Assembly: GCA_900471605.1 (NCBI GenBank)
Contig: UCEY01000021.1
Coordinates: 186,199 to 250,198, forward strand
DNA: 64,000 nt
Source of the DNA: Hyphomicrobiales bacterium
Lineage (GTDB): Bacteria; Pseudomonadota; Alphaproteobacteria; Rhizobiales; Rhizobiaceae
Direction: 5' to 3'
A program made the translations under genes and the position numbers. Under the pieces are notes generated by a model. That model searched no databases. It saw nothing but the letters and a program-made list of their open reading frames with translations, and had not been told where the DNA came from. Below, piece by piece: positions 1-64,000 of the stretch; position 1 is the stretch's first letter; the number at the start of each line of letters is the position of its first letter.

Positions 1-378
1 AAGGCGGAGGTGACGGTCGAGGATCTCGCCGCCTTCCCCTGGGTCGTCAATCAGAGCGGCACGCCGATGCGCCGGTATTTCGACAGCGTCTTTGCCGGTT
101 CGCCGGGCGGCCCGCCGAAAAGCATCGTCGAAAGCGGCTCGCTGATCCTGATGCGCGAGCTGCTGGATTCCAGCGATCATCTCGGATGCACCTCCCGCCT
201 CCAGGCCGAAGCGGAGATCGCCCGCGGGCTGATGCGGGCGCTGCCTTTCGATCTCAGCCATACGTCGCGGCCGATCGGCGTGACGACGCGAAAGGACTGG
301 TTGCCGACGGCAGCCCAGCAGGCATTCCTCGAACTTCTGCCCACCTGGTCCGAGCGACCGGCGGGTCGGCCGCTATAA
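1..378 (+). CDS. LysR-family transcriptional regulator, C-terminal part (5' truncated by window)
   Basis: The reading frame is open from base 1, so the start and the N-terminal winged helix lie outside the window. The visible 125 residues look like the end of a LysR substrate-binding domain: a PWVVNQSGTPMRRYF stretch, followed by an alternating strand/helix pattern and a late hydrophobic segment near SILILM-type residues. LysR proteins bind a small co-inducer in this domain and control a nearby operon. The branched-chain-type ABC transporter starting at 673 on the same strand is a possible target, but nothing seen here proves it. The C-terminal ending after the stop at 376-378 is normal for the family. 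Confidence 0.75.
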   Translation, partial: KAEVTVEDLAAFPWVVNQSGTPMRRYFDSVFAGSPGGPPKSIVESGSLILMRELLDSSDHLGCTSRLQAEAEIARGLMRALPFDLSHTSRPIGVTTRKDWLPTAAQQAFLELLPTWSERPAGRPL

Positions 379-672
379 CCAGAACTTATAAGCCCGGCAG
401 ACGAACTGATTAAGCCGGGAGACGCGGCCGGGTTAATGTGCAAATGCGCGATGCTGGTGGAGAGATTGGAGCGTCGCGCGGACATCGCCATGCCCGCCCG
501 TGGAGGTTAACGAAAAGTTGAAAATAGTGGGACGCCAAAGCATCCCGGCCCGTTGACTGACATATCCGGGGTCCACGATATAGGCTACCGGTTATACTGG
601 CTTGGGCTGACGTCCGGACCCGGTCCGGCAAGACCTTTAAAAAGAAGATTCCGCTCAGAGGAGGAGGGAAAC
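379..672. other. Intergenic region upstream of the liv-type operon
   Basis: No gene is seen between the LysR stop and the binding-protein start. The right half carries a candidate promoter (listed separately) and a strong purine-rich ribosome binding site (GAGGAGGG at about 660-667) just before the ATG at 673. The left half has no clear hairpin terminator. Confidence 0.6.
553..582 (+). promoter_or_regulatory. Candidate sigma70-type promoter of the liv-type operon
   Basis: TTGACT (553-558) is followed 18 bases later by GATATA (577-582). The pair lies about 90 bases upstream of the binding-protein start. The match is moderate, and no LysR operator could be identified with confidence. Confidence 0.35.
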
Positions 673-1851
673 ATGCTCAACAGAAGAACGCTCATGGTAG
701 CGGCAGGCGTCGCGCTCGGCTGCCTCGCAGCCATGCCGGCCGCAGCCCAGGAAACCGTCAAGATCGGTCTCATCCTGCCGATGACCGGCCCCTTCGCATC
801 GACCGGTCGCCAGGTTTCGGCAGGCGCCAAGACCTTCATGGCGATGAAGGGCGACACTGTGGCCGGCAAGAAGATCGAACTGATCATCCGCGACGACGCC
901 GGCACCGCCGATCAGACCCGCCGTATCGCACAGGAACTGGTCGTCAACGACGGCGCCAAGGTTCTGGCCGGTTTCGGCCTGACGCCGCTTGCTATGGCGG
1001 TCGCCCCGGTCGCGACCCAGGCGAAGATCCCGTCCGTGGTCATGGCCGCCGGCACGGCCTCCATCACCAAGGCATCGGAATTCATCACCCGCACTTCGGG
1101 CACCCTGCCGCAATATTCGCTTCCGGTCGGCACCTGGGCTGCCGAAAACAAGATCAAGAAGGTCGTGACGCTGGTTTCCGACTACGGTCCGGGCATCGAC
1201 GCGGAGAAGTGGTTCACCAAGGAATTCAAGGCCAAGGGCGGCGAGATCGTCGAAGCCGTGCGCGTGCCGCTCGCCAATCCCGACTTCGCCCCCTTCCTGC
1301 AGCGCGTCCGTGACGCCAAGCCGGATGCGGTCTTCGTGTTCCTGCCGTCGGGCGCCGGTTCGCTGTTCATGAAGCAGTTCGCCGACCGCGGCCTTGCAGA
1401 CGCCGGCATCAAGCTGATCGCGACCGGCGACGTTACCGACGACGACATCCTCAATTCGATGGGCAAGCCGGCAATCGGCACCATTACCGGCCATTTCTAT
1501 GCGACCGCGCATGACAGCCCGGAAAACAAGGCCTATGTCGCGGCCTTCAAGAAGGCCAATGCCGACATGCGCCCGAACTTCATGTCCGTTGGCGGTTACG
1601 ATGGCATGGCGCTGATCTACGCGGCACTCGAAAAGACCAAGGGCGACGTTACCGGCCCGGCCTTCATGGCAGCCGTCAAGGGTCTCTCCTGGACGAGCCC
1701 GCGCGGCCCCGTCTCGATCGATCCGGATACCCGCGACATCATCCAGAACATCTATATGCGCGAGGTCAAGGATGTGAACGGCGAGCTGCAGAACGTCGAG
1801 TTCCAGACGTTCAAGGCTCTCAAGGATCCGGAAAAGGCAGAAGCCAAGTAA
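673..1851 (+). CDS. Branched-chain amino acid-type ABC transporter, periplasmic substrate-binding protein
   Basis: This 392-residue protein starts with a clear Sec signal (MLNRRTLMVAAGV, then a hydrophobic stretch ending AAAQ near residue 24). It continues with the type I periplasmic-binding fold of the HAAT/LivJ family: VKIGLILPMTGPFASTGRQ at the mature N terminus and later SDYGPGIDAEKWF. It should bind the substrate in the periplasm and deliver it to the LivH/LivM-type permeases encoded next. The ATG at 673 is chosen over an upstream in-frame ATG because GAGGAGGG precedes it and the signal peptide begins there. Family members carry amino acids, amides, urea or aromatic acids, so the actual ligand is unknown. 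A terminator-like hairpin separates it from the permease genes. Confidence 0.9.
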   Translation: MLNRRTLMVAAGVALGCLAAMPAAAQETVKIGLILPMTGPFASTGRQVSAGAKTFMAMKGDTVAGKKIELIIRDDAGTADQTRRIAQELVVNDGAKVLAGFGLTPLAMAVAPVATQAKIPSVVMAAGTASITKASEFITRTSGTLPQYSLPVGTWAAENKIKKVVTLVSDYGPGIDAEKWFTKEFKAKGGEIVEAVRVPLANPDFAPFLQRVRDAKPDAVFVFLPSGAGSLFMKQFADRGLADAGIKLIATGDVTDDDILNSMGKPAIGTITGHFYATAHDSPENKAYVAAFKKANADMRPNFMSVGGYDGMALIYAALEKTKGDVTGPAFMAAVKGLSWTSPRGPVSIDPDTRDIIQNIYMREVKDVNGELQNVEFQTFKALKDPEKAEAK

Positions 1852-1944
1852 GGGGGAGGAAAACCCCTCGCTCCGCTCGCTCGGCGCATCTTTTCCCCGA
1901 ATGCAAAGGGAAGATCCAGCAAGGCGGATGGGGCCGAGACTTTA

Positions 1945-1996
1945 CTTTCGTCCGTCCTGACGAAAGGGCTCAAGGCACTTGAGCCCCTTCGTTTTC
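1945..1996 (+). terminator. Overlapping hairpins: terminator or attenuator between binding protein and permeases
   Basis: A 15-bp stem with one mismatch (1960-1974 pairing with 1978-1992, loop GCA) is followed by TTTT, as in a rho-independent terminator. A second perfect 8-bp hairpin (CTTTCGTC at 1945-1952 with GACGAAAG at 1959-1966) uses the left arm of the first, so the two folds exclude each other. Partial termination here would lower permease expression relative to the binding protein. Confidence 0.6.
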
Positions 1997-2057
1997 CCGG
2001 CGACAATGCCGGGCAACGTTATCGCTCGCAGCAGGGCCACCGCAGAGAAGATTTTAT

Positions 2058-2915
2058 ATGCTGACCATCCTGTTCGACGGCATAGCCTATGGCATGCTGC
2101 TTTTCATTCTGGCCTGCGGGCTGACGGTGACGCTCGGTCTGATGAACTTCATCAACCTGGCGCATGGCGCCTTCGCCATGGCCGGCGGCTACGTGACCGT
2201 GGTGATGATGAACCGCTACGGCATCTCTTTCTACTGGTGTCTTCCGGCAGCCTTCCTGGTTTCGGCGCTGATCGGCCTTCTGCTGGAGCGGACGCTCTAT
2301 CAATGGCTCTACCAGGCAAGCCACTTGGACCAGGTTCTCTTTTCGATCGGCATCGTCTTCATGGCGATCGCCGCGACCGATTATTTCATGGGCGGCCAGC
2401 AGCAGCTGATCAACCTGCCGCCGGAGCTTTCCGGCCGCATGGACGTATTCGGCGTCGGCATCGGCCGCTACCGGCTCTTCACCATCATCATCTGCGCCGT
2501 GCTTGCCGTTGCTTTGCAGCTCATCCTGTCGAAGACCCGCTTCGGCAGCCGGCTGCGCGCCGCGGTCGACGACCGGCGCGTCGCCATGGGCCTCGGCATC
2601 AATGTGCCGCTCGTCTTTGCTTTGACCTTTGCCTTCGGTTCGGGCCTTGCCGGCCTCGGCGGGGCGATGGGTGCGGAAATCCTCGGGCTTGACCCGAACT
2701 TCCCGCTGAAATTCATGATCTATTTCCTCATCGTCGTCTCGGTCGGCGGCACGTCCACCGTCTCCGGCCCGTTCCTCGCCGCCCTGCTGCTCGGCATTGC
2801 CGACGTGGCCGGCAAATATTACGTGCCGGCGATCGGTCCCTTCGTCATCTACGCGCTGATGATCGTCATGCTGATCGTGCGGCCGAACGGCCTGTTCTCG
2901 AGGGGCGGCCGATGA
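2058..2915 (+). CDS. Branched-chain amino acid-type ABC transporter permease (LivH-like)
   Basis: This is a 285-residue, strongly hydrophobic inner-membrane protein of LivH type. It begins MLTILFDGIAYGMLLFILACGL and contains the family's typical GLMNFINLAHGAFAM segment near residue 30, with about eight membrane spans. It also shows the conserved cytoplasmic loop that contacts the ATPases (TRFGSRLRAAVDD, about 165-177) and a GLGGAMGAEILGL region. It forms the translocation pore with the next gene product. Its stop overlaps the next start (ATGA at 2912-2915), indicating translational coupling. The ATG at 2058 has a weak purine-rich stretch upstream (AGAGAAG). Confidence 0.92.
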   Translation: MLTILFDGIAYGMLLFILACGLTVTLGLMNFINLAHGAFAMAGGYVTVVMMNRYGISFYWCLPAAFLVSALIGLLLERTLYQWLYQASHLDQVLFSIGIVFMAIAATDYFMGGQQQLINLPPELSGRMDVFGVGIGRYRLFTIIICAVLAVALQLILSKTRFGSRLRAAVDDRRVAMGLGINVPLVFALTFAFGSGLAGLGGAMGAEILGLDPNFPLKFMIYFLIVVSVGGTSTVSGPFLAALLLGIADVAGKYYVPAIGPFVIYALMIVMLIVRPNGLFSRGGR

Positions 2916-3949
2916 GCGTTCTTCCGCAGGAAACCACCGTGTCCGCAAACTCCTCCACCGCTGCAGCCGAAACCCGCGCTGCCAAGCTGATGAAGCGCCG
3001 GAGCCGCATCCGCTTCTACGAGATCATCGTCTGGATCGCCGCGATCGCAGCCTATTTCGTTCTGCCCTCGAAGATGCTGATCCTCACGGAGATCGCCATC
3101 CTGGCGCTGTTTGCCGTGTCGCTCGACCTGGTGCTCGGTTTCGCCGGCATCGTTTCGCTCGGCCATACCGCCTTTTTCGGTCTCGGCGCCTACGTGGCGG
3201 GTCTGCTGGCGCTGCATTTCATCGCCGAACCGGTGACGGGCCTGATCGTCGCCGGCATCGTGTCCGGTCTTCTCGGGCTGCTCACCAGCTTCCTTATCCT
3301 GCGCGGTTCGGACCTTACCCGCCTGATGACCACGCTCGGCATTGGCCTGATGATGGCGGAAATCGCCAACCAGATGGCCTGGCTGACCGGCGGCGCGGAC
3401 GGGCTCAGCGGCTTTTCGCCCGGCCCGATCCTCGGCATGTTCGAGTTCGATCTGTTCGGCAAGACCGGTTATCTCTATTGCGTCGGAGTGCTCTTCATCG
3501 GCACGATGATCATGCGGCGCATCGCCTTTTCGCCCTTTGGCCTGTCGCTGAAGGCGATCAAGGGCAATCCGATGCGCTCGGCCATGGTCGCCGTACCGGC
3601 GCGCAAGCGCATCGTCACCGCCTATACGGTTGCGGCTATCTTTGCCGGCATGGCGGGCGCGCTGCTTACCCAGACGACGAGCTTCGTTTCACCCGACGTG
3701 CTCGCCTTCCACCGTTCGGCCGATGTGCTGCTCGTGCTGGTCATCGGCGGTACCGGCTATCTTTATGGCGGTATCTTCGGCGCGATCCTGTTCACGCTGG
3801 TCAAGGACTGGCTGTCGGTGATCACGCCGCAATACTGGATGTTCTATATCGGCCTGCTGCTCGTCATTCTCGTGATGATCGGCCGTGAGCGGCTGTCGCG
3901 CTGGGTGGAATATCTGCCCGAGCGCTTCTCGAAGAAGGAGGACCGCTGA
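2912..3949 (+). CDS. Branched-chain amino acid-type ABC transporter permease (LivM-like)
   Basis: This is a 345-residue LivM-type permease. A hydrophilic N-terminal stretch of about 35 residues precedes the first span (YEIIVWIAAIAAYFVL). The conserved LGFAGIVSLGHTAFFGLGAYVAGL segment lies near residue 70, and the ATPase-contact loop (SPFGLSLKAIKGNPMRSAMV) is near residue 205. It pairs with the upstream permease to form the inner-membrane channel. The start overlaps the upstream stop by four bases and its own stop overlaps the next ATG by one base (TGATG at 3947-3951), so the genes form a tight operon. Confidence 0.92.
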   Translation: MSVLPQETTVSANSSTAAAETRAAKLMKRRSRIRFYEIIVWIAAIAAYFVLPSKMLILTEIAILALFAVSLDLVLGFAGIVSLGHTAFFGLGAYVAGLLALHFIAEPVTGLIVAGIVSGLLGLLTSFLILRGSDLTRLMTTLGIGLMMAEIANQMAWLTGGADGLSGFSPGPILGMFEFDLFGKTGYLYCVGVLFIGTMIMRRIAFSPFGLSLKAIKGNPMRSAMVAVPARKRIVTAYTVAAIFAGMAGALLTQTTSFVSPDVLAFHRSADVLLVLVIGGTGYLYGGIFGAILFTLVKDWLSVITPQYWMFYIGLLLVILVMIGRERLSRWVEYLPERFSKKEDR

Positions 3950-4698
3950 TGAGCGACATCGTTCTCGAAACCCGCCATCTCGTGCGCCGCTTCGGTGCCT
4001 TCCTCGCCACCAATGATGTCAGCCTGAAGGTGGAGCGCGGCGCCCGCCACGCCCTGATCGGCCCGAACGGCGCCGGCAAGACGACGCTGATCAACCTTCT
4101 GACCGGCGTCCTGCCGCCGTCCGAAGGACAGGTTTTCCTCGAGGGCGAAGACATCACCTCGATGGCCTCGTTCCGGCGCGTCAAGCGCGGGCTGACCCGA
4201 ACCTTCCAGATCAACCAGCTGTTCAACGAGTTCACGCCGCTCGAAACCGTGGCGCTGGCGATCGCCGAGCGCGAGGGCGTCGGCCACAATCTGTGGCGGT
4301 CGATCGCCGGTTACGGCAAGGTGGTGGACGAGGCGGCGGCACTGCTGGCGCGCTTCGGGCTTGCCTCCGTGATGGGCGAGCGCACCGTGATCCTGCCCTA
4401 TGGCAAGCAGCGCCTGCTGGAAATCGCGCTCGCTTTCGCCTCCAAGCCGCGCGTGCTCCTGCTCGACGAACCGGCCGCTGGAGTGCCGGAAGACGAGCGG
4501 CACGAAGTGCTGCAGATCGTCTCCGACCTTCCGGCTGACGTCACCGTGCTCCTGATCGAGCACGACATGGATCTGGTCTTCTCGTTCGCCAACCGGATCT
4601 CGGTCCTGGTGGCGGGCGCCGTCTTCGTCGAAGGAACGGTTGCGGAAATCTCCACCGATCCGCGCGTCAAGGCCGTCTATCTCGGAGAAAATGCATGA
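3949..4698 (+). CDS. Branched-chain amino acid-type ABC transporter ATP-binding protein (LivG-like)
   Basis: This is a 249-residue ABC ATPase. Walker A is GPNGAGKTT (about residues 38-46), Walker B is VLLLDEPAAG, and the H-loop is LLIEHDMDLVF. The signature region reads YGKQRLLEIALA, in place of a canonical LSGGQ; this LPYGKQR form is usual in the LivG branch. It hydrolyses ATP on the cytoplasmic face to drive uptake through the two permeases, as a heterodimer with the next protein. Start and stop both overlap neighbouring genes. Confidence 0.92.
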   Translation: MSDIVLETRHLVRRFGAFLATNDVSLKVERGARHALIGPNGAGKTTLINLLTGVLPPSEGQVFLEGEDITSMASFRRVKRGLTRTFQINQLFNEFTPLETVALAIAEREGVGHNLWRSIAGYGKVVDEAAALLARFGLASVMGERTVILPYGKQRLLEIALAFASKPRVLLLDEPAAGVPEDERHEVLQIVSDLPADVTVLLIEHDMDLVFSFANRISVLVAGAVFVEGTVAEISTDPRVKAVYLGENA

Positions 4699-5414
4699 GC
4701 ACCCCGGTTCTGGTCACTGAAAAGCTGGTCGCGGGTTATGGCGAGGCAAGCGTTCTCGCCGGTATCAGCCTGAAGATCGAGGAAGGCCGCACGCTGGCGC
4801 TGCTCGGCCGTAACGGCACGGGCAAGACGACCTTCGTCAACACGCTTGCCGGCGTCACCACGCACCACTCCGGCACGGTCCACCTGATCGGACGCGACGT
4901 GACGAAACTGCGCGCCGACCGCCGCGCCGCCGCCGGTATAGGCTGGGTGCCGCAGGAGCGCAATATCTTCAAGTCGCTGACCGTCGAGGAGAACATGACC
5001 GCGATCGCGCGCCCCGGCGTGTGGACGCTGGAGCGGGTCTATTCGATGTTCCCGCGCCTGAAAGAGCGCCGCAAGAACCTCGGCAACCAGCTTTCCGGCG
5101 GCGAACAGCAGATGCTGGCGGTCGGCCGGGCGCTGATGGTCAATCCGAAGCTTCTGCTGCTCGACGAGCCGACCGAGGGCCTTGCGCCCATCATCGTCGA
5201 CGAGCTGCTTGCGGCGATCCAGCGGATCACCCAGGGCGAGGGCATGTCGGCCATCATCATCGAGCAGAAGGCCCGCAAGGTCCTGCCACTCTCCGACGAC
5301 GCCGTAATCCTCGATCGCGGCGCGATCGTCTACCAGGGCACCAGCGCCGACCTGCTCGCCAACGACGATATCCTCGGCCAGCATCTGACCGTGGAAAAGG
5401 GTGCACGGCACTGA
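4695..5414 (+). CDS. Branched-chain amino acid-type ABC transporter ATP-binding protein (LivF-like)
   Basis: This is a 239-residue ABC ATPase of the LivF branch: Walker A GRNGTGKTT (about 37-45), a WVPQERNIFKSLTVEEN Q-loop region, the signature LSGGEQQML, Walker B LLLLDEPTEGLAP and a Q in place of H in the H-loop segment (IIIEQKARKVLPL), which is common in LivF proteins. It is the last gene of the five-gene transporter, with ATGA overlap to the preceding ATPase. No clear terminator was found in the short gap before the convergent gene ending at 5556. Confidence 0.92.
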   Translation: MSTPVLVTEKLVAGYGEASVLAGISLKIEEGRTLALLGRNGTGKTTFVNTLAGVTTHHSGTVHLIGRDVTKLRADRRAAAGIGWVPQERNIFKSLTVEENMTAIARPGVWTLERVYSMFPRLKERRKNLGNQLSGGEQQMLAVGRALMVNPKLLLLDEPTEGLAPIIVDELLAAIQRITQGEGMSAIIIEQKARKVLPLSDDAVILDRGAIVYQGTSADLLANDDILGQHLTVEKGARH

Positions 5415-5555
5415 TTGAAAGAGCGTGGGGGAAGGCGGATACGTCTTCCTTTCCGCGGCGGGCAAGGCTCGCAAGCCCCCGACACCGTCGGGTCAATGCA
5501 GTTTTGGCCAGCTCCGCGACCTAAATCGCCCGGAGCTAGAGATTCAGCGATCCGT

Positions 5556-6308
5556 TCAGTGCGCCGTGCCGTCGACGATTACGTGGTCGTGGTCCATCGT
5601 GCATTTCTCGATACGGGCATGAACCTTGTAGACGTCGCGCAGCATGTCGACCGTGACGACGTCGCGCGGGTAACCGCAGGCGCGCATCCGGCCGTTGGCG
5701 ATCACCAGCACCTTGTCGGCAAAACGGAGCGCCTGGTTGAGGTCGTGGATGGCGATCATCACGATCATGCCTTTCGAGCGCGCCCGTCGCTGCATGAAGT
5801 CGAGCACTTCCACCTGGCGGTGAAGGTCGAGCGCACTGGTCGGCTCGTCCATCAGCATGATTTCCGGCTCGCGCACCAGCGCCTGGGCGATCGACACGAG
5901 CTGGCGCTGACCGCCGGAGAGAGCGCCGAGATCGCGGAACGCGATGGACGTGATGTTGAGCGCCCTCATGATCTCGTCGATGAAGGAAAGGTCGTGGTCG
6001 CTCACCGTCCAGGACTGGCCCTGCTTGCGGGCGAGCAGGATGGATTCGTAGACGGTCAGCACCGCATTGGCGGACGTGTCCTGCGGCATGTAGGTGATGG
6101 CGTTTTTCGTTTTGGCGCCATCGATGACGATATCGCCGGGGCCTTTGAGAAGGCCGGTAATGCGCTTGAACAGCGTCGACTTGCCTGCCGCGTTAGGGCC
6201 GATCACCGCAATCAGTTCTCCCGCCTGCATGACCGGGGTGGTCACGTTTTCGACGAACAGCTTGCGGCCGTGATAGGCGCCAACCGATTGCAATTGCATC
6301 GCTACCAT
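5556..6308 (-). CDS. Iron-siderophore-type ABC transporter ATP-binding protein (FecE/FepC-like)
   Basis: This 250-residue ABC ATPase has Walker A GPNAAGKST near residues 37-45, the signature LSGGQRQLVSIAQAL, Walker B IMLMDEPTSALD and the H-loop IAIHDLNQAL. These are typical of ATPases for Fe3+-siderophore, haem or cobalamin uptake. The ATG at 6308 lies inside the last codons of the permease gene (which stops at 6302); a second ATG at 6299 is possible. A much longer open frame continues upstream to about 7502, but that part only shadows the permease and is not part of this protein. It is the last gene of a three-gene operon. Confidence 0.9.
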   Translation of the reverse strand: MVAMQLQSVGAYHGRKLFVENVTTPVMQAGELIAVIGPNAAGKSTLFKRITGLLKGPGDIVIDGAKTKNAITYMPQDTSANAVLTVYESILLARKQGQSWTVSDHDLSFIDEIMRALNITSIAFRDLGALSGGQRQLVSIAQALVREPEIMLMDEPTSALDLHRQVEVLDFMQRRARSKGMIVMIAIHDLNQALRFADKVLVIANGRMRACGYPRDVVTVDMLRDVYKVHARIEKCTMDHDHVIVDGTAH

Positions 6309-7372
6309 GACCGGCTCCGGTTCGAGAGGATGAGCGAGAAGAAGAACGGAACGCCGACCAGCGCCGTGATGATGCCGATCGGGAAGACCACGCCCGGAAT
6401 GATCGACTTCGACACGATCGAGGTGAGCGACAGAAGCAGCGCACCGGACAGGATGGAACCCGGCAGGAAGAAGCGCTGGTCCTCGCCGAGGATCATGCGG
6501 GCGATATGCGGGCCGACCAGGCCGACGAAACCGATGGTGCCGACGAAGCTGACAGGCACTGCGGCAAGCAGCGAGATGATCAGCATGGTTTCCAGCCGGA
6601 TGCGGCGGACGTTGACGCCGAAGCTCGCGGCCTTGTCCTCGCCGAGCCGGATGGCGGTCAGCGCCCAGGCATGGCGGGCAAACAGCGGCAGCGCGATCAA
6701 CAGCACGGCAAGCGTGATGCCGATCTTCGGCCAGGTCGCCTTGGTAAGGCTGCCCATGGTCCAGAAGACGACGGCCGACAGCGCCTGCTCGGACGCAAGA
6801 TATTGCAAGAAGGCGAGTAGCGCGTTGAAGGTGAAGACCAGGGCGATGCCGAGCAGGACGACCGTCTGCACCGAAACGCCGCGCATCTGCGAAATGAAAT
6901 GGATGAACAGCGTGGCGATCAGCGCCATGACGAAAGCGTTGACCGGCACCAGCAACGTGGCCGCAACCGGCAGGATGGAGACGCTGGTGACGATCGCCAG
7001 CGCCGCCCCGAAACTGGCGGCGGCCGAGATGCCGAGCGTGAACGGACTTGCGAGCGGATTGGCAAGGATCGTCTGCATCTGCGCCCCGGCGACTGACAGC
7101 GCGGCGCCGACGACGATCGCCATGACGGCGACCGGCATGCGGATATCCCAGACGACGGCCCGTACCTGGGCCGAGACGGAGGAGGGGTCGATCAGCGCCG
7201 CGATCACCTCGCCAAGGCTGTAGCGGGCAGGCCCCCAGGCGAGATCGACGGCAAAGGACACACAAAGGGCGGCCGTCATGGCGGCGAGGATCACAAGCTT
7301 GCGACGGGCGAGGGCGCGATAGCGCTCCCGCCCGGCTTCGGCTTCGATCGGCAATGCGGCGATCTCGGCCAT
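6302..7372 (-). CDS. Iron-siderophore-type ABC transporter permease (FecCD family)
   Basis: This is a 356-residue FecCD permease with about nine to ten membrane spans. A charged N terminus (EAEAGRERYRALARRK) precedes the first span. Family hallmarks include the RMPVAVMAIVVGAALSVAGAQMQTILANPLASPFTLGIS region near residues 78-118 and the C-terminal GFVGLVGPHIARMILGEDQR motif that contacts the ATPase. A single permease gene implies a homodimer, as in BtuC-type importers. It follows the binding-protein gene by six bases and overlaps the ATPase gene. Confidence 0.92.
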   Translation of the reverse strand: MAEIAALPIEAEAGRERYRALARRKLVILAAMTAALCVSFAVDLAWGPARYSLGEVIAALIDPSSVSAQVRAVVWDIRMPVAVMAIVVGAALSVAGAQMQTILANPLASPFTLGISAAASFGAALAIVTSVSILPVAATLLVPVNAFVMALIATLFIHFISQMRGVSVQTVVLLGIALVFTFNALLAFLQYLASEQALSAVVFWTMGSLTKATWPKIGITLAVLLIALPLFARHAWALTAIRLGEDKAASFGVNVRRIRLETMLIISLLAAVPVSFVGTIGFVGLVGPHIARMILGEDQRFFLPGSILSGALLLSLTSIVSKSIIPGVVFPIGIITALVGVPFFFSLILSNRSRSW

Positions 7373-7378
7373 ATCGGT

Positions 7379-8515
7379 TTACTTTGCCGCCTTGGCGTCG
7401 ATCCAGTAACCCGGCTGGTACGGAACCGGCAGGAACTTCTCGTGGAATTCCTTGAAGGTCGCGTCCGGATCGAGATCGGCGAACAGGTCCGGGTGGAACC
7501 ACTTTGCCATCTGCTGCACGGCGACGAACTGGTAGGGGCTGGTATAGAACTGGTGCCAGATGGCGTGGACATTACCGCCCGCGACCGCCTTGGAACCGGT
7601 AAAGGCGGCGTTCTGCATCAGGGCGTTCAATGCCTTCCGGCTGCTATCGGCGGTGGCGGCGGCTGTCGGGCCGACATTCACGAAGTCCTTGGCGTCCTTG
7701 GTCTGGCTCCAGTTCGATCCGGTGACGACGATCACGTCGGGATTGGATGCGACCACCTGCTCGGCATTGATCGAGCCGGTGTAACCCGGCAGGAAGTCCG
7801 AACCGAGGTTGCGGCCGCCGGCCCAGTCCACCATAAGGCCGAAATTGTCCGGGCCGAACGTGCCGCAGCACTCGACGAGGCCGGCCGCGCGATACATGAA
7901 GACATTGGGTTTCTTGGGGTTGGCGGCCTTCAGCTTGTCGGTGACGCGCGCCATCTGCTGCTTCCAATAGGCAGCGACGGCTTCAGCGCGGTCCTCGTGG
8001 CCGAAAAGCTTGCCGAGAACCTTGAGGCTCGGCTCGGTATTGGCGAGGATCTGCTCGCGGAAATCGATATAGACGATCTTCACGCCGATCTTGCCCAGCA
8101 TGTCCTCGAGCTTCACCTCGTCGGCGGCCTTCTTGTTGCCGATCGGCAGCAGCATGACGTCGGGGTTCAGCTTGACGACCGTCTCGGTCTGCAGCGTGCC
8201 GTCGGTCAGGTTACCGAGGAAGGGAAGGTCCTTGCCCTTCGGAAACTTGGCCAGATAGGTATCGTAGCCGTCCTTGTCGGTGGTCAGAAGGTCGTTGCGC
8301 CAGCCGACGATCTTGGCAAACGGGTCTTCCTTCTCGATCGGGGCGACCGAATAGAGCATCCGGCCCTCGCCCAGAATGACGCGCTCGACCGGCTTGTCGA
8401 ACTTCACCTCGCGGCCGGCCACGTCCTTGACGGTGAAGGACTGTGCAAGTGCCGAAAAGGGTAGAAGGCTTGCAAGCACAACCGTTGATGTTGCAAGCAT
8501 TTTCGCGAAATTCAT
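7379..8515 (-). CDS. Iron-siderophore-type ABC transporter substrate-binding protein
   Basis: This 378-residue protein has a Sec signal (MNFAKMLATSTVVLASLLPFSALAQ) and a cluster A-II / TroA-like binding fold: FTVKDVAGREVKFDKPVERVIL at the mature N terminus, then DVMLLPIGN and NPDVIVVTGSNWSQ. ATG 8515 is preferred over upstream in-frame ATGs because GGGGGAG lies just upstream and the signal begins there. At roughly 355 mature residues it is longer than many siderophore-binding proteins; relatives bind ferric siderophores, haem or other metal chelates, so the ligand is uncertain. It is the first gene of the operon, and an ICE-like box lies about 75-90 bases upstream. Confidence 0.87.
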   Translation of the reverse strand: MNFAKMLATSTVVLASLLPFSALAQSFTVKDVAGREVKFDKPVERVILGEGRMLYSVAPIEKEDPFAKIVGWRNDLLTTDKDGYDTYLAKFPKGKDLPFLGNLTDGTLQTETVVKLNPDVMLLPIGNKKAADEVKLEDMLGKIGVKIVYIDFREQILANTEPSLKVLGKLFGHEDRAEAVAAYWKQQMARVTDKLKAANPKKPNVFMYRAAGLVECCGTFGPDNFGLMVDWAGGRNLGSDFLPGYTGSINAEQVVASNPDVIVVTGSNWSQTKDAKDFVNVGPTAAATADSSRKALNALMQNAAFTGSKAVAGGNVHAIWHQFYTSPYQFVAVQQMAKWFHPDLFADLDPDATFKEFHEKFLPVPYQPGYWIDAKAAK

Positions 8516-8587
8516 CTGGAAACTCCCCCGATGTCTGATAATGTCCGCATGCATATGAAATACGACTTTTGGAATCAAGTTTTATGT

Positions 8588-8604
8588 TTTAGAGCTTTTC
8601 CAAA
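8588..8604. promoter_or_regulatory. Candidate iron-control element (Irr / ICE-like box)
   Basis: The sequence TTTAGAG-CTT-TTCCAAA matches the rhizobial ICE consensus TTTAGAA-N3-TTCTAAA at 12 of 14 arm positions with the right spacing. It sits between the divergent iron transporter and methyltransferase genes, 27 bases before the latter. Irr binding to such boxes is known in Bradyrhizobium and relatives; the assignment here is inference from the match and the context. Confidence 0.5.
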
Positions 8605-8630
8605 GTAGTCTGACTATCGGGGCGCCTGTC

Positions 8631-9416
8631 ATGAATTCGATGAACTCCAACTATTCCATCCGTGATGAAATTCGAGACTTCTGGTCCGAGAGGGCGGCGA
8701 CGTTCGACGAGAGTGTCGGCCATGAAATCTTCTCGGAAGAAGAACGCAAGGGCTGGCAGCGGCTGATCCGCAAGCATCTGGGCGACGGCACCGGCCGCGC
8801 CGCCCTGGATCTTGCCTGTGGTACCGCCGTCATCTCGCATCTGATGAACGATGTCGGCTTCAAGGTCACCGGCCTCGACTGGTCGGACGCGATGCTGTCC
8901 CAGGCGCGCGCCAAGGCCAAGAAGCGGGGCACCGATATCCGTTTCGTCTCAGGCGATGCCGAAAACACGATGGAGCCGAAGAACAGCTACGACGTCATCA
9001 CCAACCGGCATCTGGTCTGGACGCTGGTCGATCCGCAGGCCGCTTTCACGGAATGGTTCTCGGTCCTGAAGCCGGGCGGCAAGGTGCTGATCCTCGACGG
9101 CAACATGGGCAAGGAGACCTGGGTCAAGGGTCTGCAAAAGCTTTGGTCCAAGGTGACCGGCAAGCCGGCGAAAAGCCACATGAGCCCGGCAATGGCGGCT
9201 CGCCACCAGGCCATCCGCTCGCGCGTCTATTTTTCGGATGCGATGCCGGCCGAAGCAGTGGTCGATCTGCTGACCAAGGCGGGTTTCGTCAACATCGTCG
9301 TCGACCGCAAGCTCTCCGACATCCATTGGGCCCAGGCCCGCAAGATGCCTTTCCTGCGCGGCCTTGAACGCATGGTGCAGGAACGTTTCGCGATCTGCGC
9401 GACGAAGCCGGAATAA
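8631..9416 (+). CDS. Class I SAM-dependent methyltransferase
   Basis: This is a 261-residue soluble protein with a Rossmann methyltransferase core. Motif I is ALDLACGTAVISHLM (about residues 58-72), with the acidic ribose-binding loop VTGLDWSDAMLSQAR, motif II RFVSGDAEN and post-motif LKPGGKVLILDGNMGK. It transfers a methyl group from S-adenosylmethionine to an unknown acceptor. It is transcribed divergently from the iron-uptake operon across a short region with an ICE-like box, so it may be iron-responsive and act on a chelator or another iron-linked metabolite; that is inference. The start could also be the ATG at 8640. It is followed by a terminator hairpin. Confidence 0.82.
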   Translation: MNSMNSNYSIRDEIRDFWSERAATFDESVGHEIFSEEERKGWQRLIRKHLGDGTGRAALDLACGTAVISHLMNDVGFKVTGLDWSDAMLSQARAKAKKRGTDIRFVSGDAENTMEPKNSYDVITNRHLVWTLVDPQAAFTEWFSVLKPGGKVLILDGNMGKETWVKGLQKLWSKVTGKPAKSHMSPAMAARHQAIRSRVYFSDAMPAEAVVDLLTKAGFVNIVVDRKLSDIHWAQARKMPFLRGLERMVQERFAICATKPE

Positions 9417-9426
9417 TATCCCGATC

Positions 9427-9454
9427 CGAAAGGTGGCCCGATGGCCACCTTTCG
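9427..9454 (+). terminator. Hairpin terminator after the methyltransferase gene
   Basis: A perfect 12-bp stem (CGAAAGGTGGCC with its complement) around a CGAT loop lies ten bases after the stop. There is no long T-run, so efficiency is uncertain. Confidence 0.6.
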
Positions 9455-9723
9455 CCCCACTGCAATATGCACAGCATTTATGGTCGCCTGACATGATTGT
9501 GACCGGGCCGTGACCTCGGGCGTTAACTTTTGGCGACTTTCCCTGAACGATGGGGGATGAAAGCAGCAGCGCGGATCACGATCCATCCTCCTCGGCGTCT
9601 CCACGGTGCCTCGTTTCGGGGCGTTCGGACGATGCGATTAACCTTGTGATAACCGATTGCTTTCTGAATGGACTATCTTCTGCGGGCGGCCACGCCGCCG
9701 CGGCTCCCTCGCCATTTCCGACC

Positions 9724-10239
9724 ATGGAGACAAGATTGTCCATCAAGTTTTTCGCCCTCGCCACGCTCGCTCTTTCCACTATCGCATCCCCTGCGCTTGC
9801 CCAGCCGAGCCCGAGAATGGTGAAGAAGTTCGACGCCTGGGGCCTTTATTCCTATAAAGGCGACGGCGGCACGACCTGCTACGTGCTGACGACGCCCACG
9901 CAGGTGCAGCCCGCCAATGTCGACCACGGCGACAACTTTTTTCTCGTCGCGCCGAAGCCTGCCGGATCCGGTTTCTATCCGCAGGCGATCATGGGTTACG
10001 ACCTGAAGGGCGGATCGCAGATGACCGTGACCGTCGACGGCCAGACCTTCGCCCTGGAGCCGAAAGGCAATTCAGGCTGGACCAAACAAGAGAGTAGTGA
10101 TGCGGCTCTGGTCGCGGCAATGAAATCGGGAAGCAGCATGACCCTGGAAGCGGTCTCGCAGCGCGGCACGCAGACAAGCTACACATTCTCGCTCTCCGGC
10201 GTGAGCGCAGCACTGACCCAGGCCGGGCGCTGCAACTGA
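9724..10239 (+). CDS. IalB-family (invasion-associated locus B) secreted protein
   Basis: This 171-residue protein has a signal peptide (hydrophobic FFALATLALSTIA, cleavage near PALAQ). The mature domain resembles the IalB family: an early W with a later TTCYVLTTP cysteine stretch, a strand-rich centre and a C-terminal cysteine (GRCN) that could pair with it. IalB-like proteins are common in Rhizobiales; the founding member affects host-cell entry in Bartonella, but in free-living or symbiotic species the role is unclear. The start is ATG 9724 or, equally likely, the TTG at 9736, which has GGAG at a better distance. A further in-frame upstream extension lacks coding character. Confidence 0.72.
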   Translation: METRLSIKFFALATLALSTIASPALAQPSPRMVKKFDAWGLYSYKGDGGTTCYVLTTPTQVQPANVDHGDNFFLVAPKPAGSGFYPQAIMGYDLKGGSQMTVTVDGQTFALEPKGNSGWTKQESSDAALVAAMKSGSSMTLEAVSQRGTQTSYTFSLSGVSAALTQAGRCN

Positions 10240-10253
10240 TCGGGTTCTGCTCG

Positions 10254-10290
10254 CTTTGTCATGACGGATGTGGTATCTGTCATGACAAAG
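10254..10290. promoter_or_regulatory. Repeated palindromic operator upstream of vapB
   Basis: CTTTGTCATGAC (10254-10265) is repeated in inverted form as GTCATGACAAAG (10279-10290) with a 13-base spacer. Each arm contains the 8-bp palindrome GTCATGAC, and the two copies are 21 bases apart, about two helical turns. This arrangement suits cooperative binding by a VapB-VapC complex and sits directly before vapB. Confidence 0.6.
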
Positions 10291-10304
10291 GCTGGAGAGA
10301 TGCC

Positions 10305-10547
10305 ATGAACCTGCAGATACGCGATCCACGCGCTCGTGCACTCGCCGAGCGGCTCGCCAAGAAACGCAAGGTCAGTATGACCGAAGCGGTGATCGAAGCT
10401 CTCGAAGCGCGGCTTTCAAACGAGGAAGAGACGGAAGCGCCCCTTCAGGAGCGTGTGATGAAAATCGTTGATCGCCTTCACGCCATCAAGGGTGGAAAGG
10501 GACGGGACATGACCAAGGAGGAAATTGACGAAATGTGGGGCCATTAG
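10305..10547 (+). CDS. vapB: Type II antitoxin, VapB family
   Basis: This 80-residue protein starts MNLQIRDPRARALAERLAKKRKVSMTE, the pattern of the VapB / Rv0623-like transcription-factor family: an N-terminal DNA-binding part and an acidic C-terminal tail (DMTKEEIDEMWGH) that would wrap the toxin. It should neutralise the adjacent VapC and repress the operon at the palindromes just upstream. GGAGAGATGCC provides the ribosome site. Its stop (TAG, 10545-10547) shares one base with the likely GTG start of the toxin. Confidence 0.85.
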   Translation: MNLQIRDPRARALAERLAKKRKVSMTEAVIEALEARLSNEEETEAPLQERVMKIVDRLHAIKGGKGRDMTKEEIDEMWGH

Positions 10548-10939
10548 TGTTCGTCGACACGTCCGTCATCATCGCGATCTTTTCCAAGGAAGAGGATGCG
10601 GAACAGTGGATAAGCAGGATCGAAGCGGCAGAAAACCTCTGCACCAGCGCTTTGGTCGTGCTTGAGACCGCCATGAGGCTGTCGACGAAGCTCGATGAGG
10701 ATCCCATTACCATTGAGCAAGGTCTATCCGCTTTCTTCAAAGAGGCGAAAATCAAGGTAATTCCCATCGATGAATCCGATGGCGAACTGGCGATCCGGGC
10801 TTTCCGCGATTACGGGAAGGGCAGGGGACACCCGGCACAGCTTAACCTGGCCGATTGTCTCTCCTATGCCTGCGCCAAAAACCGAGGCCTTTCGCTTCTC
10901 TACAAGGGCGACGATTTTGCAAGGACGGATATCGGCTGA
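10547..10939 (+). CDS. vapC: Type II toxin, VapC family PIN-domain ribonuclease
   Basis: This 130-residue PIN-domain protein shows the expected acidic active-site set: D4 in MFVDTSVIIAIF, E40 in ALVVLETAMR, D103 in HPAQLNLADCLSYA and D122 in LLYKGDDFART. VapC toxins are Mg2+-dependent RNases that often cut tRNA or rRNA. The GTG at 10547 is chosen because the family begins at this MFVD motif and it overlaps the antitoxin stop (TAGTG); a GTG at 10535 would add four residues. All catalytic residues are present, so the toxin appears intact. Confidence 0.87.
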   Translation: MFVDTSVIIAIFSKEEDAEQWISRIEAAENLCTSALVVLETAMRLSTKLDEDPITIEQGLSAFFKEAKIKVIPIDESDGELAIRAFRDYGKGRGHPAQLNLADCLSYACAKNRGLSLLYKGDDFARTDIG

Positions 10940-11060
10940 AGCCCTGCGGATTTCGTCAAAATTCGCCTGCCTCACCCATGGCTTTTTTGTGGCAATGCCC
11001 TAATTGACGATTGTCAAAAAGCTGTCCGAGGTGATCGTTGTGATGTAAGACGGCAGCAGA

Positions 11061-14000
11061 GTGCCTATCGCCGCCGAAAGCCTGATGATGAACCCTTCGA
11101 CTGTCGCGACAGCCTTTCTTTCACATAACGGCGAAATGGCCCGTCTTATTGGGGATTTCGATTGGGCAAGCACCTCGCTCGGCCCGATCGGCACCTGGCC
11201 GCAAAGCCTCAGGACGACGATTTCCCTCATCCTTCAGTCGCCGGTTCCGATCGTCACGCTGTGGAATGAAGATGGCGTGATGATATACAACGACGCCTAT
11301 TCCGATTTTGCCGGACGGCGTCATCCCGGCATCCTCGGCTCCAAGGTGCGCGAGGGCTGGCCTGAAGTCGCCGACTTCAACGACAATGTCATGAAGGTCT
11401 GTTTCGCCGGCGGCACGCTTGCCTATTCCGATCAGGAAATGGTCCTCGATCGCTCCGGGGTCCCTGCCTCGGCTTTCATGAATCTCTATTATTCCCCGGT
11501 CTATGACGAGATCGGCAAGCCTTTCGGCGTGGTGGCGATCGTCGTGGAGAACACGGCCAAGGTGCGTGCCGAGCGGCGGCTCCAGGGCGAGCGGGAGCGC
11601 CTGCGGCTGATGTTCGAGCAGGCGCCGGGCTTCATGGCCATGGTGACCGGACCGAACCATGTTTTCGAGATGGCCAACGGCGCCTATATGCGTCTCGTCG
11701 GCGGCCGCGACCTGCTCGGGCGACCCATTCGCGAAGCGCTGCCGGAGGTGATGGAACAGGGTTTTTCCGAGCTGCTCGACGAAGTCCGCAGAAGCGGCCG
11801 TCCGCATCTCGGCCAAGGGGTGAGCGTGGTGCTGGCGCGCCGGCCCGGCCTGCCGCCGGAAGAGCGTTTCGTCGATTTCGTCTACCAGCCGATCGTCGAT
11901 GACGCCGGCGAGCCGACCGGCATCTTCATCCAGGGCAGCGACGTCACCGACCAGAAGAAGGCGGAGATCGCGCTGCTCAAGGAGACACGCCATCTCGAGG
12001 TGCTGAACCGGCTCGGCGCCGAGCTCTCAGCGGAGCTCGATCTCGAAACGGTCGTGCAGATGACGACCGACGCCGGTGTGGAGCTGACGGGAGCGCAGTT
12101 CGGAGCCTTCTTCTACAACGTCGTCAACGACCGCGGCGAGAGCTACATGCTCTATGCCCTGTCCGGCGTTCCTCGCTCGGCGTTCGAGAATTTTCCGATG
12201 CCGCGCAACACGGCGGTTTTTGCCCCGACCTTCGGCGGCGAGGGCGTCATTCGCTCCGACGATATCCTGAAGGACGAGCGCTATGGCCGGAATGATCCAT
12301 ATTTCGGCATGCCAAAGGGCCATCTGCCGGTTCGCAGCTATCTCACGGTTCCGGTGATTTCGCGCTCCGGCGAGGTGATCGGCGGCCTGTTCTTCGGCCA
12401 TGCGGAGCCCGCTCAGTTCCGCGAGGAGCATGAGCGCCTGGTGGTGGGGGCGGCAGGACAGGTGGCGATCGCCATCGACAATGCGCGCCTCTTCCGTGTC
12501 GCGGAGCGGGACCTTGCGGAACGCCAGCGCGCCGAGGAAGCGCTCCAGGCGCTGAATGCCGGTCTCGAACAGAGGATCGTGTCCGAAATCTCCGAGCGCC
12601 TGAAGGCGGAAGAGGCGCTGCGCCAGAGCCAGAAGATGGAAGCGCTCGGCCAGCTGACAGGCGGCGTCGCGCACGACTTCAACAACCTCCTGCAGGTGAT
12701 ATCCGGCAATCTCCAGCTTCTCGCCAAGGATGTCGCCAGCAACCAGCGCGCTGCCCGTCGGGTGGAGAATGCGCTTGCCGGCGTACAGCGCGGTTCCAAA
12801 CTGGCGAGCCAGCTTCTCGCCTTCGGCCGCCGCCAGCCGCTGGAACCCAAGGTCGTCAATATCGGCCGGTTCCTGACCGGCATGGAGGAGTTGCTGCGAC
12901 GCACGCTCGGGGAGGATATCGAGGTCGAGACGATCCGCTCCGGTGGCCTCTGGAACGTGCTGGTCGATCCGACGCAGATCGAGAACGCGCTGCTCAACCT
13001 GGCGATCAATGCCAGAGACGCAATGGAAGGCGGCGGCAAGCTGACGATCGAAGCCGGCAATGCCTTCCTGGACGACAATTACGTGCGCCAGCATACGGAC
13101 GTGCCGGCCGGCCAATATGTGATGCTGGCGGTAACCGACACGGGCACCGGCATGAGCCCGGACGTCATGGAACAGGTGTTCGAACCGTTCTTCTCGACCA
13201 AGCCTGTCGGCAAGGGCACTGGCCTCGGCCTGTCGATGGTCTACGGTTTCGTCAAACAATCCGGCGGGCACGTCAAGATCTATAGCGAACTCGGCCAGGG
13301 CACGACCGTCAAGATCTATTTCCCGCGCGTCCAGCGCAGCGAGGATCTGGTGACCGATGCCGATTTCGGCCCCGTGACCGGCGGTACGGAAACCATTCTC
13401 GTGGCCGAAGACGACGAGCAGGTTCGCGCCACCGTCGTCGAGCTGCTCGGGGACCTGGGTTATGCCGTGCTGAAGGCGAAGGATGCCGCGGGCGCGCTGA
13501 GCGTCATCGAAAGTGGCGTGCCGGTCGATCTTCTCTTCACCGACGTGGTGATGCCCGGACCGCTGAAGAGCACCGAGCTTGCCCGCCATGCCCGCGAGCG
13601 GATGCCGGATGTCGCCGTGCTGTTCACCTCAGGCTACACGGAAAACTCGATCGTGCACGGCGGACGGCTCGATCCCGGCGTCGAACTGCTGTCGAAACCT
13701 TATACCCGCGAAGCGCTGGCGCGAAAGATCCGCCACGTGCTGAACGGCCAGCAGCATCGCAACCGGGTAAGGGCGTCGCTTGCCGCCAAGCCACCCGTTC
13801 CTCCGATCGGTCAACGGCCGGTCATGCCGCGATATTCCGTGTTGCTGGTCGAGGACGATTTCCTGATCCGCATGAGCACGGCCGATCTCCTGACCGAGCT
13901 GGGGCACGAGGTTTCCGAGGCCGCGACGGCCGAGGAGGCGATCACGATGATCGAAGAGCGCGGCTTCGACGTTGTGGTAACCGATCTGGGTCTGCCGGGC

Positions 14001-14186
14001 CTTTCCGGCGGAGAATTCGCACAACGGGCGCGCGAGCTGTCACCCGATGTCGGGATCGTCTTCGCGACCGGCAATGATCGAATTCCCGACGAGGCGGCGA
14101 TAGAGGGAGCGGTGCTTCTCAAAAAGCCCTATGGCAGCCGGGAAATTGCCATCGCCTTCGAGAAGATCACGGCACAGAAGGGCTAA
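11061..14186 (+). CDS. Hybrid sensor histidine kinase with PAS, GAF and two receiver domains
   Basis: This is a 1041-residue cytoplasmic signalling protein without membrane segments. In order it has a PAS-like domain (about 25-165), a second PAS domain (185-295), a GAF domain (310-475), a coiled region, HisKA with the phospho-accepting histidine H538 (GGVAHDFNNLL), an HATPase domain (610-755, with VTDTGTGMSP and GTGLGLSM), REC1 (about 775-890, aspartate D828 in LLFTDVVMPG) and REC2 (about 925-1038, D975 in VVVTDLGLPG). No HPt or output domain is visible, so it must signal to a partner. The start is GTG 11061; tandem ATGs at 11085 and 11088 are alternatives. No adjacent regulator gene indicates its target. 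Confidence 0.88.
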   Translation: MPIAAESLMMNPSTVATAFLSHNGEMARLIGDFDWASTSLGPIGTWPQSLRTTISLILQSPVPIVTLWNEDGVMIYNDAYSDFAGRRHPGILGSKVREGWPEVADFNDNVMKVCFAGGTLAYSDQEMVLDRSGVPASAFMNLYYSPVYDEIGKPFGVVAIVVENTAKVRAERRLQGERERLRLMFEQAPGFMAMVTGPNHVFEMANGAYMRLVGGRDLLGRPIREALPEVMEQGFSELLDEVRRSGRPHLGQGVSVVLARRPGLPPEERFVDFVYQPIVDDAGEPTGIFIQGSDVTDQKKAEIALLKETRHLEVLNRLGAELSAELDLETVVQMTTDAGVELTGAQFGAFFYNVVNDRGESYMLYALSGVPRSAFENFPMPRNTAVFAPTFGGEGVIRSDDILKDERYGRNDPYFGMPKGHLPVRSYLTVPVISRSGEVIGGLFFGHAEPAQFREEHERLVVGAAGQVAIAIDNARLFRVAERDLAERQRAEEALQALNAGLEQRIVSEISERLKAEEALRQSQKMEALGQLTGGVAHDFNNLLQVISGNLQLLAKDVASNQRAARRVENALAGVQRGSKLASQLLAFGRRQPLEPKVVNIGRFLTGMEELLRRTLGEDIEVETIRSGGLWNVLVDPTQIENALLNLAINARDAMEGGGKLTIEAGNAFLDDNYVRQHTDVPAGQYVMLAVTDTGTGMSPDVMEQVFEPFFSTKPVGKGTGLGLSMVYGFVKQSGGHVKIYSELGQGTTVKIYFPRVQRSEDLVTDADFGPVTGGTETILVAEDDEQVRATVVELLGDLGYAVLKAKDAAGALSVIESGVPVDLLFTDVVMPGPLKSTELARHARERMPDVAVLFTSGYTENSIVHGGRLDPGVELLSKPYTREALARKIRHVLNGQQHRNRVRASLAAKPPVPPIGQRPVMPRYSVLLVEDDFLIRMSTADLLTELGHEVSEAATAEEAITMIEERGFDVVVTDLGLPGLSGGEFAQRARELSPDVGIVFATGNDRIPDEAAIEGAVLLKKPYGSREIAIAFEKITAQKG

Positions 14187-14233
14187 TCAGAAAAAAATCG
14201 GAAGTCGATGGCTGAATAGCCCGCCGCCTCACC

Positions 14234-15037
14234 TCACCACCACTCATAAAAATGCGATACCGGCCCGTGGCCGGTGCCGACGGTGAGGGTATCGGCGGCG
14301 GCGATGGCTCCCGCGAGATAGGTTTTTGCGGTCGCGACCGCCTGTGCTGCGGGCGCGCCCTTGGCGAGTTCGGCAGCGATCGCGCTCGACAGCGTGCAGC
14401 CGGTGCCGTGGGTGTTGCGGGTTGCGGTGCGCTTGCCCTCGAACCAGTGGATGCCGGTCGCATCCGCCAGCACGTCCGGACTATCCTCGCCTTCCAGATG
14501 GCCGCCCTTCACCAGCACGGCCTTGGGACCGATCTTGAGCAGCCGCCCGGCCTGATCCGCCATCTGTTCGCGGGTCACGGCAATCGTTTCTCCGAGAAGA
14601 GCGGCCGCTTCCGGCAGGTTGGGGGTGACGACGGCCGAAAGCGGCATCAGCTGGTAGGTGACGGCATCCACCGCATCGAGCGCGAGCAGGGGCGAGCCGC
14701 CCTTGGCGATCATCACCGGATCGAGAACGATCGGCACATTATCGCTATAGGGGCGCAGCACGTCTGCGACGATCTCGGCGATCTCGGCATTGGCGATCAT
14801 GCCGATCTTCACGGCATCGACGCGCACGTCGAGAAAGATGGCGCGGATCTGGTTTGCGACGAAGGCTGCCGGCACCGCAAGCACACCGCTGACCCCTTGG
14901 GTATTCTGGGCCGTCAGCGCGGTCAGCGCCGCCATGCCGTATGTGCCGCGCGCGGCGAATGTTTTCAGGTCCGCCTGAATGCCGGCACCGCCCGACGGAT
15001 CCGATCCGGCGATCGACAGGACGTTCTTGATGGTCAT
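14234..15037 (-). CDS. thiD: Hydroxymethylpyrimidine / phosphomethylpyrimidine kinase
   Basis: This 267-residue ribokinase-fold enzyme begins IKNVLSIAGSDPSGGAGIQADLKTFAARG, the ThiD substrate and phosphate-binding region. It has DPVMIAKGG in the middle and the C-terminal NTHGTGCTLSSAIAA motif with the catalytic aspartate/anion-hole region. It phosphorylates HMP and HMP-P to HMP-PP for thiamine synthesis. It is the last gene of the thiMED operon, overlapping thiE by four bases, and is presumably controlled by the TPP riboswitch upstream of thiM. Confidence 0.95.
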   Translation of the reverse strand: MTIKNVLSIAGSDPSGGAGIQADLKTFAARGTYGMAALTALTAQNTQGVSGVLAVPAAFVANQIRAIFLDVRVDAVKIGMIANAEIAEIVADVLRPYSDNVPIVLDPVMIAKGGSPLLALDAVDAVTYQLMPLSAVVTPNLPEAAALLGETIAVTREQMADQAGRLLKIGPKAVLVKGGHLEGEDSPDVLADATGIHWFEGKRTATRNTHGTGCTLSSAIAAELAKGAPAAQAVATAKTYLAGAIAAADTLTVGTGHGPVSHFYEWW

Positions 15038-15672
15038 GCACGAGCCCTTTCGATTTCTGCCGCAATCCCGCGGGCTGCCGCCTGCGGATCGGGCTGGCCG
15101 CAGATGGCGGATATGACCGCGATGCCCTTGGCGCCGGCGGCGAGCGCGAGGCCGGCGTGTTGCGCCTTGACGCCACCGATCGCGACCGCCGGAACCGGCG
15201 CCATGGCAACGATGCGGGCAAGGCCTTTGAAGCCGATGGGCTGCTTGTGATCCGGCTTGGTGCCGGTCGCAAATACCGGGCCGATACCGACATAATCGAC
15301 GACCGACGGGTCCACCCGCCGCGCCAGTTCCTCCGTCTCGACCGAGAGACCAAGGATCATGCCATGGCCGACGCGCTGCCGCGCGATCGCAGCGGCCATG
15401 TCGCTCTGGCCGACATGCAGTCCTTCGGCGCCGATCGCGATGGCCGCCTCCACGTCGTCGTTGATGATGAGAGGCACGCCGGTGCCCGCCAGAACGGCTT
15501 TCAGCGCCCGGCCGGTTTCGATCATTCTTGCGGTATCCGCCTGCTTGTCGCGCAGTTGGACGATGGTTGCGCCGCCGGCCACTGCAAGCCTTGTCGTCTC
15601 AACCATGCCGATCTCGCGGCAGAGATCCGGGTCGAGGACGAGATAGACGGAAAGGTCGAAGATCCTGGTCAT
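15034..15672 (-). CDS. thiE: Thiamine phosphate synthase
   Basis: This 212-residue TIM-barrel protein couples HMP-PP with thiazole phosphate to give thiamine phosphate. Recognisable stretches are VQLRDKQADTARMIETGRAL (about 36-55), INDDVEAAIAIGAEGLHVGQSD (the family's NDR-like Mg/pyrophosphate region), DYVGIGPVFATGTKPDH and the C-terminal AIGGV phosphate loop. It overlaps both neighbours by four bases, indicating translational coupling within thiMED. Confidence 0.95.
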   Translation of the reverse strand: MTRIFDLSVYLVLDPDLCREIGMVETTRLAVAGGATIVQLRDKQADTARMIETGRALKAVLAGTGVPLIINDDVEAAIAIGAEGLHVGQSDMAAAIARQRVGHGMILGLSVETEELARRVDPSVVDYVGIGPVFATGTKPDHKQPIGFKGLARIVAMAPVPAVAIGGVKAQHAGLALAAGAKGIAVISAICGQPDPQAAARGIAAEIERARA

Positions 15673-16496
15673 GCCGCGACGATCCTCGCCTGTGCATCGA
15701 GCGACTCGCCGGTCAGGGCCGCGAGGCGATCAAGGAAAATCGGGGAGAAAAAGCCCGGGCCGGAGGCCGTGAGAGCTGCTCCCTCGCCGGCGACGGCGAA
15801 CATGGCGAGTGCGGCGACCGTCGCCTCGAACGGCTTGTCCGGGACGGTCGCGGCAAAGGCGCCGGTGAGGCAGGTGAGCGAGCAGCCGAGCGCGGTGACG
15901 CGTGGCATCAGGGCCGAGCCGCCGAGAACCCGGACCGAACGGCGGCCGTCGGTGACGAAATCCACCTCGCCGGTGACCGCGATCACGCAGGCATTCTGCC
16001 GCGCAAGCTCGATCGCCGAGCCTTCCGCCGCCATGACGCTGTCGCCGCTGTCGACGCCGTGACCGCTCGAACGGCTGCCCGCCAGCGCGATGATTTCCGA
16101 GGCGTTGCCGCGAATGACCGTCGGCTTCAGCTCCATGAGTTCGCCGAGTGCGGCGCGGCGATAGGCGGTGGCGTAGTGGGCGACGGGATCGAGCACCCAG
16201 GGCTTGCCGGTCTCGGAGGCGGCTTCCGCTGCCGCCTTCATGCCGGCCAGGAAATCGGGCGACAAAGTGCCGATATTGACGGTGAGAGCTGACGCAATGC
16301 GAGCGAACTCGCCGGCCTCCTCCTTCGTATGCACCATTGCGGGAGAGGCGCCGGCGGCGAGCATCACATTGGCCGCAATGTTCATCGCCACGAAATTGGT
16401 GATGTTCTGCACGAGCGGATTTTTGGCGCGCATCGCAGCCAGCAACTGGCCGGGGGTTTCTTCAAGGGGCGTCCCGAGGGGCGTCGTCGTCTGCAT
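15669..16496 (-). CDS. thiM: Hydroxyethylthiazole kinase
   Basis: This 275-residue protein phosphorylates the thiazole alcohol THZ, a salvage step of thiamine biosynthesis. The N-terminal NPLVQNITNFVAMNIAANVMLAAGASPAM region (about 24-52) and VIRGNASEI are ThiM hallmarks; GCSLTCLTGAFAA near the C terminus is the catalytic region, where the usual GTGC-like motif reads GCSLT. ATG 16496 is chosen because GAAAGAGG precedes it; an in-frame ATG at 16532 would run toward the riboswitch and lacks a site. With thiE and thiD it forms a salvage operon with no de novo thiazole genes (thiG, thiO) in the window. Confidence 0.93.
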   Translation of the reverse strand: MQTTTPLGTPLEETPGQLLAAMRAKNPLVQNITNFVAMNIAANVMLAAGASPAMVHTKEEAGEFARIASALTVNIGTLSPDFLAGMKAAAEAASETGKPWVLDPVAHYATAYRRAALGELMELKPTVIRGNASEIIALAGSRSSGHGVDSGDSVMAAEGSAIELARQNACVIAVTGEVDFVTDGRRSVRVLGGSALMPRVTALGCSLTCLTGAFAATVPDKPFEATVAALAMFAVAGEGAALTASGPGFFSPIFLDRLAALTGESLDAQARIVAA

Positions 16497-16547
16497 GTCT
16501 GCCTCTTTCGGCGGGGCAGGCGCGAGGCGCAATAACGAGCGCCCGGA

Positions 16548-16624
16548 CGACTCCCTCCGCCAGCATGATCTGGTTCAGGTTCTAAGGGTGCTTCTCAGCC
16601 CGGCTTTGCCGGACGCCCCTGTCT
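16548..16624 (-). ncRNA. TPP riboswitch (THI element)
   Basis: On the minus strand the leader of thiM contains the conserved THI-box blocks in order: an ACAGGGGCG stem strand, GGCTGAGA (the TPP signature), ACCCTT, GAACCTGA and a closing strand ending GGAGGGA. The element ends about 50 bases before the thiM start, in the position expected for translational or transcriptional control by thiamine pyrophosphate. Confidence 0.93.
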
Positions 16625-16683
16625 CCATCATGGTTTACAGCAAAGATAATGCGCTTTGCCAGTGATTTTTTCCGATTGGGGCC

Positions 16684-16714
16684 TTGCAGCTCTAGTCGCT
16701 AGAGGTTGTAGAGA
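16684..16714 (+). promoter_or_regulatory. MerR-family-type promoter with dyad in the spacer (ZntR/CadR-like)
   Basis: TTGCAG (16684-16689) is followed by CTCTAG-TCG-CTAGAG (16690-16704), a perfect 6-3-6 dyad, and a weak -10 (TAGAGA, 16709-16714) giving a long 19-base spacer. Overlong spacers with a central dyad are the mark of promoters twisted open by MerR-family metal sensors such as ZntR. It lies about 30 bases before the metal ATPase gene. Confidence 0.55.
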
Positions 16715-16742
16715 GGTGGCTCGATCCACCAGGAATGAGACG

Positions 16743-19034
16743 ATGAACGCAACGACACAGGCACGATACAAGGTTGGCGGCATGGATTGCGCCAGCTGCG
16801 CGACGAAGATCGACACGGCGGTGCGCCGTATGCCGGGCGTCGAGGACGTGTCCGTTTCGGTCGCGGCCGGCACGATGACGGTGACGCATGACGGAACCGG
16901 CGATCTCGGCGCAGTCGAGAAACGGGTGACCGGGCTCGGATATACGCTGAGGGCAATGGGGCAGAAGGCTGGAGCGGCCGCCAGGCGGAGCGGCGACCTT
17001 CCTTCGATCCCCCCCTTGGAGGGCGAAATCGGCAAGGCCCACGATCACGACCACCATCATGGACATGGCGGCGGCCACGACCACTCCCACCATGACGGCG
17101 CGCATCACCACGGCGGCCACGATTCGGCAAAGATCGAAGGTCTTCACGGTCACGATCATGGACCGATGGACGGGCCTTGGTGGAAATCGGCCAAGGGACG
17201 CCTGACCATCCTGGTCGGCATTGCTTTGGCGGCCGCCTATGGGCTCGGTCACCTCCTTCCCGCCTATGACACCTATATCTTCACAGCCGCAATGCTGATC
17301 GGCCTCGTCCCGATCGCGCGTCGCGCCATCATGGCGGCCCTCGCTGGCACGCCGTTTTCGATCGAGATGCTGATGACGATTGCAGCCGTCGGTGCGGTCG
17401 TCATCGACGCGTCCGAAGAAGCAGCCGCGGTCGTCTTCCTCTTTCTGATCGGGGAATTGCTGGAAGGGGTCGCGGCCGGCAAGGCGCGCCAGAGCATCCA
17501 GAGCCTGACGGCGCTGGTGCCGAAAAATGCGATTGTCGAAGAGAACGGCCAGACCCGCGAGGTTCCGGCAGAAAGCCTTGCCGTCGGTGCGATCATCCTG
17601 GTTCGTCCCGGCGACCGCATTTCGGCGGACGGCGTGATCGTCGCAGGGGAAAGCGCGGTCGACGAAGCACCGGTCACGGGCGAAAGCACGCCCGTGTCCA
17701 AGAGCATGGGCGACACGGTATTCGCAGGCACGATCAACGGCGATGGTGCCCTGCGGGTTCGCGTCACGGCCGCCGCCGCGGACAATACTATCGCCCGCGT
17801 CGTGCGGCTCGTCGAGGAGGCACAGGAAAGCAAGGCCCCGACCGAACGCTTCATCGACCGTTTCTCCCGCTACTACACGCCGGGCGTCGTCGCCGTTGCG
17901 GCTCTGGTGGCGATCCTGCCGCCGCTTGTTGCCGGCGCGTCCTGGAACGAGTGGGTCTACAAGGGCCTGGCGATCCTCTTGATCGGCTGCCCCTGCGCGC
18001 TGGTCATCTCGACGCCGGCCGCAATTGCCGCATCGCTGTCGTCGGGCGCCCGCCGCGGCCTCTTGATGAAAGGCGGCGCGGTTTTGGAAACGCTTGGAAA
18101 AATCACCGCCGTCGCGCTCGACAAGACCGGCACGCTGACTGCCGGCAAACCGCAGGTGACCGATGTCATTGCCTTCGGCCGCAATGCGGAAGACGTGCTG
18201 CGCCTTTCCGCCGCGCTCGAAACCGGCTCCAGCCATCCGCTGGCTGTTGCGATCCTCGCCAAGGCCGCCGATGACGAGGTCGAGATCCCCGCTGCAACGG
18301 ATGCCAGGGCACTCGGCGGCAGGGGTGTCACGGCTATCGTCGAAAGCCAGGAGGTTTTCCTTGGCTCGCCCAAGGCTGCGGCCGAGCGGGTGTCGCTGCC
18401 GATGGCACATTTCCGGCGGGTCACCGCGCTGAACGATGAGGGCAAGACCGTCTCGGTGCTGATCGTCGGCGGCGTTCTCGCCGGCGCCATCGCCATGCGC
18501 GACGAACCGCGCCCCGACGCCAGGGCAGGCCTCAAGGCGCTGACCGATGCCGGCATCAAGACCGTCATGCTGACCGGCGACAATGCCCGCACCGCCACCG
18601 CGATCGGCACGGATCTCGGCATCGAGGTGCGCGCCGAACTGATGCCGGAAGACAAGAGCCGCATCGTCGGCGAGCTGAAGCGCGAAGGCTTCGTGGTCGG
18701 CAAGGTCGGCGACGGCATCAACGACGCGCCGGCGCTGGCCGCCGCCGATGTCGGCATCGCGATCGGTGGTGGAACCGACGTGGCGCTGGAGACAGCCGAC
18801 GCCGCGGCGCTGCATGGCCGGGTCGGTGACATCGCCGCGATGATCGAACTGTCGAAGCGGACGATGCGCAACATCTACCAGAACATTTCGATCGCGCTCG
18901 GCCTCAAGGCGGTCTTCCTGGTAACGACCATTATCGGCGTCACAGGATTGTGGCCGGCAATCCTTGCGGATACCGGGGCAACGGTGCTGGTGACGATCAA
19001 CGCGCTGCGGTTGTTGCGGGTGAGGGCGGATTGA
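16743..19034 (+). CDS. Heavy-metal-translocating P-type ATPase (Zn/Cd/Pb type)
   Basis: This 764-residue P1B ATPase exports divalent soft metals across the inner membrane. An N-terminal HMA domain carries GMDCASC (C16, C19). A linker at about 100-140 is very rich in histidine (DHDHHHGHGGGHDHSHH and further HGHDHG). Then follow membrane spans, the metal-site CPC at 416-418 (GCPCALVISTP), the phosphorylated D460 in DKTGTLT and the hinge VGDGINDAPAL. The end of the protein has LADTGATVLVTINALRLL, the last-span pattern of the P1B-2 (ZntA/CadA) group. The start at 16743 follows AGGAATGAG. A MerR-type promoter lies directly upstream, but no MerR gene is in the window. Confidence 0.92.
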   Translation: MNATTQARYKVGGMDCASCATKIDTAVRRMPGVEDVSVSVAAGTMTVTHDGTGDLGAVEKRVTGLGYTLRAMGQKAGAAARRSGDLPSIPPLEGEIGKAHDHDHHHGHGGGHDHSHHDGAHHHGGHDSAKIEGLHGHDHGPMDGPWWKSAKGRLTILVGIALAAAYGLGHLLPAYDTYIFTAAMLIGLVPIARRAIMAALAGTPFSIEMLMTIAAVGAVVIDASEEAAAVVFLFLIGELLEGVAAGKARQSIQSLTALVPKNAIVEENGQTREVPAESLAVGAIILVRPGDRISADGVIVAGESAVDEAPVTGESTPVSKSMGDTVFAGTINGDGALRVRVTAAAADNTIARVVRLVEEAQESKAPTERFIDRFSRYYTPGVVAVAALVAILPPLVAGASWNEWVYKGLAILLIGCPCALVISTPAAIAASLSSGARRGLLMKGGAVLETLGKITAVALDKTGTLTAGKPQVTDVIAFGRNAEDVLRLSAALETGSSHPLAVAILAKAADDEVEIPAATDARALGGRGVTAIVESQEVFLGSPKAAAERVSLPMAHFRRVTALNDEGKTVSVLIVGGVLAGAIAMRDEPRPDARAGLKALTDAGIKTVMLTGDNARTATAIGTDLGIEVRAELMPEDKSRIVGELKREGFVVGKVGDGINDAPALAAADVGIAIGGGTDVALETADAAALHGRVGDIAAMIELSKRTMRNIYQNISIALGLKAVFLVTTIIGVTGLWPAILADTGATVLVTINALRLLRVRAD

Positions 19035-19065
19035 TGCGGTAGCTGCCAGCCTTATCCGCCTGCCG

Positions 19066-19096
19066 GCACCTTTACCCGTCTGGACGGGAGAGGTGC
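19066..19096. terminator. Candidate bidirectional terminator between metal ATPase and alpha-glucosidase genes
   Basis: A two-part stem (GCACCT with AGGTGC, and inside it CCCGTC with GACGGG around a TG loop) lies in the short gap between convergent genes. It has no T-run. Confidence 0.4.
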
Positions 19097-19125
19097 AGCA
19101 GACGGACGAGGTTTTTCGCGCTGCT

Positions 19126-20820
19126 TCAAAATAGTTTTGTCAAAACCGCAAAGGCCTCATAGGGCTTGAGATCGACCGCCTCGCCGAGCGAATTCACCGG
19201 TTCATAATTGGAAATCAATCCTTCACCCGGTGTCCGCAATTCGCCCGGCAGCTCCGCCGTCACCGTCCGGGCCGTGAAATTGGCCACCACCACCAACCGT
19301 TCCTTGTCAAGCGTTCGCGAATAGACGAACACGTCCGGGTGGCTGTCGAGCCAGCTTTGATAGGTGCCATAGACGATCACTTCATGGGATTTCCGGAGCG
19401 CGATCAGCTTGCGGTAATGGTTCCAGATCGACTTTTCGTCGGTCATTTCCAATTCCGCATTGATCGTCGGATAATTGGGGTTCACCTCGATCCACGGCAC
19501 GCCCGTTGAAAAGCCGCCGTAAGGCGCGGCGCTCCATTGCATCGGGGTGCGGGCATTGTCGCGGCCGTTTTCGTTGGCACCTTTGATGAATTCCTCGGGC
19601 GACAGGCCGGCCTCGATATGCAGCCGGTGCATGTTGAGCGTCTCGATGTCGCGATATTGCTCGATCGCGGTGAAGGGCACGTTGGTCATGCCGATCTCTT
19701 CGCCCTGGTAGATGAAGGGCGTTCCCTTCATCAGGTGCAGTACGGTCGCCAGCATCTTGGCCGATTCCACCGGATAGCCCGTCGCGTCGCCATATTTGGA
19801 CACGGCGCGCGGCAGATCGTGGTTGCCCCAGAACAGCGAATTCCAGCCGTCGTCGGACAGCGCATATTGCCATTTGCCGAGCACGGACTTCATCTTCACA
19901 AGATCGAACGGTTTCGATCGCCACTTGCCGTAGACCTCGTCCCATTGCTGGGTGACGTGCTCGAACTGGAAGACCATCGAGAGCTCGTGGCGGTTGCGGC
20001 CGGAATAAAGAAGAGCGGAGCCGGGTGTCGCGCTCCAGGTCTCGCCGACGGTCATGATATCCCGGTTGCCGAACGTTTCGCGGTTCATCTCCTGCAGATA
20101 GTCGTGCAGATGCGGGCCGTCATGGATGATCTCCTGATCGACCTGCTTGCCGATATAATCGATGACATCCATGCGGAAGCCGGCGATGCCGCGCTCCAGC
20201 CACCAGTTCATCATCCTGTAGATCTCGGCGCGGACTTTCGGGTTTTCCCAGTTGAGATCCGGCTGTCGTCTCGAAAACAGGTGGAGATAATATTCGCCGC
20301 TTTCGGGATCGAGCGTCCAGGCCAGTCCGCCGAAGGAGGATTTGAGGCCGTTCGGCGGACCGCCGTCCGCGGCCGGTTTGCGCCAGATATAGAAGTCGCG
20401 GAACGGATTATCCGGCCCCTTGCGGCTGTCGAGGAACCACGGATGTTCGTCCGACGTGTGGTTGACGACGAGATCGAGCATGATACCGATGCCCCGTTTG
20501 CCTGCCTCGGCCACCAGCTTGTCGAAATCGGCAAGCGTGCCGAATTCCGGTGCGATATCCTGGTAGTCGGAAATGTCGTAACCGTTGTCGTCCATCGGCG
20601 ACTTGTAGATCGGAGACAGCCAGATCACGTCGATGCCGAGCGACTTGAGGTAGTCGAGCTTGGACGTGATGCCGGGAATATCGCCGATGCCGTCGCCGTT
20701 CAGGTCGCAGAAACTTCGCGGGTAGACTTGGTAGACGGTGGCGTTATGCCACCATTTACGTTCCATCGGCAGCGTCGCCTGCTGCATCACCGCTGCAAGC
20801 TGGTCCTGGAAGTTGTTCAT
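19126..20820 (-). CDS. Alpha-glucosidase / oligo-1,6-glucosidase-like, GH13
   Basis: This is a 564-residue cytoplasmic GH13 enzyme with no signal peptide. The N-terminal WWHNATVYQVYPRSFCDLNGDGIGD stretch is typical of alpha-glucosidases and oligo-1,6-glucosidases. The catalytic set is present: nucleophile D218 (GFRMDVID), acid/base E260 (VGETWS) and D335 (GNHDLPRAV), with LDLVVNHTSDEH as conserved region I. It probably releases glucose from sucrose-like, maltose-like or isomaltose-like sugars; rhizobial AglA is the closest named analogue, but no aglEFGK transporter lies beside it. ATG 20820 follows a GGAGGG site; the adjacent TTG at 20823 is less likely. Confidence 0.88.
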   Translation of the reverse strand: MNNFQDQLAAVMQQATLPMERKWWHNATVYQVYPRSFCDLNGDGIGDIPGITSKLDYLKSLGIDVIWLSPIYKSPMDDNGYDISDYQDIAPEFGTLADFDKLVAEAGKRGIGIMLDLVVNHTSDEHPWFLDSRKGPDNPFRDFYIWRKPAADGGPPNGLKSSFGGLAWTLDPESGEYYLHLFSRRQPDLNWENPKVRAEIYRMMNWWLERGIAGFRMDVIDYIGKQVDQEIIHDGPHLHDYLQEMNRETFGNRDIMTVGETWSATPGSALLYSGRNRHELSMVFQFEHVTQQWDEVYGKWRSKPFDLVKMKSVLGKWQYALSDDGWNSLFWGNHDLPRAVSKYGDATGYPVESAKMLATVLHLMKGTPFIYQGEEIGMTNVPFTAIEQYRDIETLNMHRLHIEAGLSPEEFIKGANENGRDNARTPMQWSAAPYGGFSTGVPWIEVNPNYPTINAELEMTDEKSIWNHYRKLIALRKSHEVIVYGTYQSWLDSHPDVFVYSRTLDKERLVVVANFTARTVTAELPGELRTPGEGLISNYEPVNSLGEAVDLKPYEAFAVLTKLF

Positions 20821-20957
20821 CAAGCCCTCCCTGTTCTGTCGGTCTTCCGCTCGAACGCGACAGCGGCGCGCGAGTTCCTGCCCGGAACCGTCCGATGGAA
20901 CATCGGGACTCCCCGTTGGTTACACCAGTGGGAAACCTGAAGAAAAGGAGGCCCTCC

Positions 20958-21140
20958 ATGAGCACCAGACTTCCCCCGACGCCCTCCGAAAACCTGAGCC
21001 ACAAGGGGTCCGGCGAGCAGGCGCATTCGTCCGACATCGAGCGCGGCAAGCTGCAGCCGGCCAACGATCCCGGCAAGCAGGGCCAGCAAGGTAATACCAA
21101 GGTCAACACCACTCATCAGGGTCATCAGCAGGACCGATAG
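20958..21140 (+). CDS. Small hydrophilic protein, unknown function
   Basis: This 60-residue polar protein is rich in Gln, Asn, Ser, Gly and His (SHKGSGEQAHSSDIERGKLQP), has no hydrophobic core, and is probably disordered. A good ribosome site (AAAGGAGG) precedes ATG 20958, supporting real translation. It is followed 11 bases later by a second small disordered protein on the same strand, and the pair is divergent from the alpha-glucosidase gene. No known domain is recognised; similar short proteins in Rhizobiaceae are annotated only as hypothetical. Confidence 0.6.
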   Translation: MSTRLPPTPSENLSHKGSGEQAHSSDIERGKLQPANDPGKQGQQGNTKVNTTHQGHQQDR

Positions 21141-21151
21141 GGAGCCTCATC

Positions 21152-21379
21152 ATGTCGACATCGCAGAAGACACCGGCGAGCATCCGTCAGGGCGGTCCGG
21201 GCGCGTCCCATGAAAATGCCCCGAATGCAAAAAAGGGCGTGCCGCTGGAGGTGAAGAAACCGCCGGCCGACGACGATCGGCGCTCCGCCAGCCGCGTCTC
21301 CGGCGGCGGCGGTGAACGCGACAGCCACCACACCCATGATGCGAAGAAGAAGGGCGGGCACGCGAATTCGACGCATTGA
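21152..21379 (+). CDS. Small basic/histidine-containing disordered protein, unknown function
   Basis: This 75-residue protein is rich in Lys, Gly, Asp, Ser and His, with SASRVSGGGGERDSHHTHDAKKKGGHANSTH at the C terminus in shortened description: Gly run, His pairs and a Lys-Lys-Lys-Gly-Gly end. It lacks hydrophobic stretches and recognisable domains. GGGAG precedes ATG 21152. It is likely co-transcribed with the 60-residue protein before it; a strong hairpin terminator follows at 21404. A stress or nucleic-acid-associated role would be a guess. Confidence 0.6.
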   Translation: MSTSQKTPASIRQGGPGASHENAPNAKKGVPLEVKKPPADDDRRSASRVSGGGGERDSHHTHDAKKKGGHANSTH

Positions 21380-21403
21380 TCCGCCGCATGGGATGAGATG
21401 GAA

Positions 21404-21436
21404 AATGCCCTCCCGGTGAAATGCCGGGAGGGCATT
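21404..21436. terminator. Bidirectional rho-independent-type terminator
   Basis: A perfect 13-bp stem (AATGCCCTCCCGG with its complement) with a 7-base loop separates the small-protein pair from the convergent methyltransferase gene. The minus strand continues TTTTCC, so it best serves that gene. Confidence 0.8.
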
Positions 21437-21457
21437 GTGTTTGCGGTACCAGGAAGA

Positions 21458-22264
21458 TCAGGCGGAGGGAACCGCGCCCCGGCAGGCCCAGGCGACAGAG
21501 ACGAACGACCGCGGCCCGTCCGGTCTTCCGGCCTCGTAGGCCGCCCTGACAGCCGCATCCGCTTTTGTCCGAAGCGCCGGGTCCAGCGACGCCACATATT
21601 TTCCAAGCGGGCCTTCGCCAGCGGCGATCGGCCCCCAATAGTCGTCGAAGGACTGGAAATCCATGCGGATCGTCAGCGACGCCTCCGTCACGTCGAGAAG
21701 GCCCCGGCGGATGAAGCTCTGCTTCATCTCGCCCGGTTGCATCATCGGCTGGAAGAAGTGATGGCTTCGCATCTGGCGGGCATTGTCGTCCAGCATCGAC
21801 AAGGTGTCCCACATCATCCGCATCGCCGGCATGCCGCCGAGATGGTCCCAGACGGTGGCAGCGACGACGCCGCCGGGGCGTACGACCCGCCGCATCTCGG
21901 CGATGGCCTTGTCCGCCTCGGGAATGAAATGCAGCACGAGAAGCGCCATCGCCCGGTCGAAATATCCGTCGGTGAACGGCAGCGCGCAGGCATCCGCCTG
22001 GCTGATCCTGATCTTCGGATCGGTATTGCGGCGGATCGCCTCCTCGACGAAAACGGGCGAATAATCGATCGCCGCGATTTCGGAGAGGGTCGCCGCTTTC
22101 GGAAGCGCGAATGTCAGGCTGCCGGTACCGCAGCCGACGTCGAGAACCTTTTCACCTTCGGCAAGGCCGGCGAAATCGATGAATAACGGCGCCAGTCTCT
22201 GGCTCCAGCGACCCATGAGCTGTTCGTAACCGCCAGCGCTGCGGACATTGAAACTGGATGTCAT
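21458..22264 (-). CDS. Class I SAM-dependent methyltransferase
   Basis: This is a 268-residue protein with the UbiE/Methyltransf_11-type core. Motif I is KVLDVGCGTGSLTFALP (about 38-54), the acidic loop AAIDYSPVFVEEA follows, then ISQADACALPFTDGYFDRAMALLVLHF and VRPGGVVAATVWDH. These are the SAM-binding features; the methyl acceptor cannot be told. ATG 22264 is chosen because GGGAGGG stands just upstream, and the extra upstream ATG at 22288 has no such site. It is a stand-alone gene ending at a strong terminator. Confidence 0.8.
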   Translation of the reverse strand: MTSSFNVRSAGGYEQLMGRWSQRLAPLFIDFAGLAEGEKVLDVGCGTGSLTFALPKAATLSEIAAIDYSPVFVEEAIRRNTDPKIRISQADACALPFTDGYFDRAMALLVLHFIPEADKAIAEMRRVVRPGGVVAATVWDHLGGMPAMRMMWDTLSMLDDNARQMRSHHFFQPMMQPGEMKQSFIRRGLLDVTEASLTIRMDFQSFDDYWGPIAAGEGPLGKYVASLDPALRTKADAAVRAAYEAGRPDGPRSFVSVAWACRGAVPSA

Positions 22265-22420
22265 GACGCCCTCCCAAGCTTCCGCCATCGAGGCTATTCC
22301 TGGTTTTCCCGGTTGCCAAGACCGCAGAACGGGCTACGCCACCCGGAGGGGCGGCGATGCCAATGGCCAGCGCAATTCCTTGACGACAGGGGCCGCGTTA
22401 CTGGTCAGGACGGAGCCTGC

Positions 22421-23167
22421 TCAGTTTGCCGGCTTGAATCCTTCCTCGGTCAGGACCATTGCGGCAAGATCGAGCCCCATGCTGCGGGCTCCCTCAGCCG
22501 CGGCACGGCCGATCGCCTTTGTCTGGGCTGGATTGCCCTTGGCTTGTTCGAGCCCGACGCCGAGCAGCATCGCCTGCAGGAACAGCGCTTCCGACATGGA
22601 TTGCTTGAAGCTGTCATTGGCGGCGGCGAATTCGGGGACGGAAGCCATCGTGCGCATCACCTGCTGGCGAACGGCAGCCGTTGCGGCCTGACTTGGATCG
22701 TCGGTCGAACCGCGCGTGGCCTGCCAGGCGCCGATCCACCAGACCGTATAGGCGTCGGCGATATCGTCGATCCGCATCCCGTATTTGGCGAGCGGCGCGC
22801 GCATTGCCTCGATGATGTCCTGGGAGGCGACGAGCCTGGCGAGATCGTCGGCTCCCTTGGGATCGATTGCCCGGCTCTTGGCGACGAAACTGGCAAGATT
22901 GGCTGCACGGCGGGATTTTGAAGGGGAATAGCGAAAACTTTCCGGCCGCAGAGGGCGGGCGGTTTCGGGTGCGCCGGATGCCGGGTCCCGATTGCCCCTT
23001 TGCCGCATCTGCCGGCGCAGCGTCTCGGCGATCGGCCCCATGTTCATCGTGGCTTCAAATGCGCCGGGGCTGAGCGGACCTGCAAAATCCTGCGCCCAGA
23101 CCATCTCTGCGCCAAGGACGCTAAGACTTGTCAAAAGGATTGCCAGATATCTTACGTGCGCCCGCAT
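22421..23167 (-). CDS. Secreted alpha-helical protein of unknown function (possibly DUF6683-like)
   Basis: This 248-residue protein begins MRAHVRYLAILLTSLSVLGAEMVWAQ, a clear Sec signal. A polar linker to about residue 80 is followed by a helical domain with LAKYGMRIDDIADAYTVWWIGAWQATRG and a C-terminal GFKPAN. The domain pattern is reminiscent of families annotated DUF6683, but this is from memory of the pattern and not tested. ATG 23167 follows a GGGAG site; an open frame upstream to 23371 overlaps the PuuD-like gene and is not credible. It is probably periplasmic, role unknown. Confidence 0.62.
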   Translation of the reverse strand: MRAHVRYLAILLTSLSVLGAEMVWAQDFAGPLSPGAFEATMNMGPIAETLRRQMRQRGNRDPASGAPETARPLRPESFRYSPSKSRRAANLASFVAKSRAIDPKGADDLARLVASQDIIEAMRAPLAKYGMRIDDIADAYTVWWIGAWQATRGSTDDPSQAATAAVRQQVMRTMASVPEFAAANDSFKQSMSEALFLQAMLLGVGLEQAKGNPAQTKAIGRAAAEGARSMGLDLAAMVLTEEGFKPAN

Positions 23168-23274
23168 TGCCGACTCCCGAGAACGATGGGCAGTATATGC
23201 GCCCACTTCGTGTCGGCAAGTTGAACCCGCCGTCACCGGTTTCAGGGCGGTCATACGCCCCGCCGCAACAGGCC

Positions 23275-24045
23275 TCAGCCACCGTTCTTGCGTGCCCTGA
23301 CGGCCTTGCCGAAAGCTTCGAACAGGGCGCGGTTGATGGGGTTGATCTGCGGATCGTATTCGGCATGCCATTGTACGCCGAGCGCGAACCCTTCCGCCTC
23401 CTTGAACCGGATCGCCTCGATCGTGCCGTCTTCCGCCACGCCTTCGACGACGATGCGGTTGCCCAGTTCGTCTATCCCCTGGCCGTGGAGCGAATTGACG
23501 CGGATCGTTTCCCGACCGAGAAGGCGCGCAAACACACCGTCCGGAGTAAGCCGGACGTCATGCCGATCGGCGAAGACGACGGTCATGTCCGGGTGGATCT
23601 CGCCGTTTTCCAGGCGTGGCATGCGATGGTTCATGCGTCCGGGCAGTTCGCGGATCTCCGGATGCAGCGATCCGCCGGCCGCGACATTCATTTCCTGAAA
23701 ACCGCGGCAGATGCCGAAAACCGGTATGCCGGCGGCAACACAGGCATTGATCAGCGGCAGGGCCACCGCATCCCGGTTCTGATCGTAGGGTTCGTGGCGG
23801 GCATGCGGCTCGGTGTTGAAATGGCTCGGATGCACATTGGCCCGGGCTCCGGTCAAAAGGATGCCGTCGACGGTTTCGAGCAACGCCGAAATGTCGGTGA
23901 TGTCGGGATTGCCGGCAAACATCAGCGGCAGGGCGCCGGTGACTTCCGCGATGGCCCTGAGGTTCTGCTCGCCGACGAGCTGGGCGGAAAAGCGGTTTTC
24001 GACATTATAGGTATTTCCGATGACGCCGATCACGGGTCTCGACAT
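23275..24045 (-). CDS. Gamma-glutamyl-gamma-aminobutyrate hydrolase family protein (PuuD-like, class I GATase fold)
   Basis: This 256-residue protein has the peptidase C26 / glutamine-amidotransferase fold with the nucleophile C113 in FGICRGFQEMNVA and the pair H227/E229 in GVQWHAEYD; LLTGARANVHPSHF is the oxyanion-side loop. PuuD hydrolyses gamma-Glu-GABA in putrescine catabolism, and relatives act on other gamma-glutamyl amides. No other puu genes are nearby, so the substrate is uncertain. The start MSRPVIGVIGN is the normal N terminus of the family. Confidence 0.87.
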   Translation of the reverse strand: MSRPVIGVIGNTYNVENRFSAQLVGEQNLRAIAEVTGALPLMFAGNPDITDISALLETVDGILLTGARANVHPSHFNTEPHARHEPYDQNRDAVALPLINACVAAGIPVFGICRGFQEMNVAAGGSLHPEIRELPGRMNHRMPRLENGEIHPDMTVVFADRHDVRLTPDGVFARLLGRETIRVNSLHGQGIDELGNRIVVEGVAEDGTIEAIRFKEAEGFALGVQWHAEYDPQINPINRALFEAFGKAVRARKNGG

Positions 24046-24120
24046 TGCTCAAATCCATCTTCCGCCCGCAGATCCGAAAAAAGGTCCGCGGCAATTTCAA
24101 ATTTTCACTCTACGGCCGGC

Positions 24121-24450
24121 TTACTTGCGAACCGCCCCGACCCTCGAAAGGACCTCGCTCGGGATCGCATAACGCTTGATGATTTCGCGATTGTTTCGAA
24201 GACCGCAGATTTCGCGCTGGATGAACAGTGCCCAGACGGCATCCGCCGCATCGTCGCAAAGGCTCTCCCGCCTGGCCTCGCTGTCGCGTTCCGCGTTCCA
24301 GGCACTCAACGCGGCGAGAGCTTCCTCCACCTTCACCCCCTGCCGCCCAAGCGCTGCCGCGCGCTCGGACATCAGCTCGTATTCGAGCACGTTGAAGCCG
24401 GTGTTGGTGAAGCCGGGCTGATGGAACGACTGGGGAGGGCGGACGCTCAT
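24121..24450 (-). CDS. Small conserved protein, unknown function (possibly DUF6665-like)
   Basis: This 109-residue soluble protein contains GFNVLEYELMSERAAALGRQG and a helical, charged middle (LSAWNAERDSEARRESLCDDAADAVWALFIQREICG), ending in a basic tail. It looks like an all-helical conserved alphaproteobacterial protein; the DUF6665 label is a tentative recollection. ATG 24450 (MSVRPPQSF) is preferred because upstream residues are low-complexity and atypical; the ribosome site is weak. No function can be assigned. It is likely transcribed ahead of the PuuD-like gene. Confidence 0.55.
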   Translation of the reverse strand: MSVRPPQSFHQPGFTNTGFNVLEYELMSERAAALGRQGVKVEEALAALSAWNAERDSEARRESLCDDAADAVWALFIQREICGLRNNREIIKRYAIPSEVLSRVGAVRK

Positions 24451-24662
24451 GGAGATACCTGGAGTTTCCGGCAATGTTAGCCAATTGGTGCGCCGCGTCA
24501 AATGGGAATGGCGCTTTACGACTTGCGGGGGCAGGGAGAGATGCGGCATGCGGGAGGGCTCCAGTATCCATCAGTACTTGGAGCACCAAAGGCTGAAAAG
24601 CGGATGATGCCCACCCGTTTCATGCGCCGGTCGCGAATACCCGGCAGCGGCTGAAACACGAA

Positions 24663-24701
24663 AACGCCCCGCGCCAAAAAGCTGAACAGGCGCGGGGCGT
24701 T
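24663..24701 (-). terminator. Rho-independent terminator of the EmrAB-type operon
   Basis: A perfect 13-bp GC-rich stem (AACGCCCCGCGCC and complement) with a 13-base loop is followed on the minus strand by TTTTCG. It lies 45 bases after the stop of the membrane-fusion gene. Confidence 0.85.
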
Positions 24702-24745
24702 CCTTGTCGGATCGTCTACGGTCGAGCTCTTGATCGCGGTAGCGA

Positions 24746-25816
24746 TCAGTCGAGCTTGGCCTCGGCTAGAGCCGCCCCGCCTTGCGCGAGGTCTACGCTT
24801 GCGACCACCGACATGCCAGGGACGAGCTTGTCGGTGAGCTTCTGTTGCGGCTCGATGGCGATCCGGACCGGGATGCGCTGGGCGACCTTGGTGAAGTTGC
24901 CGGTCGCGTTGTCGGCCTTGATGACCGAGAATTCCGAACCCGTGGCCGGCGCGAAACGCTCGATCCGGCCGGTGAATTCTGCATGTCCCAGGGCATCAAC
25001 GGTGAAGGTCACCGTCTGGCCGGCGGTCATCCCGCCGAGCTGGGTTTCCTTGAAATTGGCGACCACCCAGACCCTGTCCGGCACGATCGAGCCGATCTGG
25101 GTGCCGATCGAGACATATTGGCCGACGCGGCCGGCGACCTCGCCGAGCGTGCCGTCCTGCGGAGCGGTGATGCGGGTATTGGCAAGATCGATCTCGGCGA
25201 GCTTCACCGCGGCCTTGGCGCTCTCGACGCTGGCCTCCAGCGATTTGCGGCTGACCACGATCGTGTTGAGGTCCTGTTCCGCGACCAGCTTGGCGGCTTC
25301 CGCCTGATGCACGGCGGCCTGGGCCTGATTGAAGGCGGCGCGGTTCTTTTCGGCCTCGCTCTGGGTGGCGATGTTCTTCTCGAGCAGGCTCTGGGTGCGG
25401 TCGTAAGCGGTCCGGGCGGCATCGAAGGCGGCATTGGCGCTTTCGACGGCTGCCCCGGCGGACTGGATCTTGGCCTCGGCCGACTTGCGGCTCTGTTCGG
25501 AATTGGAAAGGGAAGCCTCCGCCGTCGCCAGCGCCGCCTTTGCCTGTTCAAGCTTCTGCGCATAGATGCGGTCGTCGATCCGGGCGATCACGTCGCCTCG
25601 GCTGACCCTTTGATAGTCCTGGACCGGCACTTCCGTGAGGTAACCGGCGAGCTGCGGGCTGAGAATGGTCACCTGGCCGCGTATGTAAGCGTCGTTGGTC
25701 GTCTCGACCGAACCGTGGAAGGGCGGCAGGTTCCAGGCGTAAAGCACGACGACGATGCCGGCGGCACCGATGGCAAGCGCCACATAGGTGGCGATGAAGC
25801 GGAAGATCTTGGACAT
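24746..25816 (-). CDS. HlyD/EmrA-family periplasmic adaptor (membrane fusion) protein
   Basis: This 356-residue protein has one N-terminal membrane anchor (FIATYVALAIGAAGIVVVLYAW, about 6-27). A biotinyl-lipoyl-like half follows (SVETTNDAYIRGQVTILSPQLAGYL and VSRGDVIARIDDRIY), then a long Ala/Glu-rich coiled-coil hairpin (about 90-200) and a beta-barrel segment (ITAPQDGTLGEVAGRVGQYVSIG). It links the inner-membrane pump encoded upstream to an outer-membrane channel; no TolC gene is present here. It ends a MarR-EmrB-EmrA operon. Confidence 0.9.
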   Translation of the reverse strand: MSKIFRFIATYVALAIGAAGIVVVLYAWNLPPFHGSVETTNDAYIRGQVTILSPQLAGYLTEVPVQDYQRVSRGDVIARIDDRIYAQKLEQAKAALATAEASLSNSEQSRKSAEAKIQSAGAAVESANAAFDAARTAYDRTQSLLEKNIATQSEAEKNRAAFNQAQAAVHQAEAAKLVAEQDLNTIVVSRKSLEASVESAKAAVKLAEIDLANTRITAPQDGTLGEVAGRVGQYVSIGTQIGSIVPDRVWVVANFKETQLGGMTAGQTVTFTVDALGHAEFTGRIERFAPATGSEFSVIKADNATGNFTKVAQRIPVRIAIEPQQKLTDKLVPGMSVVASVDLAQGGAALAEAKLD

Positions 25817-25855
25817 GGCAGTTTCGTTTCTTGTTCTTGGGTTCTGCTTGGGGCT

Positions 25856-27574
25856 TCAGGCGGCGGCGGGCATCGGGTTCCGCGCAGGCAGAAGCCGATG
25901 GCGGTTGCGCCACGCCACATGGAGGAGAAGGCAGGCAAGCGCTATGAGCGACAGATAGGCGGTCAGTAGGAAGGAGTCGTTGTAGGCGAGCGCATAGGCC
26001 TGCTGCTGCACCTGCCTGCTGAACAGGGCCGCGCCCTGCACCACCTGCTGGTTCGGATCGGTCAGCACCTTGCCATAGGCGCCGCCGAGCTGTTTCAGGC
26101 GGTTGGCGACCAGCGGATCGGTGGAGGCGAGCTCGGAGACCAGCCGGAAGGAATGGAATTGCTCGCGCCATTGCACGAAGGTGCCGTAGAGCGCGCTGCC
26201 GAGATAACCGCCGATCTTCTGGGTGGCGAGAAAGACGACGATGAAGGAAAGGATGTAGCTCGGGCCGCGCTTCATCGCGGCACCCATGCCGATCGTCAGC
26301 GCCGGCGGCAGGAAAAGGCCGCTCGCGAAGCTCACCAGGAACTGGCTGAGATACATCTGCTCCGGCCGGGTGAGGATGGTCGACTGACTATCCATATAGC
26401 TGCCGACCGCGACCAGCAGCAGCGAGACGGCGTGGATCGCAGATTCCCGTCCGGGCTTCATGATCATGGCGCAGATGATGCCGGAGAGGACGGCACCGGC
26501 GAGAATGATCCAGTAGAGGCCGGCCATCTGCTCGTTCAGCATGCCGGCATTGCGCAGGAAATTGACCGCACCGCTGGTCTGTTCGGACAGCACGAGGCGG
26601 GACACCATCAGCGCACCAGTGAAATGCAGGATCTCTCGGGAGGTCAGCCAGCGGATGTCGACCAGATGGTTCTTGCGGTTGAGCTCGATCGCCGCGAAGA
26701 TCGCCGAGGCGGCAATGCCTGCGATGATCATCCAGGCGAGCCAGTCGACCGCTGTCCACCAGTAGAGCCGGCCGACTGTCAGCACCACGGCGAAGCAGCC
26801 GAGCGCGACGGCGAGGAAGACGTAGCTGACAACATCGAGGCCGCTGATCACTTTCGCACGCGGCGGCGAGGTGAGCGGCAGGACGTAGACGAGGCCGAGC
26901 GAAACCATGGCGAGCCCCATCTCGACCAGATAAAGCGCATGATAACCGCCGATATCCAGCAGATAGGGAGAAATGAGACCGGTTACCGGCGAGGGAAGGG
27001 CAAGAGCCGTCAGCGCGGCGCAGAGACCGATACTCATCTTTTTGGCCGGGGAGACCGGCTCGAGCATGTAGAGGAAGCCGAGCGAGGTCATCGGCGCTGC
27101 GGCGACGCCCGCGAAGAAGCGTAGCGCCAGCGCGCTCTCGTAGCTGTCGACCCAGAAATGCCCGAGGCACACCAGCACATAGACGACGATCGCCACCTCG
27201 GCGAAATTTCGGAGCCCGTATTGGGCGCGCACCTTGAAGAGCAGCAGCGTCAGGCTGGCATTCGGGAAGAAATACGCCGCCATCAGCCAGGTGGCTTCCG
27301 TCTGGGTGAGATCCATCGGGCCGGCGATCTGCTGCAGGTTGGTGGAGATGAAGCTCATGCCGAGCCCCTGCGTCAGCGCGATCAACGCGCCGGCGAGCAT
27401 GTAGGCGGCGACCATCGTCGGCGATTTGGGTGCGAAGACAGGCGGCGCAGCCGGCGCAGGCTGAGAGGCGGCATCGGGCTCCGGGACCGGCTCGGTAGCG
27501 GCAACGGTTTTGGCCGGCTCCGCGTTCTTGCGGAAATCCGGCCGTATGATCGTTGCGTCTTCCTGCCTTGCCAT
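25856..27574 (-). CDS. DHA2-family MFS multidrug efflux transporter (EmrB-like)
   Basis: This is a 572-residue transporter with about 14 membrane spans. An unusually long, Pro/Ala-rich cytoplasmic N terminus (about 55 residues, PVPEPDAASQPAPAAPP) precedes the first span (MVAAYMLAGALIALTQGLGMSF). The motif-C region appears as FLYMLEPVSPAKK followed by LTALALPSPVTGLISPYLL. It exports drugs or other amphiphiles by proton antiport together with the EmrA-like adaptor. ATG 27574 lies 4 bases after the MarR stop; a further in-frame ATG at 27592 would overlap marR. The family usually begins closer to the first span, so the extended N terminus is a distinguishing feature. Confidence 0.9.
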   Translation of the reverse strand: MARQEDATIIRPDFRKNAEPAKTVAATEPVPEPDAASQPAPAAPPVFAPKSPTMVAAYMLAGALIALTQGLGMSFISTNLQQIAGPMDLTQTEATWLMAAYFFPNASLTLLLFKVRAQYGLRNFAEVAIVVYVLVCLGHFWVDSYESALALRFFAGVAAAPMTSLGFLYMLEPVSPAKKMSIGLCAALTALALPSPVTGLISPYLLDIGGYHALYLVEMGLAMVSLGLVYVLPLTSPPRAKVISGLDVVSYVFLAVALGCFAVVLTVGRLYWWTAVDWLAWMIIAGIAASAIFAAIELNRKNHLVDIRWLTSREILHFTGALMVSRLVLSEQTSGAVNFLRNAGMLNEQMAGLYWIILAGAVLSGIICAMIMKPGRESAIHAVSLLLVAVGSYMDSQSTILTRPEQMYLSQFLVSFASGLFLPPALTIGMGAAMKRGPSYILSFIVVFLATQKIGGYLGSALYGTFVQWREQFHSFRLVSELASTDPLVANRLKQLGGAYGKVLTDPNQQVVQGAALFSRQVQQQAYALAYNDSFLLTAYLSLIALACLLLHVAWRNRHRLLPARNPMPAAA

Positions 27575-27578
27575 TGCC

Positions 27579-28034
27579 TCACGCGGGGACATCGATGTCC
27601 TCCAGCTCGCCGATATTGGCCGTGATCCGCTCGAACAGCGCCATGGCGACCTGCATCTGACCGGGGTCGATATCCTGGAAGATCTGCTCTCGCATACGGT
27701 CGCCGATGGAGCGGACGAGGCTCGCCTGTTCCTCGCCATGGGCGGTCAGGAACAGAAGCTTGACGCGGCGGTCGTTCGGATCCGGCCGTCGTTCGATCAA
27801 GCCGTTCTCCTCCATCCGGTCGAGGAGGCGCACCATGGTGGCCTGTTCGAGTTCCAGTTCGCAGGCAAGCTCGCTCTGGGTCATGTTCTGCTTCTTGGCG
27901 AGGCGGAACAGGGCGCGGGCGCGCGGATAGGTCAGCCCGTGCGCCGTCACCTGCTGATTGAAAGCCGTGCGGATCTTGCGGCTGACCTTGGTCAGCGCTT
28001 CGAGGAAGTCGGATGCGATGGGATCAGGTTTCAT
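27579..28034 (-). CDS. MarR-family transcriptional regulator
   Basis: This 151-residue winged-helix protein has the MarR recognition region MTQSELACELELEQATMVRLLDRMEENGLIERRPDPNDRRVK (about 51-92), including the D-R-R wing. Helical ends form the dimer interface. It should bind palindromes in its own promoter and repress the efflux operon, releasing on ligand binding. Two TTAG-N4-CTAA palindromes lie directly upstream. It is the first gene of the operon. Confidence 0.9.
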   Translation of the reverse strand: MKPDPIASDFLEALTKVSRKIRTAFNQQVTAHGLTYPRARALFRLAKKQNMTQSELACELELEQATMVRLLDRMEENGLIERRPDPNDRRVKLLFLTAHGEEQASLVRSIGDRMREQIFQDIDPGQMQVAMALFERITANIGELEDIDVPA

Positions 28035-28047
28035 CGTGAGCTTAAAG

Positions 28048-28087
28048 TTAGTGTGCTAAGTTTTCTGCGCACTAATTAGCATGCTAA
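28048..28087. promoter_or_regulatory. Paired MarR-type operator palindromes
   Basis: TTAGTGTGCTAA (28048-28059, imperfect) and TTAGCATGCTAA (28076-28087, perfect 12-bp palindrome) share the pattern TTAG-N4-CTAA, with centres 28 bases apart. The first begins 13 bases upstream of the marR start. They sit where an autoregulatory MarR site is expected. Confidence 0.65.
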
Positions 28088-28733
28088 CTAATTTGTTTCA
28101 AGGGGCAGTGGCGCACTTAACGCGGATTTCGGAGGGGGCCAGGGATGAAGGCAGAGGTGGCAGAGAGGTATCGATGAGAGTTCGGTACCGCTGCGCCGGA
28201 GCAGTTTGCTACGGGCCGCCGAGGCGGAATTAACCGCGCATTAACCATGGCTGGCTAAGAAATAGTGATGCGCGAATGACCTGCGCGGCTAACCTCTATG
28301 GGATCAACATGTACGTTGTATCGGTACTCGATAATGGCGACCAAAGGACATTCGTGTCCGAAAGCCTGAAAATACTAGACCGGATCGTCTACGCAACCAT
28401 CTGCGGTTCTCCGAAGCAGTTCCTGCTGTCCGAGGTAGTCGATATCGTCCCGGTCGATGCAAAGCCTACCAAAGCTCCAACGACACGACACGTCGCTTCG
28501 CAGGTCCAATAGTCTTCTTGGGACTGAAAGACCGAAGAGAATAACTGCCGGCGTGTCCGTGCTCCGCAGGCCCGTAGCCGTAAGTTGCGGACGGCCTGGC
28601 CGAGGCTGCACACGCGCGCGACCGCTCACGTTGGCTGCGACCGATCACACACGGGGTTGCAGCCACGGAGGGCTCGCCGGCCAATGTCGGCGAGCTTTAA
28701 AATTCCTCACGCCTGGCTGGCGCCGCCGTCTCC
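28088..28733. other. Long intergenic region with at most one small gene
   Basis: About 650 bases separate the marR operators from the end of the second efflux gene. Only one small open frame (28309-28512) has plausible protein character. The rest, especially 28520-28733, shows no recognisable gene, RNA or clear terminator. Confidence 0.5.
28309..28512 (+). CDS. Small hypothetical protein
   Basis: This 67-residue frame begins MYVVSVLDNGDQRTFVSES and has a mixed hydrophobic/charged pattern (ILDRIVYATICGSPKQFLLSEVVDIVPVD) consistent with a small folded protein, ending in a Thr/Lys/Pro-rich tail. Its base composition is less GC-rich than its neighbours. The ribosome site is weak (GGGA), and an in-frame ATG at 28276 is an alternative. 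No family is recognised; it could also be chance. Confidence 0.35.
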   Translation: MYVVSVLDNGDQRTFVSESLKILDRIVYATICGSPKQFLLSEVVDIVPVDAKPTKAPTTRHVASQVQ

Positions 28734-30152
28734 CTATTGCGCGGCGTCCGCCGGTTCCGCCATCGGCTCTTCCTTCATTTTCCTGTTCCGGCCGGAGAGC
28801 ACGTCGCCGGCTGTCGCGGACAGGCGAAAGAACGAGATGCAGGACGAGGCCGAGATGATCGCGATGATGGTGAAGGACATTGCGAAAGCGAAGTTGGTGA
28901 GCGTCTCCGCGCCACCGGAAAAGTAGTTCAGGAGCATGGCCGACATCGCGACGCCGGTGCTCTGGGCGATGCGTTGCGCCATCTGGGAGAGCGAGGTCGC
29001 ATGGCTCATCTCCGAATCCCCGGTTTCCGCAAATGTCAGCGTGTTGAGCGAGGTGAACTGCAAGGCCCTGAAGAACCCGCCGAGCAGGATGATCACGACC
29101 ATGACGGCAGGCGCCGTGCCAGGCGTGAAGGTGGCGAGCAGCGCCATGGAGGCGCTGGCGATCAGCGCATTCCACAGAAGCACGTTGCGGAAACCGAAAC
29201 GACGCAGGATGCGTCTCGTCATGGTTCGCATGCCGAATGCGCCGATCGTCGAGACGAAGGTGATCGCGCCGGATTGCAGCGGCGTGTAGTGGAAGATTTC
29301 CTGCATCAGCAGCGGCAGCATGAAGGGCAGGGCGCCCATGCTGATCCTGAACAGCGAACCGCCCGTGACGCTCGTACGGAACGTCGGATAGCGGAAGAGC
29401 TTCAGGTCGAGGATGGCATTGGGCGTCCTGCGCGCATGGCGAATATAAAGCCCGAGCAGCGCAAAACCGACCAGTGCCAGGACCAAGGCACTGAAATTCG
29501 CGCCGCGAGCAAAGGAATCCAAGCCGAAGATGACGGCGCCGATGCCGAAGCCGGTGAGGATGAAGCCCGGAAAATCGAAGGAGGTGCGCTCGGCCGGCGG
29601 GATCTTGCGGATCAGTGCGAGCGTCAGGATGATCGCGACGATGCCGACCGGCAGATTGATCCAGAAGATCCAGTGCCACGAACTGATGCCCGTGATGAAA
29701 CCGCCAAGCAGCGGCCCGATCGCCGGGCCGACGACGGCCGGCATGCTCATCAGCACCATGGCGGAGACCAGTTCCTCGCGCGGCACGGATCGCACAAGGA
29801 TCAGCCGCGCCGTCGGCAACATCAGCGCGCCCCCGAAGCCCTGGAGGGTACGCGCCGCGATCAGCATTGTGAGTGTGGTCGAGGCGGCGCACAGCAGCGA
29901 AGCGAAGGTGAACAGCGCGATTGCCGAACAGAATACCCGCCGGGCGCCGAACCGGTCGGCGAGCCAGCCACTCAGAGGGAGGAACACACCGAGCGACAAT
30001 ACGTAGACGGTGATCGTCGAATGCAGCGCGAGCGCCGGCTCGCCGAGTGCATCGGCAATCGTCGGCAGGGCCGTGGCGATCGCCGTCGAATCGATCTGCT
30101 GCATGATGAGGGCCGACGCGACGATCAGCGGCACGGTCTTGCGGGTGTCCAA
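28734..30152 (-). CDS. DHA2-family MFS transporter (EmrB/QacA-like)
   Basis: This is a 472-residue transporter with about 13-14 membrane spans. It starts MDTRKTVPLIVASALIMQQIDSTAIATALPTIAD, the D1-type first-span motif of EmrB/QacA pumps. Motif A is GWLADRFGARRVF (about 62-74) and motif C is GPAIGPLLGGFITGISSWHWIFWINLPVG (about 155-183). It has no adaptor gene, so it likely acts alone at the inner membrane. It is divergent from an IclR regulator with a palindrome between them, so substrate-linked regulation is plausible. Confidence 0.9.
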   Translation of the reverse strand: MDTRKTVPLIVASALIMQQIDSTAIATALPTIADALGEPALALHSTITVYVLSLGVFLPLSGWLADRFGARRVFCSAIALFTFASLLCAASTTLTMLIAARTLQGFGGALMLPTARLILVRSVPREELVSAMVLMSMPAVVGPAIGPLLGGFITGISSWHWIFWINLPVGIVAIILTLALIRKIPPAERTSFDFPGFILTGFGIGAVIFGLDSFARGANFSALVLALVGFALLGLYIRHARRTPNAILDLKLFRYPTFRTSVTGGSLFRISMGALPFMLPLLMQEIFHYTPLQSGAITFVSTIGAFGMRTMTRRILRRFGFRNVLLWNALIASASMALLATFTPGTAPAVMVVIILLGGFFRALQFTSLNTLTFAETGDSEMSHATSLSQMAQRIAQSTGVAMSAMLLNYFSGGAETLTNFAFAMSFTIIAIISASSCISFFRLSATAGDVLSGRNRKMKEEPMAEPADAAQ

Positions 30153-30265
30153 TCGGGTGGTCTTTCAGTTCAAGTCTTGGTTCGTCAGCCGGTTTTCCGG
30201 GTGCAGGCCGCGCATTCACCGACCATGTTTCCACTTGCCCAAGTGGCTGACATGTGTTCTTCTAT

Positions 30266-30282
30266 ATGGAACGATGGTCCAT
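30266..30282. promoter_or_regulatory. Candidate IclR-type operator
   Basis: ATGGAACGATGGTCCAT is an imperfect 17-bp palindrome containing TGGAA...GTCCA, near the TGGAA-N5-TTCCA pattern reported for several IclR-family sites. It lies between the divergent efflux and iclR genes. Confidence 0.45.
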
Positions 30283-30367
30283 TAATAGAATATTCCCGTG
30301 AACCTCGGGCTGTCAACGACGCTGTTGCGATCGCCGTATCGACAGCTGCCACGGGAGGGCCAATGGA

Positions 30368-31195
30368 ATGTCGGCTTTGGGGGAAATGGGAATGGCGGGC
30401 CTGCAGGACGAGGACCAGAAGGGCCGGCTTTCGTCGGTTTCCATGGCGATCCGCATTCTCAAGGCCTTCGAGGGCGACGATGCGGAGATCGGCATCACCG
30501 AGCTTGCCCGCCGTCTCGGCATTGCCAAGAGCACCGTCCACCGGTTGGTGGCAACACTGATGGCGGAGGATTTCCTCGAGCAGAACCGCGATACCGGCCG
30601 CTACCGCCTCGGGCTCGGGCTTTTCGGCCTCGGCTCGCTGGTGCGCAACCGCATGGACCTTTCCACCGAAGCGCGCACGCTGCTCATCGACCTGCGCAAC
30701 GAGACCGACGAGACGGTGCTGCTCGCCGTTCCTGCCGGGCCGGAGATCATGTATATCCGCGTCCAGCCTTCCAGGCAGGCCGTGCGCATCAGCGCCGAGA
30801 TCGGCATGCGAGCGCCTTATCACTCGACGGCTGCGGGCAGGGCCATGCTCGCCTTCCAGCCGGAAAGCCGCATTGCCTCGCTCATCGGGGGAACCTTGTC
30901 GCCGCGAACCCCGAAGACTGTAACCGATCCCGACAAGCTGCAGAAACTGCTCGGCAACATCCGCCGCCTCGGTTACGCGGTGGAAGACGAGGAGAACGAA
31001 CTCGGCATGCGCGCCATTGCGGCACCCATCCGCGACGCCCAGTCGGAGGTGGTCGGCGCGGTCGCGGTCGCCGGTCCCGTGCAGCGCCTGTCGCTGAAGA
31101 ACCTCAACGGGTTTGCCGAACCGCTGCTGGGCGCGGCACGCGCCATCTCTGCCCGCCTCGGGCATCGCGGCTCGCTTGGTGGCGGCGATTCCTGA
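30368..31195 (+). CDS. IclR-family transcriptional regulator
   Basis: This 275-residue regulator has an N-terminal winged helix (SVSMAIRILKAFEGDDAEIGITELARRLGIAKSTVHRLVATLMAEDFLEQ, about 23-72) and an effector-binding domain (FGLGSLVRNRMDLSTEARTLLIDL, RMPYH-like RAPYHSTAAGRAMLA, and GYAVEDEENELGMRAIAAPI). ATG 30368 follows GGGAGGG at good distance; ATGs at 30386 and 30392 are alternatives. It is divergent from the MFS pump and also lies upstream of the dehydrogenase operon at 31345, either of which could be its target. Confidence 0.9.
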   Translation: MSALGEMGMAGLQDEDQKGRLSSVSMAIRILKAFEGDDAEIGITELARRLGIAKSTVHRLVATLMAEDFLEQNRDTGRYRLGLGLFGLGSLVRNRMDLSTEARTLLIDLRNETDETVLLAVPAGPEIMYIRVQPSRQAVRISAEIGMRAPYHSTAAGRAMLAFQPESRIASLIGGTLSPRTPKTVTDPDKLQKLLGNIRRLGYAVEDEENELGMRAIAAPIRDAQSEVVGAVAVAGPVQRLSLKNLNGFAEPLLGAARAISARLGHRGSLGGGDS

Positions 31196-31344
31196 CGATC
31201 GCAGCCCGTGTCGATTTAATGTTCCAGAAGGGTTGCCGCCCGTCAGGCCTGCTCTAGGTGAATCGTTGAACCGTTCGGTTCGATCTCATCGGCGCACGTC
31301 GTTCCGGCGCGTCACCGACCTTTTCTCTCCGGGGAGGTCTTCCT

Positions 31345-32097
31345 ATGGAAACCCACTGTCTTAAGCGCCCGACGCGGCGCCAATTCCTTTCATCCGTCGC
31401 TTTTACCATTCTCGCCGGCAGTGCCGCGCCCGTGATGGCACGCAGCATTTCCGGCAGCCTGCCCTGGGAGGCGCGTTCCGCCGATCCGCCGGTGCAGGTC
31501 AAGCCCGGTGGCTGGCTGTTCTTCACGCTGGAGGAGGCGCAGACCATGGAGGCGGTCGCCGACCGGCTGGTGCCGGCGGACGAGCTTTCGCTCGGCGGTA
31601 AGGATGCGGGGTGCGTGCTTTATCTCGACCGGCAGCTCGTTGGGTCCTACGGTACGTCGAGCCGGCTCTATACCAAAGGCCCTTTCATGCCGGGCCTGGC
31701 GACGCAAGGGTATCAGGCGCCTGACACACCGGCCCAGCGTTACCGATCCGGCATTGCCGCTCTGAACGCCTTTACCCGCGACGCCAAGGGCGGCAAGCGC
31801 TTCGCCGAGCTTGCGCCCGCCGACCAGGACGCAGTCCTCAAGGATCTCGAAGCCGGCAAGATCACCCTGCCGAACAAGGTGGATGCCAAGTCCTTCTTCA
31901 ACCTGATGCTCGCCAACGTGATGGAAGGCTTTTTCGCCGACCCGATCTATGGCGGCAACAAGGACATGGCCTCGTGGAAGATGCTGGGCTTTCCCGGCGC
32001 GCGATACGACTACCGCGACCACGTTTCCAAACACAACCAACCCTATCCCCTGCCTCCGGTTTCGATCGCGGGCTCGATGGAATGGATGACCAGGTAG
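31345..32097 (+). CDS. Gluconate 2-dehydrogenase-type small (gamma) subunit, Tat-exported
   Basis: This 250-residue protein has a twin-arginine signal (RPTRRQFLSSVAFTILAGS, residues 8-26) and a domain of the gluconate_2-dh3 family (LFFTLEEAQTMEAVADRLVPADELSLGGKDAGCVLYLDRQL). In membrane-bound gluconate, fructose and FAD-glucose dehydrogenases this subunit escorts the flavoprotein through Tat into the periplasm. It is the first gene of a three-gene operon; ATG 31345 is preceded by GGGGAGGTC. Confidence 0.9.
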   Translation: METHCLKRPTRRQFLSSVAFTILAGSAAPVMARSISGSLPWEARSADPPVQVKPGGWLFFTLEEAQTMEAVADRLVPADELSLGGKDAGCVLYLDRQLVGSYGTSSRLYTKGPFMPGLATQGYQAPDTPAQRYRSGIAALNAFTRDAKGGKRFAELAPADQDAVLKDLEAGKITLPNKVDAKSFFNLMLANVMEGFFADPIYGGNKDMASWKMLGFPGARYDYRDHVSKHNQPYPLPPVSIAGSMEWMTR

Positions 32098-32109
32098 GGA
32101 CTGACAGAC

Positions 32110-33876
32110 ATGACCACTATTCTACCCCGCAAGGACGTCGTGATCGTCGGCCTTGGCTGGACGGGCGCGATTCTCGCCCATGAACTGACCGAGGACGGTC
32201 TCGATGTCGTCGCGATCGAACGCGGCCCCTGGCGCGATACGGCAACCGATTTCAACATCGGTTACGTCCAGGACGAGCTTCGTTACGGCATCCGCCGCGA
32301 TCTCTTCCTGCAGCCGACAGTCGAAGCGATGACGATGCGCAACAACACGTCGCAGACGGCGCTGCCGATGCGCGACTATGGCTCCTTCCTGCCCGGCAAC
32401 GGGGTGGGCGGTGCCGGTGTTCACTGGAACGGCCATACCTGGCGGTTCTGGGACAGCGACTTCCAGATCGCCGACCACCTGAGAGACCGCTACGGCGCAG
32501 CGCGCATCCAGGACCTGCAACTGCAGAACTGGGGCGTGACCGGCGCCGAGATGGAAAAATCCTTCGACCGGTTCGAATATCTCGCCGGCATTTCCGGCAA
32601 GGCGGGCAATATCAACGGCCAGATCCAGGAGGGCGGCAATCCGTTCGAGGATCCGCGCTCGCGCGACTATCCGCTGCCGCCCTTGCAGATGACCTATGCG
32701 CCGACGCTGTTTGCGGAGGTGACAAAGTCTCTGAACCTGCACCCGTTTCCGACGCCTGCGGCCAACCTTTCCAAGGATTATATCAACCCGCTCGGTATCG
32801 CGATGGGCGAGTGTACGATGTGCGGTTTCTGCGAACGGTTCGGCTGCGCCAACTATTCGAAATCCTCGGCCCAGACGACCATCCTGCCGGTGCTGATGAA
32901 GAAGAAGAATTTCGAGGTCCGCACCGAGTCCGAAGTCCTGCATGTGGATCTCGACGCGTCGAAGAAACATGCCCGCGGCGTCACCTATGTGAATACGTCG
33001 GGCGAGGAATTCTTCCAGCCGGCCGATATCGTGCTGCTCTGCGCCTACGGGCTCCACAATGTCCGGCTGATGATGCTGTCGGGGATCGGCCAGATCTACG
33101 ATCCGAATACCGGTGAGGGCACGGTCGGGCGTAACTACTGTTACCAGACCAATGCCGGCGCGCAGGTGTTCTTCGACGACAAGAATTTCAATCCGTTCGT
33201 GGCGGCCGGCGCGCTCGGCCAGACCGTGGATGATTACAACGGCGATGCCTTCGACCACGGGCCGCTCGATTTCGTCGGCGGCGCCGGCATCAATTGCATC
33301 CCCTCCAACGGAAGGCCGATCCAGACTCGTCCGACCCCGCCCGGCACGCCGCGCTGGGGCAGCGACTGGAAGAAGGCGACGGTCAAGGCCTATAAGTCGA
33401 CGCTCGGCTTCTCCTCGCAAGGCTCGAGCTACCCGACCCGCGGCAATTATCTCGACCTCGATCCGACCTATACGGACCGGTTCGGGCGGCCGCTTCTGCG
33501 CTTCACCTTCGATTTCCCGGACAACGACATCCGCATGTCGAACTGGGTCTCGGACCGGATGGAGGACATCGCCAAGGCCTTCGGCGGCCGGCAATACACC
33601 AATACCCGCCGTAAGAAAGGCTGGGATTCGGTGCCCTACCAGAGCACTCACAATACCGGTGGGGCGATCATGGGCACCGATCCGAAGACCAGCGCCGTCA
33701 ACAAATACCTGCAGAGCTGGGATGTCGCCAATGTCTTCGTGGTCGGCGCTTCCGCCTTCGCCCACAATGCCGGAAAGAACCCGACCGGCACAGTGGGGGC
33801 GCTCGCCTATCACGCGGCGGATGCCATCCGTCAGCAATATCTCCGCAACCCGGGCCAGCCTCTGGTGTCGGCATGA
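32110..33876 (+). CDS. GMC-family FAD dehydrogenase, catalytic subunit (gluconate/sugar dehydrogenase type)
   Basis: This 588-residue flavoprotein has the FAD dinucleotide motif VVIVGLGWTGAILAHEL (about 10-26) and GNGVGGAGVHWNGHTWRFW near 97-114. Its C-terminal GMC region reads STHNTGGAIMG and GTVGALAYHAADAI. A cysteine group C235, C238, C241, C246 (ECTMCGFCERFGC) resembles the Fe-S-cluster ligands of FAD-dependent glucose and fructose dehydrogenases. It has no signal peptide of its own and should be co-exported with the Tat small subunit. Electrons pass to the cytochrome encoded next. The sugar or sugar acid oxidised is not determined by sequence alone. Confidence 0.88.
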   Translation: MTTILPRKDVVIVGLGWTGAILAHELTEDGLDVVAIERGPWRDTATDFNIGYVQDELRYGIRRDLFLQPTVEAMTMRNNTSQTALPMRDYGSFLPGNGVGGAGVHWNGHTWRFWDSDFQIADHLRDRYGAARIQDLQLQNWGVTGAEMEKSFDRFEYLAGISGKAGNINGQIQEGGNPFEDPRSRDYPLPPLQMTYAPTLFAEVTKSLNLHPFPTPAANLSKDYINPLGIAMGECTMCGFCERFGCANYSKSSAQTTILPVLMKKKNFEVRTESEVLHVDLDASKKHARGVTYVNTSGEEFFQPADIVLLCAYGLHNVRLMMLSGIGQIYDPNTGEGTVGRNYCYQTNAGAQVFFDDKNFNPFVAAGALGQTVDDYNGDAFDHGPLDFVGGAGINCIPSNGRPIQTRPTPPGTPRWGSDWKKATVKAYKSTLGFSSQGSSYPTRGNYLDLDPTYTDRFGRPLLRFTFDFPDNDIRMSNWVSDRMEDIAKAFGGRQYTNTRRKKGWDSVPYQSTHNTGGAIMGTDPKTSAVNKYLQSWDVANVFVVGASAFAHNAGKNPTGTVGALAYHAADAIRQQYLRNPGQPLVSA

Positions 33877-35084
33877 GCAAGATCCTCTTTTCCCCCACCC
33901 TTGCCGTAACCGCGCTCTCGGCCGGCCTCGCATTCGCTCAGGCCCCCGACCAGGCGGACGAGATCATCCGCGGCCGCTACCAGGCGATCCTTGGCGATTG
34001 CGCCGCCTGTCACACCGCGCCGGGGGCAAAACCGCTTTCCGGCGGGCTGCCGCTCGAAACGCCCTTCGGCCAGATCATTCCGCCGAACATCACGCCCGAC
34101 AAGGCATCCGGGATCGGCAACTGGACGGAGGCGGATTTCCGCAATGCGCTGAAGAACGGTATCGGCCATGACGGCAAGCGGCTCTACCCCGCCATGCCCT
34201 ATCCGGCCTATACGAAGATGACCGACAGGGACATCGGCAACCTGTGGTCCTATCTCAGGACCGTCGATCCGGTGTTCAACCCGGTCGAATCCAACCAGCT
34301 GCCGTTCCCGTTCAACATCCGGCTGTCGATGATGGGCTGGAACATGCTGAATTTCACGCCCGGCGAATTCCGGCCCGATCCGTCGAAATCGCCGGAATGG
34401 AACCGCGGCGCCTATATCGTCCAGGGGCCGGGCCATTGCGGCACCTGCCATTCGCCGAAGACGGTGCTCGGCGCGGACAAGACCAGCGAGGCTCTCGAAG
34501 GCACCTCGCTGCAGGGATGGTATGCACCCAACATCACCGGCAATTCCTACATCGGCGTTGGCAGTTGGAGCGAGGAGCAGATCGTCCAGTATCTGAAGAC
34601 CGGCACAAACGGGCATACGATCGCATCCGGCCCGATGGCGGAAGCGATCCAGGCCTCGACCTCCCTGATGACCGACGAGGACGTGCACGCGATCGCCACC
34701 TATCTCAAGAGCACGCAGGGTGGCCCGGCGCAAAAACCGCAGCCGATCCCTGCGAGCGATGCGCGTATGAAGGTCGGGGCGGCGATCTACCACGACACCT
34801 GTTCCGCCTGCCATGGCGGCGACGGCAAGGGCGCGAACCAGCTTTTCCCCGCGCTCGCCGGCAGCACGATCGTGCAGCAGCCGAGCGCCGAGACGTTGGC
34901 ACGTCTGGTCCTGCAGGGCAGTCAGGCGGTGCATACGCCGCAGGCGAAGACGACGCCCGCCATGCCCTCGCTCGGCTGGAAGCTCTCGGACGAGCAGGTA
35001 GCGGCGGTGCTCACCTATGTCCGCAACAGCTGGGGCAACGCCGCGCCATCCGTCGGGGCATCGGATATCGGGGCGCAGAGGTAG
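33873..35084 (+). CDS. Triheme cytochrome c subunit of the dehydrogenase
   Basis: This 403-residue protein has a signal peptide (MSKILFSPTLAVTALSAGLAFAQ) and three haem c motifs CxxCH at about 43-47 (DCAACH), 189-193 (HCGTCH) and 310-314 (TCSACH). It matches the cytochrome subunit of gluconate- and alcohol-dehydrogenase complexes, which passes electrons to ubiquinone at the inner membrane. It overlaps the flavoprotein gene by four bases. There is no clear C-terminal membrane anchor. Confidence 0.92.
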   Translation: MSKILFSPTLAVTALSAGLAFAQAPDQADEIIRGRYQAILGDCAACHTAPGAKPLSGGLPLETPFGQIIPPNITPDKASGIGNWTEADFRNALKNGIGHDGKRLYPAMPYPAYTKMTDRDIGNLWSYLRTVDPVFNPVESNQLPFPFNIRLSMMGWNMLNFTPGEFRPDPSKSPEWNRGAYIVQGPGHCGTCHSPKTVLGADKTSEALEGTSLQGWYAPNITGNSYIGVGSWSEEQIVQYLKTGTNGHTIASGPMAEAIQASTSLMTDEDVHAIATYLKSTQGGPAQKPQPIPASDARMKVGAAIYHDTCSACHGGDGKGANQLFPALAGSTIVQQPSAETLARLVLQGSQAVHTPQAKTTPAMPSLGWKLSDEQVAAVLTYVRNSWGNAAPSVGASDIGAQR

Positions 35085-35106
35085 GGGGTTTAGCTTTCCG
35101 AAGTAT

Positions 35107-35246
35107 GCCCCTCACCCTAACCCTCTCCCCGTAAACGGGGCGAGGAGACTTGCCCCGCTCTTCGTCGGCGATTGGGGCAGGCCGCTGCAGCTTGCGTCCT
35201 TCTCCCCGCGCGCGGGGAGAAGGTGGCGGCAGCCGGATGAGGGGCG
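35107..35246. repeat. RIME-like palindromic intergenic repeat
   Basis: The element begins GCCCCTCACCCTAACCCTCTCCCCG and is mirrored by GCGGCAGCCGGATGAGGGGCG at its end; it contains inner palindromes such as TCTCCCCGCGCGCGGGGAGA. This layout is typical of RIME (Rhizobium-specific intergenic mosaic) elements and sits between two same-strand transcription units. Confidence 0.7.
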
Positions 35247-35340
35247 AGCCCCAAGCCGCAGCCCTTTTATTTCCCACCTTCACGCGCTCCCATCCGCCCG
35301 CTACAACTCCATCATTCCGTTTAAGATTTGTGGATCCCCC

Positions 35341-36576
35341 ATGGCCGATAGCGTTACCGATCGTTTCCTCCGTTATGTCGTCATCGACACCCAGTCCGAC
35401 GCCAAGTCTCCGACCCAGCCCTCGACGATGAAACAGAAGGATCTCGGCCGGCTGCTGGTCGAGGAAATGCTGGCGATCGGCATTTCCGACGCGCATCTCG
35501 ACGAGCACGGCTATATCTACGGGACGATCCCGGCCACGACCTCGAAGAACAACGTGCCGGTGATCTGTCTCTGCGCTCATATGGACACAGCTCCCGACTT
35601 CACGGGCACCAACGTCAGGCCGCAGATCGTCAGGAATTACCAGGGCGGCGATATCCAGCTCCTCGGCGACCGGAGCCAGGTGATCCGCGTCTCGGAACAT
35701 CCGGTGCTCAAGGACCAGATCGGCAACGATATCGTCACCTCAGACGGTACCACGCTTTTGGGCGCCGACGACAAGGCGGGCATTGCCGAGATCATGACGG
35801 CGGCCGAATTCTTCATCAATAATCCGGACGTCAAGCATGGTGCGATCCGTATCCTCTTCACCACCGACGAGGAGATCGGCCGTGGCGTCGACAAGGTCGA
35901 CCTGAAGAAGCTCGGCGCCGATTTCGGTTATACGCTGGACGGCGAAACCGCCGGAACGATCGAGGACGAGACGTTCTCGGCCGACGCGGTGGAGATCGCC
36001 ATCAAGGGCGTCGCCATGCATCCGGGTTTTGCCTTCGGCAAGATGGAAAACGCCATCAAGATCGCCGGTGGCATCATCGCCAGGCTGCCGAAGGATATGA
36101 CCCCCGAGACCACCAAGGGCCGCGACGGCTTCATCCACCCGACCGGCATGTCCGGGGTGATGGAGAAGGCGAACCTCTCGTTCATCATCCGCGATTTTAC
36201 GGAAAGCGGCCTGAAAACCAAGGAAGCCCTTCTGGAAAAGATCACGCAGGAGGTTATCGCCGGATATCCCGGCTCCTCCTACACTTTCACCGTCAAGGAA
36301 CAGTACCACAACATGAAGGTGGTGCTCGACCAGCATCCCGGCATCGTCGATTACGCTGTCGAGGCGATCGGCCGGGCGGGCATGACCCCGGTGCGCGGCA
36401 GCATCCGCGGCGGCACGGATGGTTCGCGTCTTTCCTTCATGGGCCTGCCCTGCGCCAACCTCTTCGCGGGCGGTCATGCCTTCCACTCGCCGCTCGAATT
36501 CGTCAGCAGCCAGGACATGGAACTGGCGGTGAAAACGGTGATCGAGCTCGCCAAGCTCTGGGAGGAGCGAGCCTAG
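35341..36576 (+). CDS. pepT: Peptidase T (tripeptide aminopeptidase)
   Basis: This 411-residue M20 zinc peptidase cleaves the N-terminal residue of tripeptides in the cytosol. The co-catalytic zinc ligands and base are visible: H80 and catalytic D82 in CAHMDTAPDF, D143/D144 in GADDKAGIAE, E177/E178 in TTDEEIGRG, D in LDGETAG, and the late histidine in GGHAFHSPLEF. ATG 35341 begins the canonical MADSVTDRFLRYV; upstream residues fall in the RIME element. It is monocistronic, ending at a strong bidirectional terminator. Confidence 0.95.
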   Translation: MADSVTDRFLRYVVIDTQSDAKSPTQPSTMKQKDLGRLLVEEMLAIGISDAHLDEHGYIYGTIPATTSKNNVPVICLCAHMDTAPDFTGTNVRPQIVRNYQGGDIQLLGDRSQVIRVSEHPVLKDQIGNDIVTSDGTTLLGADDKAGIAEIMTAAEFFINNPDVKHGAIRILFTTDEEIGRGVDKVDLKKLGADFGYTLDGETAGTIEDETFSADAVEIAIKGVAMHPGFAFGKMENAIKIAGGIIARLPKDMTPETTKGRDGFIHPTGMSGVMEKANLSFIIRDFTESGLKTKEALLEKITQEVIAGYPGSSYTFTVKEQYHNMKVVLDQHPGIVDYAVEAIGRAGMTPVRGSIRGGTDGSRLSFMGLPCANLFAGGHAFHSPLEFVSSQDMELAVKTVIELAKLWEERA

Positions 36577-36648
36577 CGCTCCGATCCCTGGAGCTTCACC
36601 TCGCACGGGCCGGAACCGACCCCAAGGACACGCCCGCGAAAAACTGCG

Positions 36649-36676
36649 AAAGGCCGCCGAGCAGGCGGCGGCCTTT
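36649..36676. terminator. Bidirectional terminator between pepT and dctA
   Basis: A perfect 11-bp stem (AAAGGCCGCCG and complement) with a six-base loop lies in the gap between the two convergent genes; T-rich stretches flank it on both strands. Confidence 0.75.
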
Positions 36677-36700
36677 CCGAATTGTGATGGAAACGGGCGA

Positions 36701-38035
36701 TTATTCCGCGGGCTGTACCGAAGGCATCAGCGCCGCGTTTTCGGAATCGACGCTCCCGGCCATGGCGGCTGCAAACTGCGCCGGGTCCAGCTCGTTTTCC
36801 CAGCGGGCGACGACGACGGTCGCGACCGCATTGCCGACCAGGTTGGTGAGCGCGCGGCATTCCGACATGAAACGGTCGATGCCGAGGATCAACGCCATGC
36901 CGGCGACCGGCACGGAGGGGACGACCGAAAGCGTGGCCGCCAGGGTGATGAAGCCGGCTCCGGTAATACCTGCAGCTCCCTTCGAGCTCAGCATCGCGAC
37001 AAGCAGCAGCAGGATCTGGTCGCCAAGCGTGATCGGCGTATCGGTCGCCTGGGCGATGAACAGTGCGGCAAGCGTCATGTAGATGTTGGTGCCGTCGAGG
37101 TTGAAGGAATAGCCCGTCGGAATGACAAGGCCTACCACCGACCGCTTGCAGCCTGCGCGCTCCATCTTTGCCATCAGGCCCGGCAGTGCCGCTTCCGACG
37201 AGGACGTGCCGAGCACAAGAAGCAGCTCTTCCTTGATGTAGCGAATGAGCGAGAGGATGGAAAAGCCATTGTAACGTGCGACGGCGCCGAGGACGATCAG
37301 CACGAAGAGGAGCGAGGTGAGATAGAACGTACCGATCAGCATCGCGAGGTTGGCGATCGAACCGATGCCGTATTTGCCGATGGTAAAGGCCATGGCGCCG
37401 AAAGCACCGATCGGGGCGGCCTTCATCAGGATGGTCACCAGACGGAAGATCGGCGCGGTCAAGGCCTGCAGGAAATCGATAACCGGACGGCCGCGTTCGC
37501 CGACCATGCCGAGCGCAATGCCGAAGAGGACCGAGAAGAACAGCACCTGCAGGATATCGCCCTGCGCGAAGGCGCCAACGATCGTATCCGGGATGATATT
37601 CATCAGAAAGCCGGTGATGGTGGCGTCATGGGCCTTCGCCGTATAGGTCGCGACCGCCTTGGCATCCAGCGTGGCCGGATCGATGTGCATGCCGGCGCCC
37701 GGCTGAACGACGTTCGAGACCAGGAGGCCGACGGCGAGGGCGAGGGTCGAGAAAACCAGGAAGTAGATCATCGCCTTGCCTGCGACGCGCCCGACCTTGT
37801 GAAGATCGGCCATGCCGGCGATACCGGTCGCGACCGTCAGGAAGATCACCGGCGCGATAATCATCTTCACCAGCTTGATGAAGGCATCGCCGAGCGGCTT
37901 CAGCGATGCGCCGATATCCGGGTAGAAATGCCCGAGCAGGATGCCCGCGGCAATCGCCACGAGAACCTGAAAATAAAGATGGCGGTAGAAGGGAAGCTTG
38001 CCGTGCGTCTGCACGTCGGAAATCGTCGCGTTCAT
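36701..38035 (-). CDS. dctA: C4-dicarboxylate:cation symporter DctA
   Basis: This 444-residue DAACS-family transporter imports succinate, fumarate and malate. After a short N terminus the protein reads [63 protein letters not shown] in family register. Later come the reentrant loops [21 protein letters not shown] and [26 protein letters not shown] 38035 follows GGAGG with five-base spacing; in-frame ATGs at 38038 and 38047 are alternatives. It is divergent from dctBD, with a sigma54 promoter and DctD-type sites upstream, as in rhizobia, where it feeds bacteroid nitrogen fixation. Confidence 0.96.
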
Positions 38036-38117
38036 CATATCCTCCATAGCGCCCCAACCGAATAGGCCTCCCGGGGCGGCGTTGCCGTTGCTGCAGGTGT
38101 GCTGCTGGCTTTGCTGG

Positions 38118-38134
38118 AGCAACATGCGTGCCAA
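38118..38134 (-). promoter_or_regulatory. Sigma54 promoter of dctA
   Basis: On the minus strand TTGGCACGCATGTTGCT matches the -24/-12 consensus TGGCAC-N5-TTGCW with correct GG-to-GC spacing. It lies about 85 bases upstream of the dctA ATG. Confidence 0.88.
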
Positions 38135-38212
38135 GAAGGAGATCGGCATCCAAGTAATTGATTTTGAAAAGCTATGTTTGGCGGCGAGCACGCGGCTGGC
38201 GGGGCGCTTCGT

Positions 38213-38255
38213 GCGGATTTCCGCCCTGGCCTTTGCATTTCATGCGGATTTATGC
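38213..38255. promoter_or_regulatory. Two DctD-type upstream activator sites
   Basis: GCGGATTTCCGC (38213-38224) and the related GCGGATTTATGC (38244-38255) lie about 80-135 bases upstream of the sigma54 -12 element of dctA and next to the dctB start. Their position and partial dyads resemble the UAS pair of rhizobial dctA. Confidence 0.6.
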
Positions 38256-40120
38256 ACACTTCCGCGATGATTGAGGAGCGACGTGCAGAGAAATCGACCA
38301 GGGTTCCCGCGTTTGCGCGGACAGCCTGGCCAGCCTTTGCCTTTGCAGCGGCCGTGATACTGACCTCCGCTCTTTATGCAGCCGGCGTCTACGGCCGCAG
38401 TTCGGCACTCGACGCGCTCGTGACTCAGGGCCGGGCCGATGCCAATCTCAAGGTTGCGCTGTTGCGCGCGGTGCTGGAACGACCCCGCGCGCTTCCCCTG
38501 CTGCTTGCCGAGGATCAACAGGTCATCGGCGCGCTGGCGTCGAGAAATGCGGACGCCGTCGGTGCGCTCGACCAGAAGCTGGAGGGACTTGTGGCCGGCA
38601 CCCATGCTTCCGTTCTCTACGTCACCGGCAGGAATGGCATTGCCGTCGCATCCAGCAACTGGCGCGAACCCTTGAGCTTTGTGGGCAACGATTATTCGTT
38701 CCGGGAATATTTTCAACGGGCGATGGAGGCTGGAACCGCAGAGCATTTCGCCCTGGGGAGCGTCAGCAAGCGCCCGGGCCTCTACATCTCGCGCCGCGCC
38801 GACAGCCAGGGCGACGCGCTCGGCGTCGTCGTTGTGAAGATGGAGTTCGACCAGCTCGAAAGCGATTGGCGCGAGGCCAACCGCCCGGTCTACGTTACGG
38901 ATGCCAATGGCGTGGTTCTGATTGCCAGCATCCCGTCCTGGCGCTTCATGACGACTGCGCGGCTTGCCTCGGAGCGGCTTGGCGCCATCCGCCAGAGCCT
39001 GCAGTTCGGCGACGCACCTTTGACGCCGCTGCCGATCTTGACGAAGGAACCCCTGTCCGAAGACGCCTCGATCGTCTCGGCGGTTTTGCCGGGAACAAGC
39101 GAGGATGAGTATCTCCGTGTTCTGACGCCGGTGCCTTCGACATCCTGGCGACTCGAATATCTTGTGCCGACCGAACCGTCCGTTGCAGCTGCGGTACGCG
39201 AAGCGAGGCTGCTCGCGCTTGCCGTACTCGTTCCAATCCTGGCGTTGATCGCATTCCTTTTGAGGCGGCGGCAGATGATCGCACTGCGCATCGCCGCAGA
39301 GAAAACCGTGCGCGAAGAGCTGGAGCGCCGTGTCGCGGAACGAACCCTGGACTTGAGCCGCGCACGGGACCTGCTGCAGGAAGAGATTGCCGACCACCGC
39401 AGTACGGAGTCGAAACTGCAGGTGGTGCAGCAGGAGCTGGTGCAGGCAAACCGCCTGGCGATCCTTGGCCAGGTCGCGGCCGGCGTCGCCCATGAAATCA
39501 ACCAGCCGGTCGCGACGATCCGCGCCTATGCCGACAATGCACGTGTCTTCCTGCAAAGGGACCGGAAAGAATCGGCGGAGGAAAATCTCGGCGAGATCGC
39601 CGCCTTGACCGAGCGGATCGGCATGATCACCGAGGAACTCAAGGCCTTCGGGCGAAAGGGACGAGCACCGCCCGAGGCCGTCGATGTCCGCGGCGCCATC
39701 GAAGGGGCCGTCGTCCTTTTGAGGAGCCGCTTCGCCGGCCGCCTTGACATACTCGCGATCGAGTTACCGCCGCCCGGCCTTGCCGTCACCGGCAATCGCG
39801 TCCGGCTGGAACAGGTGCTGATCAACCTGTTTCAGAATGCGCTGGAGGCGCTTGAGGGTAGGCGGGGCGCAATCGTGAACGTCTCCGTGGAGACGCTGCC
39901 GGATGAGATCTCGATCCGCGTCTCCGACAACGGTCCGGGCATTGATCCATCGATCAGAAGCGCGCTCTTTTCGCCCTTCAACACGTCCAAGGAAAAGGGT
40001 CTCGGCCTCGGCCTGGTCATTTCGAAGGATATCGTCACCGATTATGGCGGTCGCATAGAAGTCGAAAGCGACGAGACCGGCACGACTTTCATCGTCTATC
40101 TGCGCAAGGCGACACCATGA
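38252..40120 (+). CDS. dctB: C4-dicarboxylate sensor histidine kinase DctB
   Basis: This 622-residue inner-membrane kinase has two membrane spans (about 22-46 and 318-336) around a periplasmic double-PDC sensor ([20 protein letters not shown] ... [14 protein letters not shown] ... [13 protein letters not shown]). A coiled linker leads to HisKA with H414 ([13 protein letters not shown]) and an HATPase with NLFQNALEA and GLGLGLVIS. It senses external dicarboxylates and phosphorylates DctD. The start is ATG 38252 or 38267; neither has a strong ribosome site, and the former overlaps a UAS. It overlaps dctD by four bases. Confidence 0.93.
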
Positions 40121-41484
40121 ACAATCCGATCCCCGTCATCCTCGTCGACGACGACGCCGACCTGCTCAAGGCCACCGCCCAGACGATCGAGCTTGCAGGC
40201 TTTGCCGTCTCTCGATTTTCCCGGGCGTCGGACGCGCTTGTCCAGATCGACAGCAGTTTCCCCGGGGTCGTGGTCTCGGACATCCGCATGCCCGAAATCG
40301 ACGGACTGCAGCTTTTCGGCCGTGTCCGCAAGCTCGATCCGGACCTTCCGCTTATCCTGATGACCGGCCACGGCGATATTCCGATGGCCGTCAAGGCGAT
40401 CCAGGACGGGGCCTACGATTTCATCACCAAACCTTTTGCGGCCGACCGTCTGGTGCAGGCCGTCCGCCGCGCTGCAGAAAAACGGCAGCTCATATTGGAG
40501 AACAGATCACTCCGGGATGTGGCCGAACAGGCGCGCGACGACCTGCCGTTGATCGGCCAGACCGCGGCCATGGAACGGTTGCGGCGAACGCTTCGCCAGA
40601 TTGCCGATACCGACGTGGATGTTCTGGTGACCGGAGAGACAGGCAGCGGCAAGGAGGTGGTCGCCAACCTGATCCACCGATGGAGCCGACGGTCGAAGGG
40701 CAGTTTCGTCGCCCTCAATTGCGGCGCGCTTCCCGAAACCATCATCGAAAGCGAATTGTTCGGCCACGAGCCGGGCGCTTTTACCGGCGCGCAAAAGAAG
40801 CGTGTCGGCAGGATCGAGTATTCCAGTGGCGGCACCCTCTTCCTCGACGAGATCGAAAGCATGCCGCCGGCCACGCAGGTCCATATGCTGCGCGTTCTGG
40901 AAGCGCGCGAAGTTGCCCCTCTCGGCACCAATGAGACACGGCCGATCGATCTGAGGGTCGTGGCGGCGGCCAAGGTCGATCTCGGCGATCCCGCTCAACG
41001 CGGCGCCTTCCGCGAGGACCTCTACTATCGGCTGAATGTCGTCACCCTCTCGATTCCGCCGCTGCGCGAGCGGCGCGACGATATCTTCCTCCTCTTCAGT
41101 TTCTTTTGCGAACGGGCCGCGAGGCGGTTCAACCGTCAAGCGCCTGCTCTCACGTCTTTCACCCGCCACCACCTCGAGACCCATCATTGGCCGGGCAATG
41201 TTCGCGAGCTCTCGCATTTTGCCGAGCGTTTTGTCCTCGGCCTTGCAGGCGATGAGGACGGGGCAAAAGTCCCGGAGGCGGCGGCCACCCTTACGCTGCC
41301 CCAGCGTCTCAACCAGCACGAAGCGGAAATCCTCCGGGAGACGCTGGCCAGCAATGGAGGTGATGTCCGCCGAACGATCGAAGCGCTCGGAATTCCGCGA
41401 AAGACGTTTTACGACAAGCTCCAACGCCACGGGATAGAACGCGCCTCTTTCGACCGGGATGCCAAGCCGGCGGGACAGGCTTGA
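40117..41484 (+). CDS. dctD: Sigma54-dependent response regulator DctD
   Basis: This 455-residue NtrC-type activator has a receiver domain with phospho-acceptor D55 (VVSDIRMPE), a AAA+ domain with Walker A GETGSGKE (173-180), sigma54-contact loop GAFTGA (220-225), Walker B-like [11 protein letters not shown] and a C-terminal Fis-like HTH ([27 protein letters not shown]). Phosphorylated by DctB, it binds the two upstream sites and activates the sigma54 promoter of dctA. Confidence 0.95.
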
Positions 41485-41749
41485 GAGGCGCGGGCAGGTT
41501 GCGCTAGTCCTCAGTCAACTCGGCGCTCTTCGGAGCTGCCGGTTTTCTGTCACAATCTTATCGAGGATGGTGGCCGGATTTCGCATATCCCGCCGTTCAT
41601 AACGGCCGCGGTGCTGCGCGCTCCAGGAGGCTCTTCAGAGATTCTCGCGTTTTTGATCATGGACACGAAATTTTGCGCAGCACCCCGTATCATTGTTCCA
41701 CCACCATCGCATAGTAGAGACTAGGCATTGCAATTGGGATCAAAGCTGA

Positions 41750-43870
41750 ATGCGCATACGATATGTTTTCCTTGGCCTGTTCCTCGCAGTTCCACTAACG
41801 GCATATTCCCTGGAACTGGGACCGATGCCGGTTCTGTCGCCGCTGCCTCAGCAGGCGCAAGCTGCCAAGCTGAGCGCGCAGTTCCTGACGCGATATGCCT
41901 ACAAGCCGGTTCCGCTCAACGATGCGCTGTCGGCCAAAATCATGGATCGGTTCATCAAGTCTCTCGATCCGGATCGCAGCTTTTTCCTGCAGGCCGACAT
42001 CGACAAGTTCGCAGCCGACAACACCGAGATCGACGATGCCATCCTGCGCGAAGACCTGAAGATCCCCTTTTCGATCTTCAACGTCTATTCCCAGCGGGTC
42101 GTCGACCGCATGGCCTATGCCCGCAACCTGCTCAAGCAGGGCTTCGATTTCAGCGTGCGGGAAGACTATTCCATGTTGCGCGACAAGGAGCCCTGGCCGC
42201 AATCGGACCAGCAAAGCAACGACCTGTGGCGCAAACGCGTCAAAAGCGACTGGCTGCGGTTGAAGCTGGCAGGCCAGACCGACGCCGCAATTCGCGATAC
42301 GCTCGACAAGCGCTATAAAAATATCCTGGAGCGCGTCTACAAATACAAAAGCGACGACGTGTTCCAGTCGTTCATGGACGCCTATACCACGTCCGTTGAT
42401 CCGCATACCGACTATTTTGGTGCCGCCGCTTCGGCGGACTTCGATATCTCGATGAAGCTTTCGCTGGTTGGTATCGGCGCGGTGCTGCAGGAACGCGACG
42501 GATATACGACGATCCGCGAGCTCGTGCCGGGCGGACCGGCTCAATTATCCGGAAAGCTGGCGGTCGGGGATCGCATCATCGGTGTCGGCCAGGGCGATGA
42601 TGGCGCCGTAAAGGAAGTGGTGGGCAGCCGCCTTGATGAAGTCGTGCAAATGATACGCGGTGAGAAAGACTCGGTTGTGCGCCTGGACATCCTGCCGGCA
42701 GACACCGGAGAGAGTGGAAGCCACCGCGTCATCAGCCTGGTGCGAGACAAGATCAGCCTTGAAAAACAGGCGGCGAAGAAGACCGTCCTCACCCTGAAGG
42801 AACGGGACATTGCACGCAGGATCGGCGTGATCACGCTGCCTGCGTTCTACGAGGACTTCGATGCACGGCGAAAAGGCGAGAAGGACTATAGAAGCGCCAG
42901 CCGCGATGTTGCCAAGCTGGTTGGCGAACTGAAGCAGGAAAACGTCGATGGCGTTTTGATCGACCTGCGCGGCAACGGCGGCGGTTCGCTGGCCGAGGCG
43001 ATCGACTTGACGGGCCTGTTCGTCGGGAAGGGCCCCGTGGTTCAGCAACGCGACGCCGAAGGCAAGATCAAGGTCGAAAGCGATGATCTGCCCACGCCTG
43101 CCTGGACAGGCCCGCTTGGAGTATTGATCAATCGCGGTTCCGCGTCGGCCTCGGAAATTTTTGCCGCAGCGATACAGGATTACGGTCGCGGGGTCATTAT
43201 CGGCGAGCCCAGCTTCGGCAAAGGCACCGTGCAGACGGTGGTCGATCTCGATCAGATCGCGCATAACGGCAAACCGAAATTCGGCCAGCTGAAATTGACG
43301 ATCGCCCAGTTCTTCCGCGTCGATGGCGGAACGACGCAGCTGCGCGGCGTGATGCCCGATATCAGCTTGCCGGGTCTCTCGGATCCCAAGACCCTTGGCG
43401 AGGCGAGTTATGACAACGCCCTGCCTTGGGCCCAGATCAAGCCCGCGCAGTATCGAGCTGCAAACGACAGGAGTGCATTGCTGCCGCAATTGCAGCGCCG
43501 CCATGATGCTCGGGTGCAGAACGATCGGGATTTCCAGCGTTTTGAAGAGGACGCTGCCGAACTGAAGGCGCAGCGCGAAAAACGTGTCGTCTCCCTCAAT
43601 GAGACCGAACGCCGCAATGAAATGACGGCTCTTACCAACCGCCTCAAGGCGCGCGCCGAAGCCGACGACGGATTGGTTCGCGGCGAAGACGACGGGCTGC
43701 AAGGAAACGAGCGCAGCCTGACTGCCGATATTGCGATTGAAAATGCCCGCAAGAATGCAAAGGATGTCTTGAGGAACGAAGCCGCCGCCATCGTTGCCGA
43801 TCAGGCGGATCTGCTGGAGTACATCCGAAAGACCGGCAGTCAGCAGCCGGGAGATGCCGGCGGAAAATAG
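41750..43870 (+). CDS. Carboxy-terminal-processing (tail-specific) protease, Prc type
   Basis: This 706-residue S41 protease has a short signal (MRIRYVFLGLFLAVPLTAYSL). A Prc N-terminal helical domain includes MDRFIKSLDPDRSFFLQADID, and a PDZ domain lies at about 240-320 (VGIGAVLQERDGYTTIRELVPGGPAQLSGKLAVGDRIIGVG). The S41 catalytic region has the serine in NRGSASASEIFAAA and the lysine in GEPSFGKGTVQ. A charged C-terminal region follows (RRHDARVQNDRDFQRFEEDAAELKAQREK). Its length and the C-terminal region resemble E. coli Prc and exceed the usual rhizobial CtpA of about 440 residues. It would trim periplasmic proteins such as cell-wall hydrolases. It stands alone, with a terminator after it. 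Confidence 0.9.
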   Translation: MRIRYVFLGLFLAVPLTAYSLELGPMPVLSPLPQQAQAAKLSAQFLTRYAYKPVPLNDALSAKIMDRFIKSLDPDRSFFLQADIDKFAADNTEIDDAILREDLKIPFSIFNVYSQRVVDRMAYARNLLKQGFDFSVREDYSMLRDKEPWPQSDQQSNDLWRKRVKSDWLRLKLAGQTDAAIRDTLDKRYKNILERVYKYKSDDVFQSFMDAYTTSVDPHTDYFGAAASADFDISMKLSLVGIGAVLQERDGYTTIRELVPGGPAQLSGKLAVGDRIIGVGQGDDGAVKEVVGSRLDEVVQMIRGEKDSVVRLDILPADTGESGSHRVISLVRDKISLEKQAAKKTVLTLKERDIARRIGVITLPAFYEDFDARRKGEKDYRSASRDVAKLVGELKQENVDGVLIDLRGNGGGSLAEAIDLTGLFVGKGPVVQQRDAEGKIKVESDDLPTPAWTGPLGVLINRGSASASEIFAAAIQDYGRGVIIGEPSFGKGTVQTVVDLDQIAHNGKPKFGQLKLTIAQFFRVDGGTTQLRGVMPDISLPGLSDPKTLGEASYDNALPWAQIKPAQYRAANDRSALLPQLQRRHDARVQNDRDFQRFEEDAAELKAQREKRVVSLNETERRNEMTALTNRLKARAEADDGLVRGEDDGLQGNERSLTADIAIENARKNAKDVLRNEAAAIVADQADLLEYIRKTGSQQPGDAGGK

Positions 43871-43897
43871 TTCTGCTGAACGGCGAGTATGTGAATT

Positions 43898-43936
43898 CGG
43901 CAAAAATCCAGCCTGATTGAACCTGGATTTTTGCCG
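43898..43936. terminator. Strong convergent terminator
   Basis: A perfect 14-bp stem (CGGCAAAAATCCAG and complement) with an 11-base loop. The right arm carries a TTTTT run on the plus strand and the left arm gives one on the minus strand, so it can serve both convergent genes. Confidence 0.85.
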
Positions 43937-43970
43937 GAAATGTAGCCGGTACTGCCCGCCTAAACGGTCC

Positions 43971-44846
43971 TTAGTCCCATTTTGCCCCCGGGAGGGCGTC
44001 GAGCGGGATCTTGAGATAGCGGCAGCCATTGTCTTCGGCAACCGGCAGCTCGCCGCCGCGAATGTTCACCTGTAGCGCATGCAGGATCAGCTTGGGCATC
44101 GGCAGGCTTTTGTCGCGCGCCTCCCGCAATGCGACGAAATCCGCGCGCGATTTCCCGGCGACATGCGGGTTCCCGGCTTTCTGTTCTGCGACCGAGCTTT
44201 CCCACAAAGGCTGGCGGCCACCCGGCCGGTAGTCGTGGCCGGTGAACAGGCGTGTCTCGTCCGGAAGGCGGAGGATCGCCTCGATCGAGGTCCAGAGAGC
44301 GGAGGCGCTGCCACCTGGAAAATCGGCGCGGGCGGAGCCACTGTCGGGCATGAACAGAGTGTCGTGAATGAAGGCGGCGTCGCCGACGATATAGCTGATC
44401 GACGCCAACGTATGCCCGGGCGAGTGCAGGACACGTGCTTCCAGCTGGCCGATGTTAAACGCTTCGCCGTCGCGAAAGAGCCGGTCCCATTGCGACCCGT
44501 CGCAGGGGAAATCCGGCCAGTTGTAGATCTGTTTCCAGATCCGCTGCACGGCGACCACATGCTCGCCGATGGCGGTCGGAGCGCCCGTTTTCGCCCTCAG
44601 GTAGCGTGCTGCGGAGAAGTGATCCGCATGGGGATGGGTATCCAGTATCCATTCGACCGTCAGGCCCCGGGTAGCGACGTGCTCGAGGATGATATCGGCA
44701 TTGGTTGTGGCGATAGAACCGGATTTCTCGTCGAAATCGAGGACCGGGTCGATAATTGCACATTGTCGCGTCGCCGGATCCGAAACGACATATTGGACAC
44801 TTCCCGTGCGCGCATCGTAGAAGGCCGCCACATCAGGTTTGCGCAT
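43971..44846 (-). CDS. MBL-fold metallohydrolase, persulfide dioxygenase (Blh/ETHE1)-like
   Basis: This 291-residue metallo-beta-lactamase-fold protein has the metal-binding motif THPHADH (H71, H73, D75, H76), HSPGHT (H145), the metal-bridging D168 in PDSGSARADFPGGS and a late GHDY histidine. The DSGSARADFPGG segment is close to the signature of Blh/ETHE1-type persulfide dioxygenases, which use mononuclear iron to oxidise glutathione persulfide to sulfite. ATG 44846 overlaps the end of the upstream PLP-enzyme gene and follows GGAGGG. Its partner gene suggests a role in sulfur or cysteine turnover. Confidence 0.85.
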   Translation of the reverse strand: MRKPDVAAFYDARTGSVQYVVSDPATRQCAIIDPVLDFDEKSGSIATTNADIILEHVATRGLTVEWILDTHPHADHFSAARYLRAKTGAPTAIGEHVVAVQRIWKQIYNWPDFPCDGSQWDRLFRDGEAFNIGQLEARVLHSPGHTLASISYIVGDAAFIHDTLFMPDSGSARADFPGGSASALWTSIEAILRLPDETRLFTGHDYRPGGRQPLWESSVAEQKAGNPHVAGKSRADFVALREARDKSLPMPKLILHALQVNIRGGELPVAEDNGCRYLKIPLDALPGAKWD

Positions 44847-46338
44847 ATGCCAAGCCCTCCCTGGCCGTCGCGCGCGGAAAGAAGATCGCCCGGGCGGGGT
44901 CGAAGTCATAGTCGGCTTCGGAGCTCGGGGCCTCGGCAGCCAGTTGCGCGACGGAATCGATGATGAACTGCACTTTTTCATCCGAAAGCAGGACGCTGAA
45001 GTTCAACCGGGTAAAGCCGGGCTTCCTGATTTCGTCGCCTGCGAGAATAGCCTGCCGCATGTCTTCGGATTGCTGTGCATCGATCGACAACAGCCGATGG
45101 ACATAGGGTCCCGCACAAGCGCAGCCGCCCCGCGCTTGGATGCCGAACCTGTCGCTCAGCATGCGGGTGACGAGTTGCTGATGCACATAGCCGCCCTTGC
45201 CGTTCCTGATGCGGAACGAAAAGATCGGCAGGCGGTCGGGACCGGTCAATCCAAGCAGTTCCAGTTGAGGCACCTGCGTCCACGCGGAAAAAGCTTGCAG
45301 GGTGAGCTCGCGGTTGCGCCTTTCCATCTCCTTCAGGCCGATGGCGTGCTTTACGATAAAGGCGAGAGCGGCGCGGATGTCGCCGACCACGTTGGGCGTG
45401 CCGGCCTCTTCGCGTGCTTCGAGGCTGGTGCTGTAATCATGCGTCTGAGGCGAGACGAACTTCACCGTCCCGCCGCCCGGCCAGGACGGTTTGCTTGTCG
45501 CCAGGCCTTCGCGCCGCACGATCAGGATGCCGGACGCGCCGGGACCGCCGATGAACTTGTGCGGCGAGACGACGATGGCGTCGATTGCCGCGGCAGGGCC
45601 GGGCGACATCGAGATCGGCACATAGGGCCCGGCGCCGGCATAGTCCCAGATCATTCGCGCCCCCGCGGCCTTGACCATCCTGGTGATGGCGGCGACGTCG
45701 CAGGTAATTCCCGTGATGTTCGATGCCGCCGAGAATGTGCATATCGTCAGGTCCGGCGCCGCATCCTCGAGTGCCTTCTGGAGATGGAGCAGGTCCGGCC
45801 CGCCCGACGGGCTCTCGGCCAACTCTATGATCTCTGCTCCGCTTTCGCGCCAAGGCAGGATGTTGGAATGATGTTCGTAAGGACCGATGATGATGCGGAC
45901 GGCTTTCCCTGCCACAACCGCTTCCGTGACGCCGAACAGCTTGACAAGACGGTTCAACCCGGACGTCGCACCCGACCCGGTGAAGATGACCGCGTGGTCT
46001 TCGGTCGCACCGCAAAACTCGGCAACCAGCGCACGCGCCTCCCGCCGCATCCGGGTCATGAAGCCACCGCAATGGGACGCTTCCGTGTGGCTGTTGGCGT
46101 AGTAAGGCAGGACTTCATCCAGAACGAAGTTCTCAATGGTGCGAAGTGCCCTGCCGGAGGCGACATAATCTGCGTAAACGAGGTTCCTGAGCCCGTAGGG
46201 GCCTTCGATCTGCGCCGTCGCGCCAACGAGGTCATCCCGGAGATTGGCGATCAGATCGCCACGGTTCAGGGCGAGACGAAATCGGGCGAGCGGCGTGAGG
46301 GCCTGATTCAGGTCGTGACGAATGGCTTGCACGGTCAT
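44833..46338 (-). CDS. Class V aminotransferase-fold PLP enzyme, cysteine-desulfurase-like
   Basis: This 501-residue fold-type I PLP enzyme of class V has LVYADYVASGR (about 53-63), the HHSN motif (H156/H157), the PLP lysine K261 in SPHKFIGGPGASG and a possible active-site cysteine C406/C408 in ARGGCACAG, the region where SufS-like desulfurases have their catalytic cysteine. Unlike SufS/NifS it is long and is not near Fe-S assembly genes. A role in desulfuration of cysteine or related sulfur amino acids is likely but not proven. It overlaps the MBL gene by 14 bases and is divergent from an Lrp regulator. Confidence 0.85.
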   Translation of the reverse strand: MTVQAIRHDLNQALTPLARFRLALNRGDLIANLRDDLVGATAQIEGPYGLRNLVYADYVASGRALRTIENFVLDEVLPYYANSHTEASHCGGFMTRMRREARALVAEFCGATEDHAVIFTGSGATSGLNRLVKLFGVTEAVVAGKAVRIIIGPYEHHSNILPWRESGAEIIELAESPSGGPDLLHLQKALEDAAPDLTICTFSAASNITGITCDVAAITRMVKAAGARMIWDYAGAGPYVPISMSPGPAAAIDAIVVSPHKFIGGPGASGILIVRREGLATSKPSWPGGGTVKFVSPQTHDYSTSLEAREEAGTPNVVGDIRAALAFIVKHAIGLKEMERRNRELTLQAFSAWTQVPQLELLGLTGPDRLPIFSFRIRNGKGGYVHQQLVTRMLSDRFGIQARGGCACAGPYVHRLLSIDAQQSEDMRQAILAGDEIRKPGFTRLNFSVLLSDEKVQFIIDSVAQLAAEAPSSEADYDFDPARAIFFPRATAREGLAYAQT

Positions 46339-46431
46339 CTCTGGCGTCCTCTCCGGCGTGAATGTTGACAGCGATTATATTCTCCTCCAAGGTCGGAAAA
46401 TTCACCTATTTTATGCCGAAATTCCTGCAGA

Positions 46432-46923
46432 ATGGGTCAAATGATCGGATCAACCAGCAAGATCGACGCCTTTGATCTAAAAATCCTGACGGCGCTACAG
46501 AACGATTCAACCCTGTCGCAACGCGATCTCGCGGAAAGGGTCGGGCTTTCTCAAAATGCCTGCTGGCGGCGGCTTCAGCGCCTTTATGCGATCGGGATGA
46601 TCCGTGGATCCCATAGCGACATAGATCTCAGCGCGCTCGGATTGGACCTCACCGTCTTTGTCATGATCCGCACCCGTCATCATTCGAAGGAATGGATCGA
46701 CAGCTTCCGCGATCACGTCGAGCGCCTTCCCGAAGTCATTGATTTCTATCGTATCGGCGGGGATTGGGACTATCTGATAAAGGTGGTCACCAGAGGCATG
46801 TCCGGCTATGACGCCTTCTACCAGAAGCTCATCACCAATTTCGATCTCGCAACGGTGACGGGCTTCTTTTCGATGGAAGCGATCATCAACAATCGCGCGG
46901 TGGATCTGAACCGCCTTCGCTGA
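46432..46923 (+). CDS. Lrp/AsnC-family transcriptional regulator
   Basis: This 163-residue regulator has the Lrp winged helix (FDLKILTALQNDSTLSQRDLAERVGLSQNACWRRLQRLYAIGMIRG, about 14-58) and a RAM effector domain (LDLTVFVMIRTRHHSKEWIDSFRDHVERLPEVIDFYRIGGDWDYLIKVVTRGMSGYDAFYQKLI). It probably senses an amino acid, such as cysteine, and controls the divergent sulfur-type genes. It starts at ATG 46432 or 46441; the ribosome site is weak. Confidence 0.9.
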   Translation: MGQMIGSTSKIDAFDLKILTALQNDSTLSQRDLAERVGLSQNACWRRLQRLYAIGMIRGSHSDIDLSALGLDLTVFVMIRTRHHSKEWIDSFRDHVERLPEVIDFYRIGGDWDYLIKVVTRGMSGYDAFYQKLITNFDLATVTGFFSMEAIINNRAVDLNRLR

Positions 46924-47276
46924 ACGGACCCGGGGTCGAGCCGCCTAAACATCCTCTCATTCACTGGGGCGACGCAAGAGCGCTCCGGTCCATCGCCTGC
47001 TGTTTTAGCGACTCCGAAATGCACCCAAAAATGGTTAGGAACGGCCAAGGACAATACCCAGCAGGATATGCTTTAAAGCTTTCGAGGCATCTCCTGTTGC
47101 CTCCCGTCAACAGACATAGAACCCTCGCACTACCCCGCGGGGGTTCTCCTTGTCAGTCTTGAACGCGCCGCATTTTCCGCATAGACAACCACCGTCTGCA
47201 GCACCAACAGGATGGTGGACCATGGATTCCAGCCGAAACGCAACGCCGCTTTGCCTTGCCATTCGGGAATCCCTCC
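46924..47276. other. Intergenic region, no gene seen
   Basis: About 350 bases after the Lrp gene hold no recognisable protein frame. An imperfect hairpin at 47119-47146 (GAACCC...GGGTTC, with CCCCGCGGGG inside) might be a terminator, and promoter sequence for the ABC-F gene should lie near 47160-47260. Confidence 0.45.
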
Positions 47277-48860
47277 ATGCCTTCCATTACGCTTGCAAAT
47301 CTCTCCTGGTCCACGCCTGACGGCCGGCCGCTTTTTTCCAATCTCAACCTTGGCTTCGGGCCTGAACGCACAGGCCTTGTCGGTCGCAACGGCGTCGGCA
47401 AGACGACGCTGCTGAGGCTGATCGCTGGCGATTTTTTGCCGTCATCCGGCTCTATCTCGGTCTCCGGCAGCCTCGAAGTGCTGCGTCAGGATGTGCAGGT
47501 GACACCGCATGCGACGATCGCCGACCTTTTTGGTGCGCGCGATGCCTTGGCGGTTCTAGCCCGCGCGGAAGCGGGCGAGGCGTCCGGCGACGAACTGGCT
47601 GGCATCGACTGGACGCTGGAGGCGCGGATGGCCGAAGCGCTTGCGCGGGTCGGGCTCGATCTGGACGCGAGAACGCCGCTCGAAACGCTGTCAGGCGGCC
47701 AGCGCACCCGTGCGGGGCTGGCGGCGCTGATCTTCGCCGAGGCGGATTTCCTGATCCTAGACGAACCCACCAACAATCTCGATCGCGACGGAAGACGAGC
47801 GGTGATCGATCTTGTGGCCGGCTGGCGGGGCGGGGCGATCATCGTCAGCCACGATCGGGAGCTGCTGGAAACCGTCGATGCAATCGTCGAGCTGACCTCG
47901 CTCGGTGCGACCCGTTATGGCGGCAACTGGAGCGGCTACCGGGAGCGCAAGGCGCTTGAACTGGCCGCCGTCGAACGTGATCTGGCCGACGCTGAAAAAC
48001 GGATGGCGGAGGTCAACCGCACCGCGCAGGAAATGACCGAGCGCAAGGCACGCAAGGACAGGGTCGGCAGGAAGAAGGCGGCGAAAGGCGACATGCCGCG
48101 CATCGTCGCCGGCGGCATGAAGCGGCGGGCGGAAAATACGAGCGGGAACAACGCCCGGTTGGCTGAGCGGCTGGGGACCCAGGCTGGCGAGGACCTTTCC
48201 CTGGCGCGTGAAAGGATCGAGATCCTGCAGCCGTTATCGGTGGCGCTGCCGCCGACCGGCCTGCCGGCGAGCCGGATCGTGGTCAGGATCGATGATGTTA
48301 CAGCCGGCTACCAGGCCGGATCGCCGATCCTGCGCGATATCTCCTTCGAGATCACCGGGCCGGAACGGATAGCCGTCACCGGTCCGAACGGTTCGGGAAA
48401 GACGACGCTCCTGTCGCTGGTCTCAGGCAGCTTGTTGCCGCTTTCGGGTACGGTGCGGGTGCCGGTCAAATCAGCCATGCTCGACCAGCGGGTGAGCCTG
48501 CTCGACGCTGCGCTTTCCATCCACGACAATTTCCGGCGCCTCAATCCGCAAGCAGACGAAAATGCCTGCCGTGCGGCGCTTGCCCGCTTCATGTTCCGTG
48601 CCGATGCCGCCCTTCAGGTGGTTGGCACCCTGTCGGGCGGGCAGATGCTCAGGGCAGGACTTGCCTGCGTGCTCGGCGGACCCGAACCACCGCCGCTGCT
48701 CATCCTCGACGAGCCGACCAACCATCTTGATATTGATTCCGTAGCCGCGGTCGAGGCCGGATTGCGCGCCTATGACGGCGCGCTTCTCGTAGTCAGCCAT
48801 GACGAGGTGTTCTTGGACGCGATCGGTATCACCCGTCGGCTGGACCTCGGTTTCGCATAG
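47277..48860 (+). CDS. ABC-F family ATPase (ribosome-associated, Uup/YheS-like group)
   Basis: This 527-residue soluble protein has two ABC domains and no membrane segment. Domain 1: Walker A GRNGVGKTT (about 37), LSGGQRTRAGLA and FLILDEPTNNLDRDGR. Domain 2: GPNGSGKTT, LSGGQMLRAGLA and LLILDEPTNHLDIDS. The linker (about 210-330) is charged and helical (RDLADAEKRMAEVNRTAQEMTERKARKDR...), the P-site tRNA interaction motif of ABC-F proteins. These act on the translating ribosome, sometimes giving antibiotic protection. ATG 47277 is chosen over 47256 because the family starts at PSITLANLS. Confidence 0.92.
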   Translation: MPSITLANLSWSTPDGRPLFSNLNLGFGPERTGLVGRNGVGKTTLLRLIAGDFLPSSGSISVSGSLEVLRQDVQVTPHATIADLFGARDALAVLARAEAGEASGDELAGIDWTLEARMAEALARVGLDLDARTPLETLSGGQRTRAGLAALIFAEADFLILDEPTNNLDRDGRRAVIDLVAGWRGGAIIVSHDRELLETVDAIVELTSLGATRYGGNWSGYRERKALELAAVERDLADAEKRMAEVNRTAQEMTERKARKDRVGRKKAAKGDMPRIVAGGMKRRAENTSGNNARLAERLGTQAGEDLSLARERIEILQPLSVALPPTGLPASRIVVRIDDVTAGYQAGSPILRDISFEITGPERIAVTGPNGSGKTTLLSLVSGSLLPLSGTVRVPVKSAMLDQRVSLLDAALSIHDNFRRLNPQADENACRAALARFMFRADAALQVVGTLSGGQMLRAGLACVLGGPEPPPLLILDEPTNHLDIDSVAAVEAGLRAYDGALLVVSHDEVFLDAIGITRRLDLGFA

Positions 48861-48866
48861 CCTGTC

Positions 48867-49424
48867 TCAGGCGGCTTGCGAAGCCGTGAGATTTGCGGTC
48901 GTTACAAGCTCTACGCCGGCTTCAGCGAACTGCGCATTGTAACGCTGGATGATCGCGTCGGCCGGCTCACCGGGCTGATCGAGCGTGCTGTGCGCGTCGG
49001 AAACAACCGTCACCTTCAGCCCGGCGGAGATCGCGCCCTGGACCGTGCCGGCAATGCAGAAATCGGTCTGGGCGCCGAGGATTACCACTGCCGGTGCGCC
49101 TTGGCTCTCGACCCATGCACCGAGTTCCGGATTGCTGAAGGAATCCCGGACGGTCTTCGAGAAGGTGGGCTCGTCGCCCCGCTGGCCGAGCGCAGGCCAG
49201 ACGGGCCAGCCCGGCTCCCCGGGGGCCAAGGGATCTCCCTTCGGCCCGTCGTGGCGCACGAAGGCGATCTTGCGGCCGTCGCGCCGCGCCCAATCGATCA
49301 CTTTCCGGGCCCGATCAGCGAGCAGACCTGCCTCATGGAGGGGCGGCTCGACACGGCCGTCGAACATGTTGGTTTGCAGATCGACAATGATGACCGGTGC
49401 TTTTTCCGCGGATGGATGTGGCAT
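48867..49424 (-). CDS. Isochorismatase-family cysteine hydrolase
   Basis: This 185-residue alpha/beta-fold hydrolase begins PVIIVDLQTNMFDG with the catalytic aspartate; the general-acid lysine lies in TFSKTVRDSF and the nucleophilic cysteine in ILGAQTDFCIAGTVQGA. Family members hydrolyse amides such as N-carbamoyl compounds or act on isochorismate; the substrate here is unknown. ATG 49424 follows GGAGG with seven-base spacing. It is convergent with the ABC-F gene, with only six bases between stops. Confidence 0.87.
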   Translation of the reverse strand: MPHPSAEKAPVIIVDLQTNMFDGRVEPPLHEAGLLADRARKVIDWARRDGRKIAFVRHDGPKGDPLAPGEPGWPVWPALGQRGDEPTFSKTVRDSFSNPELGAWVESQGAPAVVILGAQTDFCIAGTVQGAISAGLKVTVVSDAHSTLDQPGEPADAIIQRYNAQFAEAGVELVTTANLTASQAA

Positions 49425-49672
49425 GGCGTGACCTCCATTGAAGACGGGGACTTGCCGAGTTTCACTTCGAACGGCGACGGGGATCCGCACGCTTGCGCAA
49501 GATCCACGATGGCATACTCAATCCTGTCAGCGCGGAAAAGGCAATTCAAAGCCTCCGGTGCCGGTCACGATCCGGCTAGAGCTCAGGAAACCGGAAAAGG
49601 GATCGCATCGTTGAACGGGAGAGCCGACGGGTTCCGGCGCACGCAGCCTTGCTTCGCTGCTCTCGAAAAGTG

Positions 49673-49692
49673 CGGCGGCGCGATCGCCGCCG
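49673..49692 (-). terminator. Hairpin terminator of the small secreted-protein gene
   Basis: An 8-bp GC stem (CGGCGGCG/CGCCGCCG) with a CGAT loop lies just after the stop of the gene at 49716 on the minus strand, followed there by CACTTTTC. It may also stop plus-strand reading from the other side. Confidence 0.55.
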
Positions 49693-49715
49693 TCCTCTCG
49701 CAGGCAATCTGCCGT

Positions 49716-49946
49716 TCAGCGGCAGACGCGGGTGGTCTTGACGACGACCCGGCCGTGGTAACGGGTCTTCACCTTCTTGACCATGCAGTCGTGGCGAGGA
49801 CGATACGGGCGGTACACTTCGCGCACGGTATGACGCGGAGCGATCCTCTCATGGGTGGTGACGGTGACGCTGGCGGCGTTGGACGGGCCGGCGACGGTCA
49901 GAATGGACGAAATGGCCAGAGCCGATGCGATAAGCAGGTTCTTCAT
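49716..49946 (-). CDS. Small secreted basic protein, unknown function
   Basis: This 76-residue protein has a signal peptide (MKNLLIASALAISSILTVAGPSNAA). The mature part is about 50 residues, rich in Arg, Thr, Val, His and Tyr (VREVYRPYRPRHDCMVKKVKTRYHGRVVVKTTRVC), with two cysteines that could form one disulphide. ATG 49946 follows GAGGAA. No family is recognised; such short exported basic proteins are common in Rhizobiaceae. Confidence 0.65.
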   Translation of the reverse strand: MKNLLIASALAISSILTVAGPSNAASVTVTTHERIAPRHTVREVYRPYRPRHDCMVKKVKTRYHGRVVVKTTRVCR

Positions 49947-50100
49947 GGGGTGATTCCTCAATGTTTTGCGAGGCATGAACGCAGATCGAGGATCTGGGTT
50001 CCCGCAAGCTGTTGGGACTGTAGTCCTATGTCCCGACCTTTCAATCGGACGTTTTTCCCATTCGGGGCACAACCCGATGGCGCGACAGGAGGAAAAGCTC

Positions 50101-50883
50101 CTACCTCAGCAACCCCTGGCCGCCGTCTACATAGATCGGCGTGCCGGTGACATGGCGAGACCGCTCGGAGGCGAGGAAGGCGATCACTTCGGCCACGTCC
50201 TCGCTTTTGCCTGGCCTGCCGTCGCTGATCGGCACCTGGCCTTCCGGCCATTCCACGGGGATCGCAGTTTCCTCCTCATGGCGGAGATTGGTGTTTTCGC
50301 CGATATTGGTCTCGATCTCGCCGGGACAGACGGCGTTGACGCGGATGTGGTGCTTGCCGAGCTCCAGCGCCAGCTGCTGGACCATCGCCACCTGCGCGGC
50401 CTTGGTGGCGGTATAGGCGGTGGCGCCGGGTGTCGTGAAGGTGCGGTTGCCGTTGATCGAGGAGACGACGACGATCGAGCCAGCGCCCTGCACCTTCAGA
50501 TGCGGCACGGTGAGGTGAAGCGTCAGATAGGTGCCGCGCAGATTGACGGCGATCGTCTTGTCGAATTCTTCCGGTTTCAGGTCGTCGATCGGCGCCCAGA
50601 CGCCGTTGATCCCGGCATTGGCGACGACGATATCGAGCCGCCCGAATTTTTCCGCGAGCCTATCGATCGCCGCACGCATCTGGCTTTCATGCGAAACGTC
50701 GGCCTCGAGGGGCAAGGCTTCTCCGCCCGCGACCGCTATTTCCCGAACCGTAGCGTCTATTTCGCTCTTCGTGCGACCCAGCACGCCCACCTTGGCGCCT
50801 TTGCCTGCGAGCTTCAGTGCCACGGCCTTGCCGATGCCCGAGCCTGCCCCGGTTACCAAAGCTACCTGAGATTTGAATTCCAT
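50101..50883 (-). CDS. SDR-family NAD(P)-dependent oxidoreductase
   Basis: This 260-residue short-chain dehydrogenase has the cofactor motif TGAGSGIGK (about 13-21), NAGI in VANAGINGVW, catalytic serine in SSINGN and the YxxxK pair in AYTATKAAQVA. GRT after the second strand hints at NADP(H) preference. It oxidises or reduces an unidentified alcohol/ketone. ATG 50883 follows AGGATGGG. Confidence 0.88.
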   Translation of the reverse strand: MEFKSQVALVTGAGSGIGKAVALKLAGKGAKVGVLGRTKSEIDATVREIAVAGGEALPLEADVSHESQMRAAIDRLAEKFGRLDIVVANAGINGVWAPIDDLKPEEFDKTIAVNLRGTYLTLHLTVPHLKVQGAGSIVVVSSINGNRTFTTPGATAYTATKAAQVAMVQQLALELGKHHIRVNAVCPGEIETNIGENTNLRHEEETAIPVEWPEGQVPISDGRPGKSEDVAEVIAFLASERSRHVTGTPIYVDGGQGLLR

Positions 50884-50979
50884 GAGCCCATCCTGTCGCC
50901 GGATCGCGGCATCTGCCACGCGACAGCGAACGGCAAGGCACGGCCCAAGGTTCCGCCCGATCAGGCGGGCTCGGATCTC

Positions 50980-51399
50980 TCAGGCCGGATATTGCTCATT
51001 GAGGATGCGCAGGCCTTCGGCGAATTTCGAGCCGTCACCGCCCATCTGGCGCATCTGGGCAAGATTGTCGGTGAGGTCGGCGCGCTTCACCGGCCGGGCG
51101 AGCGGGTTTTCGATCGAGCGGCGGACGAAGGCGAAATACTCCTCGCCGTCGCGTTTGCTCATCGCGTCGACGGCATCGACCACCGCTTCGGAAAAACCTT
51201 CCCCGCGCAGCCGGTCGAAAGTCCAGCCGGGGCCTTTCTCGACCACGTCATGCAGCCAGGCAACCTGTTTTTCGTCCTCGCCGGCGACGTTGTCAGCCAC
51301 GCGCCGGACGTGGTCGAGGAACGGCCCGCCGGTTTTCGACGACTGGCCCCGATGGGCCTCCGTCGCGATAGCGATCGCCTTTTCGATGAGTTCCGACAT
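50980..51399 (-). CDS. HD-domain phosphohydrolase-like protein
   Basis: This 139-residue protein has an HD-type fold similar to small (p)ppGpp-hydrolase / YfbR-like proteins: H16 in ATEAHRGQ, PFLDHVRRVA and the HD pair in AWLHDVVEKG, and the late KRADLTDNLAQM. These positions match metal ligands of HD phosphohydrolases. Substrate unknown. It is a compact, single-domain version without a synthetase part. Confidence 0.75.
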   Translation of the reverse strand: MSELIEKAIAIATEAHRGQSSKTGGPFLDHVRRVADNVAGEDEKQVAWLHDVVEKGPGWTFDRLRGEGFSEAVVDAVDAMSKRDGEEYFAFVRRSIENPLARPVKRADLTDNLAQMRQMGGDGSKFAEGLRILNEQYPA

Positions 51400-51458
51400 C
51401 GTTATGTCTCCCGTCAGTTCGGCGGCACTCTATAGGGTCGGCACGCGACGGCAATGCG

Positions 51459-51833
51459 TCAATTTCGGTCCTCCTCGAACTGCGGCACGGGAAGCGGGTT
51501 CAGCCAGTTCTCCCGCCGTTTCACCCAGAGTTCGTAGATCGGTTCGAGGTCGCTCGGCGCCATGTCGAGGGAGCCGATCCGGATCTCGATCTCGTCTCCT
51601 TCGCTTTCGTTGAAGATGCGGGAACCGCATTCGGGGCAGAAGCCGCGACCCTGGAAATATTTGACCTCGCCCGTGCTTTCGAACGCATGCCGGGGCCAGA
51701 TGCCGAAGGTGACGAAGCTGGAGCCGCTTTCCTTGCGGCAATCGGCACAATGGCAGAGCCCGATCCTGACCGGCGCATCCTTTACCGAATACTGCACCTT
51801 GCCGCAGAGGCAGCTTCCGGAACGGATGATCAT
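51459..51833 (-). CDS. GFA family zinc protein (glutathione-dependent formaldehyde-activating-like)
   Basis: This 124-residue protein has the GFA/CENP-V zinc pattern: GSCLCGKVQYSV at residues 6-17, LCHCADCRKESGSSF and FCPECGSRIFNE. The cysteines bind two zinc ions. The type member accelerates adduct formation between glutathione and formaldehyde, but the role of most homologues is unknown. ATG 51833 follows GGAGGAG. It stands alone, divergent from the gene at 51992. Confidence 0.88.
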   Translation of the reverse strand: MIIRSGSCLCGKVQYSVKDAPVRIGLCHCADCRKESGSSFVTFGIWPRHAFESTGEVKYFQGRGFCPECGSRIFNESEGDEIEIRIGSLDMAPSDLEPIYELWVKRRENWLNPLPVPQFEEDRN

Positions 51834-51991
51834 GTTCTCTCCTCCTTCTCCTCGCCCGGAAAAGGCAACTAGGGCAGGGGAGGACGAAAGGAAGAGATCA
51901 GGCAGGCTCTGGCGCGGACCGCTCGACAGGCTGGGTGGAACAGAATTGGCGCAACCGGCGTTCGAAGCCAACATCCAGATGGATCATCGCC

Positions 51992-52495
51992 ATGCGCTCA
52001 CGTCCCGCCTTGCTCGCATTCATCGCTCTCGTCTTCCTGCCCGGCCCTGCGTCGGCCGCCGAAGGAGATTTCCTGAAAACGCTCGCCGGCAACTGGAGGG
52101 GCAAGGGCATGGTCCTGACCCGTATCGGGGCCAACCCCATCAATGTCACCTGTGACTTCGCCTCGACGGCCGGACCGGCCTCCCTGTCCATGCAGGGGAC
52201 CTGCCGCGGCCTGCTGGTCATCCGGCGCAGCATAACGGCCGATCTCGAAGCTTCGGGTCGCGGGTACAGCGGCACCTATATCGGCCCGTCGGGCCAGCCA
52301 TCCGTCCTTTCCGGAAGCCGGCGCGGCAACGCGATCAATCTCGGCGTCCGCTGGGCGAGAGTGATCAACGGAGATCGCGTCGCCAACATGACGATCGAGA
52401 AGATCGGCAACGACCGCCTCAGGCTGCAGACGGTCGACAAGGATCTTTCGAGCGGCAAATCCGTGGTGACCAGCCGCATCGATCTCACCCGCTGA
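51992..52495 (+). CDS. Secreted hypothetical protein (beta-rich, lipocalin-like pattern)
   Basis: This 167-residue protein has a signal peptide (MRSRPALLAFIALVFLPGPASAA) and a strand-rich mature part: LAGNWRGKGMVLTRIGANPINVTCDF, LSMQGTCRGLLVIRRS, YSGTYIGPSGQ and NDRLRLQTVDKDLSSG. The GNWRGKG start and repeated strands suggest a small beta-barrel, perhaps related to families that bind small ligands. Two cysteines (in VTCDF and GTCRG) may form a disulphide. ATG 51992 fits the signal; the ribosome site is weak. Confidence 0.62.
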   Translation: MRSRPALLAFIALVFLPGPASAAEGDFLKTLAGNWRGKGMVLTRIGANPINVTCDFASTAGPASLSMQGTCRGLLVIRRSITADLEASGRGYSGTYIGPSGQPSVLSGSRRGNAINLGVRWARVINGDRVANMTIEKIGNDRLRLQTVDKDLSSGKSVVTSRIDLTR

Positions 52496-52520
52496 CTGGC
52501 CTGACACCGGGGGCCAGTCT

Positions 52521-53897
52521 CTACTCCACCTGACCGAGCTTGCCGGGGTTCATGATACCCTTCGGATCCAGCGCCGCCTTGATGGCGTTCATCATGTCGA
52601 CAGCGTCGCCATGTTCGCGGCGAAGGTATTTCAGCTTCGAAATACCGATGCCGTGTTCGCCGCTGAACGTGCCGCCCATGTCGATGGCGCGCTGGTAGAG
52701 GCGCTCGGCAAGCCGCTCGGCTTCTGCAAGTTCCTCCGGAATTTCCGGCTTGATCAGGTAGCCGACATGGAAATTGCCGTCTCCCACATGGCCGATGATC
52801 TTGCCCATCACGAAGGAATTGTCGATGTCCTCCCGAGCGGCGAGCACTGCGTCCGCCAGGCGCGAGATCGGCACGCAGACATCCGTCGTAAACGCCTTGC
52901 AGCCGGGGCGCAGCGTCTGGTTGGCATAGATCGTCTCGTGGCGGGCCTTCCACAACCGTTCGCGGTCTTCGGTGCGGGTCGACCATTGGAAATCGGACCC
53001 GCCAAACTCGTCAGCGATCTCGCGCACCGTGTTCGACTGCTCCTCCACCCAGCGCGGGCTGCCGTGGAATTCGAGGAACAGGGTCGGTGCGAGCTTGAGG
53101 GTGAGGCCCGCATGCCGGTTGGCGGCTTCGACGGCGACCTCGTCGAGGAATTCGATACGGGCGACCGGGATGCCGCTCTGGATGGTGGCGACGACCGCCT
53201 CCACCGCGCCGCGCATCGTCTCGAAGGCACAGACGGCAGATGCGATGGTTTCCGGGATTGGGTGCAGCTTGACGGTGACCTCGGTAATCACGCCGAGCGT
53301 GCCCTCGGCGCCGACGAACAGCTTGGTGAGGTCGTAGCCGGTCGAGGACTTTTTGGTACGGCGGCCGGTGGTGATAATTTTGCCTTGCGGGGTGACGACG
53401 CGCAGCGCCAGCACGTTTTCCCGCATCGTGCCGTAACGCACCGCGGTGGTGCCAGACGCGCGGGTCGAGGCCATCCCGCCGAGAGAGGCGTCAGCCCCGG
53501 GATCGATCGGGAAGAAAAGGCCGGTATCGCGGATATGGGCGTTGAGCTGCTTGCGGGTCACTCCCGCCTGCACCTGCACGTCGAAATCCTCGTGATTGAC
53601 CTGAACGATCTGGTTCATGCGGGTGAGGTCAAGAGAAATGCCGCCCTTGAGCGGGATCGTGTGTCCTTCCATCGACGAGCCGGCGGCGAACGGCGTCACC
53701 GGGATGCCAGCTTCGAAACAGGCCGAAACGACGCGCGCCACCTCGTCCTCGTTCTCCGCATAGACAACGGCATCCGGCAGCCGCGTCGGCTGGCGGGACA
53801 TGTCGTGGCCGTGGTGCTCGCGCACCGCGTCGGTGGTCGAAAGCCGGTCGCCGAAATGCAGCTTCAGCGCGTCGATGGTGGATTGCAGGGAGGTCAT
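52521..53897 (-). CDS. FAD-linked D-2-hydroxyacid dehydrogenase (GlcD/Dld-type)
   Basis: This 458-residue flavoprotein of the FAD_binding_4 / FAD-oxidase_C family has the PCMH FAD-binding region VTPFAAGSSMEGHTIPLKGGISLDLTRMNQIVQ (about 72-105), then PIDPGADASLGGMASTRASGTTAVRYG, and a C-terminal domain with GDGNFHVGYL and SGEHGIGISKLKYL. Relatives oxidise D-lactate, D-2-hydroxyglutarate or glycolate. In an operon with an L-specific-type FMN hydroxyacid oxidase and two TPP enzymes, it may convert the D enantiomer of a common 2-hydroxyacid. It ends the operon; its start overlaps the preceding gene by four bases. Confidence 0.88.
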   Translation of the reverse strand: MTSLQSTIDALKLHFGDRLSTTDAVREHHGHDMSRQPTRLPDAVVYAENEDEVARVVSACFEAGIPVTPFAAGSSMEGHTIPLKGGISLDLTRMNQIVQVNHEDFDVQVQAGVTRKQLNAHIRDTGLFFPIDPGADASLGGMASTRASGTTAVRYGTMRENVLALRVVTPQGKIITTGRRTKKSSTGYDLTKLFVGAEGTLGVITEVTVKLHPIPETIASAVCAFETMRGAVEAVVATIQSGIPVARIEFLDEVAVEAANRHAGLTLKLAPTLFLEFHGSPRWVEEQSNTVREIADEFGGSDFQWSTRTEDRERLWKARHETIYANQTLRPGCKAFTTDVCVPISRLADAVLAAREDIDNSFVMGKIIGHVGDGNFHVGYLIKPEIPEELAEAERLAERLYQRAIDMGGTFSGEHGIGISKLKYLRREHGDAVDMMNAIKAALDPKGIMNPGKLGQVE

Positions 53898-55549
53898 TTC
53901 TTCTCACCCGTCAGCATGCGGTGGTAACGCGACCGGGCGATTTCCTGCCGCGTGATGAATTCAAGAAGGACCGGCACACCCTTTTGCGTCTGCTCGATGC
54001 CGCGCTTGATCGCCGGGATGATCTCGGCGGGGTCGGTGATGCGTTCTCCATAACCGCCGAGCGCGCGGGCGAAGGCGGCGTAGTCGCCGGAAATGTCGGT
54101 CGAGCGGTACTTTTCCGTCGAGACCTTCATGATCGGCAGCTCCATCGCCATCGAGAAATTGTTGAGCAGGATCGACAGGATCGGGATGCGCTCGCGCACC
54201 GCGGTTTCGAAATCCATGCCGGTAAAACCGATCGCCGCATCGCCCCAGACATTGATGCAGAGCTTGTCCGGATGCATCAGCTTGGCGCCCATGGCGAGGC
54301 CGAGGCCGTAACCGAGCTGGGTCGACTTGCCCCAGCCGATATAGGTGAGCGGCTTCACCGACTTCCAGAACGGCGAGAGCTGGTCGCGCGGGCTGCCGGC
54401 GTCATGGGTGATGATGGTGTTTTCGATATCGACCGTGTGCTGCAGGTCCCAGAGAACGCGGTAGGGCGACAGCGGCGCTTCCGGCGCCGTGAGCTTCGGC
54501 ATCCATTCCGCCAGCCACTCTTCCTGCACCTTGGCGATCTCGGCGGCGACTTCGGTGTGGTCGCGCGGGGAAACCTTGCGGGCTTCAAGTTCGGCGAGAA
54601 CGGCGTCGAGCGTCAGGGCCGCATCGCCGATGAGCGCTACCTTCGCCTCGATATCCTTGTTGACGTGATCGGGATCGAGCGTCGCGTGGATGACGGTCTT
54701 GTCGAGCGGCATCTGCACGCCGAAGGCGGTCTCGGTGAACGAGCAGCCGATGCCGAAGATCAGGTCTGACGTGTCGAGGAAGTGACGCAGCGTCTTCGAG
54801 ATCGCCGCACCGCCGGCACCGACCGACAACGGATGGGTTTCCGGAAAGGCGCTCTTGCCTTCGAGGCTGGTCGAGACCGGGATCGCCAGGAGTTCCGCGA
54901 GCTGTTTCAGCTGCGGCCAGGCCTGCGCATAATGGATGCCCTGGCCGGCATAGAGGATCGGGCGCCTGGCGGCGAGCAGCAGGTCGACGGCGTCACGGAC
55001 GGCGGCCGGATCCGGCCCGTAGCGGGTGGAGAGAACCGGACGATAGTCCAGCGGTTCCGGCACTTCGTCCTGCCACATGTCGTTCGGGATCTCGACCAGA
55101 ACCGGGCCGCCGCGGCCGTTGCGCAGCTTCGAAAAGGCGCGGCGGAAGATGTTCGGGATTTCCGCCGCCGAGGTGATCGGCTCGGCGGACTTGGTGATGT
55201 CGCGCATCGAGCGGGTCGCGTTGTAGTTTGGGTCGATATGCGCGACGCGGCGCTCGTATCCCATCGGCAGCACCAGCAGCGGCACGGATTCCGAATAGGC
55301 CTGGGCAATGCCGCCATAGGCGTTTTCCGTGCCCGGTCCGAGCTGCATGGCGAAGACGCCGATCGTCTTGCCCGAGCTCAACCGCGACATGGCGTCGGCC
55401 ATATGCAGGCCGTGGCGTTCCTGGCGCACGATGATCGGGCGGATATCGCCCATCGCCGCGTGTTCGAGCACGTGGTTCACGGGATAGCCGCAGATGATCT
55501 CGATCCCCTCGCGCTTCAGGATTTCCACGATGGCGTCGGCAACTTTCAT
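53894..55549 (-). CDS. Thiamine pyrophosphate-dependent enzyme, acetolactate synthase / benzoylformate decarboxylase-like (copy 1)
   Basis: This 551-residue enzyme has the three-domain fold of TPP-dependent decarboxylases. The N-terminal Pyr domain carries the catalytic glutamate in VRQERHG (about 41-47). A central domain follows, and the PP domain binds ThDP through GDAAIGFTGMDFETAVRERIPILSILLNN (about 426-454), a GDA form of the GDG..NN motif. It could decarboxylate a 2-oxoacid. Together with the neighbouring hydroxyacid dehydrogenases it fits a mandelate-like pathway. The start follows the FMN-oxidase stop by 29 bases. Confidence 0.87.
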   Translation of the reverse strand: MKVADAIVEILKREGIEIICGYPVNHVLEHAAMGDIRPIIVRQERHGLHMADAMSRLSSGKTIGVFAMQLGPGTENAYGGIAQAYSESVPLLVLPMGYERRVAHIDPNYNATRSMRDITKSAEPITSAAEIPNIFRRAFSKLRNGRGGPVLVEIPNDMWQDEVPEPLDYRPVLSTRYGPDPAAVRDAVDLLLAARRPILYAGQGIHYAQAWPQLKQLAELLAIPVSTSLEGKSAFPETHPLSVGAGGAAISKTLRHFLDTSDLIFGIGCSFTETAFGVQMPLDKTVIHATLDPDHVNKDIEAKVALIGDAALTLDAVLAELEARKVSPRDHTEVAAEIAKVQEEWLAEWMPKLTAPEAPLSPYRVLWDLQHTVDIENTIITHDAGSPRDQLSPFWKSVKPLTYIGWGKSTQLGYGLGLAMGAKLMHPDKLCINVWGDAAIGFTGMDFETAVRERIPILSILLNNFSMAMELPIMKVSTEKYRSTDISGDYAAFARALGGYGERITDPAEIIPAIKRGIEQTQKGVPVLLEFITRQEIARSRYHRMLTGEKK

Positions 55550-55578
55550 GGGTTTCTCCTCCCAGGAGACATGATCGA

Positions 55579-56808
55579 TTAGGGGTGAGGTTGGAAATCC
55601 TTGGCCGTCCAGGCGCCGGCATGGCGCACGGTCGCGCGGCGGGCCTGTTCGGTGTTCAAGAGCCCGCTCTGGCCGAGGGTGATGCGGTACTCCTCGATGA
55701 AGGCCTGCGCCATATGGGTGGCGCCATGGTCACCGAGCGCGGCAAGGCCGAGCATGAAGGCGCGGCCGGCAAAGGACGAATGGGCGCCGCAGGCAACCGC
55801 GCGCACCATGTCGACGCCGGATACCACGCCGCTGTCGAACAGCACCGTGCCGCGCGTGCCGACCGCGCGGGCGATTTCCGGCAGGACGTCGATCGTCGCC
55901 GGCGCCGCATCGAACTGGCGGCCGCCATGGTTGGAGACGACCACCCCGTTCAGGCCGAGCTCGAGCGCCTTTTCGGCGTCGGCCGGATGCATGACGCCCT
56001 TGACCAGCATCGGTCCCGGCCATTTGTCGCGCAGGCGGGCGATCTGCTCCCAGGGGAAGCCGCCGCCGATATGTTTCTGCACGAAGGTGGAGGTGGTGAC
56101 ACGGTCCGGCGCGCCGGCAAACCCCGCCATGTTGGCGAAGGTCGGCATGCCCTTGCGTCTTAGTGCGTCCAGCCAGAAGGGGGCGATCGCCGCCGCCATC
56201 ATCGCCTTCGGCGTGAGCTTGAACGGCATGGTGAGGCCGTTGCGAAGATCGCGCGGCCGCTTGGCGCGCACCGGCACGTCCAATGTCGCGACCAGAACCT
56301 TGGCGCCGGCCACGCGGGCGCGCTCGGCCATTTCGAGACTGTATTGATGGTTGTTCGGCGCCATCGGGTAGAGCTGGAACCAGGTGACGTCAGGCGCCCA
56401 TTCCACCACCTGTTCGATCATCGCGCAGGCGAGCGTGCCGACCATGTAGGGGATGTTGTGGGCCTGGGCGGCCTTGGCGAAGCGCTCGGTCGCACCCGGC
56501 CACATCATGCCGTCGAAACCGATCGGCGAGATGCCGATCGGGGCGGCGTAATGATGGCCGAACAGCTCGACAGATGTATCGACCTTGGACACATCGAGCC
56601 CGTAACGCGGCACGACTTCGACAGCCTGCAGCGCCGTCCGGTTGCGATTGAGGCCGGTTTCATCGCCGGCGCCACCCTGCAGGAACTCGTAGGCAAAGCG
56701 CGGAATCCGCCACTTCGCCCGTTTCTCCAGGTCACCGACCATAGGGTAGCGCCGGCGGAGCTCTGCCAGCGTTTCTATCGTCCTTGCGTCGCTCCCGGCT
56801 CCCCCCAT
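55579..56808 (-). CDS. FMN-dependent alpha-hydroxyacid oxidase/dehydrogenase (LldD/MdlB-like)
   Basis: This 409-residue TIM-barrel protein of the L-lactate dehydrogenase / mandelate dehydrogenase family has the FMN and active-site residues: K270 (MLVKGV), H294 and R297 in VVSNHGGRQFDAAPATIDVLPEIA, Y147 in WFQLYPMAP, and GSDAR-like start. It oxidises an (S)-2-hydroxyacid to the 2-oxoacid. The active site lies among LldD, MdlB and glycolate oxidase, so the substrate is not fixed. ATG 56808 is used; M23 at 56742 is an alternative. The upstream TPP gene ends 12 bases before. Confidence 0.9.
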   Translation of the reverse strand: MGGAGSDARTIETLAELRRRYPMVGDLEKRAKWRIPRFAYEFLQGGAGDETGLNRNRTALQAVEVVPRYGLDVSKVDTSVELFGHHYAAPIGISPIGFDGMMWPGATERFAKAAQAHNIPYMVGTLACAMIEQVVEWAPDVTWFQLYPMAPNNHQYSLEMAERARVAGAKVLVATLDVPVRAKRPRDLRNGLTMPFKLTPKAMMAAAIAPFWLDALRRKGMPTFANMAGFAGAPDRVTTSTFVQKHIGGGFPWEQIARLRDKWPGPMLVKGVMHPADAEKALELGLNGVVVSNHGGRQFDAAPATIDVLPEIARAVGTRGTVLFDSGVVSGVDMVRAVACGAHSSFAGRAFMLGLAALGDHGATHMAQAFIEEYRITLGQSGLLNTEQARRATVRHAGAWTAKDFQPHP

Positions 56809-56820
56809 GACCGACGCCCT

Positions 56821-58521
56821 TTAGTAGGAAACCATGACTTCGAGCATGGCCTGCCGGCCGCTCCTGGTCGCGGCAAGCGCCCGTTGCAGCGCCGCCGGCA
56901 GGTCGGCACCCGTCTCGACGCGTTCGGCATGGGCGCCATGAGCGCGGGCGACGGCGGCATAGTCCGGAGCCGGGTCGAGCGCGGTGATCGGCATGGTGTT
57001 GGCGGTCGCGGCGCAGCCGTCCGGATACATGTAGAGCGTCGAGCGGCGCACGGCGTTCCAGATGCCGTTGTTGAAGACGACAGTGAGCAGCGGCAGCTTC
57101 AGCGCGGTCGCCGTCTGGTGGCAGGCGACCGGGTTGGCGAACATGTAGGAACCGTCGCCGACGGTGGCGATCACCTGGCGGCTGCGGTCGCCGAGCTGGG
57201 CGCCGAGCGCAGCGGTCAGGCCGAAGCCGAGACCGCCGGACAGCGGCGTCGAGAAGAAGGATTTCGGATGCTTGAACTCCATCACCGACGGGTCGATGCC
57301 GAGTTCGTTCACCAGCGTCGTCTTTTCGTCCATGATGTCGGAAATGCAGCGACTGACATAGGCCGGCGTCATCGGCGAGCCGTTGCCCACGGCGGCGCGC
57401 CTGGCGGCGGCTTCGGCCTGGGCTGCCTTCACCTTGGCGCATTTTTCGCGGCGTTCGGAGAAGGTTTCGGTTGCGGGCACGCGTTCGGCAAGCGCGGCGG
57501 CAAGAGCCGCGATCGTCTTGTTGATGCCGCCCGCGAGCGCGACGTCGATCGGGAAGCTGCGGATCGGCACGCGGCTATGCTGCGGGTCCGGGCCGATGGC
57601 GATGACCTTGGCGCCGGCCGCAAGCTCCGTATGGTCGGAGATCCACGGAACGGCGGCATTGATGACGACGACGACGTCGGCATCCTTGAGGACCTGCGTC
57701 GAGTCGCGGCCGATCATCATCGGGTGGTCGCTCGGCAGTGCCAGGCGCGTCGCCCACATTTCCACCGTCGGCAGCGCAAATTTTTCGACGAAGCCGGCGA
57801 GCGGTTCGAAATCGGTCCCGAGTTCCGGGCTCTGGCTGATGATCAACGGGTTCTTCGCCTTGGCGAGCAGGTCGGCCGCCTCGGCGACCAGTGCCGGATC
57901 GGCCGGGCCGTAGGTGGTCGGAGTGACCGTCGAACGCTGGCCTGCCTCGATCTCGGCGCCTTCCGCCAACGCCTCGCGCGGCAGGCTGAGATAGACCGGT
58001 CCGCGCGGCTCGCTCATGGCGATGCTCATGGCGCGGTCGATGACGATGCCGGCCTGTTCCGGATAGCGCAGTTCGTAGTCCCACTTGACCACTTCACGGA
58101 TCATGCCGCCCTGGTCGAACATTTCCTGGCCCCAATGGATCGGCGAGGAGCGCGAGCCGAAACGGCCATGTTCGGTGATCGGCGTACGGCCGGAGAACAT
58201 CATGACAGGTACGTTTTCGGAACGGGCGTTGATCAGGCCCATCACCGAATTCGCAAGGCCGACATTGACGTGGACGATGACGCCGGCAGGCTTCGCCGTC
58301 ATCAGGTAATAGCCGTGCGCCATGCCCACCGCGACGCCCTCGTGCGGGATGACGAGCGCTTCCGGCATTTTCAGGCCGGTTTCGGACTGGCGGGCGAATG
58401 CCTCGATGATCGACGGGAAGTCGGTGCCGCCGTTGGCGAAGAGGACATCGATACCGGCGGCCTTCATGTGGGTCAGCACAGCCTCGGCGGCGAATGTTCC
58501 GATCGGTTTTTCGTATTTCAT
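56821..58521 (-). CDS. Thiamine pyrophosphate-dependent enzyme, acetolactate synthase / benzoylformate decarboxylase-like (copy 2)
   Basis: This 566-residue TPP enzyme has a catalytic glutamate in VIPHEGVAVGMAHGYY (about 58-73), ISQSPELGTDFEPLAGF in the central domain and the ThDP motif GDGSYMFANPVACHQTATALKLPLLTVVFNN (about 462-492). It is clearly a different lineage from copy 1 (E in PHEG versus RQERHG context and a different spacing). Two such enzymes in one operon suggest two decarboxylation or ligation steps, or two substrates. Confidence 0.87.
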   Translation of the reverse strand: MKYEKPIGTFAAEAVLTHMKAAGIDVLFANGGTDFPSIIEAFARQSETGLKMPEALVIPHEGVAVGMAHGYYLMTAKPAGVIVHVNVGLANSVMGLINARSENVPVMMFSGRTPITEHGRFGSRSSPIHWGQEMFDQGGMIREVVKWDYELRYPEQAGIVIDRAMSIAMSEPRGPVYLSLPREALAEGAEIEAGQRSTVTPTTYGPADPALVAEAADLLAKAKNPLIISQSPELGTDFEPLAGFVEKFALPTVEMWATRLALPSDHPMMIGRDSTQVLKDADVVVVINAAVPWISDHTELAAGAKVIAIGPDPQHSRVPIRSFPIDVALAGGINKTIAALAAALAERVPATETFSERREKCAKVKAAQAEAAARRAAVGNGSPMTPAYVSRCISDIMDEKTTLVNELGIDPSVMEFKHPKSFFSTPLSGGLGFGLTAALGAQLGDRSRQVIATVGDGSYMFANPVACHQTATALKLPLLTVVFNNGIWNAVRRSTLYMYPDGCAATANTMPITALDPAPDYAAVARAHGAHAERVETGADLPAALQRALAATRSGRQAMLEVMVSY

Positions 58522-58590
58522 GCTGTATCCTCGTGGAAATTCTTGAAAACCCGCTGGGAACTCGTCCTCAGGTGATGCTGACTGGGCGGA

Positions 58591-60054
58591 TCAGCTTACG
58601 CTGACCGTTTTGGTGACCATGTAGGCCTCGACGCCTTCGATCCCGACTTCGGAACCGTGGCCGCTTGCCTTCACCCCGCCGAACGGCGTTTCCGGCATGG
58701 AGATGTTGAAGGAATTGATGCCGACCATTCCCGCTTCCAGCGCGTCGGATAGCTTTGCGATCGTCTTGTGCGAATTGGAAAACGCATAGGCGGCAAGGCC
58801 GTAGGGCAGTTCGTTCGCCTTGGTGACCGCGTCGTCGAAATCCGAGAAACGGTTGAGCACGGCGACCGGGCCGAACGGCTCCTCGGTCATGATCCGCGCA
58901 TCGCTCGGCACATCGGCGAGAACGGTCGGGGCGAAGTAGAAACCCTCGTTGTTGATGCGGTGGCCGCCAGCCAGAAGCTTCGCGCCCTTGGATGTGGCGT
59001 CCTGTACCAGCGCCTCGATCGCGTCGCGGCGGCGGCCGTGGACCAGCGGACCCATGCCGCTTGCCGGATCGAGCCCGTCGCCGACCTTGATCTTCGAGGC
59101 ACGCTCGGCAAAGCCGGCGCAGAAGGCCTCGTAGGACTTGTCCTGCACGTAGAAACGTGTCGGCGAGACGCAGACCTGGCCGCCATTGCGGTATTTGCGC
59201 TGCACCGACATATCGAGCGCAGCCGCCTGGTCGGCATCGTCGAAGACGAGCACCGGCGCATGGCCGCCGAGTTCCATCGTGGTGCGCTTCAGGCCCTCGG
59301 AGGCCAAGCGGATTAGGTGCTGGCCGACCGCGACCGAGCCGGTGAAGGAGATCTTGCGGATGACCGGCGAGGCGAGCAGGTGGCGCGAGATAAAATCGGG
59401 TACCCCGTAGACGACCGCGATGACGCCCGCGGGAACACCCGCATCGAGAAGGCACTGGGCGACGGCTGCAGCCGATGCCGGGGCCTCTTCGCCGGGCTTG
59501 TAGATCATCGTGCAGCCGGCGGCGAGCGCCGAGCCCATCTTGCGGGCGGCATTGCCGATGGGGAAATTCCAGGCCGAAAAGCCGGCGGTCGGGCCGACCG
59601 GTTCCTTGACCACCTGGAAGCGGGTTTCGCCGATGCGTCCAGGAATGACGCGGCCGTAGGTGCGGCGGCCTTCCTCGGCGAACCACTCCATTTCCTCCGT
59701 GGCGAAATGGGTCTCCAGCCGCGCCTCGGCGATCGGCTTGCCCATTTCGAGCGTCGCGAGGGTGGCGATTTCCTCCTGCCGGTCGTGCATCAGCTGGGCG
59801 GCGCGCTTCAGGATGCGGCCACGCTCGCGAGGGCTCGTGGCACGCCACAACGGAAAGGCGCGCTTGGCGGCTTCCAGCGCCCGGTCGAGATCCTGCGCCG
59901 TCGCATGCGGCACGATGCCGATCGCCTTCTCGGTGGCCGGATTGATGATGGCTTGGGTCTTGCGGTCGCCATTCTCCAGCCAGACACCGTCGATCAGCAG
60001 CCGCGCGGAAACGTAGGCATCGGCCGAGGCGGCTGGATTGGTCGCAATGTTCAT
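58591..60054 (-). CDS. NAD(P)-dependent aldehyde dehydrogenase (succinate-semialdehyde dehydrogenase-like)
   Basis: This 487-residue ALDH-superfamily enzyme has the catalytic C295 (GGQVCVSPT), E261 (MELGGHAP), N163 in AWNFP and the cofactor loop FTGSVAVGQHL. Sequence features (KEPVGPTAGFSAWNFP, YKPGEEAPASA) resemble GabD-type dehydrogenases. In this operon it would oxidise the aldehyde produced by TPP-dependent decarboxylation of a 2-oxoacid. Start ATG 60054; a frame upstream to 60142 lacks a ribosome site. Confidence 0.9.
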   Translation of the reverse strand: MNIATNPAASADAYVSARLLIDGVWLENGDRKTQAIINPATEKAIGIVPHATAQDLDRALEAAKRAFPLWRATSPRERGRILKRAAQLMHDRQEEIATLATLEMGKPIAEARLETHFATEEMEWFAEEGRRTYGRVIPGRIGETRFQVVKEPVGPTAGFSAWNFPIGNAARKMGSALAAGCTMIYKPGEEAPASAAAVAQCLLDAGVPAGVIAVVYGVPDFISRHLLASPVIRKISFTGSVAVGQHLIRLASEGLKRTTMELGGHAPVLVFDDADQAAALDMSVQRKYRNGGQVCVSPTRFYVQDKSYEAFCAGFAERASKIKVGDGLDPASGMGPLVHGRRRDAIEALVQDATSKGAKLLAGGHRINNEGFYFAPTVLADVPSDARIMTEEPFGPVAVLNRFSDFDDAVTKANELPYGLAAYAFSNSHKTIAKLSDALEAGMVGINSFNISMPETPFGGVKASGHGSEVGIEGVEAYMVTKTVSVS

Positions 60055-60194
60055 GTCTTTCCTCCGAGATTGTCAGCCGAATGCAACCGGCATCCATCAG
60101 CTGCGGGCTTTTCTCAAACCCGGGTCCCCCATTCCTCATCAAAGGGGATAAAGCAGGGACCCTGATATTGTCAATTCCGACATTTCACGCCAGC

Positions 60195-60986
60195 TCAGAT
60201 CGCAACCGTCCCGCCATCGATCGGGATCACCGCGCCGGTCATGAAACTCGAAGCCTTCGAAGACAGAAGAAGTGCAAGTCCCATGATCTCGTCGGTCTCG
60301 GCGATACGGCCGAGCGGCACGGTGTCGGCAAACGCCTTTTCTATCTCCGGTTCGCGGATGCGGCCGCCGGCGATATTGGTGCGGAAGGGGCCGGGGGCGA
60401 TGCCGTTGACCAGCACGTTATACGGTGCCAGCTCCCAGGAGGCTTGCCTGACCAGATTGACGACGGCGCCCTTGCTGGATGCATAGGCGTAACCGGTCAT
60501 CGGATCGCCGCGCAGACCGGCAATCGAGGCGATCGCGACGATGCGGCCGCTTTTCTGCTTCTTCATATGCCTGGCGGCCGACTGGATGGCGACGAAGGTG
60601 GCGGTGAGGTTGACGTCGACCACCTTGTTCCACAACTCTTCGCTGACATTCTCGATGGCGCCGGCTTCGGTGCGGGAATTCGGCCCGCCGCTGATGCCGG
60701 CGTTGGCCACGAGGATGTCGAGATGGCCATGTTTTTCGGCGATGCCATCGATCGTGTTGCGCAAGCTCGCGCTGTCGGAGACATCCACCTGGTGGCTCTC
60801 GGCGGGAAAACCCTGGCCATTCAGCCATTGATAGGCGGCGGCGAGCGTTTCCGCGTTGAGATCCAGCAGTGCGACATGGGCGCCATTGGCCCCCAGCGTC
60901 TTGGCGATAGCCAGACCGAGGCCGCTTGCCGCTCCGGTGACGATTGCCACCTGGCCCTTGAGATCGAACAGTTTTTCGGCTCGCAT
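60195..60986 (-). CDS. SDR-family oxidoreductase
   Basis: This 263-residue short-chain dehydrogenase has the Rossmann motif TGAASGLGLAIA (about 18-29), NAGISGGPN, catalytic S in IASIAGLRG and the YxxxK motif in YAYASSKGAVV. The GGTVAI C-terminus is usual in the family. It is the promoter-proximal gene of the operon and probably oxidises a secondary alcohol of the same substrate pathway. ATG 60986 follows GGGAGG. A 140-base gap separates it from the aldehyde dehydrogenase. Confidence 0.88.
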   Translation of the reverse strand: MRAEKLFDLKGQVAIVTGAASGLGLAIAKTLGANGAHVALLDLNAETLAAAYQWLNGQGFPAESHQVDVSDSASLRNTIDGIAEKHGHLDILVANAGISGGPNSRTEAGAIENVSEELWNKVVDVNLTATFVAIQSAARHMKKQKSGRIVAIASIAGLRGDPMTGYAYASSKGAVVNLVRQASWELAPYNVLVNGIAPGPFRTNIAGGRIREPEIEKAFADTVPLGRIAETDEIMGLALLLSSKASSFMTGAVIPIDGGTVAI

Positions 60987-61223
60987 TTCCGCCTCCCTGC
61001 GACCCGGACGAGCATGATCCTCCCCGCCCAAGCGGAGCCTACTTTGTATGCAATTTCCGAAGATGCAAGTTAGAAATTTGCTATTATCAATCAAAATTTG
61101 ACAGAGTCATATTGACCCGCCTGCCAAGGTTATACAGATTGCCCCTCATTCAGGTCTTTGGGGCGGGTGCCGGGGAGTGCTCGCCATCTGCGGTAAGCAG
61201 CGCTTGGGAGGGCGGAAAAACCG
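60987..61223. promoter_or_regulatory. Divergent promoter region of the catabolic cluster
   Basis: The 237-base gap contains an AT-rich stretch (about 61040-61115) unlike the flanking coding DNA, with TTGACA at 61098 and several short inverted elements (such as TTGTATGCAA near 61038-61050). It must hold both outward promoters. No specific operator can be named and no regulator gene lies beside it. Confidence 0.5.
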
Positions 61224-62009
61224 ATGAGCTTTGCCGAAAGCTTTGAAACCATCAGCGGAACGAAGATCCGGATCATGCGGAAAGGAAAGGGCTCGCCGCT
61301 TCTTTTCCTGCACGGTGCGAGCGGAGCTTCGCACTGGCTGCCATTCATGGAAAAACTTTCCGAGACCCATGCGGTGATTGTGCCGGAACACCCGGGATTT
61401 GGCGTATCCGACAATCCCGAATGGCTCGATAACATCTCGGATCTCGCCTTTTTCTATCTGGATTTCCTCGATCATCTCGGCCTGGACGGGGTGAACCTCG
61501 TCGGCACGTCGATCGGCGGCTGGCTGGCGGCCGAGATCGCCATTCGCAATGCGACGAAACTCGCCTCCCTTACCGTCGTGGCGCCGGCCGGCATCCGCGT
61601 GAAGGGCGTTCGCAAGGGCGATGTCTTCATGTGGAGCCCGGAGGAGACCGCGCGCAACCTCTTCCACGATCAAGCCTTTGCCGAAGCGATGCTGGCGGCT
61701 CCGCCGCCCTCCAAGGAAGCGATGGAAATCCTTCTGAGAAACAAGCTGACCTTCGCAAAGCTTGCCTGGGAACCGCGGTTCCTCAATCCGGATCTGCACA
61801 AGTGGCTGCATCGCATTCCGGTGCCGACGCTGATCGTCTGGGGCGACGACGACAAGGCGATGCCGGTCGGTTACGCTCCGGCGTGGCGCGACCTTATTGC
61901 GAACTCGCGGCTGGAGATCATCGAGAATTGCGGGCATGCGCCGCAGATCGAAAAGGCGGACCGTTTCGTCGAACTGGTCAACGGCTTCATCGGGGAGGTT
62001 ACGCGATGA
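61224..62009 (+). CDS. Alpha/beta-fold hydrolase
   Basis: This 261-residue hydrolase has the oxyanion HGASG motif (LFLHGASGASHW, about 29-40), the nucleophile elbow GTSIGG (LVGTSIGGWLAAEIA), the acid in VWGDDDKAMP and the catalytic histidine in NCGHAPQIE. The fold is that of esterases, meta-cleavage hydrolases and haloalkane dehalogenases; the serine elbow supports hydrolysis of an ester or C-C bond. Its stop overlaps the next ATG (ATGA), so the two act together. Confidence 0.88.
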   Translation: MSFAESFETISGTKIRIMRKGKGSPLLFLHGASGASHWLPFMEKLSETHAVIVPEHPGFGVSDNPEWLDNISDLAFFYLDFLDHLGLDGVNLVGTSIGGWLAAEIAIRNATKLASLTVVAPAGIRVKGVRKGDVFMWSPEETARNLFHDQAFAEAMLAAPPPSKEAMEILLRNKLTFAKLAWEPRFLNPDLHKWLHRIPVPTLIVWGDDDKAMPVGYAPAWRDLIANSRLEIIENCGHAPQIEKADRFVELVNGFIGEVTR

Positions 62010-63166
62010 AATTCTACTTCATGCACCTCATGCCCTATGCGGATCTCGATCTCTCCTATGACGAGAAGCACAATTCCGCCTGGGTAACGCTGCCGAACAC
62101 CTATTACGACCCCAGGAAAGGCCATCAGCTCTACAACCGTTACCTGGACGAACTCGAATATGCGGACCAACTGGGTTTCGACGGGATCTGCGTCAACGAG
62201 CACCATTCGAACGCCTACGGGCTGATGCCTATCCCCGGCGTGATGGCCGGCGCGCTCGCCCGCCGTACCAAGAACGTCAAGATCGCCATTCTCGGCCGCG
62301 CCCTGCCGCTCTTGAACAACCCGCTCACCGTCGCGGAAGAATTCGCGATGGTCGACAACATCACCGGCGGCCGCCTGATCGCCGGCATGGTGCGCGGCAT
62401 CGGCGCCGAGTACCATTCCTGGGGCGTCAATCCGGCCTTCAGCCATGAGCGGTTCCAGGAAGCCCACGACCTGATCCTGCAGGCCTGGACGCAACCCGGT
62501 CCGAGCGTGTTCGAAGGCAAGCATTACAATTTCGACTACGTGAACGTCTGGCCGCGGGTCTACCAGGACAATCCGCATCCCCCGATCTGGATCCCGAGCC
62601 AGGGTTCCAGCGAGACGATCGAATGGGCCGCCCATCCCGACCGCAAATATACCTATCTGCAGACCTTCGCCTCGGTTTCGATCGTCGCCCGCTACATGAA
62701 AATGTATAAGGATGTTGCCGCCGGTTACGGCTACGAGGCGACCCCCGAGCAGCTCGGCTGGTCGCTCCCGCTCTATGTGGCCGAGACCGACGAGATCGCC
62801 CGCCGCGAAGCCAAGGAGCATATCGAAGCCTTCCTGCAGAAGTTCCTCCGCATGCCGATGGAAATGCTGCTGCCGCCCGGCTACACCTCGGTCAAGTCGA
62901 TGGTGGGGGCGATGTCGGCCAAGGCAGGCCATGCGATGAAGCAGACGATCGACAGTGTCATCGAGGAAGGCAAGTTCATCTGCGGCAGCCCGGCGACGGT
63001 GCGCGAAAAACTGGAGGAGTACCAAAGCCAGATCGGCTTCGGTCATCTGCTCACGCTCCTGCAGTTCGGCACCCTGCCGGCGGAGCTGACCCGCAAGAAC
63101 ATGGAGATCTATTCCAAAGAGGTGATGCCCTATCTTCGCAGCGTAGCAGCCGGCAAGGCGGCTTGA
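62006..63166 (+). CDS. LLM-class flavin-dependent monooxygenase (luciferase-like)
   Basis: This 386-residue bacterial-luciferase-like protein contains YADQLGFDGICVNEHHSNAYG (about 54-74), LNNPLTVAEEFAMVDNITGGRLIAGMVRG and RYMKMYKDVAAG. Members use FMNH2 from a separate reductase to oxygenate aldehydes, alkanesulfonates, terpenes or amines. It is translationally coupled to the alpha/beta hydrolase. No flavin reductase gene is in the window. The substrate is unknown. Confidence 0.9.
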   Translation: MKFYFMHLMPYADLDLSYDEKHNSAWVTLPNTYYDPRKGHQLYNRYLDELEYADQLGFDGICVNEHHSNAYGLMPIPGVMAGALARRTKNVKIAILGRALPLLNNPLTVAEEFAMVDNITGGRLIAGMVRGIGAEYHSWGVNPAFSHERFQEAHDLILQAWTQPGPSVFEGKHYNFDYVNVWPRVYQDNPHPPIWIPSQGSSETIEWAAHPDRKYTYLQTFASVSIVARYMKMYKDVAAGYGYEATPEQLGWSLPLYVAETDEIARREAKEHIEAFLQKFLRMPMEMLLPPGYTSVKSMVGAMSAKAGHAMKQTIDSVIEEGKFICGSPATVREKLEEYQSQIGFGHLLTLLQFGTLPAELTRKNMEIYSKEVMPYLRSVAAGKAA

Positions 63167-63314
63167 GCGGGTATGGCGGTTTGATGATCTCCCTAAGCCT
63201 CTCAAGCCTTTGGGCGTAGCCAGACCACCCAAGGTTCAGCTTGATGTGCGATCGCGAATGCCGTCATTGTTGCTCAGGACCGCACCATTGCACCCCCCAG
63301 TCGCCGCGGTCTTA

Positions 63315-63344
63315 GCGGCCGGCGCCCCAAAAAAAGCCGGCCGC
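63315..63344 (+). terminator. GC-rich hairpin terminator after the monooxygenase gene
   Basis: GCGGCCGGC (63315-63323) pairs with GCCGGCCGC (63336-63344) around a 12-base loop containing AAAAAAA. It has no T-run on the plus strand, so it may be a factor-dependent or partial terminator; it does separate the gene from the small-RNA candidate. Confidence 0.5.
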
Positions 63345-63394
63345 TCCCCTGCGGGGCTATACCCCTTGTGCTAGGCCTTTTGGACGAATTGAGG

Positions 63395-63502
63395 ACTGCG
63401 CATTGAGGAGTACAATGAAGTCATCCTAAGTCGAGCGTAGAAGAGGTTACGTCTTAGGATAGGCCCGCGCAGGGGGATAAGGCGCGGGCCTTCTTATTTT
63501 TC
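63395..63502 (+). ncRNA. Candidate small regulatory RNA
   Basis: A stem-loop (ATCCTAAG at 63423-63430 with CTTAGGAT at 63453-63460) is followed directly by a strong rho-independent terminator (GGCCCGCGC with GCGCGGGCC, 63462-63490, then TTCTTATTTTT). It lies alone in an intergenic gap and has the shape of alphaproteobacterial trans-acting sRNAs. The 5' end is a guess; a tiny ATG frame with a good ribosome site (MKSS, 63415) also falls inside. Confidence 0.5.
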
Positions 63503-63572
63503 AGCCCAGCAATAAAAAACATGATGCGCTTTGCTTCATTCCGTGCATGTTCGCCACGGGTTGGGGCGAGAC

Positions 63573-63815
63573 ATGATTCCAGAAAACGACGACGCGCATT
63601 CGGATGATCTTCGAAATGAAGAGGATTGTTCGGAATTCACCGATGGCGAACTTGAAGAGTTCGCGTCTGTGCTCATCGAGGCACTGACATTTCCTCCACA
63701 GCAGGCGACCGGAGACCCACCGGTCCCGTCGCGTCACGCATTCGGCCATGACGACGGCCGAGCTTGTGTTTTTCCTCCGCGGTCTGTGTTAGGAGGCATC
63801 GACACAAGACAATGA
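63573..63815 (+). CDS. Small acidic hypothetical protein
   Basis: This 80-residue frame begins MIPENDDAHSDDLRNEEDCSEFTDGELEEFASVLIEALTFP, strongly acidic with a short helical segment, then a less ordered Pro/His-rich end. It has no known domain. GGGGCGAG precedes ATG 63573; an upstream in-frame ATG at 63531 is possible. It could be a regulatory or structural small protein, but its reality is uncertain. Confidence 0.4.
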   Translation: MIPENDDAHSDDLRNEEDCSEFTDGELEEFASVLIEALTFPPQQATGDPPVPSRHAFGHDDGRACVFPPRSVLGGIDTRQ

Positions 63816-63824
63816 GACATGCCG

Positions 63825-64000
63825 ATGCTTCCCTGGATACAGCTTGACCGCGCAACCATTCCCGGCGAGGGCGGCGAGTTGCGCCTGAAGCAGCGCGGGG
63901 CCGAATTTTCGATCATGCTGGGCTCGACGGAACTGATGAACAGCCGGCTGAGCGGTTCGGAAGAGGCGCTTGCGACGCTTTCTTGCGAGCGGATCGCCGG
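63825..64000 (+). CDS. Spermidine synthase-like protein, N-terminal part (3' truncated by window)
   Basis: The visible 58 residues read MLPWIQLDRATIPGEGGELRLKQRGAEFSIMLGSTELMNSRLSGSEEALATL, which resembles the N-terminal beta-hairpin region of rhizobial proteins annotated as spermidine-synthase-like. That domain uses decarboxylated SAM to aminopropylate polyamines, but the catalytic core lies beyond the window, so activity cannot be judged. The ATG could also be at 63819. Confidence 0.6.
   Translation, partial: MLPWIQLDRATIPGEGGELRLKQRGAEFSIMLGSTELMNSRLSGSEEALATLSCERIA

Follow-up and report, generated by a model that had tools for sequence, protein, structure and literature searches.

The six genes that fill positions 52521 to 60986 of the DNA analyzed here are best explained, with moderate confidence on our part, as a mandelate-type catabolic module for an aromatic (aryl-C2-like) 2-hydroxy acid. 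This reading draws on gene content, protein families, active-site residues, tree position and synteny, all of which were observed directly; from them we infer which reactions occur and in what order, what class of substrate is used, how the genes are regulated and that they are co-transcribed. It predicts a second evolutionary solution to mandelate-type chemistry, one lying outside the MdlC family.

ORF calling in the window, the 64,000-nucleotide stretch that we analyzed from the genome of a Neorhizobium soil bacterium, identified six same-strand ORFs filling 60986..52521 on the minus strand. Based on their coordinates, the gaps from the SDR gene through those for ALDH, TPP1 and the FMN enzyme to TPP2 measure 140, 69, 12 and 29 bp, and the TPP2 and FAD dehydrogenase genes overlap by 4 bp. 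Each of the six proteins scored above the curated Pfam cutoff for its own family, and all of the ORFs and gene families that the first-pass annotation had claimed for this interval were recovered. The SDR ORF begins with ATG at 60986; a second start codon further upstream, a TTG at 61094, is likewise open. Promoter and terminator scans gave no signal exceeding shuffled expectation. This operon is one half of the locus; the other half, a divergent arm, runs past the end of the window, and the cluster as a whole seems to serve the degradation of aromatics. The features are as follows:

60195..60986, minus strand: SDR (short-chain dehydrogenase), operon gene 1; PF13561/PF00106; YASSK motif at residue 168
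58591..60054, minus strand: ALDH (aldehyde dehydrogenase); C295 and E261 present
56821..58521, minus strand: TPP1, ThDP enzyme, NF006203 (PRK08327), benzoylformate-decarboxylase-like
55579..56808, minus strand: FMN-dependent (S)-2-hydroxyacid dehydrogenase, MdlB/LldD-like; Y40, Y147, K270, H294, R297
53894..55549, minus strand: TPP2, ThDP enzyme, NF004807 (PRK06154); catalytic E44
52521..53897, minus strand: FAD/metal D-2-hydroxyacid dehydrogenase, LDHD type; R319, H370, H377, E414, H415
60987..61223, no strand: divergent intergenic region; putative GntR-type boxes at 61042 and 61126
61224..62009, plus strand: ABH1, alpha/beta hydrolase, divergent arm
62006..63166, plus strand: LLM1, LLM-class flavin-dependent monooxygenase, divergent arm

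We propose that the two flavoenzymes would oxidize opposite forms of the hydroxy acid to one 2-oxo acid, the FMN enzyme taking the (S) form and the FAD enzyme, which is LDHD-like, the (R) form, with both handing electrons to the respiratory chain. TPP1 would decarboxylate the 2-oxo acid to an aldehyde and ALDH would convert the aldehyde to an acid, while TPP2 may be a second ThDP decarboxylase or lyase with a different specificity. The divergent arm could produce the hydroxy acid or act on a related compound, and in this strain the ring may be opened via gentisate. No substrate-specific marker was identified within the operon; the closest NCBIfam models to ALDH are of the SSADH type, although it scored under every cutoff shown.

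Comparison of gene order with relatives bore out the grouping of these genes, since the two flavin dehydrogenases, a ThDP enzyme and ALDH recur as a linked set in close loci (24 loci whose TPP1 is at least 62% identical, two of them contigs of ~10 kb). TPP1 is present in all 24 by construction, because the loci were fetched with it; the partners found most often are the FAD enzyme (22 loci), the FMN enzyme (21) and ALDH (20), followed by TPP2 (15; not seen in nine), LLM1 (13), and SDR and ABH1 (ten each). All eight genes of both divergent units are kept in the ten closest loci (L035-L043 and L053), judging by which the gene set is beyond chance. In seven close loci (L045, L050, L051, L052, L055, L059 and L066) TPP1 lies beside a flavoenzyme as the sole one of the two ThDP enzymes, and one ThDP enzyme therefore seems enough there. 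Counting against a mandelate-type reading, TPP1 at L046 has zero partners in the ~4 kb on either side. Also counting against it, of the TPP1 loci further away, 56 in number, L060 alone has a FAD dehydrogenase homologue next to TPP1 (two more have weak, distant ones), five have an ALDH homologue and none a detectable FMN homologue; the context is therefore specific to the close clade. In favor of an aromatic substrate, eight of these 24 relatives carry a p-hydroxycinnamoyl-CoA hydratase/lyase homologue (414.6 vs cutoff 276 for the one in L044), and L045 carries pcaF and a pcaJ-type gene.

TPP1 passed the NF006203 (PRK08327) model (653.1, cutoff 456) and failed both the benzoylformate decarboxylase model NF005485 (172.7 bits, cutoff 493) and the acetolactate synthase model TIGR00118 (144.5, cutoff 538.35). 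In a tree of ThDP enzymes, a 100/99 branch puts TPP1 together with MdlC/PRK07092; TPP1 there forms its own clade, beside that of MdlC and outside it. The catalytic Glu and the equivalent of His70 of BFDC (E61 and H84 in full-length TPP1 numbering) are invariant in 45 of 45 aligned TPP1-family sequences, the window's included, and among the non-TPP1 rows of the alignment the His70 equivalent occurs only in two MdlC rows and one PRK07092 row. At the BFDC Ser26 position (T33), all 45 sequences have Thr, and no His was found at the BFDC His281 column in any of 21 TPP1-family rows. Foldseek placed 4-hydroxybenzoylformate decarboxylases at ranks 1-3, with scores tied with acetolactate synthase and HACL, and in the fold comparison the listed Z scores ran from 36.8 to 35.2, mostly within 1, with an ancestral acetolactate synthase at the top; by fold score, BFDC, acetolactate synthase and 2-hydroxyacyl-CoA lyase are not separable for TPP1.

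TPP2 passed NF004807 (PRK06154; 871, cutoff 607) and failed TIGR00118 (276.5, cutoff 538.35). The NF006203 and NF004807 models are both named just "thiamine pyrophosphate-requiring protein", and the mandelate-type reading offers testable functions for these two families without a function name. AU tests, which were carried out after the tree was seen and include several reference rows on long branches, rejected TPP2 as MdlC (p 0.011), TPP2 grouped with acetolactate synthase (AHAS; p 0.0198) and TPP1 and TPP2 as a single clade (p 0.011). Neither ThDP enzyme groups with true acetolactate synthase, the grouping that would have contradicted the first-pass reading; that identity is ruled out by the model cutoffs and the tree (and, for TPP2, the AU test). 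The genome has a separate acetolactate synthase (L025; 1098.3, cutoff 974). The best solved relatives of TPP2 are BbmA (entries titled ThDP-dependent HKA synthase), followed by 2-hydroxyacyl-CoA lyase/oxalyl-CoA decarboxylase and acetolactate synthase. A structure model of TPP2, built on a 14-row alignment, had a mean pLDDT of 65 and was set aside.

These relatives of TPP2 would also fit carboligase or C-C lyase activity of the ThDP enzymes, with acyloins being cleaved or formed as by an acetolactate synthase, 2-hydroxyacyl-CoA lyase or diketone hydrolase, and with the flavoenzymes and ALDH processing the products rather than feeding the ThDP enzymes. The lack of BFDC His281 in TPP1 and its tied fold scores are consistent with such chemistry, and ketone cleavage would suit the LLM and alpha/beta-hydrolase arm. 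We nevertheless consider this explanation unlikely: TPP1 lies on the MdlC/PRK07092 branch and has the His70 equivalent, grouping of TPP2 with acetolactate synthase was rejected (p 0.020 when rounded), and both 2-hydroxy acid flavoenzymes adjoin TPP1 in most close loci.

At the family level, the FMN enzyme is of the mandelate dehydrogenase type (PF01070, 366.8 bits), with the active-site Lys, His and Arg (K270, H294 and R297, reported earlier as kept and all three present) and a hydrophobic loop resembling the MdlB/LldD loop. Its identity of 34-38% is about equal to MdlB-type and to other hydroxyacid oxidases, which counts against a mandelate-type reading. The Gly of its PIGFDG motif was ruled out as a mandelate marker, since E. 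coli LldD shares this Gly in the alignment. For the FAD enzyme, the best solved relative is mouse LDHD, and R319, H370, H377, E414 and H415 correspond to mouse Arg347, His398, His405, Glu442 and His443 (matched by motif in the alignment).

We rate as less likely still the possibility that the operon acts on aliphatic substrates, either lactate-like or branched-chain 2-hydroxy acids, and not on aromatic ones. According to excerpts of a published study, mouse LDHD oxidizes D-lactate as well as D-2-hydroxy acids that carry hydrophobic groups, but is far less efficient on D-2-hydroxy-3-phenylpropionate (PMC10589216), a preference that would fit aliphatic substrates, as would the top NCBIfam models of the FMN enzyme, which are L-lactate dehydrogenases (under cutoff), and Haladaptatus, in which TPP2 adjoins a D-2-hydroxyacid dehydrogenase and aromatic genes are absent from view. 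Against this, gentisate dioxygenase, hydroxycinnamoyl-CoA hydratase/lyase and pca-type genes lie nearby, and the PDB ranking of the FMN enzyme places (S)-mandelate dehydrogenase and 4-hydroxymandelate oxidase directly after fused lactate oxidases. That the six genes are neighbors with separate roles, and not one pathway, is very improbable, for although parts are missing independently of one another (among the 24 close loci, which include the two ~10 kb contigs, TPP2 was not seen in 9, SDR in 14 and the FMN enzyme in 3), gene spacing is tight, the remaining genes keep their order across relatives, and blocks in the intergenic region 60987..61223 are identical in 11 of 11 sequences.

The proposed mandelate-type module shares an FMN (S)-2-hydroxyacid dehydrogenase and an aldehyde dehydrogenase with the mandelate pathway (mdlABCD of Pseudomonas putida, examined here in its R. 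rhizogenes K84 pAtK84c copy), and its ThDP enzyme TPP1 falls on the MdlC side of the tree. It differs in its FAD D-type enzyme, in the family of that ThDP enzyme (TPP1 is 26-27% identical to two MdlC proteins, which counts against the mandelate-type reading), in a second ThDP enzyme and in the divergent LLM arm. No mandelate racemase was found among ten proteins scanned (48867-63166); the R. rhizogenes mdl locus has one, although a racemase is not common to all mandelate clusters. A Rhodococcus opacus VOC-14 locus annotated with mdlC has the order FMN enzyme, mdlC, FAD enzyme, as here, and a two-enantiomer layout therefore already exists beside an annotated mdlC (identities are 31% for the FAD enzyme, 27% for MdlC to TPP1 and 34% for the FMN enzyme). 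The mandelate-like logic of the first-pass annotation thus stands in part: the linkage of flavoenzymes, ThDP enzyme and ALDH, the 100/99 branch and His70 equivalent of TPP1, and the R. opacus precedent argue for it, whereas the benzoylformate decarboxylase score of TPP1, the rejection of TPP2 as MdlC, the loci in which TPP2 was not seen and the lack of a racemase in the ten proteins argue against it.

Two further clusters are comparable, as described in excerpts of the reports on them. The 4-hydroxybenzoylformate cluster of R. jostii RHA1, for aryl-C2 lignin fragments, is a further precedent and comprises an oxidase whose substrates include mandelic acid, a benzoylformate decarboxylase and vdh, but its decarboxylase is benzoylformate decarboxylase proper, its oxidase is described as a member of the VAO superfamily, and neither a second ThDP enzyme nor an LLM arm is mentioned in those excerpts (PMC9811514, PMC10167727). 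The bzf cluster of Pseudomonas sp. LLC-1 likewise contains benzoylformate decarboxylase and benzaldehyde dehydrogenase, but is described as lacking mandelate dehydrogenase, with no growth on mandelate (PMC7760541). In open-access literature on mandelate use in rhizobia, Neorhizobium, D- and L-mandelate dehydrogenases, vanillylmandelate, hydroxybenzoylformate, gentisate, LDHD, BbmA and LLM/ThDP/hydroxyacid combinations, the cluster was not named among the matches listed.

The divergent arm contains two LLM monooxygenases, which would act as a two-component system with the FMN reductase encoded beside them, two alpha/beta hydrolases, a GntR regulator, a CoxL-type protein and a crotonase. About 13 kb past the window lies a gentisate 1,2-dioxygenase gene (477.6 vs cutoff 442.1), and directly upstream of its ORF is a box with two mismatches that resembles the putative operator of the locus. 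This gene and its box speak for the mandelate-type reading with an aromatic substrate; that the gene was found beside the locus in this genome only counts against it. As a tentative extension, the locus may represent a new aromatic side-chain pathway in which the LLM pair and alpha/beta hydrolases would release a mixture of alpha-hydroxy acid enantiomers, to be followed by the paired flavoenzymes, PRK08327 decarboxylation, oxidation to an aromatic acid and gentisate, all in one GntR regulon, with the module attached to hydroxycinnamate breakdown in Rhodobacteraceae and some rhizobia. The locus also brings LLM monooxygenases, CoxL-type proteins and 2-hydroxyacid oxidation together in one conserved cluster near phenylpropanoid or gentisate genes.

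Neither the divergent arm with its monooxygenases nor the gentisate gene figured in the first-pass annotation.

The window (G000:C64:186199-250198) is part of a 7.1 Mb genome that we treat as Neorhizobium, since Neorhizobium plasmids and contigs are the nearest matches bearing a name. It contains all six operon ORFs at the positions the first-pass annotation had assigned, and their families are as it had named them: an SDR carrying a YASSK motif, an aldehyde dehydrogenase (ALDH) carrying C295 and E261, a first ThDP enzyme (TPP1), an FMN_dh protein (the FMN enzyme) in which K270, H294 and R297 are indeed all kept, a second ThDP enzyme (TPP2), and a FAD_binding_4 plus FAD-oxidase_C protein (the FAD enzyme). 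The mandelate-like series that it had proposed stands in part: the TPP1 family falls on the side of benzoylformate decarboxylase (BFDC, MdlC) in our tree, but TPP1 scores under the BFDC model cutoff. We favor, with moderate confidence, the series of hydroxyacid oxidation, decarboxylation and aldehyde oxidation as the most likely reading of the operon.

TPP1 passes NF006203 (PRK08327) with 653 bits (cutoff 456) and TPP2 passes NF004807 (PRK06154) with 871 bits (cutoff 607), both models being named only "thiamine pyrophosphate-requiring protein". On the BFDC model, TPP1 reaches 172.7 bits, far under the cutoff of 493; elsewhere in the genome, a PRK07092 benzoylformate-decarboxylase-like protein (L023, G000:C52:139213-140733) scores 673 against 493. 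The other FMN_dh paralogues found, three in number, all lie on contigs other than that of L023. In a tree of 44 rows (21 TPP1-family, 11 TPP2-family, 3 MdlC/PRK07092 and 9 other hand-picked sequences), a branch supported at 100/99 separates the TPP1 family, MdlC and PRK07092 from the rest, where TPP2 makes up a clade by itself (100/100). Grouping TPP2 with MdlC (p 0.011), TPP1 with TPP2 (p 0.011) or TPP2 with acetolactate synthase (p 0.020) was rejected in tests chosen after the tree, in which several rows are long branches, had been inspected. The phylogenetic check that the first-pass annotation had called for thus agrees with the model scores (TIGR00118: 276.5 for TPP2 and 144.5 for TPP1, cutoff 538.35) that neither enzyme is a true acetolactate synthase. 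A separate acetolactate synthase (L025) is encoded in the same genome, as is IolD (L027).

The catalytic Glu and the equivalent of BFDC His70 (E61 and H84 of full-length TPP1; the alignment numbering omits the initial Met) are invariant in 45/45 TPP1 sequences (the window plus 44 picked from 80 fetched loci), and in a wider alignment the only rows outside the TPP1 family with the His70 equivalent are the two of MdlC and the one of PRK07092. The family has Thr at the BFDC Ser26 position and does not keep His281; structure titles name mutants at His70, Ser26 and His281. Foldseek places 4-hydroxybenzoylformate decarboxylases at the top ranks for the predicted TPP1 structure (pLDDT 91.6), with VIA-align Z-scores tied with acetolactate synthase.

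Among PDB entries, the FMN enzyme best matches two fused lactate oxidases, followed by (S)-mandelate dehydrogenase and 4-hydroxymandelate oxidase. Its pairwise BLAST identity is 37% with the FMN enzyme of the R. rhizogenes mdl locus, 34% with the Rhodococcus counterpart and 36-38% with three further alpha-hydroxyacid oxidases, so that its specificity is not readable from similarity. It has a hydrophobic loop in common with MdlB and LldD, which suggests that it is a membrane-associated dehydrogenase. Mouse LDHD (a D-2-hydroxyacid dehydrogenase) is matched by the FAD enzyme at 510 bits, with all five of its metal and substrate ligands kept. LDHD substrates are D-2-hydroxy acids with hydrophobic groups, not L forms, and D-2-hydroxy-3-phenylpropionate is oxidised at low efficiency (PMC10589216).

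Divergent from the operon, the window holds ABH1 (an alpha/beta hydrolase) and then LLM1 (a flavin-dependent monooxygenase); past its end follow, in order, a GntR regulator, an FMN reductase (PF03358), a second monooxygenase (LLM2), a second hydrolase (ABH2), a CoxL/XDH-type large subunit and a crotonase, a gene order that is the same in Neorhizobium petrolearium. After the crotonase, a fumarylacetoacetate-hydrolase family protein of a minus-strand group adjoins the following gene:

L029:17351-18430 (approximately window 77152-78231, past the end), minus-strand group, gentisate 1,2-dioxygenase (TIGR02272, 477.6 vs 442.1)

In N. petrolearium, a fumarylacetoacetate-hydrolase family protein lies at the edge of the stretch examined. 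Eight other loci (six of the Rhodobacter group, Rhizobium sp. RU36D and a Chelativorans MAG) all have a p-hydroxycinnamoyl-CoA hydratase/lyase homologue, an acyl-CoA dehydrogenase and a second ALDH beside the module, and seven also an ADP-forming-type acyl-CoA synthetase; in Aminobacter J41 the module is near pcaF and a pcaJ-type gene. These gentisate, hydroxycinnamoyl-CoA and pca-type neighbours point to aromatic substrates, and the substrate of the operon is probably aromatic.

The mandelate pathway follows the same logic as the operon, and an R. opacus plasmid carries an FMN enzyme, mdlC and a FAD enzyme in a row, so the two-enantiomer layout seen here is not new in itself. For aryl-C2 lignin fragments, R. 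jostii RHA1 employs a mandelic-acid-acting oxidase, a benzoylformate decarboxylase and vdh (PMC9811514, PMC10167727). The novelty of the present locus lies in its ThDP families, in having a second ThDP enzyme, in the LLM/CoxL arm and in the link to gentisate; no description of this cluster was found in the open-access literature searched.

TPP1 loci come from a search with six short peptide patterns, limited to the best 80 of 100; the set is non-exhaustive, and TPP1 is present in it by construction. Partners were counted as tblastn homologues of at least 30% identity within fetched flanks, which stop ~10 kb from TPP1 and therefore miss more distant genes. Among these best 80 of 100, the ten closest loci (L035-L043, L053) have the two divergent units complete, with eight genes in total, and the 24 close loci (TPP1 identity at least 62%) have the FAD enzyme in 22, the FMN enzyme in 21, ALDH in 20, TPP2 in 15, LLM1 in 13, the CoxL-type subunit in 11, crotonase and SDR in 10 each, the p-hydroxycinnamoyl-CoA hydratase/lyase in 8 and an Amidohydro_2 protein in 7. 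Three loci (L046, L054, L066) consist of a short contig or are truncated where a contig stops; no partner gene was found within ~4 kb either side of TPP1 in L046. In the other 56 of the best 80 (TPP1 below 60%), fetched flanks contained an FMN enzyme homologue in none, an ALDH homologue in five, and a FAD enzyme homologue adjacent in L060 and weak and distant in L057 and L112. This near absence indicates that the module is a feature of the close clade. It is patchy and rare: a TPP2 homologue of at least 93% identity occurs in 5/24 genomes of the genus set and an FMN enzyme match (E up to 1e-130) in 2/199 genomes drawn from the order, its own genome counted in both.

Within the fetched flanks of the 24 close loci, Amidohydro_2 (L045, L047, L048, L049, L051, L052, L055) and LLM1 (13 loci: L035-L043, L050, L053, L056, L059) never occur together, as if two alternative front ends fed the same module; because the loci are related, these are not 20 independent cases. 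An LLM-hydrolase-ThDP association recurs in distant TPP1 relatives, with LLM homologues close by in L064, L067 and L094 and an alpha/beta hydrolase also in L064 and L094.

The SDR-ABH1 intergenic region contains blocks identical in 11/11 sequences (the window and the ten loci). A putative 14-mer operator pattern, built from sites at window 61126 and L029:5530, matches 78.8 kb at three sites when up to 3 mismatches are allowed (0.8 expected from ten Markov sequences), two of them being those used to build it; at up to 4 mismatches, sites were not clearly above the 9.4 expected. The third, independent site, a putative GntR-like box, lies 6 bp upstream of the first ATG of the gentisate dioxygenase ORF. 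Taken together, these sites are no more than suggestive. Four of the 11 sequences (L036, L037, L040, L043) have a block of ~130-170 bp with GC-rich palindromic stretches inserted upstream of SDR, probably a dispersed element.

TPP2 also occurs without TPP1, adjoining an FMN hydroxyacid oxidase and ALDH in Bradyrhizobium 62B, an FMN hydroxyacid oxidase in Salipiger and a D-2-hydroxyacid dehydrogenase in Haladaptatus. With the N. petrolearium locus, it is next to a hydroxyacid enzyme in 4/7 contexts examined; the remaining three have no adjoining hydroxyacid neighbour, and in Novosphingobium dld is ~8 kb off. In Novosphingobium sp. EMRT-2 (L118, 9004-12525), the TPP2 homologue is flanked by two TauD/TfdA dioxygenase genes, not hydroxyacid enzymes. 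A distant relative of 41% identity in Rhizobium johnstonii pRL12 (L124, 7944-9635) has Gln at the catalytic Glu position of ThDP enzymes, and its neighbours are dihydropyrimidinase/allantoinase-type genes.
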